Part shown: positions 1 through 64,000 of the stretch, one piece after another
Layout: each line of letters opens with the position of its first letter
How positions within the stretch are numbered: the first letter of the stretch is position 1
NCBI GenBank assembly: GCA_934045075.1
Contig: OW203722.1
Coordinates: 961,001-1,025,000, forward strand
Direction: 5' to 3'
Length of the DNA: 64,000 nucleotides
Origin: Yponomeuta sedellus
Lineage: Eukaryota > Arthropoda > Insecta > Lepidoptera > Yponomeutidae
Program-made: the position numbers and the translations under genes
Notes under the pieces: model-generated
The model's database searches: none
Told to the model about the DNA's origin: nothing
What the model saw: only the letters and a program-made list of their open reading frames with translations

Positions 1-217
1 TTAAGGGGATGTTCCACTCTAGGCGACTTCCGGAAATGTAAATAACTATTTGGTGAATACAAAAAGAGAATTTATTTATTTTTACAGCAGACATACTCAC
101 AACAGCATATATAACGAAGTGGCTAAGTGAGTGAATGAATGCGGGACAAAACTTGGACACATCTTGGAAATTAAGAAAGTTGAGTGCACGAAATTTAATT
201 ATTTTTCTTATATTTTT

Positions 218-400
218 TTAAGGACAATTTTAAAAACCTATTCAAAATTAAACCGATTTAAAGTGAAGAGATTTGAAATTTCTCTGATGCCGGTAGTTGC
301 CCATTAGCTCAGTTGGAAGAGCGCTATCACGGATAGCCTGAGGTTGCGGGTTCGAGTCCCGGCATGGGTGGAATTTTTAGCCTTTAAATAGGTTTTTTTT
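218..400 (+). mobile_element. tRNA-like foldback SINE (family A), diverged copy
   Basis: A tRNA-like core at about 299-369 shows the A-box region (GCTCAGTTGG), an anticodon-stem-like segment and a B-box (GGTTCGAGTCC), with acceptor-like ends GCCCAT and ATGGGT. The 5' module (AAGGACAATTTTAAAAACC) and the 3' end (TTTTTAGCC...AAATAGG) match other copies in this window. The core looks transcribable but is embedded in the repeat, so it is a SINE and not a tRNA gene. Confidence 0.85.
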
Positions 401-420
401 CTTAGTCTAAGAGCTTATTG

Positions 421-884
421 GGCCGTGTTTAGACAGGTCTCAAAAGGTTTTATAAAGTAAAATCTTGATTTTAATTGCAATATAAAATCTCCTTACCCTA
501 AAGTCGCGTATAAAAGTCCGTTTAGTGTGGATAAGTCCATAATCAGAGCACAGATTGGACTGTGAAATAAAATCTGTTGAAATGTCAGAGCAACTTATTT
601 TCTGAATTTGTTTCCTGCAATCGAACATCGATTCGCACTTCGATACTATGCTTAATAAAAACCGGCTACATGTCAATAAAGAATATGTATCTTTTTTGTA
701 ATTTATTTTCGTGTCGTTACAACAATAACATTTGTGGATAGGTTTTTTGACATATCCACAGGTAATCAATAAATTCGTAAAAATATTTATGCCACACCTG
801 GCAATAAAGTGGCTTTTTCCGCACGCTGCGCGTACGGAATAAGCCGCTTTCTGGCCAAGTGTGGACATAAAAAGATGTACACAA
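421..884. repeat. Possible non-autonomous repeat containing a 73-bp palindrome
   Basis: An AT-rich stretch with an open frame of 142 codons on the minus strand that has no recognised domain and is unlikely to be a gene. It ends in the palindrome at 792-864. I recall similar translated fragments from moth genomes but cannot confirm it. Boundaries are uncertain. Confidence 0.35.
792..864. repeat. Imperfect palindrome (hairpin)
   Basis: The left arm starts CCACACCTGGCAATAAAGTG and the right arm ends CTGGCCAAGTGTGG. The centre is CGCACGCTGCGCGTACGG. The arms differ at a few positions. It is probably the folded end of a small transposable element. Confidence 0.7.
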
Positions 885-1012
885 CACGGGAGGTAATAAA
901 GAAAGCTCTCGATCGCATATTTACGTCCCTTGCTTGCAGCTCGGGCCGCAAACTTCTGCGATCTCGGCCTTTCTTTGTATTACCACACTAGTTGTGTAAT
1001 GTACTATTATAA

Positions 1013-1529
1013 CATATTTGCTCGTAAAGTGGTTGTAATTACACCAATTTCAATATCATAATGTATCTCATTACGTACTTGTGCGATAGTGTAATGTAAA
1101 AGGCACGTGTTTTTTTTTAATAAAGTTTTAAGATACTCCGTCTAAAAATAAACGATACTTTTAAAAATCTTAGCAAAGAGGTTTTATGTCAAGAAAGTGG
1201 TCAATATTTTATGAATAAAATTAACTTTGGGAAATAAAATATAACAAATAAACATTTAATTCTTTAATTTAATTAATTTTGACAATAAATTACAACAATT
1301 TATCTGTAACAAAAACACAAAAGTATTAATTTACTTTATTAGTAATACTGGCTGTTTTTGTACCTATGCCTCAAAAAAAAAAAATTTTATGCGCGCGCAT
1401 CGCTTATTTGTGGACAAGTAAAAATAAATCCGCGCGCTTTTTCATTTCGATGTATTGTTTTTATTTGAAAATGTCGTCAAGTAGTGATGATAACAAAGTC
1501 AGAGTTTTATTAATTTCCTCGTAAATATG
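1013..1529 (+). mobile_element. Small inverted-repeat DNA element flanked by TTATAA, copy 1
   Basis: The ends are inverted (CATATTTGCTCG at the left, CGTAAATATG at the right), and each is flanked by TTATAA (1007-1012 and 1530-1535). A second copy lies in opposite orientation at 28914-29411, also flanked by TTATAA, so the boundaries are supported by two independent insertions. There is no transposase frame. The interior includes a GC-rich GCGCGCGCAT stretch. Confidence 0.8.
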
Positions 1530-1570
1530 TTATAAAACGTTCTTAGACAATTTCATTTCATACGTGCGTT

Positions 1571-1650
1571 TTGAAAATTACAGCCTCTGCTTCCTTATAG
1601 CCCTCGCCGATGGCTCGGGCTCGTAATATCGCCTCGGCTGTAATTTTCAA
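1571..1650. repeat. Hairpin with 15-bp perfect arms
   Basis: TTGAAAATTACAGCC (1571-1585) is the exact reverse complement of 1636-1650. The loop is GC-rich (CCCTCGCCGATGGCTCGGGC). It probably belongs to a further small inverted-repeat element next to the TTATAA element. Confidence 0.65.
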
Positions 1651-1689
1651 CTTACCGCACTTATATCATAATGTACTATTAGCAGCGGA

Positions 1690-2278
1690 TTAGCGAGAAC
1701 TTTTCAAAAACCATATAGTTGTAACTTAATTACACGCCGTTTTACTTAATGACCGTTCTAAGGGTGTTTTTTTTTAAACCGTTAGTCTTCCCACATTTTT
1801 TAAAGAATTTTAAATGTAAACATAACGTTGCATCAGAGATAAAGTGGGATTGAAAGAACAATCAGTTGTTAGGAATATCATGCATAGTGCAGGTCAATTA
1901 ATGTCTTTTGAACATACAATGATGCGCCTAGAGTAATTCTGAACAAGTAATAAGACTGAGGTTCTAAGTTCACGTAATTGACTTATACAATCAGTGCAAA
2001 TAATGAAATTCCATTAGAGCTGTCATTATTTAAACATGAAATAGAGGTGTAATATTAAGGACTCGAGATTCCCATAGTTCCTCCTTCAGCTAATTCGCCA
2101 TATTACGGCTATTACAGGACCTGGCCCTTCCCACTGCCCCCCCCCCCTTCCCTCCTACATCATTTAGCTAATCAACGTTACCTAATATTAATCAATGAAT
2201 CAAATCAATTTATTTCAACGAAAAGAATTTACATTCTGTTTGCTGAATTTACATTCTGTACAATGTAAAATGTAATAA
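1690..2278. other. No recognised gene; AT-rich with a C run
   Basis: No coding frame or assigned repeat is seen. A run of 12 or more C lies near 2137-2148. The last 90 bp repeat an ATTTACATTCTGT motif and resemble 20936-21003, so part of this stretch is probably an old retroposon end. Confidence 0.4.
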
Positions 2279-2327
2279 TTTCTTAAGATCTAATAGCAAT
2301 AAACAATTGCTATTAGATCTTAAGAAA
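2279..2327. repeat. Perfect hairpin, 22-bp arms
   Basis: The arms 2279-2300 and 2306-2327 are exact reverse complements around the 5-nt loop AAACA. It does not match any of the inverted-repeat families listed elsewhere in the window. Confidence 0.85.
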
Positions 2328-2433
2328 CAAATATCATTTTATCCGTTAAATGTATCTGGATCTGTATGCAATAAGGCCGCTGTACTTCGTACATTTGTAA
2401 ATGTATTGTATTTGTTATTTTTTTTGGGTGTAC

Positions 2434-2671
2434 TATATCAACCCTTGTATGTCCCCACTACTAGGGCACGGGTCTCTTCCTGCATCGCAGGAAGATAACA
2501 CCATACTCACTCATAAGGTCATACAATCCTCCTCCGGGCCTTACTGTTAGAAGTTATCAATCCGCCCATAAAACCTCTGACATAGCTTAACGACTACCAT
2601 TACATAATGATGTGCTTTGCGAAGCACGGAACTGCTCGGAAAAATGCCACGAGCGGTAGTCACGGGACGGT
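2434..2671 (-). mobile_element. 5S-like SINE, 5'-truncated copy
   Basis: The reverse complement of the 3' two thirds of the family: terminal ATATCAACC, the CTTCCTGC..GCAGGAAG hairpin (intact here), then the conserved tail as far as GGTAGTCACGGGACGG. A part of the middle is missing or altered (about 2498-2540). The 5S-like head is absent. Confidence 0.85.
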
Positions 2672-3065
2672 CTACTATAAAGAATATTTTTATCATTTCT
2701 TATCTTATCTTATGTTAGGCCCACAAAGACACCTAAGTAAGTTATGCAGTCTCGCGCGTAATTCACTAAAATATCTCAAAGAGTCTCCGCTGAATAATGA
2801 AACAGCACAGCGCTTTAGCTCTAATGAAAAGGGTATTAGAAAGATAAAAGGCCTGAGCAGCTAGGACGGAGAGCAAAGGGCTGGAAAAAAAGGTTTTCGT
2901 GCAGTTGAGAGCTTCCCCTTTACCGGATCACGACACACGAGCTATTTAGCAGCAGCCGAATGAAGTGCGAGTACCAATTTAATTTACAGGTAACTACGTC
3001 ACAGCCTTCACAGATGTAACTTCATCTTTTTAAAACAATTATTGATCTGTAAATCCCAAAGCCCC
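2672..3065. other. No recognised feature
   Basis: No gene or assignable repeat is seen. The open frames here are short and lack any domain. Confidence 0.4.
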
Positions 3066-3246
3066 TGTTTCACAATGTTCAAATAAAGTTCCAGATAAGC
3101 TATCCGCAACCAGGGCTGCCGTTTGTTCTAAATTTAAATATTTTTTCCTATATTGCGCGTTCGTTAATGACTTCAAATTTAGAACAAACGGCAGCCCTGG
3201 TTGCAGGTAGCTTATCCGGAACTTTATCTGCAGATTGTGACACAGA
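3066..3246. mobile_element. Foldback (hairpin) MITE
   Basis: Two arms of about 70 bp, 3066-3136 and 3175-3246, are inverted repeats of each other. The inner 50 bp are nearly perfect (GCCGTTTGTTCTAAATTT in both). The loop is about 38 nt. The outer ends read TGTTTCACAATG and its complement. There is no coding capacity. The open frames on both strands are mirror images of the arms. Confidence 0.8.
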
Positions 3247-3704
3247 CATAGTGTTACTTTCTTGTAATTATTTTCTGTACCAAAATTTGTACGCCTTATG
3301 GGCAAAACATGGAGATACTTCCCTATTTCTGTTGAATGTAACATCTCAACTCTGTTTTGAAGGAAAACATCGTGAGAAAATCCTAGTGTCTAAAGTGTTA
3401 ACATACCTCGGCGCTTGTTGCGTACTGTAACGATACTTCCTTAAAATAGCTGGCCGGCGCAGCCGCCCAGTCCAATTTGAATTATTTTAAAGGAAATCGT
3501 TACGTTTTGTTTAGGTGTCAGTCGTGTTGAGACCCGCAGCTAGGCTAGGGTTTCGATGAAAAAAGATAATAAAAGGAAAGTATTGTTGCTTGATTCAGTG
3601 TTTCAATAAGTAGATCGCTACAGTACAATGGCCCAACTATGAGGCTAAGTACGGAAATCTCAGGTCAAACTTTTAATAACCAGTCGCGACTTTGCACTAC
3701 ATTT

Positions 3705-3750
3705 TTTTATGTAGCGTATGAGCGCCAGACTGCAGGGCACAAGCCTTCTC

Positions 3751-3785
<35 letters not shown>

Positions 3786-3895
3786 GGGTTCAATGACCAC
3801 GCCTGCCCACCGAGAACTGGCAATTTCAAGGGTTGAGGTATTTGAACACCTCAGACTCGCAGGTTTCCTCACGATGTTTACCTTTAATGTACCCA
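3705..3895 (-). mobile_element. SINE C, partial, with (GA)n tract
   Basis: Read on the plus strand: CTGCAGGGCACAAGCC, a GA microsatellite (3754-3782), a GGGTTCAATGACCACGCCTGCCC-like region, then GGTTTCCTCACGATGTTT. The same order recurs at 12327, 33672, 47030, 52500 and 63388. The tRNA-like head, seen at 63590-63628, is missing here. Confidence 0.7.
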
Positions 3896-4411
3896 CTATT
3901 GATACTATTTTATATTTTGTTGTGATGTACATAATTTTCTATTCTGTCTATTTTAATATTTTTTTTTTTTACTTTTACGATATAATTGAATCAATAAAAA
4001 AAAATGTAACATAATAATTTAAGAATTTTATAATTTAATTTCAATAATATACAATTGTAATTTAATAAGTTGATATTGACTCTTAAATACCAACAGGCAA
4101 AAACAAGTGCAACACTAACTGCAAACAATTTTGCATGCCAGATTGTAATTTACTTACCTATATAAAATGTACCGTGTATGCTTGCAAATAAATAAATAAT
4201 AATAAACTACAGATACTGGTATCTTCCAGTACATTGATTGTCAAATTCTGACATTTCATCGCCACAAAACACGTAATTGAAGGCTAAGATTAAACCATAA
4301 TTTAGAAAGACAGAAATACATTTATAGCAACAATGCATCACAGAAACCAAATAAACAGATAAATTGACATATACGTGCACAACAGAAATAACATTGAACA
4401 TAACATTATTT
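3896..4411. other. AT-rich sequence, nothing assigned
   Basis: Low-complexity A/T-rich DNA. No gene or clear repeat boundary. Confidence 0.4.
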
Positions 4412-4635
4412 TACAGCTTTGAGAATATACCTACCTCGGCTACTATCGGATAGAATCGGATATATTCGTGTAGTAGAAATATTGGAACTAATATGACACT
4501 CAATTTCGAAATCAGAACTAATATGACACTTACTCGTAATTTTGAAATCAAAACTCTATAATCAGGACGAAAACCGGCGAAAATTGACGAAAACCGAAGC
4601 CTACTCTAGAGCCCGAGCTATATTCTAAAAGCTAA
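4412..4635. mobile_element. TA-flanked MITE (TIR ends CAGTCTG), short copy
   Basis: The left portion reads ATACC..CTCGGCTACTATCGG and the right end TATTCTAAAAGCTAACAGACT. Related copies lie at 6866-7079 and 49808-50235. The terminal inverted repeat (about 28 bp, CAGTCTGTTAGCTTTTAGAA) and apparent TA target suggest a Tc1/mariner-like non-autonomous element. It abuts a SINE at 4640. Confidence 0.7.
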
Positions 4636-4639
4636 CAGA

Positions 4640-4835
4640 CTACACAGGCACATACATTGCTTCTGGCCCCACACTAGGATAACCTGTGTCGTGGGAACCA
4701 GAAACAACGGCATCACAAACATTTAAACATCCAAGACCTGGGGTTTTTTTTCCCCAGCCGGGGTTTGAACCCGGGACCTCTTGAATGGTAGGCTGATGCG
4801 CTACCGCTACGCCACAGAGGTCGTTAAGAATGAAC
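4640..4835 (-). mobile_element. tRNA-derived SINE (family B)
   Basis: On the minus strand, a tRNA-like head (GTGGCGTAGCGGTAGCGC as A-box region, GGTTCAAACCC as B-box) is followed by a tail with GGTTCCCACGACACAGG and GGGGCCAGAAGCAATGTATG. A second copy lies at 44242-44445 on the plus strand. The head most resembles a tRNA-Gly by its D-arm and T-arm, which is inference. Confidence 0.85.
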
Positions 4836-5106
4836 AAAAATTAACGAAACAAAAAAATACACATTTAGTCTGTGGTGTGTCAAAATTGCGATAAAAGGCA
4901 GCTGACTCAGCGCTGAGCTGCGGGAGTGATCCCTCAACGCTGATTTTGAGTCAGTGCCCGAGGTAACATAGACTCAAAATCGGAACTAATATGACACTCA
5001 ATTAGACATAATTTGGCTCTCTAAAATTGTACAATTTAGAAATAATCGAAACACATTCTTTTTTCATAATTTTTCTGGTTTGCTTTATAGATAATTTAAG
5101 TATAAT
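4836..5106. other. Unassigned, with a fragment of the CAGTCTG MITE
   Basis: CGGAACTAATATGACAC near 4982 is an internal piece of the MITE at 4412-4635. Nothing else is recognised. Confidence 0.4.
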
Positions 5107-5165
5107 AAATATAATATAAATATTCATGGACATGTTACACAGATCTCGTTAGCCCTGTACTAAAA
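5107..5165 (-). mobile_element. SINE D tail fragment
   Basis: The segment TATTCATGGACATGTTACAC followed by AGATCTCGTTAGCCC is the reverse complement of the 3' end of the SINE at 61042-61278. No tRNA-like head is present. Confidence 0.7.
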
Positions 5166-5740
5166 ACATTTATATTCTGTAGCTGCGGGCAAAACTTTAT
5201 AGGTAAAGTCTGCTGTATTACTACTTACACGTCTTGGCCAAGTTCAAAGAGCAACTCGAAGGCAATCATATCCAGTGATGATGTCCGGGCGATATCCAGG
5301 CGGGCATCCATCATCGGACAAAGGGTATGAAATGAGGGCTGTGGTGGGGGCGGAGTCCGCGGGTGCGGTACTGAAACGTGGCAATGGCTGACAGAAGAAT
5401 CGCCTAGGCGCACGCAGTTGACGCTTAGGAATTCCCCTAAGACAGCAATACCCATACTAACGTAGTTTGGTTTTCATTTACAAACGACATGTCGGATCGC
5501 AATGAAACTTACCAATACGCTTAGAGCCCAATACCAATCTGGGTTTTGATCGTGCTTAGAATTACTGAAAATAAAAGAATAAAAAAAAGTAAAGCACCAT
5601 AAGACTTTTATAGCGAGCAAGTGACCTATTTTAGCTACAAAGATGCTACGATGCAAGAGGCTACCTCAGTAAAAATATTACAGTGATTTACAGTCACTCA
5701 CCTTTTTATTCGGATTGACGTCTTTTTCACTCGTACCGCC
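5166..5740. other. No recognised feature
   Basis: Mixed composition. Short open frames (76 and 60 codons) have no recognised domain. Nothing supported. Confidence 0.35.
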
Positions 5741-5988
5741 TTCATATTCATATTCATATTCATATTCATATTCATATTCATATTCATATTCATATTCATA
5801 TTCATATTCATATTCATATTCATATTCATATTCATATTCATATTCATATTCATATTCATATTCATATTCATATTCATATTCATATTCATATTCATATTCA
5901 TATTCATATTCATATTCATATTCATATTCATATTCATATTCATATTCATATTCATATTCATATTCATATTCATATTCATATTCATATT
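5741..5988. repeat. (CATATT)n hexanucleotide microsatellite, about 41 units
   Basis: An uninterrupted 248-bp run of CATATT with no visible substitutions, followed by AGAATAGAATAG. It gives false frames of alternating Ser-Tyr (plus) and Met-Asn (minus) in all codons because the period is 6. It is non-coding. Confidence 0.98.
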
Positions 5989-6108
5989 AGAATAGAATAG
6001 ACATATTCATACTATCTACTATGAACTATTAGCTACTAAGATGAAATCGCAAAAACCTGGCGTCAACAGAAGGAGCTCCTGTCATTCTATAAACATGTAA
6101 GGTACTTA

Positions 6109-6255
6109 TACTATTTTTATTTTTAATGCGCTAACCCGTGCTAAGGACAAATTTGAAAACCTCAATTGGTAGAGCGCTGGCACGGATAGCCAGAGGTTGC
6201 GGGTTCGAATCCCGGCATGGGTGAAATTTTTAGCCTCTAAATAGGTTTTTAAATA
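6109..6255 (+). mobile_element. tRNA-like foldback SINE (family A), internally deleted
   Basis: Flanked by an 11-bp target-site duplication, TAAGGTACTTA (6098-6108 and 6256-6266). The 5' module ACTATTTTTA...CCCGTGCTAAGGAC is joined directly to the middle of the tRNA-like region (CAATTGGTAGAGCGC), so the inverted arm and the start of the tRNA core are missing. The 3' end is complete (AGCCTCTAAATAGG). Confidence 0.92.
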
Positions 6256-6266
6256 TAAGGTACTTA

Positions 6267-6865
6267 CTTGCCAAGCACAAAACAGAGTTATTTCTTGTGC
6301 CATTCATTTGCTGAGCTTCTGTTAGCACCTGTTCTGTGCAAAACTGAACTTTGTTAGTAAATTCCACGGCGGGACTTGTTTGCTTTGCAGTTCAGGCTTC
6401 GGGCCCACTTAAGGCATACTTACAGGATTGTTTGGTAGTTATCCTACTTGAACTCAACCCTCAGAGGCAAAGCTCACTTCTGGGTAAAATTATTTCACGC
6501 AACAAAAGTAACAATACAAGTGGGGGAGGAATTCACCCGTTGACTGTGTTACGTACACTTAGTTTAATAGTACAGTCTGCTGCAAATCAATCTTTACAAT
6601 TTAGCTGCAAAGTCGCCGGCAGGCAGCGTAACTGAGGCGAGTGTATGCTTGGAAGTGATGATGTTCTGCCGACCTTTACCTGACTATACATCGACATTAC
6701 AGAGCTACCTTTGAAATGTGCTACAAAGTTTTGTATTTATAAAGCACTTTTTTCCAAGGATTTGTTGTTTGTTTAAAGTCAATTCTTCCATTTTATTTGC
6801 TGAATTGGCTTCCAATCTATTTGCTGAATTGGCAATTGGTTGAATAAGCTTGGGTTTAGTCGGTT
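6267..6865. other. No recognised feature
   Basis: A 94-codon open frame at 6351-6635 has no recognised domain. TTTGCTGAATTGGC is repeated near 6800. Nothing else is supported. Confidence 0.35.
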
Positions 6866-7079
6866 AGTTTTTAGAATATACCTCGGCTACTATCGGATAG
6901 AATCGGATATATTCGTGTTATAGAAATATCGGAACTAATATGACACAAAACTTTACATAACTTTTCAAAATAGTGAAGAAAAGTATTATACAGAGCAGTA
7001 GTATTATTTTCGTGTGCTTTCGGCGAAAACTGAATCCTACTCTAGAGCCCAAGGTATGTTCTAAAAGCTAACAGACTGT
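6866..7079. mobile_element. TA-flanked MITE (TIR ends CAGTCTG), copy 2
   Basis: Begins near GTCGGTTAGTTTTTAGAATA and ends CTAACAGACTG followed by TA. The interior (CTCGGCTACTATCGGATAGA, GCTTTCGGCGAAAAC, CCTACTCTAGAGCCC) matches the copies at 4412 and 49808. No transposase frame. Confidence 0.8.
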
Positions 7080-7261
7080 AAATCATTGTCCTTCATTGTA
7101 AAACAACATTCTATTTATTTAAGCATTTTTTTAAAACGATACTTCGAGGTATCAAAAAAAAAACCTATAAGTGTATTATTGTTATGATTTTTTTAAGTTA
7201 CCAATTATTTTTTTAATATTGTGGGATAGCTACTGTTGTTGGTAAGTTATTTAAATGTGTT

Positions 7262-7618
7262 CGTTTATCTATATAAATAAAATTCACAGTCCTGACTGAC
7301 TGACTGACTGACTTACTCATAAATGTCCAGCCCAAGCCGTTGAACCTAGGAAGCGAAATTTTGCACAGATGGTCTATATTATAATGTTGGCAAGGAACAA
7401 GACAGGATTTTTTGAAATTCAACCCCTCAGGAGGTGAAAAGGGTTGCCAACATTTGATGGGAGGTACAAAAAATGTTGTCTAATTTTCTTGAAACTTAAA
7501 ATAAATACTCTTCAACACAATTGATTGAACATGTGTTTAGCCGTTTATCTAAATTTGACCCTTAAGCTAAAAGACCAAAAGTCCACGCACATTATTAGTT
7601 TTATTTTAAGCTAGTTTT
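7262..7618 (+). mobile_element. Helitron-like non-autonomous element
   Basis: Starts near TCTATATAAATAAAATTCAC and a CTGACTGACTGACTG run, carries GAACCTAGGAAGC.AAATTTTGCA, and ends AAGCTAGTTT. The paralogue at 31285-31604 has the same order and ends GGGCAAAAGCTAGTT. A CTAG-type end and absence of terminal inverted repeats fit Helitrons. No Rep/helicase is present. Confidence 0.65.
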
Positions 7619-7676
7619 ATTTATAATATAAACAGAAAACTGGATAAAAACGAAATAAGCAGGTGAAAATAGTCAG

Positions 7677-7981
7677 AGTGCTTAGTGCGAGTTTTTTAAC
7701 TACTCGATCGCGTTAACGTAAACTCATATTTCTATGGCATCGAGGAAGCGCCACCTAGCGACAAGTATGGAGATTAAAATTGCTGAGTGCGAGTTGTAAT
7801 GGTTTAGGTTGAGAAGTGTACACGTTTACCAGCCAAAACACGAATAAACGCGAGTGCGAGTTGTACTGTGACAGCGTTTTGCCAGTTCGAACGGTTAACT
7901 TACTCATACTCACTACTCAATGCTCGATTAACGCGGTAGTAAAGTTATTCGATTGGATCTGTCAAACTCGCACTAAGCACT
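7677..7981 (+). mobile_element. 305-bp MITE with CAG target duplication, copy 1
   Basis: The terminal inverted repeats start AGTGCTTAGTGCGAGTTT and end CTCGCACTAAGCACT. Each side is flanked by CAG (7674-7676 and 7982-7984). A second copy lies inverted at 41462-41776, also with CAG on both sides. No transposase is encoded. The 3-bp duplication fits several cut-and-paste superfamilies, so I assign none. Confidence 0.88.
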
Positions 7982-7984
7982 CAG

Positions 7985-9156
7985 GTCTAGTCGAAATTTG
8001 AAGTAATAGTGCTAAAAACTAAGGAAACCTCAACAATGGGTGAAGTAACTTTAAATTTTGAAAACGACAGACAAAATGAAAGAAATATTAAAAAATAGTT
8101 TAAAGAACTTTGCAACGTGCTTGCTTACCCTGGCACGATCTTAGCTCAGTCGTTTTCCTCAAGAAAAATATAAATTCCCGTAGCAAAACGACTCAGGGAA
8201 GTCACGTAACAATGCAAACAGAAGCAGCCTTCAACCCTTCAGCTGCAGCGTGAAAGCGCCGCGGCACAGCCGGCCGTAGACGACAATACATCGCCAACCA
8301 ACGCGTATTTAACACGCCTAGATAAAAGAAACACGGCCGCTTGTTCTATTTCTCTTGTTTCAAACACCAACAGCGTTTTATTTTCTGTGGCATTCAAATA
8401 GGTAAATGTTGACCGAAACCACGCGATTCTTTTGCGCAATTTTAGAGTTTCGAATTTCAAGAACGAATTTCATAGAAAAAAGTCACTGCTCTTTCACAGA
8501 AGATGGATTTAGGAACACGCATAAAACATAACTCACTGCCAAGTGCCCTTTACTTAACCAACCGGATACAAGGCTTGTAGACCTTGTAGCACATAAAAAA
8601 GTAATTTGTTACACGTAGGTACAGCCTCAGAAAAATGTCGGACGGAGGTGAGCGAACAAGAAAATAAAACCGGAGCGGGGGCGGCTGTATATCTTTTTTA
8701 TTAGACAGCCGAATGCAATAAATGTTTAAACATCCATCCACTAAGCAGTCAGCCACAAAACAACGTGTTACTGGAACGTCGCCCAATAAATCCGCTATGA
8801 ATTATTCACTAAAGGTTACATGCAGATGCCGCTCTATTATTCAACTCTAAGGATGGGAAAATTCGTCACCGTAAAGGAAAAAGGCGAATGAATATTCATA
8901 ATTTAGTGACAGAGCCTGAGCGAACGAACGCGGTGGCCATTACTGAATCAGTATTGGAACTGAGAATCGGAACGCAGGTGAAAATAGGAGACTGAAGCTA
9001 GATAAATCAAGAGAACGTGTAGGCCGATGACATCAGAAAAGTGATTGGGAAAACGAAATGAGGTTACCTCACATTGTTGAGTTAAAAACAGTTTCGTTTA
9101 AATGATGACTTACATGACATTACTATATTGATACTAGCTGACCTCGCAGAGGTTAT
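7985..9156. other. No recognised gene
   Basis: About 1.2 kb of mixed sequence. Open frames (73 and 78 codons, minus strand) have no recognisable domain. Part may be unique host intergenic DNA. Confidence 0.35.
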
Positions 9157-9449
9157 ATGTTAAGCACACTTTGTGCAAAAAGGGCTACTTTGTGCATAAA
9201 GGATTATTTAGATGACAATGAGGTCTGGAATTAAAGCCAGTACAATGTATGAGTTCTATGTTTTATAATAATTATATAAACTATGTTAATAGTTACTAGG
9301 ACTTTTTAAAAGACTAAGATTGGAGTTTTTTTGTCCATTTTTTCTCCTAAATGACCTAGATTTTGAAATGGACACCTAGTTTGAATTGTAACGTTCATTA
9401 AGCCGCAGTTTCTGTGCTACTTTGAATAAAACCTTTTCATTTCATTTTA
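9157..9449 (+). mobile_element. 3' end of the CR1/Jockey-like LINE, truncated
   Basis: Matches the last 20 or so codons and 3' UTR of the element at 50480-51946 (TTAAGCACACTTTGTGC, GATTATTTAGATGACAATGA). The complete UTR is visible here: GGAGTTTTTTTGTCC, TGTAACGTTCATTAAGCC, then a TTCAT-repeat tail at 9436-9448. It is 5'-truncated, as expected of target-primed insertion. Confidence 0.88.
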
Positions 9450-9552
9450 TTGTTTGGCCATATTAATAAGCCACACTAATCGGTGAAGCTGTTTTGGAGG
9501 AGTTTGATAACAAACACTGTGAAAAGAGATTTACATAATTATATAATTTTTA

Positions 9553-9635
9553 TTTTTTTTTATGTAGCCTCGATTGTGTCCCACTGCTGGGCAAAGGCCT
9601 CCCCTTTTTTCTTCCATTCCTCCCTGTTCATGGCC
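9553..9635. repeat. Dispersed repeat fragment
   Basis: ATGTAGCCTCGATTGTGTCC and CACTGCTGGGCAAAGGCCTC. Shorter related pieces are at 42900-42930 and 44140-44165. Family identity is not established. Confidence 0.45.
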
Positions 9636-9639
9636 ATAT

Positions 9640-10876
9640 TAAATTATTTGCCTTTTTTCTAAGTTCTTTTTTCTAGTCTACTATCTAACTAACATATGTG
9701 AACTCGATACAGGCGTGAGTTCATACATATCTGTTAAAGATTTTTAATTATTTCTATTGACACAAAGTTATTTTGAAATATTACTGTGTATATATTTTTT
9801 CCTTCTGTTCTTTCCATCTTTCATTCATCATCATTATTCCTTCCATTTCCACGTAAATTAAGGTCAGCTGGAAGAAAATCCTCATTAGTATCTATTCGCT
9901 TGTTAGCTCGCCTTTGTACAAATATCTTTATTGTGCAATAAAGAAATTTCTAATGTAAACGTACTTATACAAAGTATAATTGTAAAGACACTTACAAATT
10001 TATGTAAAAGACTATAAATTAAGGGCTTAATTACTGAATATAAATTGTTATTATTTGTGCTAAAAAGGTTCGCAATCAAAGTTGTATTGTAAAGAGCGAG
10101 CTCCGAGGAATAACTCTCGCTGAAGACATTCTCCAATGAACATTAATGAGAAATTTTATAATCAAAACAAGGACGCCGTTTGTTCTAACCCTTCTGAGAC
10201 TGAGCGACTGATTCAGAGACATTCGATAACAATATTTCAGCTGAACTACGTTACTGCTGTACTGTTTTCTTCTAAGCACCGTGAACGAAATAATGCGAGA
10301 AATCTTGGCCGAGGTCTCAGCCTCAGTCAGAATAGGGGTCTATTCAGGAGTGTTTATTTACCTAAAAGTATCGCTCCTCCTTTTGTTCTGCTAATGGCGA
10401 CCGGAGTCGCCTCGAATTTGAATAAATGAGCGATGTTGCCAGCATTTTGTTTCCAAAATAATGAAGTTGGTGAATGCTAATTTTTATCGCGTTCCACTCC
10501 GTCGGGTTATCGCGGCGTCGCGGTCCGAGTGAACCGGTGACGATCAATGGTTGAAATACAATGCCAGAACGAACAAAAGGGCTTAAAAAGACTGAGGAAA
10601 TCAAAAACTTTCATCTTTGTATCTACGTAATTAAATTACACGTATAGTCCATTTAGTTTAAGTACTTAAAAATTTTAAACAATCACGATCCTTCTTTTTA
10701 TCGAAATACTACACTTTTTAAATCAACATCTTTACTCTTTACCATATTCAATCTGAAATTTAATGTCATTTCGTGAAAGTGAAGTAAAATAAAACTATTT
10801 TTATTTATTTAAATTTATTGCAATAAAAAGACTAATCAAGATTATTTACATTTACCTAATTACCTAAATAAATGTA
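9640..10876. other. No recognised gene
   Basis: AT-rich sequence with scattered short frames up to 97 codons (10136-10429) that show no domain. Nothing assigned. Confidence 0.35.
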
Positions 10877-11015
10877 ACATAATAAATAATAAATATTTAT
10901 GGACTTATTACACAGATCTCGTTAGCTCTATACTAAGTACAACTAAAAGACTTGTGTTACAGGTGCTAACTCGACGATAGATTTCATACAATAAATACAT
11001 AGATAACATCCAAAT
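10877..11015 (-). mobile_element. SINE D tail fragment
   Basis: Reverse complement of the SINE D 3' half: TTATTACACAGATCTCGTTA, then ACTTGTGTTACAGGTGCTAA and CGACGATAGATTTC. It matches 43163-43290 closely. The tRNA-like head is absent. Confidence 0.8.
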
Positions 11016-11321
11016 AACATAATAAATAAATAACCATAGAAATAACATAACATAATGAAATAACGTCCAGTGGCATTGTTTTTTAAACGAGGTAGGCTTG
11101 CTCGTTGCTTGGAATAATGAAGTAGCAATTACTGCAGGTCAACTGTGAAGGAAAATCTCGAAACTTATGTTTATGATAAAGAAGCTACTGACAATCACCT
11201 AGGTCCAAGAACCTAGGACTTTTAAGTATTTTTGCCAAAAATTACAACTTTTATCGGAATTCTATCCGGAATCGAAAATAGTTTTTTTTTATTATTTAAA
11301 GTAAGAAAAAAAAATACATTA

Positions 11322-11460
11322 AATATAGATAGATAGATAGAGAACACTTTATTGCACAACCAGAAAAATATTACAACCATGATTCTTAAATCTAAGTAAT
11401 GTTATACAATTGGCGGTCTTATCGCTAAGAGCGATCTCTTGTAATGCCTCCCATCCCCCG
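11322..11460 (-). mobile_element. LINE 3'-end fragment with (TAGA)n tail
   Basis: ATAGATAGATAGATAGAG is followed by AACACTTTATTGCACAACCA and the conserved GGCGGTCTTATCGCTAAGAG. On the minus strand it ends in CTGG.TG.GCAATAAAGTG plus a TCTA-repeat tail. The same 3' end lies at 30042 (plus strand), and related tails are at 12535 and 26555. Confidence 0.7.
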
Positions 11461-12326
11461 AAACCGACAAGGTTTATCTGTGGATTGGGTTTACCTAGTA
11501 GTCACCAGCTTAACATGTTGTTGGAAATAGTATAATAAGAGTGCTATGCTCGGCAAATAGCTTGAACAAACTCAGAATGAGCTTGCGATATACGCGCAAG
11601 AGCAAACATATTCAATTTTAGTCATTGTTGTTAGTTTGACTAAAACTTAAGTCTATAGAAGTCCGACTCACATCACAACGTCGCCCGCCAACTAAAAAAC
11701 GAAATGAGACCAAGCGATGTCAAACGCTTTTGGTCAAGCCACCTGTCGAGCATTGTAATACTTAAAGGTTAACGCGCGTGCACTGTAGTCCGCGCATTAA
11801 ACTCCTAGGTTCTAGATTGTAAGTTCTAAAAACAGTTGTCACTTTTTTGAACTAAAACTTTCGTAAGCACAACACATTGTAGACACCCGTATAACAATAC
11901 CCGTAAGTAGATCCGGACTCAAAGTCTACAACAGTTGTCACAGTTGTTATGATGTTGTTACTATTATTAAATTCTTTATTGCACCAAGTAAGTAACTGTA
12001 AAATAGGCGGGTTCACTATATAAAAAAACGTATTATACAACAAGTCATGATTTTTTCCTTTGGTAGCACTTTAAGATATGTGATTCTGATCCTATTTAGC
12101 TCTAAGTTACCCTCTCAGCAATCAGGACTTGCTTCTTTCGACAGAAGGACAGTTTTCATAATCAAGCGCACTTGTCTATCCTGTTCAACCCTCCTTCTAT
12201 AGAAATTGGGTCAGTGAAGAGTAAAATTATGTTTATTTTTTGTATCTACATGTGTAGTTGTTTAACATGAATTTGCATTTCGTATCTCACTTTGAACTAA
12301 CCTTACTAGTAAATCCCGTTTCTTTA
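11461..12326. other. No recognised feature
   Basis: No gene or repeat boundary is supported. One short frame (63 codons, minus) has no domain. Confidence 0.35.
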
Positions 12327-12432
12327 AGTAGCCTATATTGCCCACTGCAGGGCACAGGCCTTCTCTCAAACTGAGGGAGTATGGGCTTAATTACCACGCA
12401 TGCCCACCGCGGATTGGCATTTAAAACGTTGA
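12327..12432 (-). mobile_element. SINE C fragment
   Basis: GTAGCCTATATTGCCCACTG, GGCACAGGCCTTCTCTC, then ATGGGCTTAATTACCACGCA and GCCCACCGCGGATTGGCA. This is the clearest copy of the 3' terminus of family C (read on the minus strand). Confidence 0.75.
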
Positions 12433-12534
12433 AACATCAAACCAGCAACCGAGGCTGAGAGCTTCGTCTCTACTCACCATGATTAAGCTCTGAGTATCCT
12501 GGTCAGACTCTCCCGAGAAAAAGTCAAGATAAGA

Positions 12535-12650
12535 TAAGAATATTCTTTATTGTGCATTTGAAAAACTACAAATACAAAATAATTACAATTTTACATAGTA
12601 CCATTGGCGGCCTTATTGTTAAAACCAATTTCTTCCAGACAACCTTACGA
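12535..12650 (-). mobile_element. LINE 3'-end fragment
   Basis: ATTCTTTATTGTGCATTTG, then CCATTGGCGGCCTTATTGTT and TTCTTCCAGACAACC. On the minus strand this is the same conserved LINE end as at 11322 and 26555. Confidence 0.65.
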
Positions 12651-13607
12651 TCGAAAGTTGCTGAATGAAATTAGAAAGACGGGTAGCCAGTGCTAATTTT
12701 ACTATTGACACATACTTATATTTAATAATTATACACTTATATAAACTTATAATTTATTATAAACATACATAAATACTTTATAAGTAAAGTAAGGTTATGC
12801 GGTTAGAAAACAAAAATATTATTCGAATAATTATTTAAGCAGTCGCAAAGTTCTGGGCCGCAACTGTTTAGTAAACTTAATAAAATTTGTTTTGCCATTG
12901 ACGCGCTAAAAAGAAGATAATTATTAAAAAAAAAAATTTGTACTTTTAGCTTAATAATGTTATAAGATTGTAGGAAGATCGGGGTATCTGTAACACAGGT
13001 TTCAACTGACAGGTTTTTACAGAGACCCAACGACTAGTAAACTGTAACTGCTTCTTTTTGAATGGAGAATTATTTGTTTATTATAATATTATTAGATAAT
13101 TTAATCTACAATAAAAATAAGTATATTTGTGTAACTTAAGAGTATTTATTTTTATAACCAACCAATAAGTGGCGAGGGCAAAAAAAACCTTAATGCCAAA
13201 CTGTAGAAAAAAAAAATTTCCTCTGAAAACAACAGTTAACCCCCTCGTATTTGAAAAATATTAAAGATTATTCTGAAAAAAAAAACTAAAAAAACAAAAG
13301 TTGTTTTAAGCACTGGCCCAAGTAGGGTATTTCATCAAAATTGCGTTTTAGCGGTGACCCCGTATTCGCAAAGCTCCTACTCAGCTTATATCGGTACCTA
13401 CAATTACAATTTCAGTCGGCTCGCAATAGAATTAACGTGAGCTTTGATGCATAGCACAGCCGGCCTGCATATCTAACTATCGTCAGATGGAGGCACCTAA
13501 TGGAGTGAGACAATTGCTAATTAGGCGACATGCAACCAGACGTCGAAGACAGGCCCGTCTGCACGACGAGACTAACAGACAGTTTGCGTTGTTACTGGCC
13601 CTGCCAT
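12651..13607. other. AT-rich, nothing assigned
   Basis: No gene. Homopolymer A runs and short frames only. Confidence 0.35.
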
Positions 13608-13860
13608 GTGTACATACATACATAACCTCACGCCTGTATCCCAGAGGGATAGGCAGAGATCAAGGACTGCCACTTGCCATGATCCTGACAGATCAGCTTG
13701 GCTTCATCAACGTTCATAGTCGTTGCATGCACGCACGCCGGTTTCGAGTACATTTTATCTTCCCCTTTGTTAATACATCCCCTATTTGGTCCATGTATGT
13801 CCGCCTGGGACGTCCCTTACCAGACATTCCACTCACATTCGCAGTATATAATTATTACCC
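13608..13860 (+). mobile_element. Dispersed repeat family E (CATAACCTCACGCCTGTATC..), longest copy
   Basis: Runs from ACCTCACGCCTGTATCCC through GCATGCACGCACGCCGG and CGCCTGGGACGTCCCTTACC to CACTCACATTCGC. Fragments recur at 26270, 28518, 32630, 35355, 44465, 55655 and 63000. I recall this repeat as abundant in moths. The 129-codon frame across it is not a real gene. Confidence 0.7.
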
Positions 13861-13894
13861 TACCATGTGTTATTAAGTAAAATTATCAACCTGG

Positions 13895-14060
13895 ACCTAA
13901 AGTCTAATAGTTTATAGTTTTTCAATAGAATGATATAAGCAAGCCCGTGGTTATTATTTGCCTCACTTTGGTAGTCTACAAAGCAATATCAGTACAGTGT
14001 CATTCCAAGGGTAAAACTTACTTAAATTAGAGACAAGAAAATCCTGTAAATTCTGAGCAT
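13895..14060 (+). repeat. Repeat family X, diverged copy
   Basis: AAGTCTAATAGTTTATAG, TTTGCCTCACTTTGGTAGTC and GTCATTCCAAGGG match the copies at 35688-35895 and 42226-42420, but the CTCTCGCGAAGAAG hairpin of those copies is missing. Confidence 0.6.
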
Positions 14061-14211
14061 TTCCTGATGTCCTTGCTTGGTTGCTGTGGTACAAATATCA
14101 CTGTTTGGTACCAGGACAAGAGTTGTGTGCCAGAAGCGTAGTTACTATAGTATTCGTAAGCTATGACGTAAGCTACAACAGTTTTATCGGTTAACTAGAC
14201 AGAAGAAAGTA

Positions 14212-14677
14212 GAAGCGCTAGTGGCCTAGTCGAACCAAGCCGTTATCCGTTATCAACCCTTGTATGTCCCCACTGCTGAGGCACGGGTCTCTTCCTGCAT
14301 CGCAGGAAGGTTAGGCCATACTCCACCACGGGGGCCAAGTCCGGGTTGGTGGAGGGTTGTAAGACAGTGGCGTCCAGTGACTACCACTAGTGGCATTTTT
14401 CCGAGCGCTTCCGTGCTTCGAAAGGCATGTTAAGCCGTTGGTGTCGGCTGTCATGTAATGACAGTCGTTAAGCCATGTCAGAGGCCTTATGTAAGGCTTT
14501 GACAGTAAGGCCCGCCACTGTCTTACGATCCTTCACCAACCCGAACTTGGCCCCCGTGGTGGAGTATGGCCTTACCTTGCTGCGATGCAGGAAGAGACCC
14601 GTGCCTCAGCAGTGGCCTAACCTTCCAGAAAGAGACCCGTGCCCCAGCAGTGGGGACATACAAGGGTTGATATCGAA
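14212..14677 (+). mobile_element. 5S-like SINE, rearranged with internal inverted duplication
   Basis: Three blocks in series. First, 14212-14240 is the plus-orientation head (GAAGCGCTAGTGGCCTAGTC). Second, 14251-14371 is the 3' end in minus orientation (TATCAACCC to GTAAGACAGTGGCG). Third, 14372-14677 is the remaining body and 3' end in plus orientation, ending GGGTTGATATCGAA. Blocks two and three can pair over more than 100 bp. The 3' end itself has a local duplication (CCGTGCCTCAGCAGTGG then CCGTGCCCCAGCAGTGG). Confidence 0.88.
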
Positions 14678-14689
14678 AGACAGAATAAA

Positions 14690-17600
14690 TAATAATATAC
14701 CACTATCCTTTTGAGCCAGATTCTCAAACATAATATGCAACTATGAGTAGATTTGGCGTCGGGTAGAGCATTAACAATTTTATGGCCACTCGGGGGTTAA
14801 AACAAGGCTGGTTTACTTTCATTACCCTACACTTGACCCCCCGGCCGTGCCAAATAAGGAGCCTTATTGACAGTAGGTCCTAACCGTACTGCAGCTAACA
14901 AACCAACTGAACTTAAAAACAAGGCTGTAAGCAATCGTCGTGTTCTGGCATGATACCTATCTGGTGATGAGGTGCCGAGCCCGGCAAGGTCGGAAGTCGA
15001 AAAAGGCATTTCGATGTAAGGAATTTACGTTCAGTTGGTTGATTGACAATATACAACGTCTTCGTGGCGAGTTGTAGTGGAGAAAGAGACAACGAAAAAG
15101 CAGACAAATGATCAACTCTGACCATTTTTTTCTCAAATCATCCTAAGTGGTAGTTAGTACAAGTAGCTAATTAACAAGATCCTTTGAGCGTAATCAACAC
15201 GCGTCAATAATAAACATGAGTCTATTTTTACAAAAGTAAGAAACCACTGACATTTTAACGTTGTAATATTTTACATCTCGTCTTATTCACCATCAGGTAA
15301 AACCGAGTAAGGTAAGAAAGTCAGACCTAGGAAACATAAAATGTCATGTCAATTGGGTGGAGTCGACCAAGCCGCTGGTTTCCTTTACCGTTAAAATCAA
15401 GTGGGACAGGCCGACTTACCTGTCAGGATGGTATGAGTGATAGGCAAGCCTTAAAAAAATATTCCAAGCACTGCAACCACTGAGTGGTCCCTTCACCCAT
15501 CTAGTGTGAGTGCTCCTGTACGCTATATAAATCATCATCTTCCGTAAATGCGAAGGCTAAAGTTTTCACACATACTTTTTTGTCTACAAAATAAGTCGTG
15601 CATTACATTACATATTATACATGTTCATTACACATTGATATTCCAGTGACTTCCATTTCAATACAGCTCAACTGTCATGTAGGTGGTTCGGTGATCTATT
15701 GATTGGCGGGTGCCGTATTCTCGAAGATCGCACAGTGAGATATAACAGGTGAGACGTCAGTCTTGATCAGGCATTGTAGGTACGAGGCTTAATTAGGTGT
15801 CCATTTAACGAGTAGGTTGGAGGGAGAGTAGGTAGTCATGTGTGAAGTATACAGTAATAGACAGGGTCAGACTGAGTCTAAGGGGCCCGGGTGGTATTTT
15901 TGCTTTTAGGGGCCCTCCGCACGCAACCTATCAGATCAATCAACAAAGTAATTTAAGTTTTAATGACATTGTAATATTTTTCATTATTTTGCTATTACAT
16001 GTCTAAAATTAAGAATGCCAATATTTGTAGGCCGCGAGGCAAAATATGATTGTATAGTAGGAGTATACTAAAGACATCCTATTTTATTTACTTCGTTCAA
16101 TGTTTCGATTTAAATATACAAAACTCGGTTATGGGGGCAGGGGAAGGGGGGGGGGGGGGGTTGCACAGGCTGGGGACCCGTAAGCCAACGTCACCCTGGT
16201 TCTATGCTCAATCCGGCTGTGTATGACCAAATGAAAATAATTCAATCTTATGTAAAGGTAGCGCGTAGATAATGATGAAATTGCAGGTATGATTGATTGA
16301 TTGAATATGTTTACTTAAATAGAAATATAGACGTTGTTTCTGCCAAACAGCATAACAGTTTATTTGCAGATGTTCTTGATTTCGCAATGTAGTTTATATG
16401 CCGTGAGTATAAATCCCATCCTTCAAGAGCTGAATGGAGGAGCACAATTTTCGAAATGGGTCGACGGAGGTCAAATTCAGATGCGCAAATTCATGGTTAT
16501 ATTGAAAATTATTCAAAACTACTGAACCAACTCATAATAAATAGTACAGTAATAGAAGTAGTTATTATATATTATTATAGTTACCTAGATTAACCCCGTG
16601 TTTAGCGTATGCTACCATCTCTTAATTCACCGTTAACAGATGTCATATTTTCTTTGTTTGTACTTTAGACAACTGACAGCTATTAACATGATATTTACTG
16701 ATTCTTAGACCATCAGAACCATGGGTTAACCGTAAAGCTTACGTCACATTATTTCAGCAAAAGACTTCGTAAGGAGTAATGCCTCTCCTGATTTAAGTTG
16801 GTCTTAACCCACCCAAATCAGGAAAGGCATTACCAATCAAACGGAGGCGCCGCTCGGTTCCCTTCGAGTTAAATTTTCCGGGACACAATTAGCGGGGAGG
16901 GCTCCCCGGGAGGATGAAAGGAGACCATTAAATGGTGAAAGCGTCTCATTGTTTAGAGCGTCGGAGTTTCGGCTTTATACTCCGAGGCTTCTTTGTTTGC
17001 CGAATGCCCCCTGCGTTCGTAATTTCGTATAAATCAACGTTAAACACCAAGTTTTGCGGTTTTAGTTGAAGCACACTGGATTTAGGGTTACTTTGTAGAT
17101 TTCACGCCACTTTGGAATTGGCCCCGGCGTCTTTTGTGTCGCGCGAGGTGTAAGCATTCGTTTTTGGTCGCGTCCGTGTCGTTTTTCGGGGGAATTATGA
17201 AAGCTTAGTGGCTGAACCATTGCAAAAGGACCTTTCGCGAAAGAAGACCTTTTCAAAAAGTCTTCTTTCTTTCAGTGCGGTACTTCGCACGCCATTAATT
17301 TTATTTATTTATTTCTTTATTTTAGAGACAAAAAACAGAAGAGCAATTGTAACTCAAATGGACAAAGTGAATTGAATGAATGAATATTCGTTCAGCTCCG
17401 TTACCCATTGTTATTTCGTCAGGTTGTTGTATATTTTATTACAGTTTTATTTTCTTTTATAGTGTTTTCTAGTTAGATTAATTCTGATTTCTTAGCCGTT
17501 GTCACTCGCAAAATCAGGACGAATCGATACAGATATTATTTGTCAAAATCTGACTACTGGTTAAGGAGCTATGGGGGAATATAGAATGGGACATTAATAT

Positions 17601-18416
17601 GTACATACATTGGCATTAAAAATTATTTTGATGGAGTTCTATAAAATCAGTAAAATCTGGCAAAGAACCACTCTTACGGAACCCTACACTGCGGCCCGAC
17701 ACGCACTTATTAAAAGAGCTGGCAGTCCAACACAACATAAAATTTTCTCGTGTGAACACTTTTTTCAGAGCAAGTAGAGCATCTGAACGGGCCATTGTTC
17801 AGCAAGTACATTACGGATGACTTTGCATCAAAAAAGCTAAGGTTGACCTGCGTCGACTGTACTTGCGCTTCGTACTTGGGCAAGCAACTACGCATAGCTT
17901 GTAAGCGGTATTGCAAGCTTCGTCCTTAGCTAAAGCTAGGTTGACCTTTTGTTAAACCCGCTGGAATAACGAAGTTAACTCCTTTCGGCGAAATAGTCTG
18001 AATTGTACTTCAAACAGAGCGCACGATACTAAAGAAAAAAATCCTAACTCGCGTAATTTAATTCAAATTGAAGAAAATCTGGTTTCCACTTAGTTGAACG
18101 TAATACTCAGTAATTGTTGACGACTGTCTAGACATTGAGTCTCGTTAGACTCATGTTATTGATAAAATAACCTACTGATTACGGGTTAAACTTAGTAGGC
18201 CACTAACTCAAGGAATCTCCTTCTTGTATTTACAGTTTTTTAGGCTTAATTTGTAACTCTGTATATACTAAAAGGCAAATAAATGAACAAAAGCCTTACG
18301 CGGTGTTAACTCGCCACCAAGGTAATGACAATCATAACTTGTTTTATAATACGGTTTTTTTTTTCACTGTATTTATTAAGATTTATAATGTTCACTTTTT
18401 CCAAAAACGCGTTACG
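14690..18416. other. 3.7 kb without recognised gene
   Basis: Mostly unassigned. A G run lies near 16147-16161. Two degenerate blocks (15900-16200 and 16850-17250) are moderately GC-rich but contain no frame with a domain. This is the longest stretch with few recognised repeats, so it may be old or unique intergenic sequence. Confidence 0.35.
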
Positions 18417-18569
18417 ATATCAACCTTCGTATGTCCCCACCGCCACTGTCTTACAATCCTCCACCACCCCAGACTTGGCCCCCGTGGTGGAGTATGGCCT
18501 AACCTTCCTAGGATACAGGAAAAGACCCGTGCCCCAACAGTAGGGACATATAAATGGTTGATAACGAAT
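18417..18569 (+). mobile_element. 5S-like SINE, snap-back 3' fragment
   Basis: Begins with 25 bp of the 3' end in minus orientation (ATATCAACCTTCGTATGTCC), then switches to plus orientation at GCCACTGTCTTACAATCC and continues to the normal end GGTTGATAACGAA. Both termini are therefore the same end in opposite orientations. Confidence 0.85.
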
Positions 18570-20259
18570 ATCTAGCAAAAGGCTCTGTTGTTCATTTAAG
18601 GTCAAAGTTCTTTTATTTCTAATACCGCATACTACTTAGAAAGTGCAGTGCCCTAAGTGGGCATCATGCAAAAATTATGGATTACCAGGTGTATATGCAC
18701 CGTGCGGTATATAATAGAAAGCTACATTAAATTAATTCTCAAACAAATGCACGTTCAATTTGCAATGACTTTTGCTGAAAATCAGCGTCGGCAGTGGAGC
18801 ATGTTCCCTGGCGACTTTAAGCTGAGCACAAGGCCTTTTGCCAAATTTAGTTCTTAAGACATTTTCTCAGTTATTGTACCTTGTTATTTTTTTGTTGGCA
18901 ATAAAAACATTTCACTTTCAATGGTACCTTTAGGAAAGGCCTTCTACGCCGCCTATTTGACATTAACACCCGGAGCGACCTCCTCGTTAATATTAACACA
19001 AATTGCTTTGACACGGACAAGCCCCGCGCCAAGCGTTAAACATCAGTGAAAAATTCATTGCATCGTAAATAAATACGAGTGAGCGGTACAAAAGGCTCGC
19101 GGCTCATTTTGATAACTGGGACGGACCTATTCGGGCGTCAGTTAACTCGATGCTTGAAACAAAAAAAAAAACACTGGCCAAGTGCGAGTTTCATCGATTG
19201 ATAGAGAACACATAAAAAGGAAATTACACAGATATTCCTTAACCTTTTAACAGACCGCGGCCTTATCACAAAATATACAATTACAGTTGTTAGACAATAT
19301 AGATCTTTTGCCTTTCCTGAACCACCTGCGGGTTGTCTGGTAGAAAATTCAATTAGCATTAAGTCGACCTTTTGTACATTTTCTTTTGTGCAAAAAAAGA
19401 ATTCATAATAATAGAAGAGACTTTATAAATAAAACTCAAGGTAGATCAACAACAGTGCCGTCAGAAAAGAGTCATTGACAGTATTAATGATACCCAAGTA
19501 TAAAATTAAAAATACGGACAGAAAGTGTCAATGATCTTAAACCCTTAGAAAATTAATCGAGCAAACGATGGTGGAATGATCTCAACAAATTCTCGCTGGA
19601 GTGCCAAATGACCACAAATCTTGGTCTAAAAGAAGGCAGGCTTTTGACCAGCAGTGAAACATACACATGATGGAGGTTACATTAAAAAAGTATTAATAAC
19701 CTAATTCCGGATTGAGTTAATGGATTTTTTGCCGGAAATGACCAACGAGCTTCTATACTACGCGTACCAAATTCTGAAGGATTCCAGTCAAATGAGATGA
19801 TTTCATTTGCATAACTAAGCCCCAGGTTTCGCTATACAATTCGCAAAGTTCCGCATCGTTTCCCACCGCAGCAGATCATGAGAATTGCGCCGCAGATAAC
19901 AATAATGTTAATGCGTTTTCAGGTCTAAGCCTGCTAATTTATGGCTCTATTAAACTCGTTTGGGAGCTTGTACAACTGATAAATTGTGGCGATAGCGCGC
20001 TTCACTGTTAAACACTTGATAATGCGATGTTACGGCCGTTTACAGGCGGCAAAAAGCTGAAAGGGGAAAGCTGAAAGGTTTGTTCTAATCGTGTATGAAT
20101 GAGTACTTTCTGTTGGGAAGGATGCGGCTGCTGTTGCCTTGCTTATAAAGTTATATATAAAACGTTATGGCAGTGGAAGTCTGGGGTACAATGCTTAAAT
20201 TTACTTATCCGTATGTTTGTGAATAGCTCGATTCCAGAAAATATGCGTTCAAAATATGA
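18570..20259. other. No recognised gene
   Basis: About 1.7 kb. A TAACCTAATTCCGGATT motif near 19698 resembles the end of the small element at 26713. Nothing else is supported. Confidence 0.35.
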
Positions 20260-20504
20260 ATCGCTTCCGTGCTTCGCAAGGCACGTTAAGCTGTTGGTGC
20301 CGGCTATCATATAATGTCAGTCGTTAAGCCATGTCAGAGGCCTTATGGGCGGCTTGATAACTTCTGACTGTAAGACTCGCCACTGTCTTACAACCCTCCA
20401 CCAACCCGGACTTGGCCCCCGTGGTAGAGTATGGCCTAACCTTCCTTCGATTAAGGAAGAGACCCGTGCCCCAGCAGTGGGGACATACAAAGGTTGATAA
20501 CGAC
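20260..20504 (+). mobile_element. 5S-like SINE, 5'-truncated
   Basis: Starts inside the body (TCGCTTCCGTGCTTCGCAAG) and runs to the 3' end GGTTGATAACGA. The tail hairpin reads CTTCCTT..AAGGAAG instead of CTTCCTGC..GCAGGAAG: the G-C pair at position 7 is replaced by T-A, keeping that base pair. Confidence 0.9.
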
Positions 20505-21114
20505 GAACGATATAAATCTGACAGACAATGCTTCGTCTTGGATTTCGGCATATATTTCGTACTTTATCCTGAAATAACTTCAAGAAAAGCGGCCACACAT
20601 ATGGCGCATAAGCGGATCGAATTAAGAGCGTTGTTACTAAGAGCTGCTCCTCGGTCATACACGACAGCCTTAAATAGAAGCTTTGCCACCTAGAAACGTT
20701 TTATTTAATCTCTAGTTATGTCTTACATTGCTGTAAAATCGCCACCACGGACTTTTTTATTGAACTTTTTCGAAGTGTTTTAATCAGTGGTGTTTTTATA
20801 AATAAGGCCATACATTTTTTGTAAGAAATAACATGTAATAAAAATTTATGGAAATAACATACCTTCGCTATGTAAACATTTAGTATTATTACAGATATTG
20901 TTTTGAAATATTGTTTTATTTTTCATGGTATAAAATCAAATGAATTTATTTCAACGTAACGAATTTCCATTCGGTTAGCTAAATGTAGAATGTAAAATGT
21001 AAGCCGCTGCCTTCGGGCCGTCTTAAAGTGGAGAAAAAGGCAGTGGTAAAAAAAAATCCACTCGGACCATCTTTTCTCAAGTCAACTTGAAATTGGAGCA
21101 ACAAAACTAAATGG
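20505..21114. other. No recognised gene
   Basis: Nothing assigned, apart from an ATTTATTTCAACG / AGAATGTAAAATGTAAGCC block (20940-21003) resembling 2200-2275. Confidence 0.35.
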
Positions 21115-21230
21115 TATCAACCTTTTGTAAGTCCCCACTGCTGGGGCACTGGTCTCTTCCTGCGTCTCATAAAGCTTAGGCCATACTCCACCACGGGGGC
21201 CAAGTCTGGGTTGGTGGAGGATTGTAAGAC
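21115..21230 (-). mobile_element. 5S-like SINE, 3' fragment
   Basis: TATCAACCTTTTGTAAG, then CCACCACGGGGGCCAAGTC to GGAGGATTGTAAGAC. The tail hairpin is disrupted in this copy. Confidence 0.85.
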
Positions 21231-21510
21231 TCAACAAACATTCCTAAAATAGCGCGACTGTTCATTTATTCTCCCGTGCCTACCAACCAAATGGCATTGG
21301 CAGCTCGCCGCCCATCCTCTACATATTCACAGCGTTTTGTGATTCTTGGAATGGAAATGCTAATAGAATCCGTTCTTGGAAGTGTCTATTCATCTTCAAC
21401 GCAGAAGTAGCATAGCATTAGCATATTCAATGTACTCAGTGACAGTTGCTTAACCAATTTTAGCGCACATTAAAATTGCAAATAGTTGTAGCTAGATATT
21501 TAATTTAGCA

Positions 21511-21869
21511 GCGCTCGTAGCTCGTGGAAACGAGTGATTGGAATCAATTCCTAAGGTCAACAACAGCCGCGGCCAGGTACTGGATGGGTGACCGTCCCGT
21601 TACTACCGCTAGTGGCATTTTTCCGAGCGCTTCCATGCTTCGCAAGGCACGTTAAGCCGTGGGTGCCGGCTGTCATATAATGGCAGTCGTTAAGCCATGT
21701 CAGAGGCCTTATGGGCGGCTTGACAACTTCTGACAGTAAGGCCCGCCACTGTCTTACAATCCTCCACCAACCCGGACTTGGCCCCCGTGGTGGAGTATGG
21801 CCTAACCTTCCTGCGATGCAGGAAGAGACCCGTGCCCCAGCAGTGGAGACATACAAGGGTTGATACGAA
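21511..21869 (+). mobile_element. 5S-like SINE, near full length
   Basis: A head of about 100 bp resembles 5S rRNA, with GTCAACAACAGCCGCGGCCAG and GTACTGGATGGGTGACCGTC matching the region of the 5S internal promoter (A-box/IE and C-box). A body of about 280 bp follows (CCGAGCGCTTCCATGCTTCG, GCCGGCTGTCATATAATGGC, CCACCAACCCGGACTTGG). Two hairpins come near the end, CTTCCTGC-GAT-GCAGGAAG and CCCCA-GCAG-TGGAG. It ends GGGTTGATACGAA with no poly(A). The 5S match is from memory of insect 5S sequences. Confidence 0.88.
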
Positions 21870-21947
21870 CAGTGCAAACCTCTTTACACCATTCTTTATA
21901 TTTCTTTTTCTGATTATCATTTTCAAATATTTAAATTATGTCACACA

Positions 21948-22113
21948 CCTATTTAGAGGCTAAAAATTTCACCCATGCCGGGATTCGAACCCGCAACCTG
22001 TGGCTATCCGTGCCAACGCTCTACCAATTGAGCCAATGGGCGACTCACGCCCATTTACATTTTTTAAATTTGTTCCTTAGCACGGGTTAGTGCATTAAAA
22101 ATAAAAATAGTAT
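21948..22113 (-). mobile_element. tRNA-like foldback SINE (family A)
   Basis: Flanked by a 14-bp duplication, AATTATGTCACACA (21934-21947 and 22114-22127). On the minus strand it has the 5' module, a short linker instead of the inverted arm, the tRNA-like core (GGGTTCGAATCCCGG) and the 3' end AGCCTCTAAATAGG. Confidence 0.93.
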
Positions 22114-22127
22114 AATTATGTCACACA

Positions 22128-23099
22128 TTTCGAAATTTCCCTTATTTTTCATCATTACAACTTTACCCATTGACTAGATCTTACTATTTTATTTGCTTAT
22201 CCGTTTTTATCCAGTTTTCTGTTTTATTATGAAATAAAACTATCTATAAATAAAGCAACAGTTGAAGTCGTTCCAGTTTTTATTATTTATAAAGTTATAC
22301 AACATTACACACTTTCCCCCCTCGTCTAGTTACACCAAATCAAGGGTTGCCTGGAAGAGGTTTCTTATGAAATAAGTTCGCCATGTACACTTTTTACATT
22401 GTTAATTTTGTGTGTCCTGTATGATTTTTATGTGTGCAATAAAGTCAAAGTACGATGTTTTATGAAACACGCCCAGATTAAGATAATTAAACCAGATAAA
22501 GATATTAAATATTTACTAAGCGCGTAATGTGGCACGTGTCTGCATATTGCGCCTCACCTTCTAGCGAGAGAACAGTTGCATAGACAAGTCAAAAACTAAA
22601 CTTCCGATATCGCTCGAAGTGTGCGTTAATCCTCCAAACTTCTCCACCCCCTCTATAGTTCGCCTCAGAATTATCGAGGACAAGACTCGTGGTGCAAGTT
22701 TCTTTGCAACGGGCTGTCAAGTTTCACCGCTACTTTTGTCCGGGGAATATCGTGTCGTGTGGGCTTGATACAAGACGCTAAAGGGGCTACAGACAGTTGA
22801 CCATCTTTGTTACTCACCGGTAACATATTACGTTACTGGTGTTTTTTAATGAATCGTCTACAAGGGGTTATGGGATATGCGCGAAACAGTAGAGCATGAA
22901 GGTGCATGTCACAAAATAAAAAAGTTAATTTTGTTTTTATTTTAAGTAGTTGTCTTTTGTTATTTTTTACTATACATCAGAACTATAAGGATGTATTAGT
23001 CAATGTTCTATTTTGATTATTAATACAGTATACTTGTATCATTAAGCTTTTGTTTGATTGCGACTCAAACAGGATTCTTAGCGTATTTTTTTCTTCTTT
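22128..23099. other. No recognised feature
   Basis: About 1 kb with no gene or clear repeat. Confidence 0.35.
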
Positions 23100-25940
23100 G
23101 ATCCCTTTAGCCCTCCGTGGAGTCTGAGGCTGATACAAGGGCTTCCCATTTATCTCTGTTGATGGCTAGGTATGGTAGCTCTAGCCAAGTCACTCCTTAC
23201 TCCTTCGTCTCAAAGAGGACGCTGTGTTCATGGCTGGGAGGAGTAGCTCGGGCCAAGCGGTATCACACAGGACTCAGGATTTCATCAACAACCTGTCTGA
23301 GAAGTATCTTACGGAGAACTACACGCAGCCGAAATCATACCGCCCGATAGGGCTTCTCTCAATACTCGGAAAGGTACTAGAAAAGGCGATGATCCAGAGA
23401 ATCCGGTGGCACACGAGCCCTCGTATGAGCCGGCGCCAATATGGCTTTATGCCCGGGCCACTGTACGGAGGACGCCCTCTATGACCTGGTGGAACACATT
23501 AGAGGTAACCTTGATAGGAAACTGATTAATGTGTTGATATCCCTGGACATAGAGGGTGCCTTCGACAGTGCATGGTGGCCTGCCATGAGGTGTAAGTTAA
23601 AGGAGAACGGGTGCCCCCGGAACCTCAGGGATCTAGTCGACAGTTACCTGAGTGAGAGATGCGTTAAAGTTCGGTATGCGGGCCACGAGCACGGGAAGGT
23701 GACCAATAAGGGGTGCGTGCAGGGTTCCATAGGTGGTCCCACTTTCTGGAACCTCCTCCTGGATCCGCTTCTTCACGAACTCGACAGCAAAAACGTATAT
23801 GGCCAGGCGTTCGCGGACGATATTGTTCTGGTTATCTCCGGAGAGACTCCGACACTGGAGATCGATATGAAGGCAAACGGTGTCCTAGGGCATGTGTATG
23901 AGTGGGGTGTCAGAAATAAGTTGAAATTTGCTCCGCAAAAAACAAAAGCGATGACAATCACTCGAAGACAGAAGTATGACACCCCGCGCCTGCACATGGC
24001 CGGGACTGTTGTAGCTATGGTCGAGGAAGTAAAACTCCTCGGCCTGATCATAGATCACCGGTTGATTTTCGGGAAAGACGTCGCCTTTGTATGTACAAAA
24101 GCAGTCAATATTTACAAACAACTGGCACGGGCAGCAAAGGCGACGTGGGCCTGAACCCGGAGATATGCAGAACAATATACGTTGCAGTGATAGAGCCTAT
24201 ATAGTGTTGTATGCGTCGAGCGTTTGGGCAAAGAGTTCAGAGAGGAAGTGCGTTAGGGCTCAGCTGGATCGCATATCACGGTGCTTCACGCAGAAGATAG
24301 CGAAGTCCTATCGTACAGCCTCTCTGAACTCAGTCCTAATCATAGCGGGGCTGTTGCCTCTCAACCTCAGGGTTAGGGAGGCGGCAGCCCTGTATGAGGA
24401 GAAAAGGGGGAAGTCAAGGGGGATCGTGGGGGATAGGTCGGTGGAGGTGGGACCGGATATGCCGCCCTTACATCCTGTGGAGGACCGGTTCCATACCTAC
24501 GAGGAGCTCACGAGCGAGGAGCAGCTGGAGGCCCGAATGGAGAACGAATCGGTGCACATCTTCACAGATGGTAGCAAAATTGAGGGTAAGGTGGGGGCGG
24601 CACTCTCCTGGTGGGAGGGTGGTGTCGAAACCAAAGCCCGGAAATTTAAGCTCGAGTCGTACTGCTCCGTTTTCCAGGCGGAACTCTTCGCTGTTCTTCA
24701 GGCGACGGAGATGGCCAGACGATGTGGAAAAACGGACTTCCACCTCTACAGTGACTCCACATTGACGCTGAAACTGCTGAACAACGCGCAGAAAAGACAC
24801 CCCATTGCAACGGCAATTAAAACAAATGTAGCTGAGCTGAGTAAGCAGAACAAGAAGCTGGCATTCTGCTGGGTGAAGGCTCATGCTGGGCTGAGTGGCA
24901 CCGAGCGGGCAGATTTTTTGGCAAAAGAAGCAGCGCTGAAAACAAAAACCAAGTCCTCTTATGGCAAATGCCCGGTTTCTTTCGTCAAGCGTGCCATCAG
25001 AGAGGGTACGATTGACGAGTGGAACAGGCGCTACTAGCAGGAGACTACAGCAGGGGTTACCAAAATGTTCCTGCCGGATGCCGTTGCAGCATACAAAACA
25101 TGTAGAGACATGACCATAAATTACTTCCGAACACAATTACTCACGGGCCATGGGGGGTTCGGTGAGTATCTCCACCGATTCAAAAAAAAAAGACTCACAG
25201 GCTTGTCCTTGCGACCCAGACAAAGTCGAGTCTGTGGAGCATCTACTGACCGAATGCCCCAGATTCACGATTCAAAGATATAACATAGAACAGGAAATAG
25301 ATACAAAAATTGAAAAAGGAACTATTAAGCGGTATTATTAGCGGCAATATTAAGAAGTAAAGAAAGTAGAGAATTTTTTTAGAGTATAGCGAGTCAATAT
25401 GTAAGGTAGTAATTAAAAGTAATAAGTAAGAAAAACTGTACATATAGATATAGTGAATATATTGTATACGTAAGTAAAAAAAAAAGGAAACTTCTCGAGC
25501 AAATATGGTATTTGTAAGAAAGTTTAAAAAAAGGAAAAACAAAATTTCGAAAAAAAGAAAAGTAAAGCCGCTATATAAACAAAGTACATAAAAATAAGCA
25601 GTAATGTATAAGTGGATAGAATAAGTTGCACCCAGTAGAATGTAAGTAATAATATAGATAAACAAAATTATAACAAAAGTTTGATCGTGTTAGCAATAGT
25701 TAAAATTATAAACAGAATATTATTATAAGTAATTAAGAACCTTCCGGCACCACCCCGTAGAAAAACCTGTGCTTAAGTAGATGTAAGAAAAGGGATGTAT
25801 GGAAGAACGAAAGTATAGAGCACGTGGTGTTTTTAGCCGGTAGGAGTCCGGCACTGCCTGGGTTTCCCTTCCCAGGCGTCCATGAGGGATTTTCACCACG
25901 TGACTCAAAAAAAAGAGTGAAATTCTTAAAAAAAAACACA
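23100..25940 (+). mobile_element. R1-clade non-LTR retrotransposon, 5'-truncated
   Basis: Contains the RT-RNase H-Cys/His part of ORF2 followed by an AT-rich 3' UTR of about 600 bp. The last 200 bp carry the hairpin-like TTTTAGCCGGTAGGAGTCCG and a short A-rich end (about 25906-25940). ORF1 and the endonuclease are missing. The 5' boundary is uncertain: 23100-23320 does not read as the expected upstream RT region. R1-clade assignment rests on the protein motifs (FDSAWWPA, QGSIGGPTFWNLLLDPLL). Confidence 0.85.
23324..25341 (+). pseudogene. R1-like ORF2 remnant: reverse transcriptase, RNase H, Cys/His motif
   Basis: This frame would copy the element's RNA into DNA at a nick. The RT part spans about 23324-24150 and shows SYRPIGLLS, ISLDIEGAFDSAWW, GCVQGSIGGPTFWN and the catalytic FADD at 23810-23821. 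The RNase H part spans about 24550-24930 and keeps all four acidic residues: D in TDGSK, E in QAEL, D in YSDST and D in ERADFL. A C-terminal CPC..H...CP motif is at about 25203-25265. The frame is broken near 23457, near 24150, near 24200 (with a stop), by a TAG at 25035-25037, and in an A run near 25182-25192. No full-length enzyme could be made. Confidence 0.9.
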
Positions 25941-25994
25941 CCTACACGTTGCAGAAAGCTCTCACTCAACTCAAGACGCAGCTATCAGTAAAAG

Positions 25995-26224
25995 AAATTT
26001 AAATGTTACACTATTTTTATTTTTAATGCACTAACCCGTGCTAAGGAACAAATTTAAAAACCTATATAGAGGCTAAAAAGAGGTTCGAAATTTCACTGAT
26101 GCCGTGAGTCGCCCATTGGCTCAATTGGTAGAGCGCTGGTACGGATAGCCAGAGGTTGCGGGTTCAAATCCCGGCATGGGTGAAATTTTTAGCCTCTAAA
26201 TAGGTTTTTAAATTTAAATGTTAC
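25995..26224 (+). mobile_element. tRNA-like foldback SINE (family A) with 15-bp target duplication
   Basis: The duplication AAATTTAAATGTTAC is at 25995-26009 and 26210-26224; the element proper is 26010-26209. Order: 5' module ACTATTTTTA..CCCGTGCTAAGG, inverted arm AAAAACCTATATAGAGGC, linker with GGTTCGAAATTTCACTGATG, tRNA-like core 26111-26181, 3' end TTTTTAGCCTCTAAATAGG. The inverted arm is the complement of the 3' end. Confidence 0.95.
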
Positions 26225-26269
26225 TAAGTCGAGAGTGCACTAAATAATGACAGAGACGTGATGATAACA

Positions 26270-26550
26270 AATTACATAAACTCACGCCTCACGCCTGTAG
26301 AGGCGTTAGGCCGGCTTGAAAACTGCTGACAGTAAGACCAGCCACTAGTCTTGCAAGCCTCCACCAATCCGGACTTGGCTCCCGTGGTGGAGTATGGCCT
26401 ATAACTTCCTCAGGGAAGAGACCCGTGCCCCTCGGTTGGGTTATAATGGGTTGATGATGATTGAACGCCTGCATCCCAGAAGAGTACATAAACACCAGGG
26501 TTTGCCACTTGCCACGATCCTGAAAGTCCTCTTTCGCTTCATCAACATTA
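26270..26550 (+). mobile_element. Repeat family E, split by a 5S-like SINE
   Basis: The left part, ACATAAACTCACGCCTCACG, and the right part, CGCCTGCATCCCAGAAGAG with TGCCACTTGCCACGATCCTG, form one family E copy. The SINE sits at 26300-26464 between ACGCCTGTA (26291-26299) and ACGCCTGCA (26465-26473), a 9-bp target duplication with one difference. Confidence 0.8.
26300..26464 (+). mobile_element. 5S-like SINE, divergent subfamily, 5'-truncated
   Basis: Shares diagnostic differences with 36050-36395: TAAGACCAGCCACTAGTC, CTTGCAAGCCTCCACCAATC and TGGCTCCCGT. The tail hairpin is shortened to CTTCC-TCA-GGGAAG but the stem is kept. It ends GGGTTGATGATGATTGA. Confidence 0.88.
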
Positions 26551-26554
26551 CTTT

Positions 26555-26665
26555 TTACTTTATTGCACACATAAAATCATAGCGAAAACACTAAGTTATA
26601 AAACAACAAAAAAGTGTACATGGAAAGCTTGTTTCAGTAGAAATCTCTTCCAGACAATCCAGCCC
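26555..26665 (-). mobile_element. LINE 3'-end fragment
   Basis: TTTACTTTATTGCACACATA and GAAATCTCTTCCAGACAATCC. Same family as 12535. On the minus strand it ends with an AATAAAG-type signal. Confidence 0.6.
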
Positions 26666-26712
26666 AGTCGTGAAATTAGTTTTTGGACTAAAACGTTCGT
26701 AAATTCAAATTA

Positions 26713-26818
26713 TTGACCTAAATCCGGATTAACTTACTTGATTTTTTGCAGGAAGATCTCGACCAGGTATCGCTCTTATTTAAAGAGCTAAATAGAAGTT
26801 AATCCGGATTTAGCTCAA
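26713..26818. mobile_element. Small element with 22-bp inverted ends
   Basis: TTGACCTAAATCCGGATTAACTT is inverted at the right end as AGTTAATCCGGATTTAGCTCAA. The total is about 106 bp. It lies in sequence with no other feature. No second full copy is seen in the window. Confidence 0.65.
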
Positions 26819-27215
26819 TACCTAATGTGTAATTAGTTCTTAAAAAAACATCGTTGCAAAAATACAGACAGACACAATACTGCGTTTTTCCAAAAGCTGT
26901 AATATTTTTAATTTAGACGTAGCCTTTTTGTACATGCTTTTGTCAGTTTCATTTATATGTAATGACTAATTAAGTGACTAAATCTTCATATATAATTCGG
27001 AATGCAGTTTTAAACTGCTTTTTAGTGGTTGTTTGAACTGAATCTTTTGAAACACCAATATTCGAAACACAAGACTATTTAATTCTGATGACTTCAGTTA
27101 TAAAAGTAATCCCATTATAGAATCAGATGTGAATATTAGAAATATTCGTCTCAAACCGGAAAAAAATGGGAATAATGAAAGGATATAAAATTGGAAAAGC
27201 ACACAGATAAAGATG

Positions 27216-27353
27216 GATTGTAAGGCCCGCCACTGCCTTACAATCCTCTACCAACCCGGACTTGGCCCCCATGGTGGAGTTTGCCTTAACCTCCTCCAAA
27301 GCAAGAAGAGACCCGTGCCCCAGCAGTGGGGGCATACAATGGTTGATATCGAT
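27216..27353 (+). mobile_element. 5S-like SINE, 3' fragment
   Basis: TAAGGCCCGCCACTGCCTTA through CCAACCCGGACTTGGCCCCC to GGTTGATATCGAT. The first hairpin is degenerate here; the CCCCA-GCAG-TGGGG hairpin is intact. Confidence 0.87.
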
Positions 27354-27380
27354 ATTGACAATAATAACTGTAAGTTTTTA

Positions 27381-27610
27381 AAAACCTATTTAGAGGCTAA
27401 AAATTTCACCCATGCCGGGATTCGAACCCGCAACCTCTGGCTATCCGTACCTAACCTCTAACCTCTGGCTAACCTCTGGCTATCTGGTACGGATAGCCAG
27501 AGGTTGCGGGTTCGAATCCCGGCATGGGTGAAATTTTTAGCCTCTAAATAGGTTTTTAAATTTGTTCCTTAGCACGGGTTAGTGCATTAAAAATAAAAAT
27601 AGTGTAATCA
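27381..27610 (-). mobile_element. tRNA-like SINE (family A) as a perfect palindrome
   Basis: Flanked by a 12-bp duplication, TGTAAGTTTTTA (27369-27380 and 27611-27622). Arms 27380-27451 and 27486-27557 are exact reverse complements over 72 bp, each holding the 3' half of the tRNA-like core and the SINE end. The 34-nt loop is made of repeats of TAACCTCTGGCTA. The 5' module lies at the right (GTGCTAAGGAAC on the minus strand). Confidence 0.97.
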
Positions 27611-27622
27611 TGTAAGTTTTTA

Positions 27623-28173
27623 TTTCATGTGAACGGTGAGGAATAAAGATTATTTCTATCTTACAAATATTGTTAAAACCGAAAATACGTTTGACAGGTA
27701 TCAAGTCACCAAAGTCGCGGCCAGTGCCTAATAATTATGACTAGATTAAGTTAATGTCAAAATGTGGAGTCGTTTCAGTGTGAAGATTACGCCTATGTAA
27801 TCCCGTACGGCTTTGACTTCAGTCAATTACGAGATCAGAGCAACACTCTAGCGGCTTATTTACAACACGGATCCGCTAGAAAATTATCAAACTAGTTGGC
27901 TAATTAGCTTTGGGCTTGGCGCCCCAGCGGAGCGAGATCAAAGTGGGACGTCGAATGCTAAATTAATAATGGGCTTTAGTGTAATTACTTTCGGATAATT
28001 AATTGTTCGGTCGACTTACGAGGAATTTCGTGTTATCCCCCGCGTCAACTCACCATGCGGTGTTTCTGACTCGCTGGATATATGGTTGTGGTCGCTCCAG
28101 AATCATTCACGAATAGCAAAAATGAAAATCAAATTGGAAGCGTTTATTACCATTATCTTGGCTATACAAACTT
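27623..28173. other. No recognised feature
   Basis: No gene or assignable repeat. Confidence 0.35.
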
Positions 28174-28414
28174 ATACTATTTTTTTATTTTTAATGCACT
28201 GACCCGTGCTAAGGACAATTTTTAAAAACCTATTTAGAGGCTAAAAATTCCACCCATGCCGGGATTCGAACCCGCAACCTCTGGCTATCCGTGCCAGCGC
28301 TCTTCCAATTGAGCCAATGGGCGACTCACCGGCATCAGTGAAATTTCGAACCTCTTTACATTATTCTCTGTATTACGTACAGGCAGCGACATCTAGCTTA
28401 AGTAAATTGCATCA
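28174..28414 (+). mobile_element. tRNA-like foldback SINE, long left arm
   Basis: Starts with the plus-strand 5' module (ACTATTTTTTTATTTTTAAT), followed by a complete tRNA-like unit in minus orientation (core about 28252-28323), then TTCTCTGTATTACGTACAGG and CAGCGACATCTAGCTTAAG. This uninterrupted junction corresponds to the site where a LINE is inserted in the copy at 36710. Confidence 0.88.
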
Positions 28415-28517
28415 CTTACAGCCCCGACTACCTACTTTGCAGTTAGGTTTTACATCGGAATGATATCACTGTACCCACATGATTATACTATTTTTATTTA
28501 TATAATATATATTTTTT

Positions 28518-28576
28518 TAATTATATATTGCGAATGTGAGTGGAAGGGCTGGTAAGGGACGTCCCAGGCGGACATA
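28518..28576 (-). mobile_element. Repeat family E fragment
   Basis: GCGAATGTGAGTGGAAGGGC and GGTAAGGGACGTCCCAGGCG are the reverse complement of 13800-13850. It is cut off by the SINE at 28577. Confidence 0.75.
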
Positions 28577-28880
28577 AGGTTAGGCCATACTCCACCACGG
28601 GGGCCAAGTCCGGGTTGGTGGAGGATTGTAAGACAGTGGCGGGCCTTACTGTCAGAAGTTATCAAGCCGCCCATAAGGCCTCTGACATGGCTTAGCGACT
28701 GCCATTATATGACAGCCGGCACCAACGGCTTAACGTGCCTTGCGAAGCACGGAAGCGCTCGGAAAGATGCCACTAGCGGTAGTCACGGAACGCTCACCCA
28801 TCCCATACCTGACCGCGCCTGTTGTTGCTTAACCAAGTAATTCATTCCAATCACTCGGTTCGCCTAGGCCACGAGCACTC
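28577..28880 (-). mobile_element. 5S-like SINE with head, 3'-truncated
   Basis: On the minus strand: head with CACTTGG..TTAAGCAACAACA in its usual place (plus strand GTTGTTGCTTAACCAAG), GCGCGGTCAGGTATGGGATG, and the body to CCATACTCC. The last 85 bp of the SINE are missing, so it was probably joined to its neighbour by recombination. Confidence 0.9.
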
Positions 28881-28913
28881 CAAAGCGCACGTATGTCATA
28901 CGACGTTTTATAA

Positions 28914-29411
28914 CATATTTACGAGGAAATTAATAAAACTCTAACTTTGTTATCATCACTACTTGACGACATTTTCAAATAAAAACAATACATCGAAAAG
29001 AAAAAGCGCGCGGATTTATTTTTACTTGTCCACAAATAAGCGATGCGCGCGCATCAACTTTTTTTTGTAGGCAAAGGTACAAAAACAGCCAGTATTACTA
29101 ATAAAGTAAATTAATATTTTTGTGTTTTTGTTACAGAAAAATGGTTGTAATTTATTGTCAAAATTAATTACATTAAAGAATTAAATGTTTATGTGTTATA
29201 TTTTATTTCCCAAAGTTAATTTTATTCATAAAATATTGACCACTTTCTTGACATAAAACCTCTTTGCTAAGATTTTTAAAAGTATCGTTCATCTTAAAAC
29301 TTTATTAAAAAAAACACGTGCCTTTTACATTACATAATCGCACAAGTACGTAATGAGATACATTACGATATTGAAATTGGTGTAATTACAACCACTTTAC
29401 GAGCAAATATG
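28914..29411 (-). mobile_element. Small inverted-repeat DNA element flanked by TTATAA, copy 2
   Basis: Inverted paralogue of 1013-1529, flanked by TTATAA (28908-28913 and 29412-29417). Long blocks are identical between copies. It differs from copy 1 by small indels and substitutions. Confidence 0.85.
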
Positions 29412-29419
29412 TTATAAAA

Positions 29420-29729
29420 TATATTCACATTCTCTTTATCAATTTTGATTGTACTCGTATACCAAAAACAATATGTTTACTTAACGGAAAGAAAGCATAT
29501 CATCTACCTGATTAAGTATCACTAGAAAAGCAATATCAATTATTATTTTCTCATCATATTTCTTCCGTGTAAGCACACCCACTTCAACTGTTATTCAACT
29601 TTGGTAAATATAAAAATAATTGGATTTCTTTTTCACGTGCCGCATTTACATTCATATACACCGTAACAAAGTTATGTTAAGTGACCTAAGATTTCTGCCT
29701 CACTTAGCTTCATAGTGGGCCATTGTACA
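29420..29729. other. No recognised feature
   Basis: AT-rich, nothing assigned. Confidence 0.35.
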
Positions 29730-29940
29730 TAGCAAGCGTTGAGGTATGTTAACACTTCAGGCGCTAGGCTTTCCTCAAGATGTTTTCCTTCACAATTAGT
29801 AAGTGGTATTGCTACTATAACTTCAAATATGTACATAAGTTAGAAAACAACGTCTTTGGTTAGTCGAGATTCAAACCCACCACCTTCCGATTGAGAAGCT
29901 GGCGTTCTACTGTAGCTATGCTAATACCGCTGTGACTATG
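29730..29940 (-). mobile_element. SINE C with tRNA-like head, partial
   Basis: GTTGAGGTATGTTAACACTT, TTTCCTCAAGATGTTTTCC, AAGTGGTATTGCTACTATAA, then a tRNA-like segment read on the minus strand (GTAGAACGCCAGCTTCTCAA, GGTTTGAATCTCG). This shows that family C is tRNA-derived. Confidence 0.75.
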
Positions 29941-30041
29941 TAAAACGTAATCCTCCTGATTACGAGTATATTTCAGCGATCGTCTCTTCTCGTGCAATCT
30001 GCCATTATTTAGATTTAAGAAATCATAGTTGAATTATTTTT

Positions 30042-30064
30042 TCTGGTTATGCAATAAAGTTTTC

Positions 30065-30144
<80 letters not shown>
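30042..30144 (+). mobile_element. LINE 3' end with long (ATCT)n tail
   Basis: CTGGTTATGCAATAAAGTTT is followed by about 20 perfect ATCT units (30066-30144). The same 3' end with only a few TAGA units (minus strand) is at 11322, so the microsatellite probably grew from the LINE's tail. Confidence 0.75.
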
Positions 30145-31284
30145 CTCCTGTCACAGGAGGGAGTACTCCTCGGACGTACTCCTCACGTCAGACCACGAGT
30201 CCTCTCTAGTAGGTCTTGACAGCCCAGTATATTGACACTCAACGTAATAATGTGATCAAAAACTGCCTAGTTTGCATTCATATTTTATAATTGTATACAA
30301 ATCTATACAAAAAATGTATGAAGGATTTACTGAGTATGGAAACAAACTCGTAGGTTTGATTTAATTAAACACAGACCAATGTTCTCAATTTCACGGTGTA
30401 TAATTTTAATGATGGCAAAATTTACTAAGAATCTACCTTCCGAGCAATACATCCTTAAAGCTTCTCTGAAATCAGTCGAGTTTTTCGAGAGTTCCAAACA
30501 AATATGGAGCCAATTAGTGAAGTTTTAGAGCTGAAAGAAACCATATCGGCTTGGAGGGCACTTAGCTTGTTTATTATGACAATAGAGCCTTTCAAGACCC
30601 GCTAGAGGCCCGTATATATATATGAGTTGTGATATAGGTATAGGAATTTGAAAGAATCCTTAGTTGTGAGCCAAGTACTCTTATTCCTTACACTATTATT
30701 TTCTTTTTATTTATTTATTTATTTATTTATTTGGTTCATTGGCAAAATAGTACTTTATACATTACGACTAGGTATTGCAAACACGGAAAGTTCTGATGTA
30801 TATTCCATTATAAATGATCACAGACTATTTAATTAGTATTTATATGTTATTGACAGACGATCGAACTTTGTACCGGCTGGATAGCGGATTCTAAATATAA
30901 AAATCATTTTCAGTCTTTAATTTTTCATGTATAATTAATAAATCACAGAGAAAAAATACTACGGAGTCATTCTGCAGTACTCAACACTTTACTCGCCGTT
31001 CATTTTATTACTTCAAACTACCTCCTGGAATTTTATTCATGTAGACTATAAAGGAGCCTTAAAATTACAGATATGACTGCTTTTACGACTACCAATTTTA
31101 TGTATACTCATGAAAGTATAGTTATGATCTTATGTTCATCAAAACGTCTGTCCGTTTCTGTAGTAAAATCAAACAAATGATCAACGAACAAATTCAATAA
31201 TAAAAACTGTATTTGCACGGATATTTTAATTTTAAATTTTTCCGACGTTTTGGCACTTTTGCAAGTACCGTGGTCCCGGAAGAC
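30145..31284. other. No recognised gene
   Basis: About 1.1 kb. ATTT repeats near 30706-30732. A short Helitron-like piece at 30855-30890 (TTTGTACCGGCTGG) resembles 33470. Nothing else. Confidence 0.35.
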
Positions 31285-31604
31285 TTATGGACCTAACGGA
31301 ACCTTGGACCTAGGAAGCTGAAATTTTGCAGAGACGGTCTATAATATATAATGTAGGCAAGGAAAAAAACCGGATTTTTAAATTTAACCCCTAAGGGGGC
31401 AAAAAGGGATGCCAAAATTTGAAGGGGAGGTTACAAAGAATGTTGTCTAATTTATTGAAAATTAAAATAAATACTCTTAAACACAATTGATTGAACACGT
31501 ATTTCGTCCTTTTTCTAAATTTAACCCTTAAGGGAGTGAACGGGGTTGCAAAATTTTGTTCCTTGAATATTTTCCACGCGGACAGAGTCGCGGGCAAAAG
31601 CTAG
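31285..31604 (+). mobile_element. Helitron-like element, 5'-truncated
   Basis: GGACCTAGGAAGCTGAAATT, GTAGGCAAGGAAAAAAACCG, TTAACCCCTAAGGGGG, AACACAATTGATTGAACACG and the end CGCGGGCAAAAGCTAGTT. Shares order and sequence with 7262-7618. The terminal CTAG-T fits Helitrons. Confidence 0.68.
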
Positions 31605-32194
31605 TTTTTTCATAAAATTTAACATTTTCTTTATTAATTTGTTAACAACAAATTTTTTTTTAAATTCATGTTTTTTAAGCAATCTGTACGTAATTAACGA
31701 CTGATATCGTGATCAAAAAGCCAACAAGGCATCTCTAAGCCAGAATCTGCCTAAAGTTGAGTCGACCCCCGATGTTTTTCTATAATAAATTAAATAAATC
31801 AGGCCTCAAATACCCTGGTTATCCTTTGCCCTTTCCATCTCGACTAGCAAAAGGGCCGGGCCTTTTTTATTGCAAATTTTTGGGCAAAATTGGGTTCGCT
31901 ATTAAGTCGAATAAGCAAAGCTCCTCTTCGCTGAAGCAGAAGTTAATATTCTAAAATAACATTCAACGTTCGTTTCGTTTAAGGTGGAGTTACAAATGTT
32001 TTTGATTCATATCGTAGCGGGTAAGTCTGGCGCAGTATTAATGATTTTGTAAAACGTAGCATGGACTCCCAGTCAAATTACAAAGTAAAAAATTGAGCGC
32101 ATTAAAGACGTCTATTTTTTTATTATTCAAAAGCACACATAAAAAAGCACACTTAAATCCTCTTTATAATAAATTTAGATACTCGTATTATTGT
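31605..32194. other. No recognised feature
   Basis: No gene. AT-rich with scattered short frames. Confidence 0.35.
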
Positions 32195-32452
32195 GCTGTG
32201 TGGTGTCGGCCTAGCGAATAGCACCAACCCAATTCTTCCCGCGGGTGTCGTAAAAGGCGACTAAGGGACATAAACCGGGGGGTGGGCAGCAGCGCCCCCT
32301 GCAGTACAATTCCACCAAACTGCGATCCCCAACCCGCATGCCCAGCGTGGGGATTATGGGCATTACCCTCTATGATAGCACAACGTGGCGCTCTTTAGGG
32401 GAGGGCTATGTCCAGCAGTGGACTAGTATAGCTTTACAACGACGACGACGAC
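32195..32452 (+). mobile_element. RTE-tailed retroposon, copy 1
   Basis: GTGTCGGCCTAGCGAATAGC, CCGCGGGTGTCGTAAAAGGC, GGGGGGTGGGCAGCAGCGCC, then the RTE-like 3' end GGGGAGGGCTATGTCCAGCA and GTGGACTA, and a GAC-repeat tail. Copy 2 is at 55351-55603 with a GAA tail. It has no coding frame, so it is either a SINE-like parasite of an RTE LINE or an internally deleted RTE. Confidence 0.78.
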
Positions 32453-32629
32453 TTGTATTAGTGTTAAAATACATTTTTTTATAAATTAACTAGCTCACCC
32501 AGCAAGAGTATTAGTCTACGACCTATTCTCGGACCTACCAAAAATACACAAAAAAAAAGATCGTTGAAACCATTCCGGATGTGTTCGATAGCAAATTCTT
32601 TGACACACGATTTTTAAATATATTTTATA

Positions 32630-32825
32630 ATGCAAATGTGAACGGGCCCAGGGACGGTAATGACATCCCAGATGGACATACTTTGACCACATACCCGGAA
32701 ACGGCGTTCGTGCATGCAATGACTTATGAACGTCAAGATCATGCCAAGTGACAGTGAAGTCCTGGTCTTTGCCTACCCCTCTGGGATACAGGCGTCAGGT
32801 TATGTTTTGTTATATTTCAGCGGTT
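32630..32825 (-). mobile_element. Repeat family E copy
   Basis: Reverse complement of family E: GGCCCAGGGACGGTAATGAC, CGTTCGTGCATGCAATGAC, CTACCCCTCTGGGATACAGG and GCGTCAGGTTATG. Confidence 0.75.
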
Positions 32826-32857
<32 letters not shown>

Positions 32858-32872
32858 GAATAATTTATTCGT

Positions 32873-32935
32873 CGTCATCGTCGTCAGGCTATACTAGTCC
32901 ACTGCTGGACATAGCCCTCCCGTAAAAAGTAATGC
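32873..32935 (-). mobile_element. RTE-like 3' end fragment
   Basis: GTCGTCATCGTCGTCAGGC is followed by ACTAGTCCACTGCTGGACAT and AGCCCTCCC. A tail of triplets joins the conserved RTE-like end. It is preceded by a (GA)n tract at 32830-32858. Confidence 0.75.
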
Positions 32936-33415
32936 CCATAATAATTTATTCAACGGCACAATACTAAAAACATACCAAAACAGTAACAAATTCTCAAAAC
33001 ACAACAAAACATTTACAGATACACAAAGTTTATACTGCATTACAAAAAACAGAGAAAAAAGAAGCAAATAAGAAAATTAAAAACAAATAATTAGCAACAG
33101 AAATTCTTAAATTAAATAAAAAAAGCTAACAAATATAAATAGGTAAAGTTATAGTACAGATGGATTTCCAAATAAAGAACAATAATATATGTTTAGTTTA
33201 AAGTATTGAACCTCTGAAATGTTCCCGACTCAGCATGTGTTGTAGGAACCACCGAGGTATCTGCCTACAACGCTGATATTCTGTCGAGACCAGTTACATG
33301 ATGTGAAATTCATACAAAAATATACACCAATGCGCACGTTACAAACAAGCAAACAAGAGCACTCAGCCACCCTCAACTTCCCGGCAACGGTTGTGCGAGC
33401 GAAAAATATAATAAG
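32936..33415. other. AT-rich, nothing assigned
   Basis: No gene. 32985-33190 is strongly A-rich with AACAAAA-type runs. Confidence 0.35.
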
Positions 33416-33452
33416 AATAAAATACAGTATTAAGTTAATACTGTATTTTATT
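33416..33452. repeat. Perfect hairpin, 17-bp arms
   Basis: AATAAAATACAGTATTA (33416-33432) and its exact complement (33436-33452) around the loop AGT. Purely A/T-rich. Confidence 0.8.
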
Positions 33453-33454
33453 AA

Positions 33455-33560
33455 GTACTAGCCGACACAGCGAACTTCGTACCGCCTAACAGTGGATTCT
33501 TTAATTTTTCTTTCCGTAAGAACCATCCTCGTACTTCAAGGAATATTTTAAAAAAAGAAT
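33455..33560. mobile_element. Helitron-like end fragment
   Basis: ACTAGCCGACACAGCGAACT, CCGTAAGAACCATCCTCGTA and CTTCAAGGAATATT are the reverse complement of 62400-62520. Probably the terminal part of a non-autonomous Helitron. Confidence 0.55.
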
Positions 33561-33671
33561 TAGCGTTCACATTCAGAGAAATTATTTGTATATATTAGAA
33601 TATTAGGCCCGCCAACTGTACAATTTGTAATGGAAAGAATTTAATAATAATAAATGATAGGCAGATAAAAG

Positions 33672-33795
33672 GAAAACATCGTGAGGAAACCTGCGTGTCT
33701 CAAATGTTCAAGTGCCAATCCACGGAGGGCACGCGTGGTGATCAAGCCCCTCTCTCTCTGAGAAAAGGCCTGTGCCCTGCAGTTGGCCAAGTATG
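33672..33795 (+). mobile_element. SINE C 3' half
   Basis: GAAAACATCGTGAGGAAACC, TGCCAATCCACGGAGGGCAC, CTCTCTCTCTGAGAAAAGGC and CTGTGCCCTGCAGTTGG. Same orientation as 47030. Confidence 0.72.
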
Positions 33796-33834
33796 AGCTG
33801 CATTAAGTCTGAAGTTTTTTTTCCGAACTTCCAG

Positions 33835-34090
33835 TACATCCTGAGTCGGAGCCCTTTTACGTTTGCCACATTTAATTGCCTACGTTGGTCACTCTTAGTC
33901 CAGTACATTGCCCGAGTACATTGCCGTACCGTGTATGGCTAGTTGTCTGTGTGTTTCGCTTTTCATGTACCAATGCTACTGTTTTGTTTGTTTATGATTT
34001 CTTCGTGCTGTGACTTGTAACTAGATTCTTATGGCTCCACTTTGTATACGTGAGTGTGTCTTATGTAAATAAATTATTTATCAATCAATC
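33835..34090 (+). mobile_element. LINE 3' UTR with (AATC)n tail
   Basis: CCTGAGTCGGAGCCCTTTTA, CGTTTGCCACATTTAATTGC, ending TAAATAAATTATTTATCAAT and ATCAATCATT. The paralogue is at 59475-59672. No coding part. Confidence 0.6.
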
Positions 34091-35047
34091 ATTATACTCA
34101 ATGTAGCCAGGGCATCAAATATGCTAATTAAGCACTTATTATTTTTCTTTACGAGTAGGCCTGTGCTCTACAGTAGAACGTTTATAGGCTACATCAAAAA
34201 CATTGATAAAAACATTTATTTAGCCTTTTAATCCTCGAAACATGGCAAATTATTTCTACATGAAACAAACAAAACTACAAAAAATTAAAACGTTAAAACC
34301 TTACGGACAAATAAGACTCAAATTAATTTATTCCGGTTAAATTATGAATTACTGTTCTTATGATATGAAATTGAAATTGAAAAAACATTTATTTATCACT
34401 ATCACATTAAAAAAAACCTTAATAATTTATTATCCAAACTTAGGATATTGATAAAAAGGAATTCGCTCAGCATAAATGTTGTGTTGAACACAACGCTGAT
34501 TTTCAGCAAATCCCTGTTAAATACAAGATATTATAAAAATCAATCGATTATGCGAGGATATAGGTAGTTAGTTTACTAAAATGGTATTCTGTGGGAGTCG
34601 ATAATGTAGGCGTATTAACAGAGCTTAAGCCTAAGTGAGTAGGCCTAAAGCCTAAGCTTTGAAGACAGTTTAAGATAAGACTATTTACATAATCTTTAAA
34701 GGTAAACGACCAAAAAATTAACTCCAAAACTGTTTTATTTACGTCGAAACGTAATCGCAGTTGTCAGTTTTAGAAACTAGATTACGAATAAAAGATTGTT
34801 TAAGATTCCGTAGTCAACAAAAAAACTCATAATATAGTTTTAGGTTTTACAGACGTTCTTCTGTCTGTACAGAGAAAAGTTCTACAAAACTTAAATTTAG
34901 TAAAAATTATGTATTAGTCGGGGCAACAAAATTTTTTCAAACCTTAAAAAGAATTGGGTAAATAGATTTCAATTTCCTGTAAGCACAGCATAGCTTAACC
35001 GAAGTGATTAGTTCCAAAGACTCGATTCCACTAGGCCATGAGCGCTT
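34091..35047. other. No recognised gene
   Basis: About 950 bp, AT-rich, nothing assigned. Confidence 0.35.
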
Positions 35048-35168
35048 CATACATACATACATACATACATACATACATACATACATACATACATACATAC
35101 ATACATACATACATACATACATACATACATACATACATACATACATACATACATACATACATACATAC
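35048..35168. repeat. (CATA)n microsatellite, about 30 units
   Basis: An uninterrupted tetranucleotide run. It produces false frames of repeated Tyr-Ile-His-Thr and Cys-Met-Tyr-Val. Confidence 0.98.
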
Positions 35169-35354
35169 GAACGAAACTCATTACCCTCCTTTTTGGCTCC
35201 GCCGTAGTCGGGTAAATAAATGCAGCCGTTCCTTTTTTCAACGATTTCTATCTTAACCTCAGTGCGTCTTAACACGTAGAAATGAGTAGGGCATAGAAAG
35301 AAAAGTGGATGTTAGTATACTTTTTGTTGCAGTAACCATTAACCCTTAACCTAT

Positions 35355-35430
35355 ATAGACAAACTCGCGCCTTTATCCCGGAAGGGTAGGCAGAGATCGA
35401 GGTTCGCCACTTGAGTGTGGATGAAGTGCA
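35355..35430 (+). mobile_element. Repeat family E fragment
   Basis: ACTCGCGCCTTTATCCCGGA, AGGGTAGGCAGAGATCGAGG and TTCGCCACTTGAG, the 5' part of the family. Confidence 0.65.
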
Positions 35431-35506
35431 AGAGGTAACCCTTAACAATCTGATTACAATATTGTTCAGTATTATTGTGCAGCTACAGTCAATACTGAGT
35501 GTAGGT

Positions 35507-35624
35507 TTGTTCTAATCGTTACCAACCCTTGTATATCCCCACTGCTGGGGCACGGGCTTCTTCCTGCATCGCAGGAAGGTTAGGCCATACTCCACCACGA
35601 GGACCAAGTCCGGGTTGTTCTAAT
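35507..35624 (-). mobile_element. 5S-like SINE, truncated, with 10-bp target duplication
   Basis: TTGTTCTAAT is duplicated at 35507-35516 and 35615-35624. Between them is only the last 98 bp of the SINE, reverse complemented (GTTACCAACCCTTGTATATC to ACCAAGTCCGGG). Truncation at the 5' side with direct flanking repeats is the signature of target-primed reverse transcription. Confidence 0.93.
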
Positions 35625-35687
35625 GCTCGCCATTAATTTTGGCCTTAAGCTTTCCGACTCGGGTCATCTCCTGCCACTTTGACGAGG

Positions 35688-35895
35688 CCGAAGAGTCTAA
35701 TACTTACATAGTTTTGCAACAAAATTTAAAAAGAACGACAGCGGTTGATACTCATTGAAATACAATGATATTTGCCTCAATTTGGTAGTCTACAAAGCGA
35801 TAGCAGTACAACTTCCTTCCAGGGGTATAACCCGCGCAAATTAAATGGGCATCTCTCGCGAAGAAGATCGCGAGAGGTGCCGAGTTAAGAAGCAC
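35688..35895 (+). repeat. Repeat family X, copy 2
   Basis: GAGTCTAATACTTACATAGT, TTTGCCTCAATTTGGTAGTC, TTCCTTCCAGGGGTATAAC, then CTCTCGCGAAGAAGATCGCG as a hairpin, and GCACCGGTTATA. Closely similar to 42226-42420. Confidence 0.75.
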
Positions 35896-36049
35896 CGGTT
35901 ATACCAACAACTATGCAGTTTAGAGACTCAGCCCCCAGGTCGTCAGTCCCTCTCATTGGTTGCTTCCCTCACTTCTGCGCCTGTCTCTATGTCTCCAGGC
36001 TAGCACTTTTACACCCCATATTTTGTCTTAGTTACATATTAAACGAATT

Positions 36050-36395
36050 GCTCGTAGCCCTGGCTGCCTGAGTGATCTTAGACAATCACGAAGGATAAGT
36101 AACATAGGGAGCGTAAAGTGCATGGATGGATGATCGTCTATGACTAACGCCAGTGGCCATTTTCCGAGCGATTCCGTGCTTTGCTAGGCACGTTAAGCAG
36201 TTGGTGCCGGCTGCCGTTGATAGATGGCAGTCGTGAAGCCGAGTAAGAGGCTTTAGGGCGGCTTGAAAACTTCTGACTGTAAGACCAGCCACTAGTCTTG
36301 CAAGCCTCCACCAATCCGGACTTGGCTCCCGTCATGGAAAATGGCTTATAACTTCCTTAGGGAAGAGAAACATTTTCTCGATGGGGACATAATTG
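36050..36395 (+). mobile_element. 5S-like SINE, divergent subfamily, long copy
   Basis: The head GCTCGTAGCCCTGGCTGCC and GATGGATGATCGTC is a decayed 5S-like region. The body keeps CCGAGCGATTCCGTGC and GCCGGCTGCCGTTGATAG. The tail has the subfamily markers ACCAGCCACTAGTCTTGC and the short hairpin CTTCC-TTAG-GGAAG. It ends near ATGGGGACATAATTG without the usual GGTTGATATC. Confidence 0.82.
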
Positions 36396-36414
36396 TTCAG
36401 AGTTACTTTATAAT

Positions 36415-36560
36415 AACCTCGTGAAGTCCGGTCAGCCAGGGTGATTAGACCACACCCCACAAACCACAAAGCTTGTGGGTGGTCAAGCAAGTCCTGGAGA
36501 GGGATGTTTGTTGTATTGACAGTAATCTAAAAAAAATTAATAAAGGCTCATATTATTATA
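36415..36560 (+). mobile_element. LINE-like 3' UTR (family with 46050)
   Basis: CGTGAAGTCCGGTCAGCCAG, CCACACCCCACAAACCACAA and GGAGAGGGATGTTTGTTGTA are the reverse complement of 46070-46200. It is followed directly by the 83-bp tandem units. Probably an RTE-like UTR; identity is inferred. Confidence 0.6.
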
Positions 36561-36709
36561 ATTGTTACCCCTTTGTATGTCTGTTTCCATAGGACCGAAA
36601 TTGTCTGAAATAAATGCTATATTATTATACACTGTTATGTTATAATAACGCCCCTTTGTATGTTGGTTTCTATATGGACCTAAATTGTCTGAAATAAATG
36701 CTATATTAT
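36561..36709 (+). repeat. Tandem repeat of about 83 bp, first two units
   Basis: CCCCTTTGTATGT...GAAATAAATGCTATATTA occurs twice here and once more after the insertion at 36710-38695. The array was therefore present before the SINE inserted. Confidence 0.82.
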
Positions 36710-36909
36710 AGTATTTTTATTTATAATGCACTAACCCGTGCTAAGGACAATTTCAAAAACCTATTTAGAGGCTAAAAATTTCTCCCATGCCGTGATTCGA
36801 ACCCGCGACCTCTGGCTATCCGTGCCAGCGATAGAGATCCAACTGAGCCAATGGGCGACTCACCGGCATCAGTGAAATTTCGAACCTCTTTACACAATTC
36901 TCTGTATTA

Positions 36910-38016
36910 CTCTTTCTCCTTGAGAAGCTCCACAGATATGGGCTTAGAGGCCCTTCGTTGGAATGGTTCCGTAGCTACCTAACCAACAGATCCCAAAGGG
37001 TGAAAGTCGGGCCTGAGAATGTTAGCGACCCTGAGGAGCTCTCCTTTGGCGTCCCGCAGGGAAGCATACTTGCTCCGATTCTATTCATTTTATACCTGAA
37101 CGATATAAACTCTGCCGTAAAACACCTTAAAAATACTGATATTTATTGCTATGCAGACGATACGGCCGTAATATTTCATGAAAACGACTGGGGATCGGTT
37201 ATGAAACTTGCTGAAACGGGCATGTCGTCAATTGCCAGTTGGTTGGATGATAACTTATTGACCCTGAACGCCGCCAAAACTAAATTTCTATGCTTTTCTA
37301 AGACCAAAGCATCCGCACCGGCATCAACCGCTGTTATAACTGTCCACACTTGTCCTAACCCTCAATCTTCGAACTGCCGCTGTGAGTCTATCTTAAGAAC
37401 CTCTTGTATAAAATACTTAGGTGTAGTACTCGATGAAAATCTTAATTTTGCCCCACACATATCTTCACTTTCTACCAGAGCCCGTAAACTTATATATCTG
37501 ATGAAACAACTACGGATTATCACAGACAAAAAGGTCCTTCACTCGACATATATAGCGTTATGCCAATCTGTGATCTCCTACTGTATTTCGTGCTGGGGCG
37601 GAGCTGCCAAATCCCACTTAATCATCTTAGAAAGAGCCCAAAGGTCAATACTGAAAGTCTCGTACAACAAACCCTACAGATTCCCCACCACAGATCTCTA
37701 CTCACTGGCTCAAGTTCTCTCAGTCCGTCAGATTTTCATTTTTAAAACACTTATTCGCCAGTACCATACATTTCTACTCTCCCCTGACTCTCATACAGTA
37801 TCGACTAAACGGTACATACGAATTCCCATTCCCCGTTGTAAAACGACATTTGCCCAACGTTTCCCACCTTTTCTTGGCCCTTTCTTGTTTAATAGGTTGT
37901 TCAAGAAATGCCAGCTAAAAGGATCCTCCCTTTATCAAGCTAGGCAAAATATTTTGAAATACCTCATCGGCCTAGGCTACGAGCCCACCGAGGACATTCT
38001 AAGAATTATTAAATAG
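36910..38016 (+). CDS. Reverse transcriptase, C-terminal part of a LINE ORF2
   Basis: The frame is open from the insertion junction (LFLLEKLHRYGLRGPSLEWF) to the stop at 38014-38016, about 368 codons. It shows the RT palm motifs GVPQGSILAP (residues 31-40 counted from 36958) and YADD (65-68), the thumb-like region WLDDNLLTLNAAKTKF, and a long C-terminal part with WGGA and LERAQRSILK, typical of non-LTR RTs. The N-terminal endonuclease, fingers and first catalytic Asp motif are missing, so it cannot act alone. Open reading suggests a recent insertion. Clade is not resolved (CR1, L2 or Jockey group). Confidence 0.9.
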   Translation, partial: LFLLEKLHRYGLRGPSLEWFRSYLTNRSQRVKVGPENVSDPEELSFGVPQGSILAPILFILYLNDINSAVKHLKNTDIYCYADDTAVIFHENDWGSVMKLAETGMSSIASWLDDNLLTLNAAKTKFLCFSKTKASAPASTAVITVHTCPNPQSSNCRCESILRTSCIKYLGVVLDENLNFAPHISSLSTRARKLIYLMKQLRIITDKKVLHSTYIALCQSVISYCISCWGGAAKSHLIILERAQRSILKVSYNKPYRFPTTDLYSLAQVLSVRQIFIFKTLIRQYHTFLLSPDSHTVSTKRYIRIPIPRCKTTFAQRFPPFLGPFLFNRLFKKCQLKGSSLYQARQNILKYLIGLGYEPTEDILRIIK

Positions 38017-38056
38017 ATCTCATTGCTCACACATATTCTGCTTGCTCATATGACAC

Positions 38057-38090
<34 letters not shown>

Positions 38091-38457
38091 CACACACACA
38101 CAAACAAACACACCCTCACAAACACAAACACACACACTTAAGTTGATATATCTGCTCTCTCCACTGTCTCCTCTAAACAGTGTTTTACATATATATATAT
38201 ATTTTTTTTTTTTTTTATATAACTTAATTTATTCTAACCTTAATTTTTTGCAACCTTAATATTGTAATATTAATCTGTTTCCTAACCGTCGCCTAATGTT
38301 AAAATGTCCAATCTACTTGACCAGTCCCCCACTATACAGACTATCGTCTAGTGTGGGGGTCGCCGGTAAACATTGTTGTTTTATCCTTAACATAAACCAA
38401 TTAATTTTTAACCTTCTCATACCCTTTGTAACTTTATGTAAAGTGGTTTTTAAATAA

Positions 38458-38525
<68 letters not shown>
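36911..38525 (+). mobile_element. 5'-truncated LINE with poly(A)
   Basis: From the junction after ATTAC (36906-36910) to about 66 A residues (38460-38525) and the repeated ATTAC (38526-38530). The 3' UTR includes a CA microsatellite (38057-38140) and a T-rich run. A 5-bp target duplication is short for this group but fits, because the paralogue at 28174 shows the empty site. Confidence 0.9.
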
Positions 38526-38528
<3 letters not shown>

Positions 38529-38695
38529 ACGCACTGGCAGCGACATCTGGCTGAGTAGATTGCTGATTTTTGAAATTTCACTGATGCCGGTGAGTCGCCC
38601 ATTGGCTCAGTTGGATAGAGCGCTGGCACGGATAGCCAGAGGTCGCGGGTTCGAATCACGGCATGGGTGAAATCTTTAGCCTCTAAATAGGTTTT

Positions 38696-38825
38696 TAAAT
38701 GCTATATTATTATACACTGTTATGTTATAATAACGCCCCTTTGTATGTTGGTTTCTATAGGACCTAAATTGTCTGAAATAAATGCTATATTATTACGTAT
38801 ACACTGTTATGTTATAATCTGCTAT
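38696..38825 (+). repeat. Third 83-bp tandem unit, after the insertion
   Basis: CGCCCCTTTGTATGTTGG to GAAATAAATGCTATATTATT, plus a partial fourth unit (ACACTGTTATGTTATAAT). It continues the array of 36561-36709. Confidence 0.85.
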
Positions 38826-39448
38826 GTAAACATTTTTTATTTCGTTTCAATGGGTTGATAATGATGATACACAAACGGATTTAATCCTGATTATTTATTA
38901 GATAAAACGTAATTTCCTTACACTCCCAAGTTTCGGCAGTGCTGCAGTTGCCGAGATCACCGGTAGACCTTTTGTCTTTTTTGTCTACGGCATAGTAGGG
39001 CCGGCCCATTTCTACTTCTTACGGATAATTATCTTGGCTTTGTCGATCAGTTTTGTTTTGCTTCGGTTTTCGGAATTTCTGATCCGATCTCGGAGTGAAA
39101 TACCCAACAAGACGTTACACAGTCGCAAAGCTCGCAAATTGCTTTGTGGTGAATTAATCGCTTTACTGCAGTAATTAAAGGGGCCGAAATTATTCATTTG
39201 AAAGCTTAGCTCTAGGTGCATTACGAAGTGACTCTTAATACCCGGCCACCCGAAAGCCGATGCCCCACTTGGCCACTCATGTTTGCGTATTTGCCAAATA
39301 TTCTCCTTCAGTTCCCAGATTTTCAGAATACTCTTTAGAATAGATTTTGTGAAACCTGCAATGTATTTTAAATCGACGTCGATTTCGTATTTAATTTGGA
39401 CAAATAGTGTCAGTTTGAGTTAATTCCCATGTTTGTGATGCTTTTCCA
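38826..39448. other. No recognised feature
   Basis: No gene or repeat assigned. It is less AT-rich than its surroundings and may be unique. Confidence 0.35.
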
Positions 39449-39740
39449 CGTTACTATATCACATAGTATCTGTACCTTTGTTACCGTAACACGTGGTATC
39501 TGTACCTGGCTACTACAGCACATAGTATATATGTTACTTTGTTACTGTAGCACATAGTATCTGTACCTGGCTACTATAGCACAAAGTATCTGTAACTTTA
39601 TTACCGTAGCACATAGTATATGTACCTGGTTACCGTAGCACATAGTATCTTTACCTGGCTACCGTAGCATATAGTATCATTACCTGGTTACCGTAGCACA
39701 TAGTATCTGCACGTGATTACCATAACACATAGTAGCTAAA
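39449..39740. repeat. Minisatellite, about 29-bp unit, about 10 copies
   Basis: The unit is near GTTACCGTAGCACATAGTAT + CTGTACCTG. Units differ at several positions (CTACTATAGC, TTACCATAAC), so the array is old or subject to drift. No long coding frame. Confidence 0.93.
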
Positions 39741-40373
39741 GTTGTGTGGAACTTATAGTAGCCGAATTGAGGAAACGTCAACATTCCATCCACGCACCGT
39801 AACGCAGTAAAACAAAGGCGAGTTCCGTAACTCGTGTAATTTAAAATTTAAAATCGCGCGCGCCGAGCAAACACGTCAATTGCGAGCAACTTCTGATATT
39901 CAAACACGCACGTGTTTAACTTCGCCAGTAAACAAGCACAATTGCTTTCACACACAGAGTTGAAGTACACTCATTACCGGAAGGGGGCCTTGATTCGGCG
40001 TAAATACGACATTGAACGTACAGAAAGGTAATTTAAACAATCAAATTGTGCAAACCTATTTCGCTTTAATTTTTTACTCGCCAGTTTCACCAATTTTTAT
40101 TTTAATATTTGATAACACAACTTCACATTTTTGTGGTGAAAATATTAAGTCAAGTTTTGCTAATATTAAGTAGTTCTAAAGCCAGTTCTTCTGCGGCCTC
40201 GTATTTTTTCCTGCGGGATCAATTGAAGGAGATCGTAATGCATTATTTCGCATTATGTGACCCGTTCATTGTGTTGTAAAGATTTTATCTTTCTATATAT
40301 TTATTCATAACACGAACCTCATTAAATTGACATGAATATGTTGACATTTAGAGGGAAAGCCATTTATTATAAC
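39741..40373. other. No recognised feature
   Basis: Nothing assigned. A few GC-rich spots (CGCGCGCGCCGAGC near 39855). Confidence 0.35.
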
Positions 40374-40640
40374 AAATTACCACATGATTATATTATTTTT
40401 AATGCACTAACCCGTGCTAACGACAATTTAAAAAACCTATTTAGAGGCTCAAAATACCACCCATGCCATGTAAGTAATACAGAGAATATTGTAAAGAGGT
40501 TCAAAATTTCAGTGATGTCGGTGAGTAACCCATTAGCTCAGTTGGAAAGAGCGCTGGCACAGATAGCCAGAGGTCGCGGGTTCGACTCCCGGCATGGGTG
40601 GAATTTTTAGCCTCTAAATAGGTTTTTAAAATTACCACAT
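40374..40640 (+). mobile_element. tRNA-like foldback SINE (family A), best complete copy
   Basis: AAATTACCACAT is duplicated at 40374-40385 and 40629-40640; the element is 40386-40628. Order: 5' module, inverted arm (AAAAAACCTATTTAGAGGCT to CCACCCATGCC), linker with AATACAGAGAATATTGTAAA and GAGGTTCAAAATTTCAGTG, tRNA-like core 40529-40599, 3' end GGAATTTTTAGCCTCTAAAT + AGG. The inverted arm complements about 37 bp of the 3' end. Confidence 0.95.
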
Positions 40641-40835
40641 CTCAAGAAAAAACAAATACAATTCATAATTCTAAATAAGGGGGAAAACTCACAGAAACAA
40701 AAAGCAAAAAGTCAGCGCACACATCCTGTTGTCAATGATGCTTTAAGGGCTCAGTAATGTGCGGATTTCGAGTGCAAATGTGAACCAGTTAGCCATACTG
40801 CTTTCGTTCGCGACAATCTCACAAATCCTCCCAAA

Positions 40836-40907
40836 GCCTCCCAAAAACTGTAAGCATGTTCTTACAGTTTTTGGGAGGCACATACTCATGCCTCCCAAAA
40901 ACTGTAA
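40836..40907. repeat. Hairpin of 19-bp perfect arms plus a third copy
   Basis: GCCTCCCAAAAACTGTAAG (40836-40854) and its complement (40861-40879) around CATGTT. The same 16-mer CCTCCCAAAAACTGTA occurs again, direct, at about 40891-40906. Three copies in 72 bp suggest local inverted and direct duplication. Confidence 0.88.
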
Positions 40908-41046
40908 AAAGATAAAAAAAAAAAAAAGAGAACATGCTTTGGGGATAGAACTATAGTAGAGCCCAGCCAGAAAGGGATCTGCGTCTTGATTGTGTAACTT
41001 TTCACGCAAACATTGTTTGACAATATATCTAGTGGAGGTTGTCGTA

Positions 41047-41394
41047 CAGTGCTACACAAGAAATAAGTCTCGCGGATGTACCTGCGCAGATGACCAAATT
41101 TTGGATGTGTGGCAAGTTGATTGACTAATCAGATACCTAGTTTCATTTTATGCTAGGCCACGCGCCTTTGTTGCTATTGGTTGATTCAACGTCATCGATG
41201 CAGGTGACTATTCGTTTGGCAATATTAGCGTGAGCAAAATAGGTAGCGCTACTGCGGCAATCAATTCTGCACCTTAACCGTATCGGTTAAAGATCATGTT
41301 GAATGTACTTATAGCTTCGGGCACTTTCGTTACACTTCTTCCTAGTCTGCGCGAACGTAGATTCCTGAAGGAACTTTCATGATGTGTAGTACTG
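41047..41394 (+). mobile_element. 348-bp MITE with TA duplication, copy 1
   Basis: Begins CAGTGCTACACAAG and ends TGTGTAGTACTG, flanked by TA (41045-41046 and 41395-41396). The paralogue at 53172-53514 has the same orientation and is highly similar. TIR and TA suggest a Tc1/mariner-type non-autonomous element. No coding frame. Confidence 0.88.
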
Positions 41395-41461
41395 TACAAT
41401 TATGTGACTTAATATCACTCTCACATATCAGATATCCCCTGAAATGCAGATCAGAGAGCAG

Positions 41462-41776
41462 AGTGCTTAGTGCGAGTTTGACAGATCCAATCGAATAACT
41501 TTACTACCGCGTTAATCGAGCATTGAGTAGTGAGTATGAGCATGTATGAGTAAGTTAACCGTTCGAACTGGCAAAAAGCTGTCACAGTACAACTCGCACT
41601 CGCGTTTAGTCGTGTTTTGGCTGGTAAACGTGTTCACTTCTCAACGTAAACCATAACAACTCGCACTCAGCAATTTTAATTTCCATACTTGTCGCTAGGT
41701 GGCGCTTCCTCGATGCCATAGAAATATGAGTTTACGTTAACGCGATCGAGTAGTTATAAAACTCACACTAAGCACT
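41462..41776 (-). mobile_element. 315-bp MITE with CAG target duplication, copy 2
   Basis: Inverted relative to 7677-7981 and flanked by CAG on both sides (41459-41461 and 41777-41779). The right TIR has one difference (CTCACACTAAG for CTCGCACTAAG), and there is a small internal insertion (GAGCATGTATGAG region). Confidence 0.88.
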
Positions 41777-41789
41777 CAGAGAGAAGTTA

Positions 41790-42225
41790 ACATTCTGCTT
41801 TCGCACACATATATACATGAAAAGTTACATAATTAAGGGACTGTTCGTCTGAATGTACTATTTGTAATAGTTTGTTGCGGGTAACTTCCGCAATTTCTCG
41901 ACTTATGTCAGGAAATCCGACTTGCTTTTGTTCTCTGCAGTAAATACGAATACACTGGACAAGGGGAATCTGATATTTTAAAGGATGTTATGCACGTCAC
42001 CTTTGGCTACAACATTTTGTTATTACGCGCTCTTTGTATGAATAAAATTACTAGCTACGCCGGCGACTTTGCCTGTATTCAATTCAGGTGAACTATCTAT
42101 CTGGAACATTAACTACTTTTTTGGATGACAAAAATGTTCTCGTCATAAAATCAGTCTGGCTGTTTTGGTTGTATCTTTACCAGGTTACCATACCACAAGG
42201 AGTTCTAGTTTGGGGCCTGGCCTTA
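41790..42225. other. No recognised feature
   Basis: No gene or repeat assigned. Confidence 0.35.
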
Positions 42226-42420
42226 GAGTCTAATACTTACATAGTTTTTCAATAGAATGAAATGAGCACACAATTGGCTGATATTTGCCTCAAGTCGGTA
42301 GTCTCTAAAACAATAGCAGTACAAAGTCATTCCAGGGGTATAAGAAGCGCAAATTAAATAGGCATCTCTCGCGAAGAAGATCGAATCGCGAGAGGCGCTG
42401 AGTTGAGTAGCACGGGTTAC
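42226..42420 (+). repeat. Repeat family X, copy 3
   Basis: GAGTCTAATACTTACATAGT, TTTGCCTCAAGTCGGTAGTC, GTCATTCCAGGGGTATAAG and the hairpin CTCTCGCGAAGAAGATCG-AA-TCGCGAGAG. Same order as 35688. Confidence 0.78.
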
Positions 42421-43162
42421 ATCATTGCAATGCGATTGGTTACTAGACTAACGATAGTGTGAATGAAATTACCATTATCGGACTAATATGACTCTATCGT
42501 TTATCAAGCATTTATAATTACTTCACAGTATGCGAAAGTTACCATCACTGTGCCAACTGTCTCACCAACACTTTATGGTCTGATTAAAACTAAAGACTTA
42601 AACCAAAACCACTACCAGACCAGTTAAAAGAGAATTAACATAAAACGAGTCGACAATTTAATGTCAGTAACGTTCCCTTTATCACCGAAAGCCTTTTTAC
42701 TTACATGACATGCCAGGATAGTATTAAAGCATTTCTGGGAACTGCGTATTCCAACGATAAATACGAATCAATCATAGAACAGAAACAGAAGAATCACTAT
42801 TGTGGGTCGTCCGACGAGATGCGAGACGTACGTTTAAACGTCAAAAGTTACTCTGATTGTCAGATTTTCAGGTTTAAGCACAAATACGAAATAAAACCCA
42901 CTGCTGGGCAAGATTCCTCCCTTCCTTTTTTCTTTAAAAATAATATCGTCTCAATGGTGACGTGGTGGTGTTCAAATAGATAGACACATAAAGATAGAAA
43001 ACAATAATTATTTGACATAAGGAAAATTAAAAAGCATTTCCTAACGTAAGGAAAAAAGTATATAATTATGTTTTACTTTATTTTATTTAACATAAATATT
43101 TTTTTCATTGAACTCTCTTAGTAACTTTTAGAGATGTAATCAAAAATAATTTTATGTAAAAT
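42421..43162. other. No recognised gene
   Basis: A 92-codon frame (42705-42983) has no domain. CACTGCTGGGCAAGATTCCT near 42900 is a short piece of the repeat seen at 9553. Confidence 0.35.
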
Positions 43163-43401
43163 AATACATATTCATGGACATATTACACTAATCTCGTTAG
43201 CCCTATACTAAGTACAACTAAATGACTTGTGTTATAGGTGCTAACTCGACGATAGATTTAATACAATAAATACATAGATAACATCCAAGACCCGAGACTA
43301 GCTAGAAAAGTTCGTTTCCTAGTTTGACCCGGCCGGGGATCGAACCCGAGACCTTCGGTTGCACAGTCAGCGTGCTAAACCGCTGCGCCACCGAGGCCGA
43401 C
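43163..43401 (-). mobile_element. tRNA-derived SINE (family D)
   Basis: On the minus strand: GTCGGCCTCGGTGGCGCAGC, GGTTTAGCACGCTGACTGTG and GGTCTCGGGTTCGATCCCCG form a tRNA-like head (about 43329-43400), followed by CGGGTCAAACTAGG, GTTAGCACCTATAACACAAG and the 3' end CTAACGAGATTAGTGTAATA. The plus-strand copy is at 61042-61278. The parental tRNA is uncertain. Confidence 0.88.
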
Positions 43402-43700
43402 AAACTATGTTAAAAAGTAATGTACATATTATGTTAAAAAGTAATTCTAAGTATAAAAATCCTTTAGATTTATCGGGCGTAAATTGTGGTGTTACACTAT
43501 TGACACCTTTTTATAATGCCTGAAACATTTATGATTTGATTTTTTTTCGTAAAACAATATTATTAAGTAAATTTTATGTAGGTAATAGCATAAAACGTGG
43601 GACATCTATTTTGGACACGTTAAGTAGTTAATAGTTATCGAGAAAAAGTGGAATGTTAACGTGATATTTCCATATTTATGAGTACTATGATATGTAATTG
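43402..43700. other. AT-rich, nothing assigned
   Basis: No gene or clear repeat. Confidence 0.35.
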
Positions 43701-43857
43701 TTTAATCTGGTGTAAAGAGGTTCGAAATTTCACTGATGCCGGTGAGTCGCCCATTAGCTCAGTTGGATAGAGCGCTAGCACGGATAGCCAGAGGTCGCGG
43801 GTTGGAATCCCGGCATGGGTGGAATTTTTAGCCTCTAAATAGGTTTTTTAATCTGGT
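43701..43857 (+). mobile_element. tRNA-like SINE (family A), 5'-truncated
   Basis: TTTAATCTGGT is duplicated at 43701-43711 and 43847-43857. The element (43712-43846) lacks the 5' module and inverted arm. It begins GTAAAGAGGTTCG and contains the tRNA-like core 43749-43820 and the complete 3' end. Confidence 0.94.
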
Positions 43858-44137
43858 ACCTTTATGTCGAAAATCAAATTCTTGGTAGGTTTATTGTTTA
43901 TGAAGCAAAAAGCACAGAAACTTCTGTTTTCTTCTATTTGTTTGTCAAATACCTCCTCATTTGATATTTATTTAAAGCTCATAAATACACTTATTAAATT
44001 GAGGAGCCTACGAAATTATTCTGCCACATAAATTCACAGATAACGTCACAACGTGATGAAATTAACGTCCAAATTGTATCGTTTTTTGGCTTTTAATTCC
44101 TGTGCCTAATAAGCTGAAATGTTTCACCTTATGTTTT

Positions 44138-44210
44138 TTTATGTAGCCTCGAAACGTCCTACTGCAGGGGAGAATCCTTCTCTCAGAGAGAGAGAGAGAG
44201 TATGGGCTTA
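44138..44210 (-). mobile_element. SINE C 3'-end fragment with (GA)n
   Basis: TATGTAGCCTCGAAACGTCC, TACTGCAGGGGAGAATCCTT and CTCTCAGAGAGAGAGAG then TATGGGCTTAAT. It is adjacent to SINE B. Confidence 0.65.
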
Positions 44211-44241
44211 ATACGTTTATTGTGCTTATGTTTATTAATTG

Positions 44242-44445
44242 ACGAAATCTGTGGCGTAGCGGTAGCGCGTCTGCCTCCCATGCAAGAGGTCCCGGGTTCG
44301 AATCCCGGCTGGAGACAAAAAAAAAGCCCAGGTCTTGGATGTTTACATGTTTGTGATGTCGTTGATTCTGGTTCCCACGACACAGGGTATCCTAATGTGG
44401 GGCCAGAAGCAATGTATGTGCCTGTGTGTAAATGTAATGCTATAA
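44242..44445 (+). mobile_element. tRNA-derived SINE (family B), copy 2
   Basis: The head TCTGTGGCGTAGCGGTAGCG, CCTCCCATGCAAGAGGTCCC and GGGTTCGAATCCCGGCTGG could fold as a tRNA with an anticodon near CCC (Gly). The tail matches 4640-4750: GGTTCCCACGACACAGGG, GGGGCCAGAAGCAATGTATG, then A-rich. Confidence 0.88.
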
Positions 44446-44464
44446 AAAAAATTAATACCTGTTT

Positions 44465-44640
44465 TGATTTCCTTCATCGACGTTCATTAGCCGTTGCATG
44501 CACGCACGCCGGTTTTGGGTACTTTCATCTTGCGCTTTGCTAAAATATCCTCTATTTGGTCGAAGTATGTCCCTCTGGGACGTCTCTTACCAGCCCGTCA
44601 CCAGTACCAGCCCACATCCGCTCGATATGTTTGTTTCGTC
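44465..44640 (+). mobile_element. Repeat family E, 3' part
   Basis: CTTCATCGACGTTCATTAGC, GCATGCACGCACGCCGG, CCTCTATTTGGTCGAAGTAT and CTGGGACGTCTCTTACCAGC. Same order as 13700-13840. Confidence 0.72.
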
Positions 44641-44804
44641 ATCTTTCTTCCTTCATCTTCTCTAGCCACCCCTTTATTAAAAGCAGTAACCTTTATGTAA
44701 AAAGTTCACTTACATAAATTTGTTCTTTCTTTATGTAGCTTTGATACTAAAACTTCACAAATGCATGCAACTTAGAGTAAGGTGTTAAAATGCATGTGCT
44801 TGAA

Positions 44805-44890
44805 ATTGCCAATATACGGTGGGCACGCGTAGTAATGAAACCCATAGCCTTTCCTAGATAGAAGGTGCCCTGCAGAGGGCCGTATATAAG
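44805..44890 (+). mobile_element. SINE C fragment
   Basis: TGAAATTGCCAATATACGGT, GGGCACGCGTAGTAATGAAA and GGTGCCCTGCAGAGGG. Same orientation as 33672. Confidence 0.55.
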
Positions 44891-46049
44891 CTTCATTAAA
44901 AACAATCTCTACAGACTTTCACTACACAAACTCTGACATCTTTATTACAAAACCCAGAAAATTTACGTAGATATACAAGCTCACCCCAAAGAAGATATGA
45001 ACGCAAACACACAATGTTATTTTCAATTTGCCTATTCAGTGATCCGCAGCGCTATTTCGGTTAACCCTTCAAGGATATTTGCGGGATCAGAAAAACGTCT
45101 TACGTGGACCGCGGGGCGCCTGGCACAATTGCTTATTTCAGGATATCCCTTTGAGACGAAAAACGTATGCTTGCGAAAACTCTAGATTATATAGACCTCT
45201 TGTCGTCGACGATTCACTCGGCCTCCTTCACGGGTACCGGCCGCAGTGAACGACCAAACATGACCTTTATTTCTTTTGTGATAAAATCCCATCTGTCTGT
45301 AAGTTCTCAAAGAGTTCCAGCGCAGATTTCGAAGCGTAATGTAAGAGACGTGGCCCCGCCCGCCCGCACCTACATTATTTAAAATATTGTTAGGAAAGTT
45401 TCGCCCGCGGAGGTTCCCGGCTGAATATTTAATACGCGAGGAAGTAAGGAAGTACGTTTCGGCTGAAAGAATAAGGCATTATGCTCTTTATTAACGTGGT
45501 ATTAAAAGTTTAAACAATGTTCATTTGTTTTTGACAAGGGCTCAAGGATTTGGCCAAAGTTATGCTGTCAAGTGAATGTAAGAGAAAATATTCGCAGGCG
45601 ATATGAGTATTTTGTGGCCGCGTACTGATAGCCTTCAACGGTTTGTTTTATTAATTTAAAATCTAATTAATATTAAGGTACAAGGCAAACACAATTACCG
45701 ACTTCAAAGACCCTATTCGACGGTAATTTCGGATGAAAGTAGTCATCTCGGGGAATTTAAATTTTCGTTGAGTGGGTGAGTTGGAAGTAGCAGGATGGAG
45801 CTGTTTAACATGCTAAAGCGAGTTACCACTTTGTCGGAGCCTGCACGGGAGGACGCTAGGCTACTAAAATGACCTCACGAGCTCACTCGCCTCACGAAAC
45901 AAAAGCTTTTATTTTAGCCTGGGAACTTAGTACTTAAGTTTATTTGCTCGCAATAGTAATTTAGTTTGTGCATTAAAATAACTTCAGTAATTTCGTCAAC
46001 TTACTCTTCACAACTTGGTATAGCTTTATCACGTAATTACGTAATTATA
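44891..46049. other. No recognised gene
   Basis: About 1.15 kb. Some parts near 45050-45450 are GC-richer. Open frames of 62 and 71 codons have no domain. Possibly unique sequence. Confidence 0.35.
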
Positions 46050-46205
46050 ATAACAATATAAGCCTTTATTATTATTATTTCTGTAAATTACACTCAATAC
46101 AATATGCATCTCTCTCTAGGACTTGGTTGGCCTCCCACAAGTCTTGTAGTTTGTGGGGTGTCGTCAAATCAGCCTGGCTGACCAGGCTTCACTGGGTGAT
46201 TTTTA
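46050..46205 (-). mobile_element. LINE-like 3' UTR fragment
   Basis: AGCCTTTATTATTATTATTT, CCTCCCACAAGTCTTGTAGT, TTGTGGGGTGTCGTC and GCCTGGCTGACC are the reverse complement of 36415-36560. Confidence 0.6.
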
Positions 46206-46213
46206 GGTAATTA

Positions 46214-46265
46214 TTTATATTCATTATTCCTAACATCTTGCGATGTTAGGAATAATGAATATAAA
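46214..46265. repeat. Perfect hairpin, 24-bp arms
   Basis: TTTATATTCATTATTCCTAA+CATC (46214-46237) and its exact complement (46242-46265) around TTGC. No relatives in the window. Confidence 0.9.
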
Positions 46266-46431
46266 AATACATGCTTACGACACTTTTTTTTCAAGGTCAA
46301 GTTCAAGTCTTTATTTGTCAATAAACACGGTATACGGTACTTTTTCAAGATTGGAGGTTTTTTCTTATCATGGTTATACATGGAAAACAAAACCACCCGC
46401 CTTATGATTTTATGAGTCCTAATCAATCAAT

Positions 46432-46635
46432 CAGCCTGTACTCGTCCACTGTTGGACATAGACCTCCCCCAAAGCACGCCACTTCTCTCTGTCCTCGGCC
46501 ATCCTCATCCAGCCACTGCCAGCAACCTGCTTCAGCTTGTCAGTCCAGCAAGCTGTGGGCGTCCTGCGCTTGCCAGTTCGTGGAGCTGAAACGTGGATGC
46601 TGACGACCGCACTACTCCACCAATTCAAAGTCGCT
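46432..46635 (-). pseudogene. RTE-like ORF2 C-terminus remnant
   Basis: On the minus strand the frame reads PTACWTDKLKQVAGSGWMR, then AEDREKWRALGEVYVQQWTS ending TG, which resembles the conserved C-terminal end of RTE-clade ORF2 proteins. A short ATCA-repeat tail (TTGATTGATT on the minus strand) follows. Everything upstream is missing. Confidence 0.72.
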
Positions 46636-46690
46636 AATCGTGCTGCGGAACGGTATGTTTGCAGTCTCTTTGATGGATCACATTATAAAT

Positions 46691-47016
46691 GAAGCGCTTG
46701 TGGCCTAGTCGAACCGAGTGATTGGAATCAATCACTTGGTTAAGCAACAACAGGCGCGGTCAGGTGCGGGATGAGTGACGTCTCGCCACTAGTGGCATTC
46801 TTTCCGAGCGCTTCCGTGCTTCGCAAGGCACCTTAAGCCGTTGGTGCCGGTTGTCATGTAATGGCAGTCGATAAGTCATGTCAGAGGCTTACCTGCCACT
46901 TACAATCCTCCACCAACCCGGATTTAGCCCCCGCGGTAGAGTATTGCCTAACCTTCCTGCGATGCAGGAAGAGATCCGTGCCCCAGCAGTGGTGACATAA
47001 AAGGGTTGATATCGAA
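46691..47016 (+). mobile_element. 5S-like SINE, full-length copy
   Basis: Begins GAAGCGCTTGTGGCCTAGTC. The head carries CACTTGGTTAAGCAACAACA, GGCGCGGTCAG and GGGATGAGTGACG, in the order and spacing of the 5S rRNA A-box, intermediate element and C-box. The body includes GCCGGTTGTCATGTAATGGC, with a 20-40 bp deletion at 46888-46898 relative to 21511. The tail holds both hairpins and ends GGGTTGATATCGAA. Confidence 0.92.
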
Positions 47017-47029
47017 GCCTTCACGTCAA

Positions 47030-47155
47030 AGGAAAACATCGCGAGTGTCTGAAATGGTCGAACGAATACCTCAGCCCTCTAAATTGCTATTACGTAGTGG
47101 GTACGCGTGGTAATTAATTCCTCTGAGAAAAGGCCTGTGCTCTGCAGTGGGACAT
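47030..47155 (+). mobile_element. SINE C 3' half
   Basis: GGAAAACATCGCGAGTGTCT, GGGTACGCGTGGTAATTAAT, CTGAGAAAAGGCCTGTGCTC and TGCAGTGGGACA, the canonical 3' end of family C. Confidence 0.72.
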
Positions 47156-47164
47156 TTATTTTCT

Positions 47165-47430
47165 TCTTCTTCAGGCTATATTATGTAGTCCACTGCTGGA
47201 CATAGCCCTCCCCTAATGAGCGCCATAGCGCCCTGTCTTCAGCTTGCCGCATCCAGCATCTGCCGGCAGTTTTTCGCAGATCGTCATCCCACCTGGTCGG
47301 AGGGCGTCGTACACTACATTTGCCGAGTCGCAGTCACCACTCAAGAACTCGTTTACTCCAACGGTTGTCGGGTCTTCGCGAGATATGGCCAGCCCACTGC
47401 CACTTTGCTGCCATTGCCACTGCCGCTAAT
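47165..47430 (-). pseudogene. RTE-like LINE 3' end with degenerate C-terminal frame
   Basis: On the minus strand: KWQWAGHISRRPDNRWSKRV, then a damaged RPGG...DDLRK-like region, and MRQAE-like residues, followed by GGGGAGGGCTATGTCCAGCA and GTGGACTACATAATATAGCC with GAA repeats. Frame is not continuous. Fragments of the same end are at 49655, 55960 and 60895. Confidence 0.72.
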
Positions 47431-47543
47431 TCAACGTTAATAGGCTACATAAGAAAGCCTTCCCCCGTAATCCATAACCTAAAATCACGGTGGAACCCTC
47501 AAAAGTCATTCGTGGCAGCAAGCTCGGTGCCGAGTGCCCGCTG

Positions 47544-48275
47544 CAGCGGCTGTGCGCACAGGCGTGAGCCTTAATTAAACCTCCGCAGAAATGCAGCCAA
47601 TTGCGCGGGCTACAGCAGGGGTGAGGCGCGGAGACGGGGGAGGGAAGGGCTTTACTTTGGAGCCGCCGAAAAGTTACTTTACGTTAGTTACAGTTGGTGC
47701 AGAGCTTAAACACATGCTCATTCAAATCTATCACCTGGATTTTGTGTTCTGTTTGAGAAGGGCCATTCTAAATGATATGTAATGTAGCAGTGGCTGTGCG
47801 CACAGGCGTGAGCCTTAATTAAACCTCCGCAGAAATGCAGCCAATTGCGCGGGCTACAGCAGGGGTGAGGCGCGGAGACGGGGGAGGGAAGGGCTTTACT
47901 TTGGAGCCGCCGAAAAGTTACTTTACGTTAGTTACAGTTGGTGCAGAGCTTAAACACATGCTCATTCAAATCTATCACCTGGATTTTGTGTTCTGTTTGA
48001 GAAGGGCCATTCTAAATGATATGTAATGTAGCAGTGGCTGTGCGCTCAGGCGGGAGCCTTAATTAAACCTCCGCAGAAATGCAGCCAATTGCGCGGGCTA
48101 CAGCAGGGGTGAGGCGCGAAGACGGGGGAGGGAAGGGCTTTACTTTGGAGCCGCCGAAAAGTTACTTTACGTTAGTTACAGTTGGTGCAGAGCTTAAACA
48201 CATGCTCATTCAAATCTATCACCTGGATTTTGTGTTCTGTTTGAGAAGGGCCATTCTAAATGATATGCAATGTAT
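47544..48275 (+). repeat. Three tandem 244-bp units, nearly identical
   Basis: Unit starts are 47544, 47788 and 48032. Units 1 and 2 differ by a single base at the start (CAGCGG/CAGTGG) and around the junctions. Unit 3 has a few changes (GCGCTCAGGCGGGAGCC, GCGCGAAGACG). Each holds the same 63-codon frame starting MQPIARATAGVRR; in unit 3 the frame runs on to 109 codons. The unit is GC-richer than its surroundings. No known domain. Confidence 0.95.
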
Positions 48276-48379
48276 GTTCTCATCAATCTTTTTCTATTTT
48301 ATACGCTACCTTCTGCAGATTCGTGACTTCACCGCTTTCAGTTTCTCGGCAGATATGGTAAGCCCTTATGCAATTGGGA

Positions 48380-48490
48380 GGTTTTTGTTCATTTTTTCTC
48401 CAAAATAATCTAGAAATGCACACCTAATTCGAATTGTAACGTTTATTAAGCGGCAGTCTCTGCGTTACTTTGAACAAAACCTAGCATTTC
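48380..48490 (+). mobile_element. 3' UTR remnant of the CR1/Jockey-like LINE
   Basis: GGAGGTTTTTGTTCATTTTT, GAATTGTAACGTTTATTAAG and GCGTTACTTTGAACAAAACC match 9300-9435, with a shorter tail (ATTTCAATTT). Confidence 0.75.
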
Positions 48491-48754
48491 AATTTAACGA
48501 AGTGCATGCAGTATATTCTATATTGACGTATGATGGCTAATATTTATGGTAACAATGGTAATATATTTACTTAACTGATTATTTTTATTATTATTTCTTA
48601 TTGATTAGCAATGCTCTTACATAGTTATAAAAATATAATAACGGGTCTAATCAAAATTATTTTTTTATTTGTAACTATGTCACTACTAGTAAAATACTTG
48701 TGCTTAGACTACCAGACGGTATGTTTAGCACAAACTTGAGTTTGAAGACGTCTA
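48491..48754. other. AT-rich, nothing assigned
   Basis: No gene or clear repeat. Confidence 0.35.
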
Positions 48755-48945
48755 TATAAGGTGGAGGGAAAGAGAAGGCCGGGCAGGAGAAGGATGTCAT
48801 GGTTGTGCAACATCAAGGGGTGGACCGGTGTTAAAACCGCAGAGGAGTTGTTCAGAATTGCACTGAACAGAGATCACTGTAAAGAGCTGACTGCCAACCT
48901 CCAGTAATGGAGAGGCGCTTTAAGAAGAAGATATCAAGTGGGGAT
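48755..48945 (+). pseudogene. LINE ORF2 C-terminal remnant (RTE-like, second type)
   Basis: The plus frame reads KRRPGRRRMSWLCNIKGWTG, VKTAEELFRIALNRDH and CKELTANLQ before a stop, then a short UTR with TTTAAGAAGAAGATA. The GRRR.SWL..I..W pattern is common at the end of RTE-type and related ORF2 proteins in insects, from memory. Confidence 0.65.
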
Positions 48946-49654
48946 GCTTATGGGCTGATTACTAAAAAAACAGTTCTTTTATTATTATTTCTTTATTTAA
49001 AAGAAGACACAAAATAACCACACTTACGTGATTTTCCAAATTTTTTCCAAACTAACTCTTAGTAACAATTTTTATACATAAACTTACACAATCTACACAA
49101 TCACTTGTATCGATAGTACTTTCTGAATCTGAAGCATAACACAGGTTTACAAGCTGATCATTCAAAACTCATCATTAAAATATCTTAAAATATAAAATAT
49201 CCGGAAACTTACGTCCAGTTTCTGGTACACTTACAATCTGTTAATCTGCTGTTAACAGCTGTCAAATGTGTTTTATATGCACTTTGGCCAACCGAGAGCT
49301 GTTAGCAGTAGATTAACGGCTAAGATACACACCCGTCCGAAGCTGCCGTGACTGCGACTCGTTCCGAAATAACTCCCCGAGTTCCTGCACGAATATGAGA
49401 ATAAACGGTTCCGCCTATATTAGAAGGGGAGTTTCCGACAATCAGCGGAGCGAGGGTTATTAGAGAGCTTTGGAACCTCCACAGATGAACGTACCGCTGT
49501 TGGAGCTAAAACGAAGTGATAAATGTCATTCCTAGAAATACAACGTGCCGTTGCAGCGGGCTATTGTACTCGTACCACCTAACGATCCGGACATTGACAA
49601 ATGATGTTAGAGTGACAAAAATACTGTATCAAGTAAATTTTGGATGCAGTATGC
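48946..49654. other. Mostly unassigned, with an inverted repeat
   Basis: CTGTTAATCTGCTGTTAACA (about 49240) and GAGCTGTTAGCAGTAGATTA (about 49290) form imperfect arms of about 24 bp. A MITE is possible. Otherwise nothing is recognised. Confidence 0.4.
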
Positions 49655-49735
49655 TGAAGACAGGGCGCTATGGCGCTCATTAGGGGAGGGCTATGTCTAG
49701 CAGTGGACTACATAATATAGCCTGAAGAAGAAGTA
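49655..49735 (+). mobile_element. RTE-like LINE 3' end fragment
   Basis: GACAGGGCGCTATGGCGCTC, ATTAGGGGAGGGCTATGTCT, AGCAGTGGACTACATAATAT and a GAAGAAGAAG tail. Confidence 0.75.
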
Positions 49736-49807
49736 AATTTTGGCGGAAACACCCGATGGGTGCGGTCAAAAACGACAACCTAGTTACAGTCTGCTAGCTT
49801 TTAGAAT

Positions 49808-50235
49808 ATACCTCGGCTACTATCAGATAGAATCAGATATATTCGTGTTGTAAAAATATTGGAACTAATATGACTTTGTATATCCTCCTAAGCCCTGGAG
49901 GTAACAGTTACTTCAAGTCTTCTAAAACTACATAGATTTTGAAGAAGTTCTTCTCCTTGTTGTCCAAAAAATGATAAGGAAAATATTGGACCTGGAACAG
50001 TAAGTTTTCCGGACTTCCTACTATACATTATTGGGTGTGAATTAAGAAAGTTATTCGTGATGTACTATTTCTGGGCCGCCAGGGCTTAGGATAATTATTA
50101 TAAATATAATAATTCAAAATAGTGAAAAAAAGTACAGAGCAGGAAGTAGTATTGCCGAAAGCACACTCGTGTGCTTTCGGCGAAAACCGAAGCCTACTCT
50201 AAAGCCCGACGTATATTCTAAAAGATAACAGACTA
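49808..50235. mobile_element. TA-flanked MITE (TIR ends CAGTCTG), longest copy
   Basis: Left end CTAGCTTTTAGAATATACCT (its start, CAGTCTG, is at about 49797) and right end TATATTCTAAAAGATAACAG + ACTA. The interior is about 430 bp, compared with 215-225 bp at 4412 and 6866, so those two are internal deletions. AAAGCACACTCGTGTGCTTT near 50158 is a local hairpin. Confidence 0.8.
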
Positions 50236-50370
50236 TACTTAGTTAAAGGTAAAGATTATTTGTCAAACACGATACGATGGAAGTTTTTCATTTTTAGTGA
50301 GACTTTTTAAAATTATTATTATTACTGGTAATTATACTTTATCGCACACTAACATTTCACAGGACTTTAC

Positions 50371-51888
50371 ATGACAAATAACGTGTACAAAGGCGAGCTT
50401 ATCTCTGTAAGAGATTTCTGCAAGCAAACATTAGAAAACAGTAAAACCGTAGAAAAATGTGTCTGTTTGTGCACAAATATTCCTATATTCCCTGATCTAA
50501 TGAAATATAGTAGGCTCGTTCCTTTATTTAAAAGCGGTGATAAGCAAGATCCCACAAATTTCAGACCAGTCTCAGTTCTACCCGTTTTGAGTAAAATATT
50601 CGAGAAGATAGTTCTAGGTCAGCTGCTTACACATTTCAATGACTATCAACTTCTCCATGGTCAGCAATTCGGCTTTACGCAAGGGCGCTCTACAACGGAC
50701 GCCGGCGTCATGTTAGTTAAACATATATTTAGTGCATGGGAAGAGCGCAAGGATGCTATAGGCGTATTCTGTGACTTGTCGAAAGCATTTGATTGCGTTG
50801 ACCATAAAACACTTCTTTTAAAATTAAAGCACTATGGTATAAACGGGAATAGCCTAAAACTTATAACATCATATTTAGAAGGGAGAGTTCAAAGAGCTGA
50901 TATAAATAGAACTAAATCTTCAGGGTCAGAGGTCAGGATAGGAGTGCCACAGGGATCGATTTTGGGGCCGTTCCTCTTCCTCGTATATGTAAATGATTTG
51001 CCGTTCATGGTTCAAAATATGTCAGAGATAGTATTATTTGCAGATGACACGTCTCTTATTTTTAAAATTAAGAGACAAGAAAATGACCTTGACAATACAA
51101 ATAATGCTCTCTCTCGGGTACTAAATTGGTTTACTTCTAATAACTTATTGTTAAATTCAAAAAAGACGAAATGTATAAAGTTCACTCTTCCAAATGTCAA
51201 AACGGTAGACAGCAATGTTTTACTGGGGAATGACAAATTAGACCTTGTGAATGAAACTGTATTCCTAGGTATCACAATTGATGCAAAGCTTCAATGGGGT
51301 CCTCATGTAGAAAAATTAGCAAATAGGCTTAGTTCAGCAGCATATGCAGTCAAAAGAATTAGGGAACTAACTGACGTCGCAACTGCTAGGCTTGTTTATT
51401 TTAGTTACTTCCATAGTCTTATGTCCTATGGCATACTACTGTGGGGACGGGCAGCAGACATTGAGACCATCTTCGTCTTGCAGAAGAGAGCGATCAGATT
51501 CATTTATAGGCTGGGTAGTAGAGATTCGTTAAGAGATTTCTTTAAAGAAACTAACATCCTGACAGTTGCCAGTCAGTATATATATGAAAACATTATGTAC
51601 GTTAGGAAAAATATCAGTAACTTTAAAACTTTAGGTAGCCAACACAATGTAAATACTAGAAATAAACATAAACTTTTGTTCCCACTATTTAGGCTGGCAA
51701 AGGTTAATACATCCTTCATGGGGCATTGTATACGCTTCTATAATAAAATCCCTGAAGATATATTAAGCTTGCCTGAATCGCGGTTCAAAAAATATGTTAA
51801 GCACACTTTGTGCCAAAAGGGCTACTATAACATAAAGGATTATTTAGATGACAATGAGGTCTGGAATGAAAGCCAGTACAATGTATGA
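50371..51888 (+). CDS. Reverse transcriptase ORF of a CR1/Jockey-like LINE (505 codons)
   Basis: The product would reverse transcribe LINE RNA at a nicked chromosomal target. From about residue 40 it reads as a non-LTR RT: PLFKSGDKQDPTNFRPVSVL, FGFTQGRSTTDA, the catalytic CDLSKAFDCVDHK (135-147), GVPQGSILGPFLF (191-203), FADD (223-226), NNLLLNSKKTK, FLGITIDAKLQWG and a conserved C-terminal region ending YYNIKDYLDDNEVW. No stop or frameshift is seen in 1.5 kb. The N-terminal endonuclease and ORF1 are absent. Residues 1-39 probably derive from flanking DNA, since TAA lies just upstream at 50350-50352. A recent, dead-on-arrival copy; clade is not settled. Confidence 0.93.
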   Translation: MTNNVYKGELISVRDFCKQTLENSKTVEKCVCLCTNIPIFPDLMKYSRLVPLFKSGDKQDPTNFRPVSVLPVLSKIFEKIVLGQLLTHFNDYQLLHGQQFGFTQGRSTTDAGVMLVKHIFSAWEERKDAIGVFCDLSKAFDCVDHKTLLLKLKHYGINGNSLKLITSYLEGRVQRADINRTKSSGSEVRIGVPQGSILGPFLFLVYVNDLPFMVQNMSEIVLFADDTSLIFKIKRQENDLDNTNNALSRVLNWFTSNNLLLNSKKTKCIKFTLPNVKTVDSNVLLGNDKLDLVNETVFLGITIDAKLQWGPHVEKLANRLSSAAYAVKRIRELTDVATARLVYFSYFHSLMSYGILLWGRAADIETIFVLQKRAIRFIYRLGSRDSLRDFFKETNILTVASQYIYENIMYVRKNISNFKTLGSQHNVNTRNKHKLLFPLFRLAKVNTSFMGHCIRFYNKIPEDILSLPESRFKKYVKHTLCQKGYYNIKDYLDDNEVWNESQYNV

Positions 51889-51946
51889 GTTCTATGTTCA
51901 AAATAATAATGTAAACTATGTTAATTAAGGACTTTTGAAAAGACTT
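50480..51946 (+). mobile_element. CR1/Jockey-like LINE, 5'-truncated, 3' UTR cut by a SINE
   Basis: The body starts near PDLMKYSRLVP. After the stop the UTR follows the 9157-9449 copy (GAGTTCTATGTT, AACTATGTTAATTAAGG, ACTTTTGAAAAGACT) until 51946, where a 5S-like SINE begins. The rest of the UTR is missing, so the join is a rearrangement and not a simple insertion. Confidence 0.88.
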
Positions 51947-52260
51947 GCATCGCAGGAAGGTTAGGCCATACTCCACTACGGGGGCCAAGTCAGGGTTGGT
52001 GGAGGATTAAGACAGTGGCGGGCCTTACTGTCAGAAGTTATCAAGCCGCCCACAAGGCCTCTGACATGGCTTAACGACTGCCATTACATGACAGCCGGCA
52101 CCAACGGCTTAGCGTGCCTTGCGAAGCACGGAAGCGCTCGGAAAAATGCCACTAGCGGTAGTCACGGGATGCTCACCCATCCTGTACCTGACCGCGCCTG
52201 TTGTTGCTTAACTAAGTGATTGATTCCAATCACTCGGTTCGCCTAGGCCACGAGCGCTTC
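51947..52260 (-). mobile_element. 5S-like SINE with intact head
   Basis: On the minus strand from GAAGCGCTCGTGGCCTAGGC through GCGCGGTCAGGTACAGGATG and GGTGAGCATCCCGTG to the body, ending CCTTCCTGCGATGC. The last 50 bp, including half of the hairpin, are missing at the LINE junction. Confidence 0.9.
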
Positions 52261-52264
52261 ATTG

Positions 52265-52622
52265 GTATATGCCGGTATTTGACCTATGATCTCCCGATTG
52301 AGAAGACGGGGTTCCACCGCTCCGCTACCACGGCTCAGTGTCAACTTAAGCGGGAGGTGGAGAGACTAAATATATGATCCCACCAATGCAGAGCGTGCAC
52401 ACTGTCACTAATGAATGTGGATGGAGCTAGGGAAAATGAATATAAATGAATGAAAGGTGTACAGAAAATGCGTGTATAGTTTCTATCTTTTTTTATTAAT
52501 TGGCTCTCGCTACTCGCTAATAGTGAAGGAAAACATCGCGAGGAAACCTGAGTGTTTGAGGTGTTCAAATACCCCAGCGCTTAAAACTGCCAATCCGCGA
52601 TGGACATGCGTGGTAGGCTTAC
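52265..52622 (-). mobile_element. SINE C: tRNA-like head remnant and body
   Basis: 52285-52345 shows GACCTATGATCTCCCGATTG, AGAAGACGGGGTTCCACCGC and TCCGCTACCACGGCT, a tRNA-like head on the minus strand. 52500-52622 carries GTGAAGGAAAACATCGCGAG, GGAAACCTGAGTGTTTGAGG and TGCCAATCCGCGATGGACAT in the opposite order, so these are two pieces and not one intact copy. Confidence 0.55.
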
Positions 52623-52637
52623 TGCCGTACTTACTAC

Positions 52638-52828
52638 GGCCAGCTGTCATGTAATGGCAGTCGTTAAGCCTTATCAGACGCCTGATGGGCGGCTTGATGA
52701 CTTCTGACAATAATTCTGCCACTGCCTTACAAACCTCCACCAACCCGGACTTGGCTCCCGTGGTGGAGAACGGCCTAACCCTCCTGCGATGTAGCAAGAG
52801 AACGTGCTCCAGCAGTGGGGCCATACAA
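52638..52828 (+). mobile_element. 5S-like SINE, 5'-truncated
   Basis: GGCCAGCTGTCATGTAATGG, GGGCGGCTTGATGACTTCTG and CACCAACCCGGACTTGGCTC, ending GCCATACAAG. The tail hairpin is mutated (CTCCTGCGATGTAGCAAG). Confidence 0.87.
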
Positions 52829-53169
52829 GAAACAAACACCTATTCGCTGCGTTGTCAACGGGATCTTAATAACTTGAGTTCCGAGGAACAATTAAACTTA
52901 TCTACTTAAAGGAATCAGCAACCTAAAAGGATATGATAATACGGCCATATTCATAGTGAACTCATGTAAAATGTTAATGTAGGTACTCGGCGGTAAGATT
53001 CTACTTCAATTTTTGCCTGAAGGAAATAATGAATACTACGTGAAAAGGTTTTGGAGCAGACGTGAAATTTGCATTATAAATGTGTTATTGATGAGAGAGG
53101 CATTACGGCGGGGCCGTAGCGAGGGACAGAAGTCTTATCTGAGTATGTATAGTCGCGTGCAATAACAGG
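52829..53169. other. No recognised feature
   Basis: No gene or repeat assigned. Confidence 0.35.
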
Positions 53170-53171
53170 TA

Positions 53172-53514
53172 CAGTGCTACACAAGAAATAAGTCTCGCGG
53201 ATGTACCTGCGCAGATGACCAAATTTTGGATGTGCGGCAAGTTGATCGACCAATCAGATAGTTTCATTTTATGGCAGGCCGCGCACCTTTGTTGCTATTG
53301 ATGATTCAACGTCATCGATGCAGGTGACTATTAGTTTGGCAATATTAGCGTGAGCGAAATAGGTAGCGCTATTGCGGCAATCAATTCTGCACCTTAACCG
53401 TATCGGTTAAAGATCATGTTGAATGTACTTATAGATTTAGGCACTTTCGTAACACTTCTTCCTAGTCTGCGAGAACAAAGATTCCCGAAGGGACTTTTAT
53501 GATGTGTAGTACTG
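53172..53514 (+). mobile_element. 343-bp MITE with TA duplication, copy 2
   Basis: Starts CAGTGCTACACAAGAAATAA and ends TGATGTGTAGTACTG, with TA on both sides (53170-53171 and 53515-53516). Over 90 percent alike to 41047-41394 by eye, with a 4-bp gap (AGATACCTAG/AGATAG). Confidence 0.88.
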
Positions 53515-53658
53515 TAAATACCTTAGAACCTCGTCTCATTAACCTCTTCTAGCATGATAAATGAGAAATTTATTATTTTAGTGCTCGTTACTGAACGACG
53601 AAACATTTATGATATGACACACGCTGAGTTCCAGCTGCGACAATCTAGATCAATCTAG

Positions 53659-53878
53659 AAGCCGCTCATAAGGCCTCTGGCATGGGTTAACGACTGCCAT
53701 TACATGACAGCCGGCACCTATGGCTTAACGTGTTTTGCGAAGCACGGAAGTGCTCAGAAAAAATGCCACTAGTGGTAGTCACGGGACGGTCACCCATCCT
53801 GCAACTGACCGCGCCTGTTTTTGCTGAACTCAAGTGATTGATTCCAATCACTCGGTTCGACTAGACCACGAGCGCTTC
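53659..53878 (-). mobile_element. 5S-like SINE, 5' half
   Basis: On the minus strand from GAAGCGCTCGTGGTCTAGTC through AACAGGCGCGGTCAGTTGCA, GGATGGGTGACCGTCCCGTG and the body to GGCCTTATGAGCGGC. The 3' tail is missing. Confidence 0.9.
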
Positions 53879-54729
53879 GCCACAAGCGAAGGTAAATTGA
53901 ATCGGCGTTTATACCGTGCTATACGGAATGATCTGTTTATAAATAATACCGCTATACCTATTCGAATTACGAAGTTGTTAGGATAGTAACTGGACATCAT
54001 GGACTATACACTATTTCTTGAAAAGCCTACCTACTTTATGTTTAATAACGTTGATGAAAATTTAAGTTGTGCTTCTGTCGTATTTATATCATCGCACAGA
54101 TTTATATTTTATTATTCCATCTTTGTGCCTCTACGTTAGCAGTCGGAAATAATAAATTATAAAAATAAATGGAATTATTTATTTAGGATAAGTAGTACGT
54201 AATTAATTTCTTCGTAAGCTACCGGCAAATTGTTCACAAACAGGTACTTACATACTATAGTCGTAAATACTTTAGGAATCGAGTCTCTCAATTTCTTTCG
54301 ACCTTTTCTCAAACTTCAAAGACTAATTTTTTTATGATTTACTTACGTTGTATACTTTTTCAAATGATTGTGTCCGAAATTTGTAGTAAAAGAAGATCTT
54401 ACTAGCAAAAATATAGTTCTTAATCAACGGGGAGTACCTTATGAATTTTTATTCCCATGAGTGTCGAAATAAACTTTTTGCGCCATAAATGTCGGTAACT
54501 AGCTTCTTGAAATTTTCTCAAAATAGAACGATACTGAACAGTATTAAAGTACCTGTTTCCTTAGTCATCGTTTTAGCCTGTCGATGGCAAGTCATCGTGG
54601 CAAAGTTTTCTTTACTAAAATTTCGATTACAAATATTATTACATTATAGATAGTATACATTTCATCTAAATACGGTCTATAAAATATCGCTCTATGCGGT
54701 AAGACTGCCAATTGTATAATATTACTTAG
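53879..54729. other. No recognised gene
   Basis: About 850 bp, AT-rich, nothing assigned. Confidence 0.35.
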
Positions 54730-54845
54730 ATAAAAAATCATCAAGACCTCTGGCTAACCGTGCCAGCGCTTTCCCAACCGACCGCTGGCATTCGTCTAAA
54801 TAGGTTTTTAAAACTGTCCTTAGCACGGGTTAGTGCATTAAGAAG
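54730..54845 (-). mobile_element. tRNA-like SINE (family A), rearranged and 3'-truncated
   Basis: On the minus strand: CACTAACCCGTGCTAAGGAC, AAAAACCTATTTAGACG, then the tRNA-like core in part (GAAAGCGCTGGCACGGTTAG, CCAGAGGTCTTGATG). The B-box and 3' end are missing. Confidence 0.8.
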
Positions 54846-55350
54846 AATATAATGTCCATCTATCTATCTAATACTGGTTCGTAAGGACCACGAGCGTTAA
54901 GAAGAAAAATGCTTTTCGAATGCGTAACTAAATCAGGTTCTTTCTCAGACGAATCATTAGTTCAACCGTGGAAAAACAAATGATGAAAATGCAGCTCCAT
55001 GCCCTCCGACATGCTTAGAACAGCCTCTATCAGATTATTTCCTTACGTTGTTGCTTTAAGGTTTGCTAGTCTTAATGCTCCAATAACAACCATTTTCAGC
55101 TGGAGAGCTGCACGATGAAATTTGCATAGTTTGAGATGTTTACAATGCATAAATTAACTAGCGCCTCACCCCGAGGGCGTATTCTAATCGTCATATCGAA
55201 ATCATTTGTTAAGGTTGTTATTTTTATCCTCGTATCTTCCTTGACTCATTTCGCTGGATTATCGCACTTATGGCACCCTCGGTAAGACTCCCTTTGTGGC
55301 AATTTTTACAGTACATTCAACAGCAGCATAGAACACACTCGCATAGCATG
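54846..55350. other. No recognised feature
   Basis: CTATCTATCTA near 54858 could be a LINE tail. Nothing else is supported. Confidence 0.35.
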
Positions 55351-55603
55351 GCTGTGCGGTGTCGGCCTAGAGAATAGCACCAACCCAATATCTTCCCGCG
55401 GGTGTCGTAAAAGGCGACTAAGGGATATAAACCGGGGGGTGGGCAGCAGCGCCCCCTGCAGTACAATTCCACCAAACTGCGGTCCCCAGCCCGCATGCCC
55501 CGTGTGGGGATTATGGGCATTACCCCCCAATGATGGCACAACCTTGCGCTCATGAGGGGAGGGCTATGTCCAGCAGTGGACTAATATAGCCTGAAGAAGA
55601 AGA
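55351..55603 (+). mobile_element. RTE-tailed retroposon, copy 2
   Basis: GCTGTGCGGTGTCGGCCTAG, CCGCGGGTGTCGTAAAAGGC, GGGGGGTGGGCAGCAGCGCC, CCTGCAGTACAATTCCACCA, GTGTGGGGATTATGGGCATT, then GGGCTATGTCCAGCAGTGGA and a GAAGAAGAAGAA tail. Clearly paralogous to 32195-32452; the overlapping minus-strand frames of 77-78 codons are shadows. Confidence 0.82.
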
Positions 55604-55654
55604 ATATAGTACACACACGACGCATACCCTTTATTTCTTTTCTATAATACATAC

Positions 55655-55730
55655 ATAAACTAAAGCCTGCATCTCGGAGAGGTGAGCAGACATTAGGATT
55701 TGCTTTTTACTAGAATACTGATAAACCTCT
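55655..55730 (+). mobile_element. Repeat family E fragment, diverged
   Basis: CATAAACTAAAGCCTGCATC, TCGGAGAGGTGAGCAGACAT and GATAAACCTCTTTAG. Weak but in the right order. Confidence 0.5.
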
Positions 55731-55959
55731 TTAGTTTTAGCAATATCCGTGAGTCGCTGCGTACTCCACCGCCAGTATAATGATAATAGACTTTTATCTT
55801 TTGTTGTTCGTCACATAATGGCGATGAACCGATGATTTTCAATGAGGTGCAAAGATTCTCGATTGAAAACAACGAACTGGCAAACGCAGCCTAGGACGGC
55901 CCCCAGGTTGCTGTACTGACGATTTGAGGCAGATTGATGGTAGTAGCTGAATGAGGATT

Positions 55960-56130
55960 GTTGAGGACAGAAGAAAATAGCCATAGCGCTCTGTTTTCAG
56001 CTTGCCGCATCCAGCATCTGCCGGCAGTTTTTCGCAGATCGTCATGCCACCTGGTCGGAGGGCGTCCTACACTACGTTTACCGAGTCGCGGTCTCCAATC
56101 CAAGAATACGTTTACTCCAACGGTTTCATA
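55960..56130 (-). pseudogene. RTE-like ORF2 C-terminus remnant
   Basis: On the minus strand the frame reads DWRPRLGKRSVGRPPTRWHD, DLRKTAGRCWMRQAENRALW, the well-preserved end of an RTE-type ORF2. It is then frameshifted or replaced before the usual tail. Confidence 0.78.
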
Positions 56131-56414
56131 TAAATCAGCTCTAATCGCGACTATGTATTAGGTAAAACGTAGTCACCTTAATTTACTTAATAAATAATCG
56201 CGAGTAGAACCGATTAATATTTGACTAAAGAAGTCATAGTTGAGCCGCTGTCGACTGTACTAGGTTGTCGTACGGTAAGGAAGCGTCTACGCGGTTGTCG
56301 CGCCGTGAAATACGATCGGCCGATGATAAATTAAAACGCAGCTACGTTGCGACACTGAGCAGTGGGAGAACCATGGACACCACGATGATTTTTTGGTTTT
56401 TTTATCCACCTTAC

Positions 56415-56768
56415 AAGCGCTCGTGGCCTAGTGGAACCGAGTGACTGCAATCAATCACTTGGGTTAAGCAACAGCAGGCGCGGTCAGCTGCTGGACGGGT
56501 GACCATCCCGTGACTACCGCTAGTGGCATCTTTCTCCGAGTGCTTCCGTGCTTCACAAGGCACGTTAAGCCTTTGGTGTCAGCTGTCATGTAATGGCAGT
56601 CTTTATGCAATGTCAGAGGCCTTATGCTCTGCTTGATAACTTCTGATTGTAACCGTGCCACTGTCTTACAATCCTCCACCAAACCGGACTTGGCGCTCGT
56701 GGTAGAGTATCGCCTAACCTTTCTGCGATGCAGGAAAATACCCGTGCCCCTGCAGTCCCTACACATTA
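56415..56768 (+). mobile_element. 5S-like SINE, full-length, diverged tail
   Basis: The head AAGCGCTCGTGGCCTAGTGG, TTAAGCAACAGCAGGCGCGG and GGACGGGTGACCATCCCGTG is well kept. The body is normal. The tail has CTTTCTGCGATGCAGGAAA (one wobble pair and one end mismatch) and CCCCTGCAGTCCCTACACA, so the second hairpin and the GGTTGATATC end are lost. Confidence 0.9.
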
Positions 56769-56912
56769 GATCTGGTAGCGCTCAGTTTTTCCGTAGACAG
56801 TTTTTCTCTTTAAAAATGCAGTAGCTGTTCGTCCTTATGGTTTTCCAAGCTTCACGGTTTTGTGTCCCCCGCTTATGTAATGTCTTGTTTCGTGTTTGTC
56901 GAAAACGTGTTA

Positions 56913-57062
56913 AATAAACTATACCTTTTTTAAAAACCTATTTAGAGGCTAAAAATTTCACCCATGCCGGGATTAGAACCCGCAACCTCTGGCTATCCGT
57001 GCCAGTGCTCTACCAATTCAGCACGGGTTAGTGCATTAAAAATAGTGTAATAAACTATACCT
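56913..57062 (-). mobile_element. tRNA-like SINE (family A), internally deleted
   Basis: AATAAACTATACCT is duplicated at 56913-56926 and 57049-57062. On the minus strand the 5' module (CACTAACCCGTGCTGAATTG) is fused directly to the tRNA-like core at GGTAGAGCACTGG. Core and 3' end follow. The deletion resembles that at 6109-6255 but has a different breakpoint. Confidence 0.94.
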
Positions 57063-57502
57063 ATTTAATAATTAACAACAGCATAGGATACCCTGTCTTG
57101 TCTCATGTAAAAGCTAAAAATCAGCGCCCTCTGGAGTCTACTCCAGATGGCATCCAGCTATGTCCATTTTCGGGTTTAGTGAATACAAATAGTTTTATTA
57201 TTTCTACATAGAAAATACGTTTCATCCTTATTATCTAGACAATAAAATTTATGTAAACATTTCTCATCGGTAGTTGTAAAAGCGTATTTGATATTTTCAT
57301 GTAATTCATTGTGTGATTGTGTACGAACCCGAAATAAATTTACTTTATCTCTATCTCTCTATTTTGGGATCAGGACAATAGATTGTGTTGTGTGGAAGTT
57401 ACAACTTTTTGTAACTACCAACTTTCAAATTTACTTATCCACGCTTTTATTCGTATCCACACGGGTGGTGATAGCTGAGGCTTGTTTATCAGGCTGTAAA
57501 TG
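57063..57502. other. No recognised feature
   Basis: No gene. GGAGTCTACTCCAGATGG near 57130 is a local palindrome. Confidence 0.35.
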
Positions 57503-57569
57503 ATCCGTAGTAACGCTGTAGGCCACAGCTACCCGTATATCAATTTAAGCAAGGAAACGTCGCGAAAAG
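57503..57569 (+). repeat. 67-bp direct repeat, left copy
   Basis: ATCCGTAGTAACGCTGTAGG to CGTCGCGAAAAG. It recurs at 58717-58783 with one difference (CTGTAGG/CTATAGG). The 1.15 kb between holds the LINE fragment and GT repeats. Confidence 0.92.
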
Positions 57570-57770
57570 TAAAGAAAATTTTATTTCTGACCATAAAGAG
57601 CAACAAACAGGCGGGGTATTATAAGCCTTGAGGGCTTTAAAAATAATGGTACAATCATCAATTCAACTAATTGCTAAACTATTTTTTGTATTTACAGTAC
57701 GGATAAATTTTAGACATTATTAATTTCAGTATTGTGCGTCTCAAGTATACGGATACATTTAAGTGAATAT

Positions 57771-58222
57771 GAAATGAAATGAAAAGGTTTTATTCAAAGT
57801 AGCGCAGATACTGCGGCTTAATGAACGTTACAAGTCAAACTAGGTGTCCATTTCAAAATCTGCATCATTTTGGAGAAAAAATTAGTTTTTTCAAATTCCT
57901 TAATTAACAGAATTTACACAGATTCTGGAAAACTCGTGAATTTTAAATGCTTGAATTCCAGACATCATTGTCATCTAAATAATCCTTAATATTATAGTAG
58001 CTCTTTTGGCACAAAGTGTACTTTACACATTTTTTGAACCGCGCTTCAGTCAAACTTAATATATCTTCAGGGATTTTATTGTAGAAGCGTATACAATGCC
58101 CCATGAAGGATGTATTAACTTTTGCCAGCCTAAATCTTGGGATCAAAAGTTTATGTTTATTTCTGGTATTTACATTATGTTGGCTGCCTGCAGTTTTAAA
58201 GTTGCTAATATTTTTCCTAGTA
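57771..58222 (-). mobile_element. 3' end of the CR1/Jockey-like LINE
   Basis: On the minus strand: GGAAAAATATTAGCAACTTT, then a frame with FRLAKVNTSFMGHCIRFYNK and IPEDILSLTEARFKKCVK, YYNIKDYLDDNDVW, the UTR and a (ATTTC)n-type tail (plus strand ATGAAATGAAATGAAAAGG). About 90 percent like 51600-51880, with part of the UTR diverged. Confidence 0.9.
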
Positions 58223-58716
58223 GAATATGGTTAGTTATTACTTAATTGTATGTGAATGTGTGTGTGTGTGGGTTGACGAGGGGAACACATAGGGCTGGTT
58301 TCTTGATTGAGGGTTTCGCTGGGTAAATGCTTAAGTAACAGTATGTCACTCTCCTTGCTGAGAAATTCGAACTACAGTTGACTGTTTGCTTGACGGAATT
58401 CACGGTTCGGAAACTGGCTGTAAAGGGACTAAGCTGTATCCCATTCCATGTTTAAACAGCTGTAATAGTTTAACTTTAATTAGCGACCTAGGTTAAGGTA
58501 CACAAATCAAAATTGTAAGATCCCTGCGGCCATATACAGTTCATATTCACTGCCCTTGTTTCGGCCATGTAATAATAATTTAAAAGAAAGACAATAAATA
58601 AACTATCTATCTATGTGTGTGAGTGTGTGTGTAATATAAAGTGTTGTGTGTGAGTATGTATGTGTGTGAGAGAGCGTGATGTGTAAGTTGCGGCATATGA
58701 GTAGATTGCTGTTAGA
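58223..58716. other. Unassigned, with GT microsatellites
   Basis: (GT)n at about 58249-58270 and 58612-58672. ACAATAAATAAACTATCTAT near 58592 looks like a LINE tail. No gene. Confidence 0.45.
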
Positions 58717-58783
58717 ATCCGTAGTAACGCTATAGGCCACAGCTACCCGTATATCAATTTAAGCAAGGAAACGTCGCGAAAAG
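58717..58783 (+). repeat. 67-bp direct repeat, right copy
   Basis: See the left copy at 57503-57569. The flanks outside the repeat differ (TGATCC left, GAATCC right). Confidence 0.92.
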
Positions 58784-59474
58784 CAAACCGCGTGGAGGAG
58801 GGGATATAAAATTATACGTGTCACAGTTGTTTGTTTGTTCCGCCCACGATTTATTAAGGTGTGCATCCATATGCAACAGCCCGGGCGAGTAAGAATTAAT
58901 GCGTGTTTTTGCTAAGAAATCCGTATTCATATTTCTAGGGTAGGCAGAGTGTGGCACTGAATTTCAAAACGGAAAATATTGCCGTAAAGAAAGTACACCT
59001 CTTATAAAATATAGTATACAAATTTCTCGTGTCACAGTGTTTGTTATCGGGCTCCTCCGAAACGGATTCATCGATTTTTATGATTATTTGTCTATTTTTT
59101 CCAGTATTCATATACATACTTATAATACATTTATTTAAATAAAAATAGTTGACATCAATATACAATTTACAATTTTTCTGTCTTATTTATCTATTCACAA
59201 TTTATGTAACTATCGTAACTGACATTGCCCTATCAATTCTATCCTAATTATCTTATTACAATTTATGCAATTACCATATCAGCTAACATTATCCAGCAGT
59301 CCACTTTGTTAACGCAAATTTTGATCCGCTACTTATAGTAAATGACTCACTGTCTCTTATTGATTTATTTGCTTAATCTTATTCAGGATTTTGTTCAGGT
59401 TCGTACTAGGTTTCTCTCAGAGGCATGCATGCCGCCTCACGGGTACTGACGGAAGACCAGCGCTGGAGTATCAT
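58784..59474. other. No recognised gene
   Basis: AT-rich. Short minus frames (67 and 76 codons) without domain. Confidence 0.35.
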
Positions 59475-59672
59475 AACTCCAGCTTATGCTGAGTCAGAGC
59501 CTTTTTACACTTGCCACACCCACAGTACTCACACTGGAAAATTCTGTGTCTGTGTTTCATTGTGTATTGTATGTGTTGTTGTTTTTGTTCTCTTGTACGT
59601 ATAGTCTGCTTAATATTGTTTTTATTGCGTGTGTGTGTAAGTGTAAATAAATGATTAATCAATCAATCAATC
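59475..59672 (+). mobile_element. LINE 3' UTR with (AATC)n tail
   Basis: GCTGAGTCAGAGCCTTTTTA, CACTTGCCACACCCACAGTA and TAAATAAATGATTAATCAAT + CAATCAATC. Paralogue of 33835-34090. Confidence 0.6.
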
Positions 59673-59693
59673 TTTTAACATCGATTCGATAGT

Positions 59694-60020
59694 GATATCA
59701 ACCCTTTGTATATCTCCTTTGCTGGGGCACGGGTCTCTTACTGCATCGCAGGAAGGCTAGGCCATACACCACCACGGGGGCCAAGTCCGAGTAGGTGGAG
59801 AATTGTAAGATAGTGGCGGGCCTTACTGTCATAGCTTAACAACTAACATTACATACCACTATCGGCTTAGCGTGTCTTGCAAAGCACGGAAGCGACTGGA
59901 AAAAGTGCCACTAGCGGTAGTCGCTGGATGGCCACCCATCCAGCACCTGACCGCACCTGTGGTGACTTAACCCTAGTTATTCATTCCAATCACTCGGTTC
60001 CACTAGAATACGAGCTTTTC
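59694..60020 (-). mobile_element. 5S-like SINE, near full length
   Basis: On the minus strand: head (GAAAAGCTCGTATTCTAGTG, TTAAGTCACCACAGGTGCGG, GGATGGGTGGCCATCCAGCG), body with an internal deletion (GGCCTCTGACAT block missing), hairpin CTTCCTGCGATGCAGTAAG and end GGTTGATATC. CATCGATT occurs on both sides (59679-59686 and 60020-60027), which may be a target duplication. Confidence 0.88.
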
Positions 60021-60294
60021 ATCGATTGTTTACTGGGTACACTTATTTGCATAGTCTGTTAAATGTAAAACTATGCAAGAACATCGTAAGTCATTGAAGA
60101 GTACCTACCAGTATTTTAAGGGCAAAAAGAAATACAGAAAAAACCCGTCAGATTTTTCAGCATCGGCTCTTACTTGATTAGCATCAGACTGCGTCATCCT
60201 CCGCCGCCGCCATTTTGCATTCATCTGGTCGTCGTGTCGCTGCCAAAAGCGTGAATAAAACATGCCAAGTGTATCCAGAAGAGCGAAAAAAGCA

Positions 60295-60628
60295 GAAGCG
60301 CTCGTGGCCTAGTCAAATCGAGCGATAGGAATCTGTCACTTGAGTTAAGCAACAACAGGCGCGGTCAGATGCAGCATGGGTGACCGTCCCGTGACTGCCG
60401 CTAGTGGCATTTTTCCGAGCGCTTCTGTGCTTCGCATGGCACGTTAACTCGTTGGTGCCGGTTGTCAAGTCGTGACAGTCGTTAAGCCATGTCAGAGGTT
60501 AGGGGCGGCTTGATAACTTCTGACAGTAAGGCCCGCCACTGCCTTACAATCCTCCACCAACTTAACCTTCCTGCGATGTAGGAAGAGATCCGTGCCCCAG
60601 CAGTGGGGACATACAAGGTTTGATATCG
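60295..60628 (+). mobile_element. 5S-like SINE, near full length
   Basis: GAAGCGCTCGTGGCCTAGTC, TTGAGTTAAGCAACAACAGG, CGCGGTCAGATGCAGCATGG and GTGACCGTCCCGTGACTGCC. The block CCCGGACTTGGCC..GTATGG is deleted. The hairpin reads CTTCCTGCGATGTAGGAAG (one G-U pair). It ends GGTTTGATATC. GTATCCAGA lies on both sides (about 60271 and 60628), a possible target duplication with extra bases at the 5' side. Confidence 0.9.
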
Positions 60629-60819
60629 TATCCAGAGGTGTAGAATAATGAGGAGGACTAGAAAAGTCGTAACTCTCTCAAATGTCCAGAGTTGCACAGT
60701 ACCTTAATAGCCAAATGCTGGAATTTTAGTACAGAAAACACGCTTCTCTTGCTGCCGTAAAACTAGACAGATAAAGGTATATTTAGTGTTCATCAACATC
60801 ATCAGCCATTTGACATCAC

Positions 60820-60995
60820 AGGCCACAGGCCTTCTCTCAGAGAGAGAGAGAGAGAGAGAGAGAAGGAGCTTAATTGCCATGCGTCAGTCTTCAGGCTGTA
60901 CTAGTCCACTGCTGGGCATTTCCCTCCTCCCCCTCCTCCCTAATGAGCGCTATAGCGCCCTGCCTTCAGCTTGCCGCATCCAGCATCTCTCTGCC
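60820..60995 (-). mobile_element. SINE C (GA)n fragment joined to an RTE-like 3' end
   Basis: GGCCACAGGCCTTCTCTCAG with (GA)n to 60863, then CAGTCTTCAGGCTGTACTAG, TCCACTGCTGGGCATTTCCC and GCGCCCTGCCTTCAGCTTGC, an RTE-type end on the minus strand with an MRQAEG.RAL-like frame. Confidence 0.65.
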
Positions 60996-61041
60996 ATGTA
61001 CTCACCGCAAATTTCCAGCGCGGAGGTATTCGTTTCTTTTT

Positions 61042-61278
61042 TGTCGGCCTCGGTGGCGCAGCCGTTTAGCATGCTGACTGTAAAACGCAAGGGCTCGGGT
61101 TCGATCCCCGGCCGGGACAAACTAGAAAACAAAATTTTCTATTTTGTTTCGGGTCTCGGATGTTATCATGTATTTATTTTATTAAATCTATCGTCAAGTT
61201 AGCACCTATAATACAAGTCATTTAGTTTGTCCTTAAGGGCTAACGAGATCTGTGTAATATGTCCATGAATATTTATTT
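61042..61278 (+). mobile_element. tRNA-derived SINE (family D), plus-strand copy
   Basis: GTCGGCCTCGGTGGCGCAGC, CGTTTAGCATGCTGACTGTA and GGGCTCGGGTTCGATCCCCG form the tRNA-like head (about 61042-61116). The tail contains ATCGTCAAGTTAGCACCTAT, ACAAGTCATTTAGTTTGTCC and AACGAGATCTGTGTAATATG. The anticodon region GACTGTAAAA would suit a GTA (Tyr) ancestor, which is weak inference. Confidence 0.9.
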
Positions 61279-61287
61279 ATCATTTAA

Positions 61288-61436
61288 ACACTTCAGATAC
61301 TTAGGTTTCCTCACGATTTTTTCCTTCACAGTAAGCGAGTCGTATCGCTACTATAACTTCACAAATGTACATAATTTAGAAAACAAAGTTATTGGTACAT
61401 GCCCGCAATGGGAATCGAACCTGGTTCTCTCGAGTT
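61288..61436 (-). mobile_element. SINE C, middle and head
   Basis: CACTTCAGATACTTAGGTTT, CCTCACGATTTTTTCCTTCA, ATCGCTACTATAACTTCACA and CGCAATGGGAATCGAACCTG + GTTCTCTCG, which is the T-arm of the tRNA-like head on the minus strand. Confidence 0.75.
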
Positions 61437-62339
61437 TTTCTGTTCCGTTTAAATTATCTGTGGAAAAACTACGCCTTGACAAAACCAAATTTACTTATTA
61501 AAACTCATTATTGGAACTTAATATTAAATCTCAATTTAATTTAAACTGCACTTAATAGAAAACCAAGTTCACTTTGATTTATGATAATAATATTGGGATT
61601 TAAAGATAAAAATTGACATGACTAAATTGATTAATAGTACACAAGTCACACACATGTACAATCAGAAGATTCGCATTTCATTTGGATAACTTATTCACTT
61701 TCTTACGAGTGTTTCCCAAGCTTTAACGTTTCTTCAGCCGCGGCCCCCGCTGCGATATCGGTGATACGGATAAATTGCTACAAAATCAGGGGCTGCTGTC
61801 AAAAGTTTTGATTTACTTTTCGGAATTTGTTATTTTTATATTCTCTGTTTGCCTTTGACTATTCCGAATCAGAATAACAATTATTCTTTAATGAGCAACA
61901 TAAACTTAAATATATAAATGTTTTATGTTGTACCGCGAAGATGAATATTCATGCAAATATGCATTATGCAATAATAATCGTTGTCAAACGATCTTTCAGA
62001 TCCTTCCTGATATTTTATCGACTACTGTCGACGGTTAGATTGTTCATGGGCGGGAGCCGATTGGAATGAAACCCCAAAGTTTTGTACCCTGCTTAAAAAA
62101 ATGTACATCTTAATCTTAACTCAACTAAATTTAAATATGAAATCTAAAACCACATATTTGTATACTTTTTGTGCACAAATTTATTAAAATAAATAAGTAA
62201 AAATTAGTACTTAAGCTTAACTGTCAACTTTGTGAAAATTTCTTTATAATTAGTACAACGTATCGGCTGGAAGAGCGAATTCTTCCTAATACAGGTGTTA
62301 AAAGGAGGTTTGGACCCTATCATTGTTACCATTGTTATC
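61437..62339. other. No recognised gene
   Basis: About 900 bp, AT-rich, nothing assigned. Confidence 0.35.
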
Positions 62340-62520
62340 AATAATATAAAAATGAATCGCTGAATGTGTTGGTAAGCGCAAATCTCGAGAGCAGCGGAAC
62401 CGATTTCACTAATTCTTTTTTAGAATATTCTTTGAAGTACGAGGATGGTTCTTACGGAGGAAAAAAATAAAATAAAGAATCGACTGTTATTCGGTACGAA
62501 GTTCGGTGGGTCAGCTAGTT
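62340..62520 (+). mobile_element. Helitron-like 3' portion
   Basis: AATCGCTGAATGTGTTGGTA, GCGCAAATCTCGAGAGCAGC, GGAACCGATTTCACTAATTC, GAAGTACGAGGATGGTTCTT and the end GGGTCAGCTAGTT. Matches 33455-33560 in reverse. The order resembles a Helitron end abundant in moths, from memory. Confidence 0.62.
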
Positions 62521-62999
62521 AATAAATAATTTTGAATTTTTTTGTATCGTATTGACAGTAATAAGTACTTATTTTAAATACAAAATAATCAACATCCCTT
62601 TAAATGACACCTTTTAAATCATGTTAGTATTTTGACGCTGTAATCAAAATCAACTTTGATACAATCGAGGTCATCTTTGAGATTGTCGAAGTTCACTTGG
62701 ATATTTGTTGACATAATAAAAAAGTTTTTAAGTTTATTTACATAACTGTTACTAAATTTTACGTGGTCAGGTGTACCCACGGAGTATAAGTAAGTGTCTT
62801 TGTACCAATATCCAAAGATACGCCTAAAACATACTTGCACAATGTAGGGCTGCAAAACAAAAATAAACTCGCTTCTATTGCACTTGTTCCTATAATTACT
62901 TAATAGTCATTGCAACTTGCTACTAAAGGTCCGTGGGAGTAAAAAAAAGTGGCTGGTCCACCTTGTAATGCAGACACTTTTCTTCAAATTCAATTACAT
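62521..62999. other. No recognised feature
   Basis: A 78-codon minus frame (62619-62855) has no domain I recognise. Confidence 0.35.
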
Positions 63000-63085
63000 A
63001 AACTCACGCTTGTAATTTGAAAGGTTAGGCGGGGTCTACGGTTTCCTACTTACCAAAATCCTGAAAAATCTCTTTTACTTTATCA
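63000..63085 (+). mobile_element. Repeat family E fragment
   Basis: AAACTCACGCTTGTAATTTG, AAAGGTTAGGCGGGGTCTAC and CAAAATCCTGAAAAATCTCT. The next element inserts just after it. Confidence 0.6.
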
Positions 63086-63087
63086 TC

Positions 63088-63310
63088 ATTTATTGGTTAT
63101 ACCTACTATTTTTTTTTATTTTTAACGCACTAACCCGTGCTAAGGACAATTTAAAAAAAACCTATTTAGAGGATAAAAATTCCACCCTTGCTGGGATTCG
63201 ACCCGCGACCTCTGGCTATCCGTGCCAGCGCTCTTTCCGACTGAGCTAATATCATTTATTAATATAATTTATCTATTTAAATAGGTTTTTAAAAATATAA
63301 TTTATTGGTT
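63088..63310 (+). mobile_element. tRNA-like foldback SINE (family A), left-arm type
   Basis: ATTTATTGGTT is duplicated at 63088-63098 and 63300-63310. Inside: 5' module, inverted arm, and the tRNA-like core in minus orientation (CCTTGCTGGGATTCGACCCG, CTGGCTATCCGTGCCAGCGC) to GAGCTAATATC, then an AT-rich joint and only the last bases of the 3' end (AAATAGGTTTTT). Confidence 0.9.
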
Positions 63311-63387
63311 TCAACTTAAAATCATTTAATTACTTGCATACTTTTTTATTAAGTGTAACCTAATAAGGTGTGGAACGGTGGTCACTG

Positions 63388-63628
63388 GCTTTCTCTCATA
63401 GAGAGAGTATAGGTTTAATTGCCACGCGTGGCCACCGCGGATTGGCAATGTCAAGCGATGAGGTATTTGAAATGAGCACTTCAGACACTCGGGTTTCTTC
63501 ACAATGTTTTCCTTAACATTTAGCGAGTGGTACTGCTACTATACCTTCACAAATATACATAACTTAGAAAACAAAGTCTTTGATGCATGCCCCCACTGGG
63601 AATCGAACCTGGTTCTCTCGCTTCCGAG
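63388..63628 (-). mobile_element. SINE C, most complete copy
   Basis: On the minus strand: tRNA-like T-arm (GTCTCGGAAGCGAGAGAACC, AGGTTCGATTCCCAGTGGGG), middle (GTATAGTAGCAGTACCACTC, GGAAAACATTGTGAAGAAAC), and 3' part (GCCAATCCGCGGTGGCCACG, CCTATACTCTCTCTATGAGA). The D-arm half of the head is missing. Confidence 0.78.
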
Positions 63629-63932
63629 ACTTTACATACTTTGCGCAGTATTTAAAGTAAAATATTATTTTCTTTGTAATTCAAGCCATACCTAAATCCC
63701 ATGGAAAAGTCGATTACCCCGGGGGTAACACCGCGGGCCACAGCTAGTACATAAAAATGGGAATTACACAGATATTTTTTAAAAATGTGATAAACGAACT
63801 TCCTCATTCCTTCTTCTTCAGCCTATGGCTACACAATTCTAAGTTTAGATGTTTGTTTTATTTATTTGGGAAGCAAACAGTACAATAAAAAATATTACTA
63901 CAACAATAAAATTATACAGAAACCAGCAATGC
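63629..63932. other. Mostly unassigned
   Basis: CCGCGGGCCACAGCTAGTAC near 63731 looks like a Helitron end. TTTATTTGGGAAGCAAACAG near 63860 looks like a LINE end. No gene. Confidence 0.45.
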
Positions 63933-63998
63933 ACCTTCCTGCGATGCAGGAAGAGACCCGTGCCCCAGCATTGGGGACATACAACGGTTGATATCGAA
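63933..63998 (+). mobile_element. 5S-like SINE, 3' fragment at window edge
   Basis: CCTTCCTGCGATGCAGGAAG, AGACCCGTGCCCCAGCATTG and GGTTGATATCGAAG. The first hairpin is perfect. Confidence 0.9.
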
Positions 63999-64000
63999 GA

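Follow-up and report, generated by a model that had tools for sequence, protein, structure and literature searches.

SINEs with a head derived from 5S rRNA (the SINE3 class) have already been published from Lepidoptera: HaSE3 (2012; PMC3272025), PxSE4, PxSE5, LaSE2 and CsSE2 (2021; PMC8010984), and further families named SINE3-1 from Lycaena, Chrysoteuchia and Ennomos (PMC8010984, PMC10886601). HaSE3 of Helicoverpa armigera combines a 5S-derived 5' region, containing A, intermediate element (IE) and C boxes, with a separate body and a LINE-related tail; that tail is common to HaSE1 and ends in TGA repeats, and the family is described as rare (PMC3272025). PxSE4 and PxSE5 of Plutella xylostella are 5S-derived elements of 389 bp, with tails of (TGA)n and (ATGT)n and a promoter region that is approximately 63% identical to Bombyx 5S; LaSE2 and CsSE2 measure 348 bp and 294 bp, and the copies counted (under a looser criterion than ours) number 4,415 for PxSE4, 1,952 for PxSE5, 1,214 for LaSE2 and 532 for CsSE2 (PMC8010984). 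The low numbers of 5S-headed SINEs have been explained in these two sources by a promoter that needs upstream signals (PMC3272025, PMC8010984), and a third describes the promoter of lepidopteran SINE3 elements as conserved and the region upstream of it as divergent (PMC10886601).

The family described here, from the moth Yponomeuta sedellus, is a 5S-derived SINE (SINE3) and thus adds a member to a kind already known in Lepidoptera. At approximately 365 bp and in many copies, it falls within the size range of SINEs (80-500 bp). Its tails end in TTGATATCG, TTGATAACG or variants of these, and the 21 tails that were read contain no TGA array of the type reported for HaSE3 and PxSE4; likewise, the family is abundant as sampled, whereas HaSE3 is rare. 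Likeness to HaSE3, PxSE4, PxSE5, LaSE2, CsSE2 and the SINE3-1 families was judged by their descriptions, and a search of open-access PMC text for a 12-base piece of the head returned a single match, in an unrelated yeast paper. What is new is the abundance of the family, the partial extent of its 5S stretch and an internal T5 tract. The explanation that best joins these observations, and which we regard as very probably correct, is that of a 5S-headed SINE3 that is transcribed by RNA polymerase III (Pol III) via 5S-type boxes and is RTE-mobilised.

Copies in the window and across the genome

The window (the whole stretch of DNA analysed, 64 kb in length) is part of a genome of 657.5 Mb in 57 contigs. 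A profile was built from the window copies and used to find pieces of the SINE both there and elsewhere. It identifies 22 pieces in the window (Table 1), in good agreement with the ‘about 20’ of a first-pass annotation, and these occupy 4,829 bp, or 7.55% of bases, without double counting; ten begin at the 5' head, one of them being just 58 nt long. The eight copies named in that annotation (four on each strand) all exist, and the positions given for those on the minus strand are the low ends of the copies. The head motif that it quoted is present, but as a composite of several copies. With at most two mismatches, GGATGGGTGACCG occurs nine times in the window, against 0.45 expected (none of 100 shuffles reached nine); by coordinates, eight of these matches lie inside the SINE copies and the other, at 56089, lies outside.

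Table 1. SINE copies in the window and features of the copy at 46691
Feature	Position	Strand	Basis
Named SINE copy, spanning 5' end and 3' tail, internal deletions	46691..47017	+	profile match 2-370, E 2e-100
Its head, consensus nt 1-131	46691..46814	+	head alignment
5S-type A box TTAAGCAAC	46740..46748	+	alignment to own 5S genes
Intermediate element region GGCGCGGTCAG	46753..46763	+	alignment to own 5S genes
C box, damaged: GGGATGAGTGAC	46768..46779	+	alignment to own 5S genes
T5 tract position, interrupted (TTCTTT)	46798..46803	+	head alignment
3' tail GTGCCCCAGCAGTGG...GGGTTGATATCG, like RTE-type LINE end (suggestive only)	46978..47014	+	LINE-end comparison
SINE copy, head and tail	21508..21869	+	profile
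SINE copy, head and tail	56415..56780	+	profile
Head-and-tail SINE copy, flanks sharing 9 bp	60295..60632	+	profile, flank comparison
Head-and-tail SINE copy, flanks sharing 8 bp	59690..60020	-	profile, flank comparison
SINE copy with head, without 3' end	28575..28881	-	profile
SINE copy with head, without 3' end, adjoins LINE	51944..52260	-	profile
SINE copy with head, without 3' half	53658..53878	-	profile
Divergent SINE copy, head still 5S-matching (z 10.6)	36045..36391	+	profile, 5S alignment
Head fragment, 58 nt	34991..35048	-	profile, E 2.6e-8
SINE copy, inverted SINE 3' piece within head, doubled tail	14213..14678	+	profile
5'-truncated SINE piece	20260..20505	+	profile
5'-truncated SINE piece	2428..2679	-	profile
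5'-truncated SINE piece	52639..52829	+	profile
5'-truncated SINE piece	27216..27356	+	profile
5'-truncated SINE piece	18440..18571	+	profile
5'-truncated SINE piece	26299..26461	+	profile
5'-truncated SINE piece	21109..21230	-	profile
5'-truncated SINE piece	35513..35619	-	profile
SINE tail piece, window edge	63933..63998	+	profile

The copy at 46691 is a poor type specimen, given its C box, its interrupted T tract and its internal deletions; the larger of these are one of approximately 7 nt that follows the C box and another, in the body, that exceeds 30 nt. Two other window loci are rearranged. In the copy at 14213-14678 an inverted piece of SINE 3' sequence (14244-14372) breaks the head at about nt 28, and the head resumes near nt 95; at 18415-18571 an inverted SINE tail end directly precedes a 5'-truncated piece, creating a fold-back.

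Outside the window, 18 stretches of 10 kb (180 kb in all, at positions chosen as round numbers) were sampled, and 33 SINE pieces (3.17% of bases) were found in 11 of them. Eight of these pieces, all within four stretches, have the 5' head, and two of the eight form an inverted pair with shared flanks. The corresponding density of approximately 44 heads per Mb extrapolates, from those eight, to roughly 29,000 heads genome-wide, with a counting error alone of about twofold either way; many of the tail-only pieces could come from related families that have the same tail. An exact 35-mer at the border of head and body has 7,226 matches in the genome; for an exact 42-mer that spans the three boxes (A, IE and C) the number is 1,211, and the reversed control of either has none. 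The whole consensus, used as a genome query, gave neither matches nor first-look candidates, probably since over-common words are passed over in such a search. Because the low numbers of 5S-headed SINEs have been put down to a dependence of their promoters on upstream signals, a family of very roughly 29,000 heads needs another explanation.

When 41 heads were sorted by a motif near nt 17-23, 15 fell into a TAGGCGAA subfamily (mean divergence 4.4%), 16 into a TAGTCGAA subfamily (9.0%, or 7.8% without the divergent copy at 36045, which was assigned by rule) and three into a TAGTGGAA subfamily (11.2%), with seven further heads fitting none of these; most heads from outside the window had been chosen as best matches to the copy at 46691, so that these proportions are biased.

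The 5S-derived segment of the head

The genome's own 5S genes yield 47 matches to the Rfam model RF00001 (all 47 scored are listed; the best reaches 114.5 bits), and ten of these loci (L009-L018) were read and used as the comparison. Most of the ten carry TTAAGCAACATCGGGCGTGTTCAGTACTTGGATGGGTGACCG, against which the insect 5S string given in the first-pass annotation proves to be nearly right. The genes are grouped on several contigs (C3, C14, C26, C21, C19 and C27), and sequence variants are present among them.

Nucleotides 41-100 of the SINE consensus align with nt 42-100 of these genes at a local score of 30, a value that none of 5,000 shuffles attained (mean 10.5, sd 1.65); stricter scoring gives 49, against a shuffle maximum of 28, and the reverse complement of the consensus scores 11. 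At the core of this alignment, SINE nt 50-92 and 5S nt 51-93 are ungapped and colinear, with 35 identities in 43 positions (blastn E 5e-9), and so the likeness exceeds a pair of short matches. The same A box, IE and C box, at the same spacing, are shared by the SINE and the 5S genes. The match is also found copy by copy: all nine window heads tested resemble 5S (eight beat 500 of 500 shuffles and one 499 of 500), including the divergent copy at 36045, which matches no worse than young copies (z 10.6), while the eight window pieces tested that lack a head are unremarkable (98 to 492 of 500 shuffles were as good). In the opposite direction, 5S copies in the ten loci are picked up by a head model (33 heads, sequence only) with scores of up to 31.8 bits.

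The likeness has clear limits. Nucleotides 1-38 of the head are unrelated to 5S (2,218 of 3,000 shuffles were as good in local and 700 of 3,000 in global alignment), as are the body and the tail, which are absent from the 5S genes and for which 1,585 and 475 of 2,000 shuffles, respectively, scored as high. The tail had been proposed to be unrelated to 5S, and it is; the proposal that the head resembles 5S over approximately 110 bp stands for nt 40-101 and fails for nt 1-38. Judged by alignment, the detectably 5S-derived part is therefore about nt 40-101 only. The lack of 5S likeness in nt 1-38 agrees with the divergent upstream part reported for lepidopteran SINE3 elements (PMC10886601). RF00001 itself matches nothing in the window at an E value of 1, and nothing in two head copies submitted alone at an E value of 10. 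The youngest subfamily has GGGTGAGCG in its C box in place of GGGTGACCG, which counts against the joint explanation given above. In viral contigs, neither the head motif nor an insect-type 5S motif had any match.

Retroposition, probable partner LINE and alternative origins

Among 21 copies with both ends, nine are flanked by exact shared sequences of 8-13 bp, of the kind expected of target-site duplications, and 12 have no exact shared flank of 8 bp; mismatched pairs of flanks share such sequences in 1.2% of cases. The duplication of these nine copies stops 0-20 nt short of the head consensus, and one of them, in L030, has a doubled head start. Truncation is anchored at the 3' end, in that profile position 352 or beyond is reached by 17 of the 22 window pieces and 26 of the 33 outside pieces, whereas the head start is present in ten and eight, respectively. 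The flanking duplications and the 3'-anchored truncation argue for retroposition and, together with the match to the genome's own 5S genes, bear out the earlier assignment to the SINE3 class. The L030 copies at 4468-4831 and 5685-6048 lie in opposite orientation and form an inverted duplication, since they have the same upstream flank and the doubled head start.

The last 40 nt of the SINE are predicted to form a hairpin. The tail resembles the 3' end of a LINE fragment in L025, the frame of which ends in EAYAQQWVDVG and which we take to be of RTE type. This likeness is modest (20 and 10 of 2,000 shuffles were as good for two LINE ends), and five ends of this type of LINE that were read differ from the SINE tail outside the shared motif; the LINE itself is abundant, with at least 150 matches and 33,906 first-look candidates. 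Among the sequences examined from two genome searches with tail patterns, no LINE carried the exact SINE tail. The first pattern gave 11 exact matches, and the seven sequences examined consisted of one SINE copy end and six SINE tails (one of 79 nt, five of 34-37 nt), with no LINE-like frame on reading; the second gave 13 matches, two of them at loci already in the set. By analogy mainly with the precedent of HaSE1 and HaSE3 (PMC3272025), the partner LINE is probably of RTE type.

Several further loci deserve mention. A 511-aa reverse transcriptase frame at 50353-51888 (RVT_1, E 3.8e-33) ends beside the copy at 51944-52260, and LINE sequence like that of the frame lies beside a SINE fragment outside the window, in L032 near 4300. 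In L057, L059, L060, L062 and L063, all picked by the tail pattern, the 3' ends are insertions of just 34-37 nt of SINE tail.

Most lepidopteran SINEs are tRNA-derived (PMC8010984), and a short tRNA-Arg-like stretch does lie near the 5' end of this one. It is nonetheless highly improbable that the element is a tRNA-derived SINE (SINE2) whose likeness to 5S arose by chance: the 5S match beats 5,000 of 5,000 shuffles, all ten Rfam and four ARAGORN tRNA matches of the window lie outside the heads, and the head is not a tRNA-like one with A and B boxes, no B box being seen by eye. A possible, if less than even, refinement is that of a chimeric head, the 5' end of which would derive from tRNA-Arg or a tRNA-Arg-headed SINE and the remainder from 5S; in that case the 5S promoter would once have had a tRNA-type A box upstream of it. 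Such an origin is compatible with the joint explanation. In the TAGTGGAA subfamily, 12 of 13 bases (GTGGCCTAGTGGA) are identical to those of four tRNA-Arg genes of this genome, where they occupy almost the same position; 23-68 of 2,000 shuffles were as good. (The tRNA-Arg search pattern has six matches in the genome, and all four loci that were read were called tRNA-Arg; an earlier pattern had none.) Lepidopteran tRNA-SINE heads have also been aligned with tRNA-Arg (PMC8010984), and template switching between a tRNA SINE and 5S rRNA has been proposed (PMC3272025). Against this, for the heads of the other two subfamilies 132-767 of 2,000 shuffles were as good, a strict A box is found in just two of 41 heads, and tRNA-Arg was the sole tRNA tried, so that the odds are uncorrected.

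An origin as dispersed 5S pseudogenes rather than as a SINE can be given hardly any credence: the core is 5S-like and 5S genes do occur on several contigs, but a 365-bp unit with a body and tail unrelated to 5S recurs thousands of times, and neither the window pieces nor the two head copies searched alone reach the Rfam 5S model. Nor is the element at all likely to be a MITE (a non-autonomous DNA transposon) that acquired 5S promoter boxes. Its consensus is stem-rich and some copies do occur in inverted pairs, but it has no terminal inverted repeat (the 5' end pairs with nt 122-131 and not with the 3' end), the shared flanks vary in length, and losses are mainly from the 5' side.

Of the tRNA matches in the window, the ARAGORN tRNA-Ser calls at 26109-26184, 28249-28324, 38595-38671 and 40528-40600 are probably heads of a tRNA-derived repeat, because at least three of them are near-identical.

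The T tract and the predicted fold of the head

The consensus contains one run of three or more T residues, TTTTT at nt 116-120; the longest T run in a shuffled consensus averages 3.7, and 14% of shuffles have five or more. Of 41 heads, 34 have four or more consecutive T residues between nt 106 and nt 128; in nt 1-105 no run exceeds three (the longest is two in 37 heads and three in four). Genome-wide, exact 35-mers with T5 number 7,226, against 27 with a CTTT variant. All ten of the 5S loci that were read end in at least five T, mostly 25 nt after the C box, as opposed to 23 nt in the SINE; from its position, the SINE tract thus appears to sit about where a 5S terminator would, and the sequence-only head model aligns the T tracts of SINE and 5S in both alignments shown. 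The idea that T5 is the 5S terminator itself was rejected, in that the match, when tested apart from the C box, was not significant (local, 1,520 of 5,000 shuffles as good; global, 328 of 5,000, or 644 of 5,000 with single-base shuffles).

A T5 tract is expected to stop Pol III ahead of the SINE body, and this counts against the joint explanation. The puzzle is how a presumed Pol III element can amplify when its front third contains a signal that looks like a terminator. From what is generally known of SINEs, the life cycle under the joint explanation would begin with recruitment of Pol III via the 5S-type boxes, through TFIIIA and then TFIIIC; part of the transcripts would read past the T5 tract, the reverse transcriptase of an RTE-clade LINE would recognise the tail, and copies would be inserted by target-primed reverse transcription.

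The head is predicted to fold into a three-way junction resembling that of 5S rRNA (z -4.4), with a closing stem (1-10/122-131), a stem at 13-16/63-66, a hairpin (24-34/39-49) and an arm at 67-107; the 10-bp closing stem was equalled in 39 of 5,000 shuffles and the 11-bp hairpin in 15 of 3,000. It speaks against the fold that the closing stem has its 3' strand past the T5 tract. In a set of 33 of the 41 heads (eight with larger gaps were left out by eye), 89.5% of cells are paired; the shuffles give 89.2%, and 82 of 500 come up to the observed value. Pairs changed on both sides number six, against 3.7 (59 of 500). As the shuffles pair about as well, covariation gives the fold no support; slid versions pair in only 29-41% of cells because the structure was taken from the consensus. 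A head model that includes structure brings no gain on the 5S loci (20.5-32.3 bits for the top 20, against 28.5-31.8 for the top 19 of the sequence-only model, a rough comparison given their unequal effective sequence numbers). Nor does it, in the alignments shown, place the closing stem of the SINE on that of 5S. One both-sided change in the closing stem, from G-C to U-A in the copy at 36045, is anecdotal. The predicted fold is thus best described as a 5S-like shape and not a conserved 5S structure.

A bolder and rather unlikely reading is that the head is a self-contained mimic of 5S, which would fold into a 5S-like three-way junction despite a closing stem of new sequence. Its T5 tract, close to where the 5S terminator lies, would then yield a short 5S-like RNA, using the 5S partners TFIIIA and uL18, together with a rarer read-through RNA that is mobilised. 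If true, it would explain tens of thousands of copies despite the supposedly weak promoters of retroposed 5S sequences.

A different predicted structure, a long near-perfect hairpin at 3102-3208 of the window, scores 41.7 of 99 bits as mir-8489 (below the Rfam cut-off) and is more likely to be a small inverted-repeat element than that microRNA.
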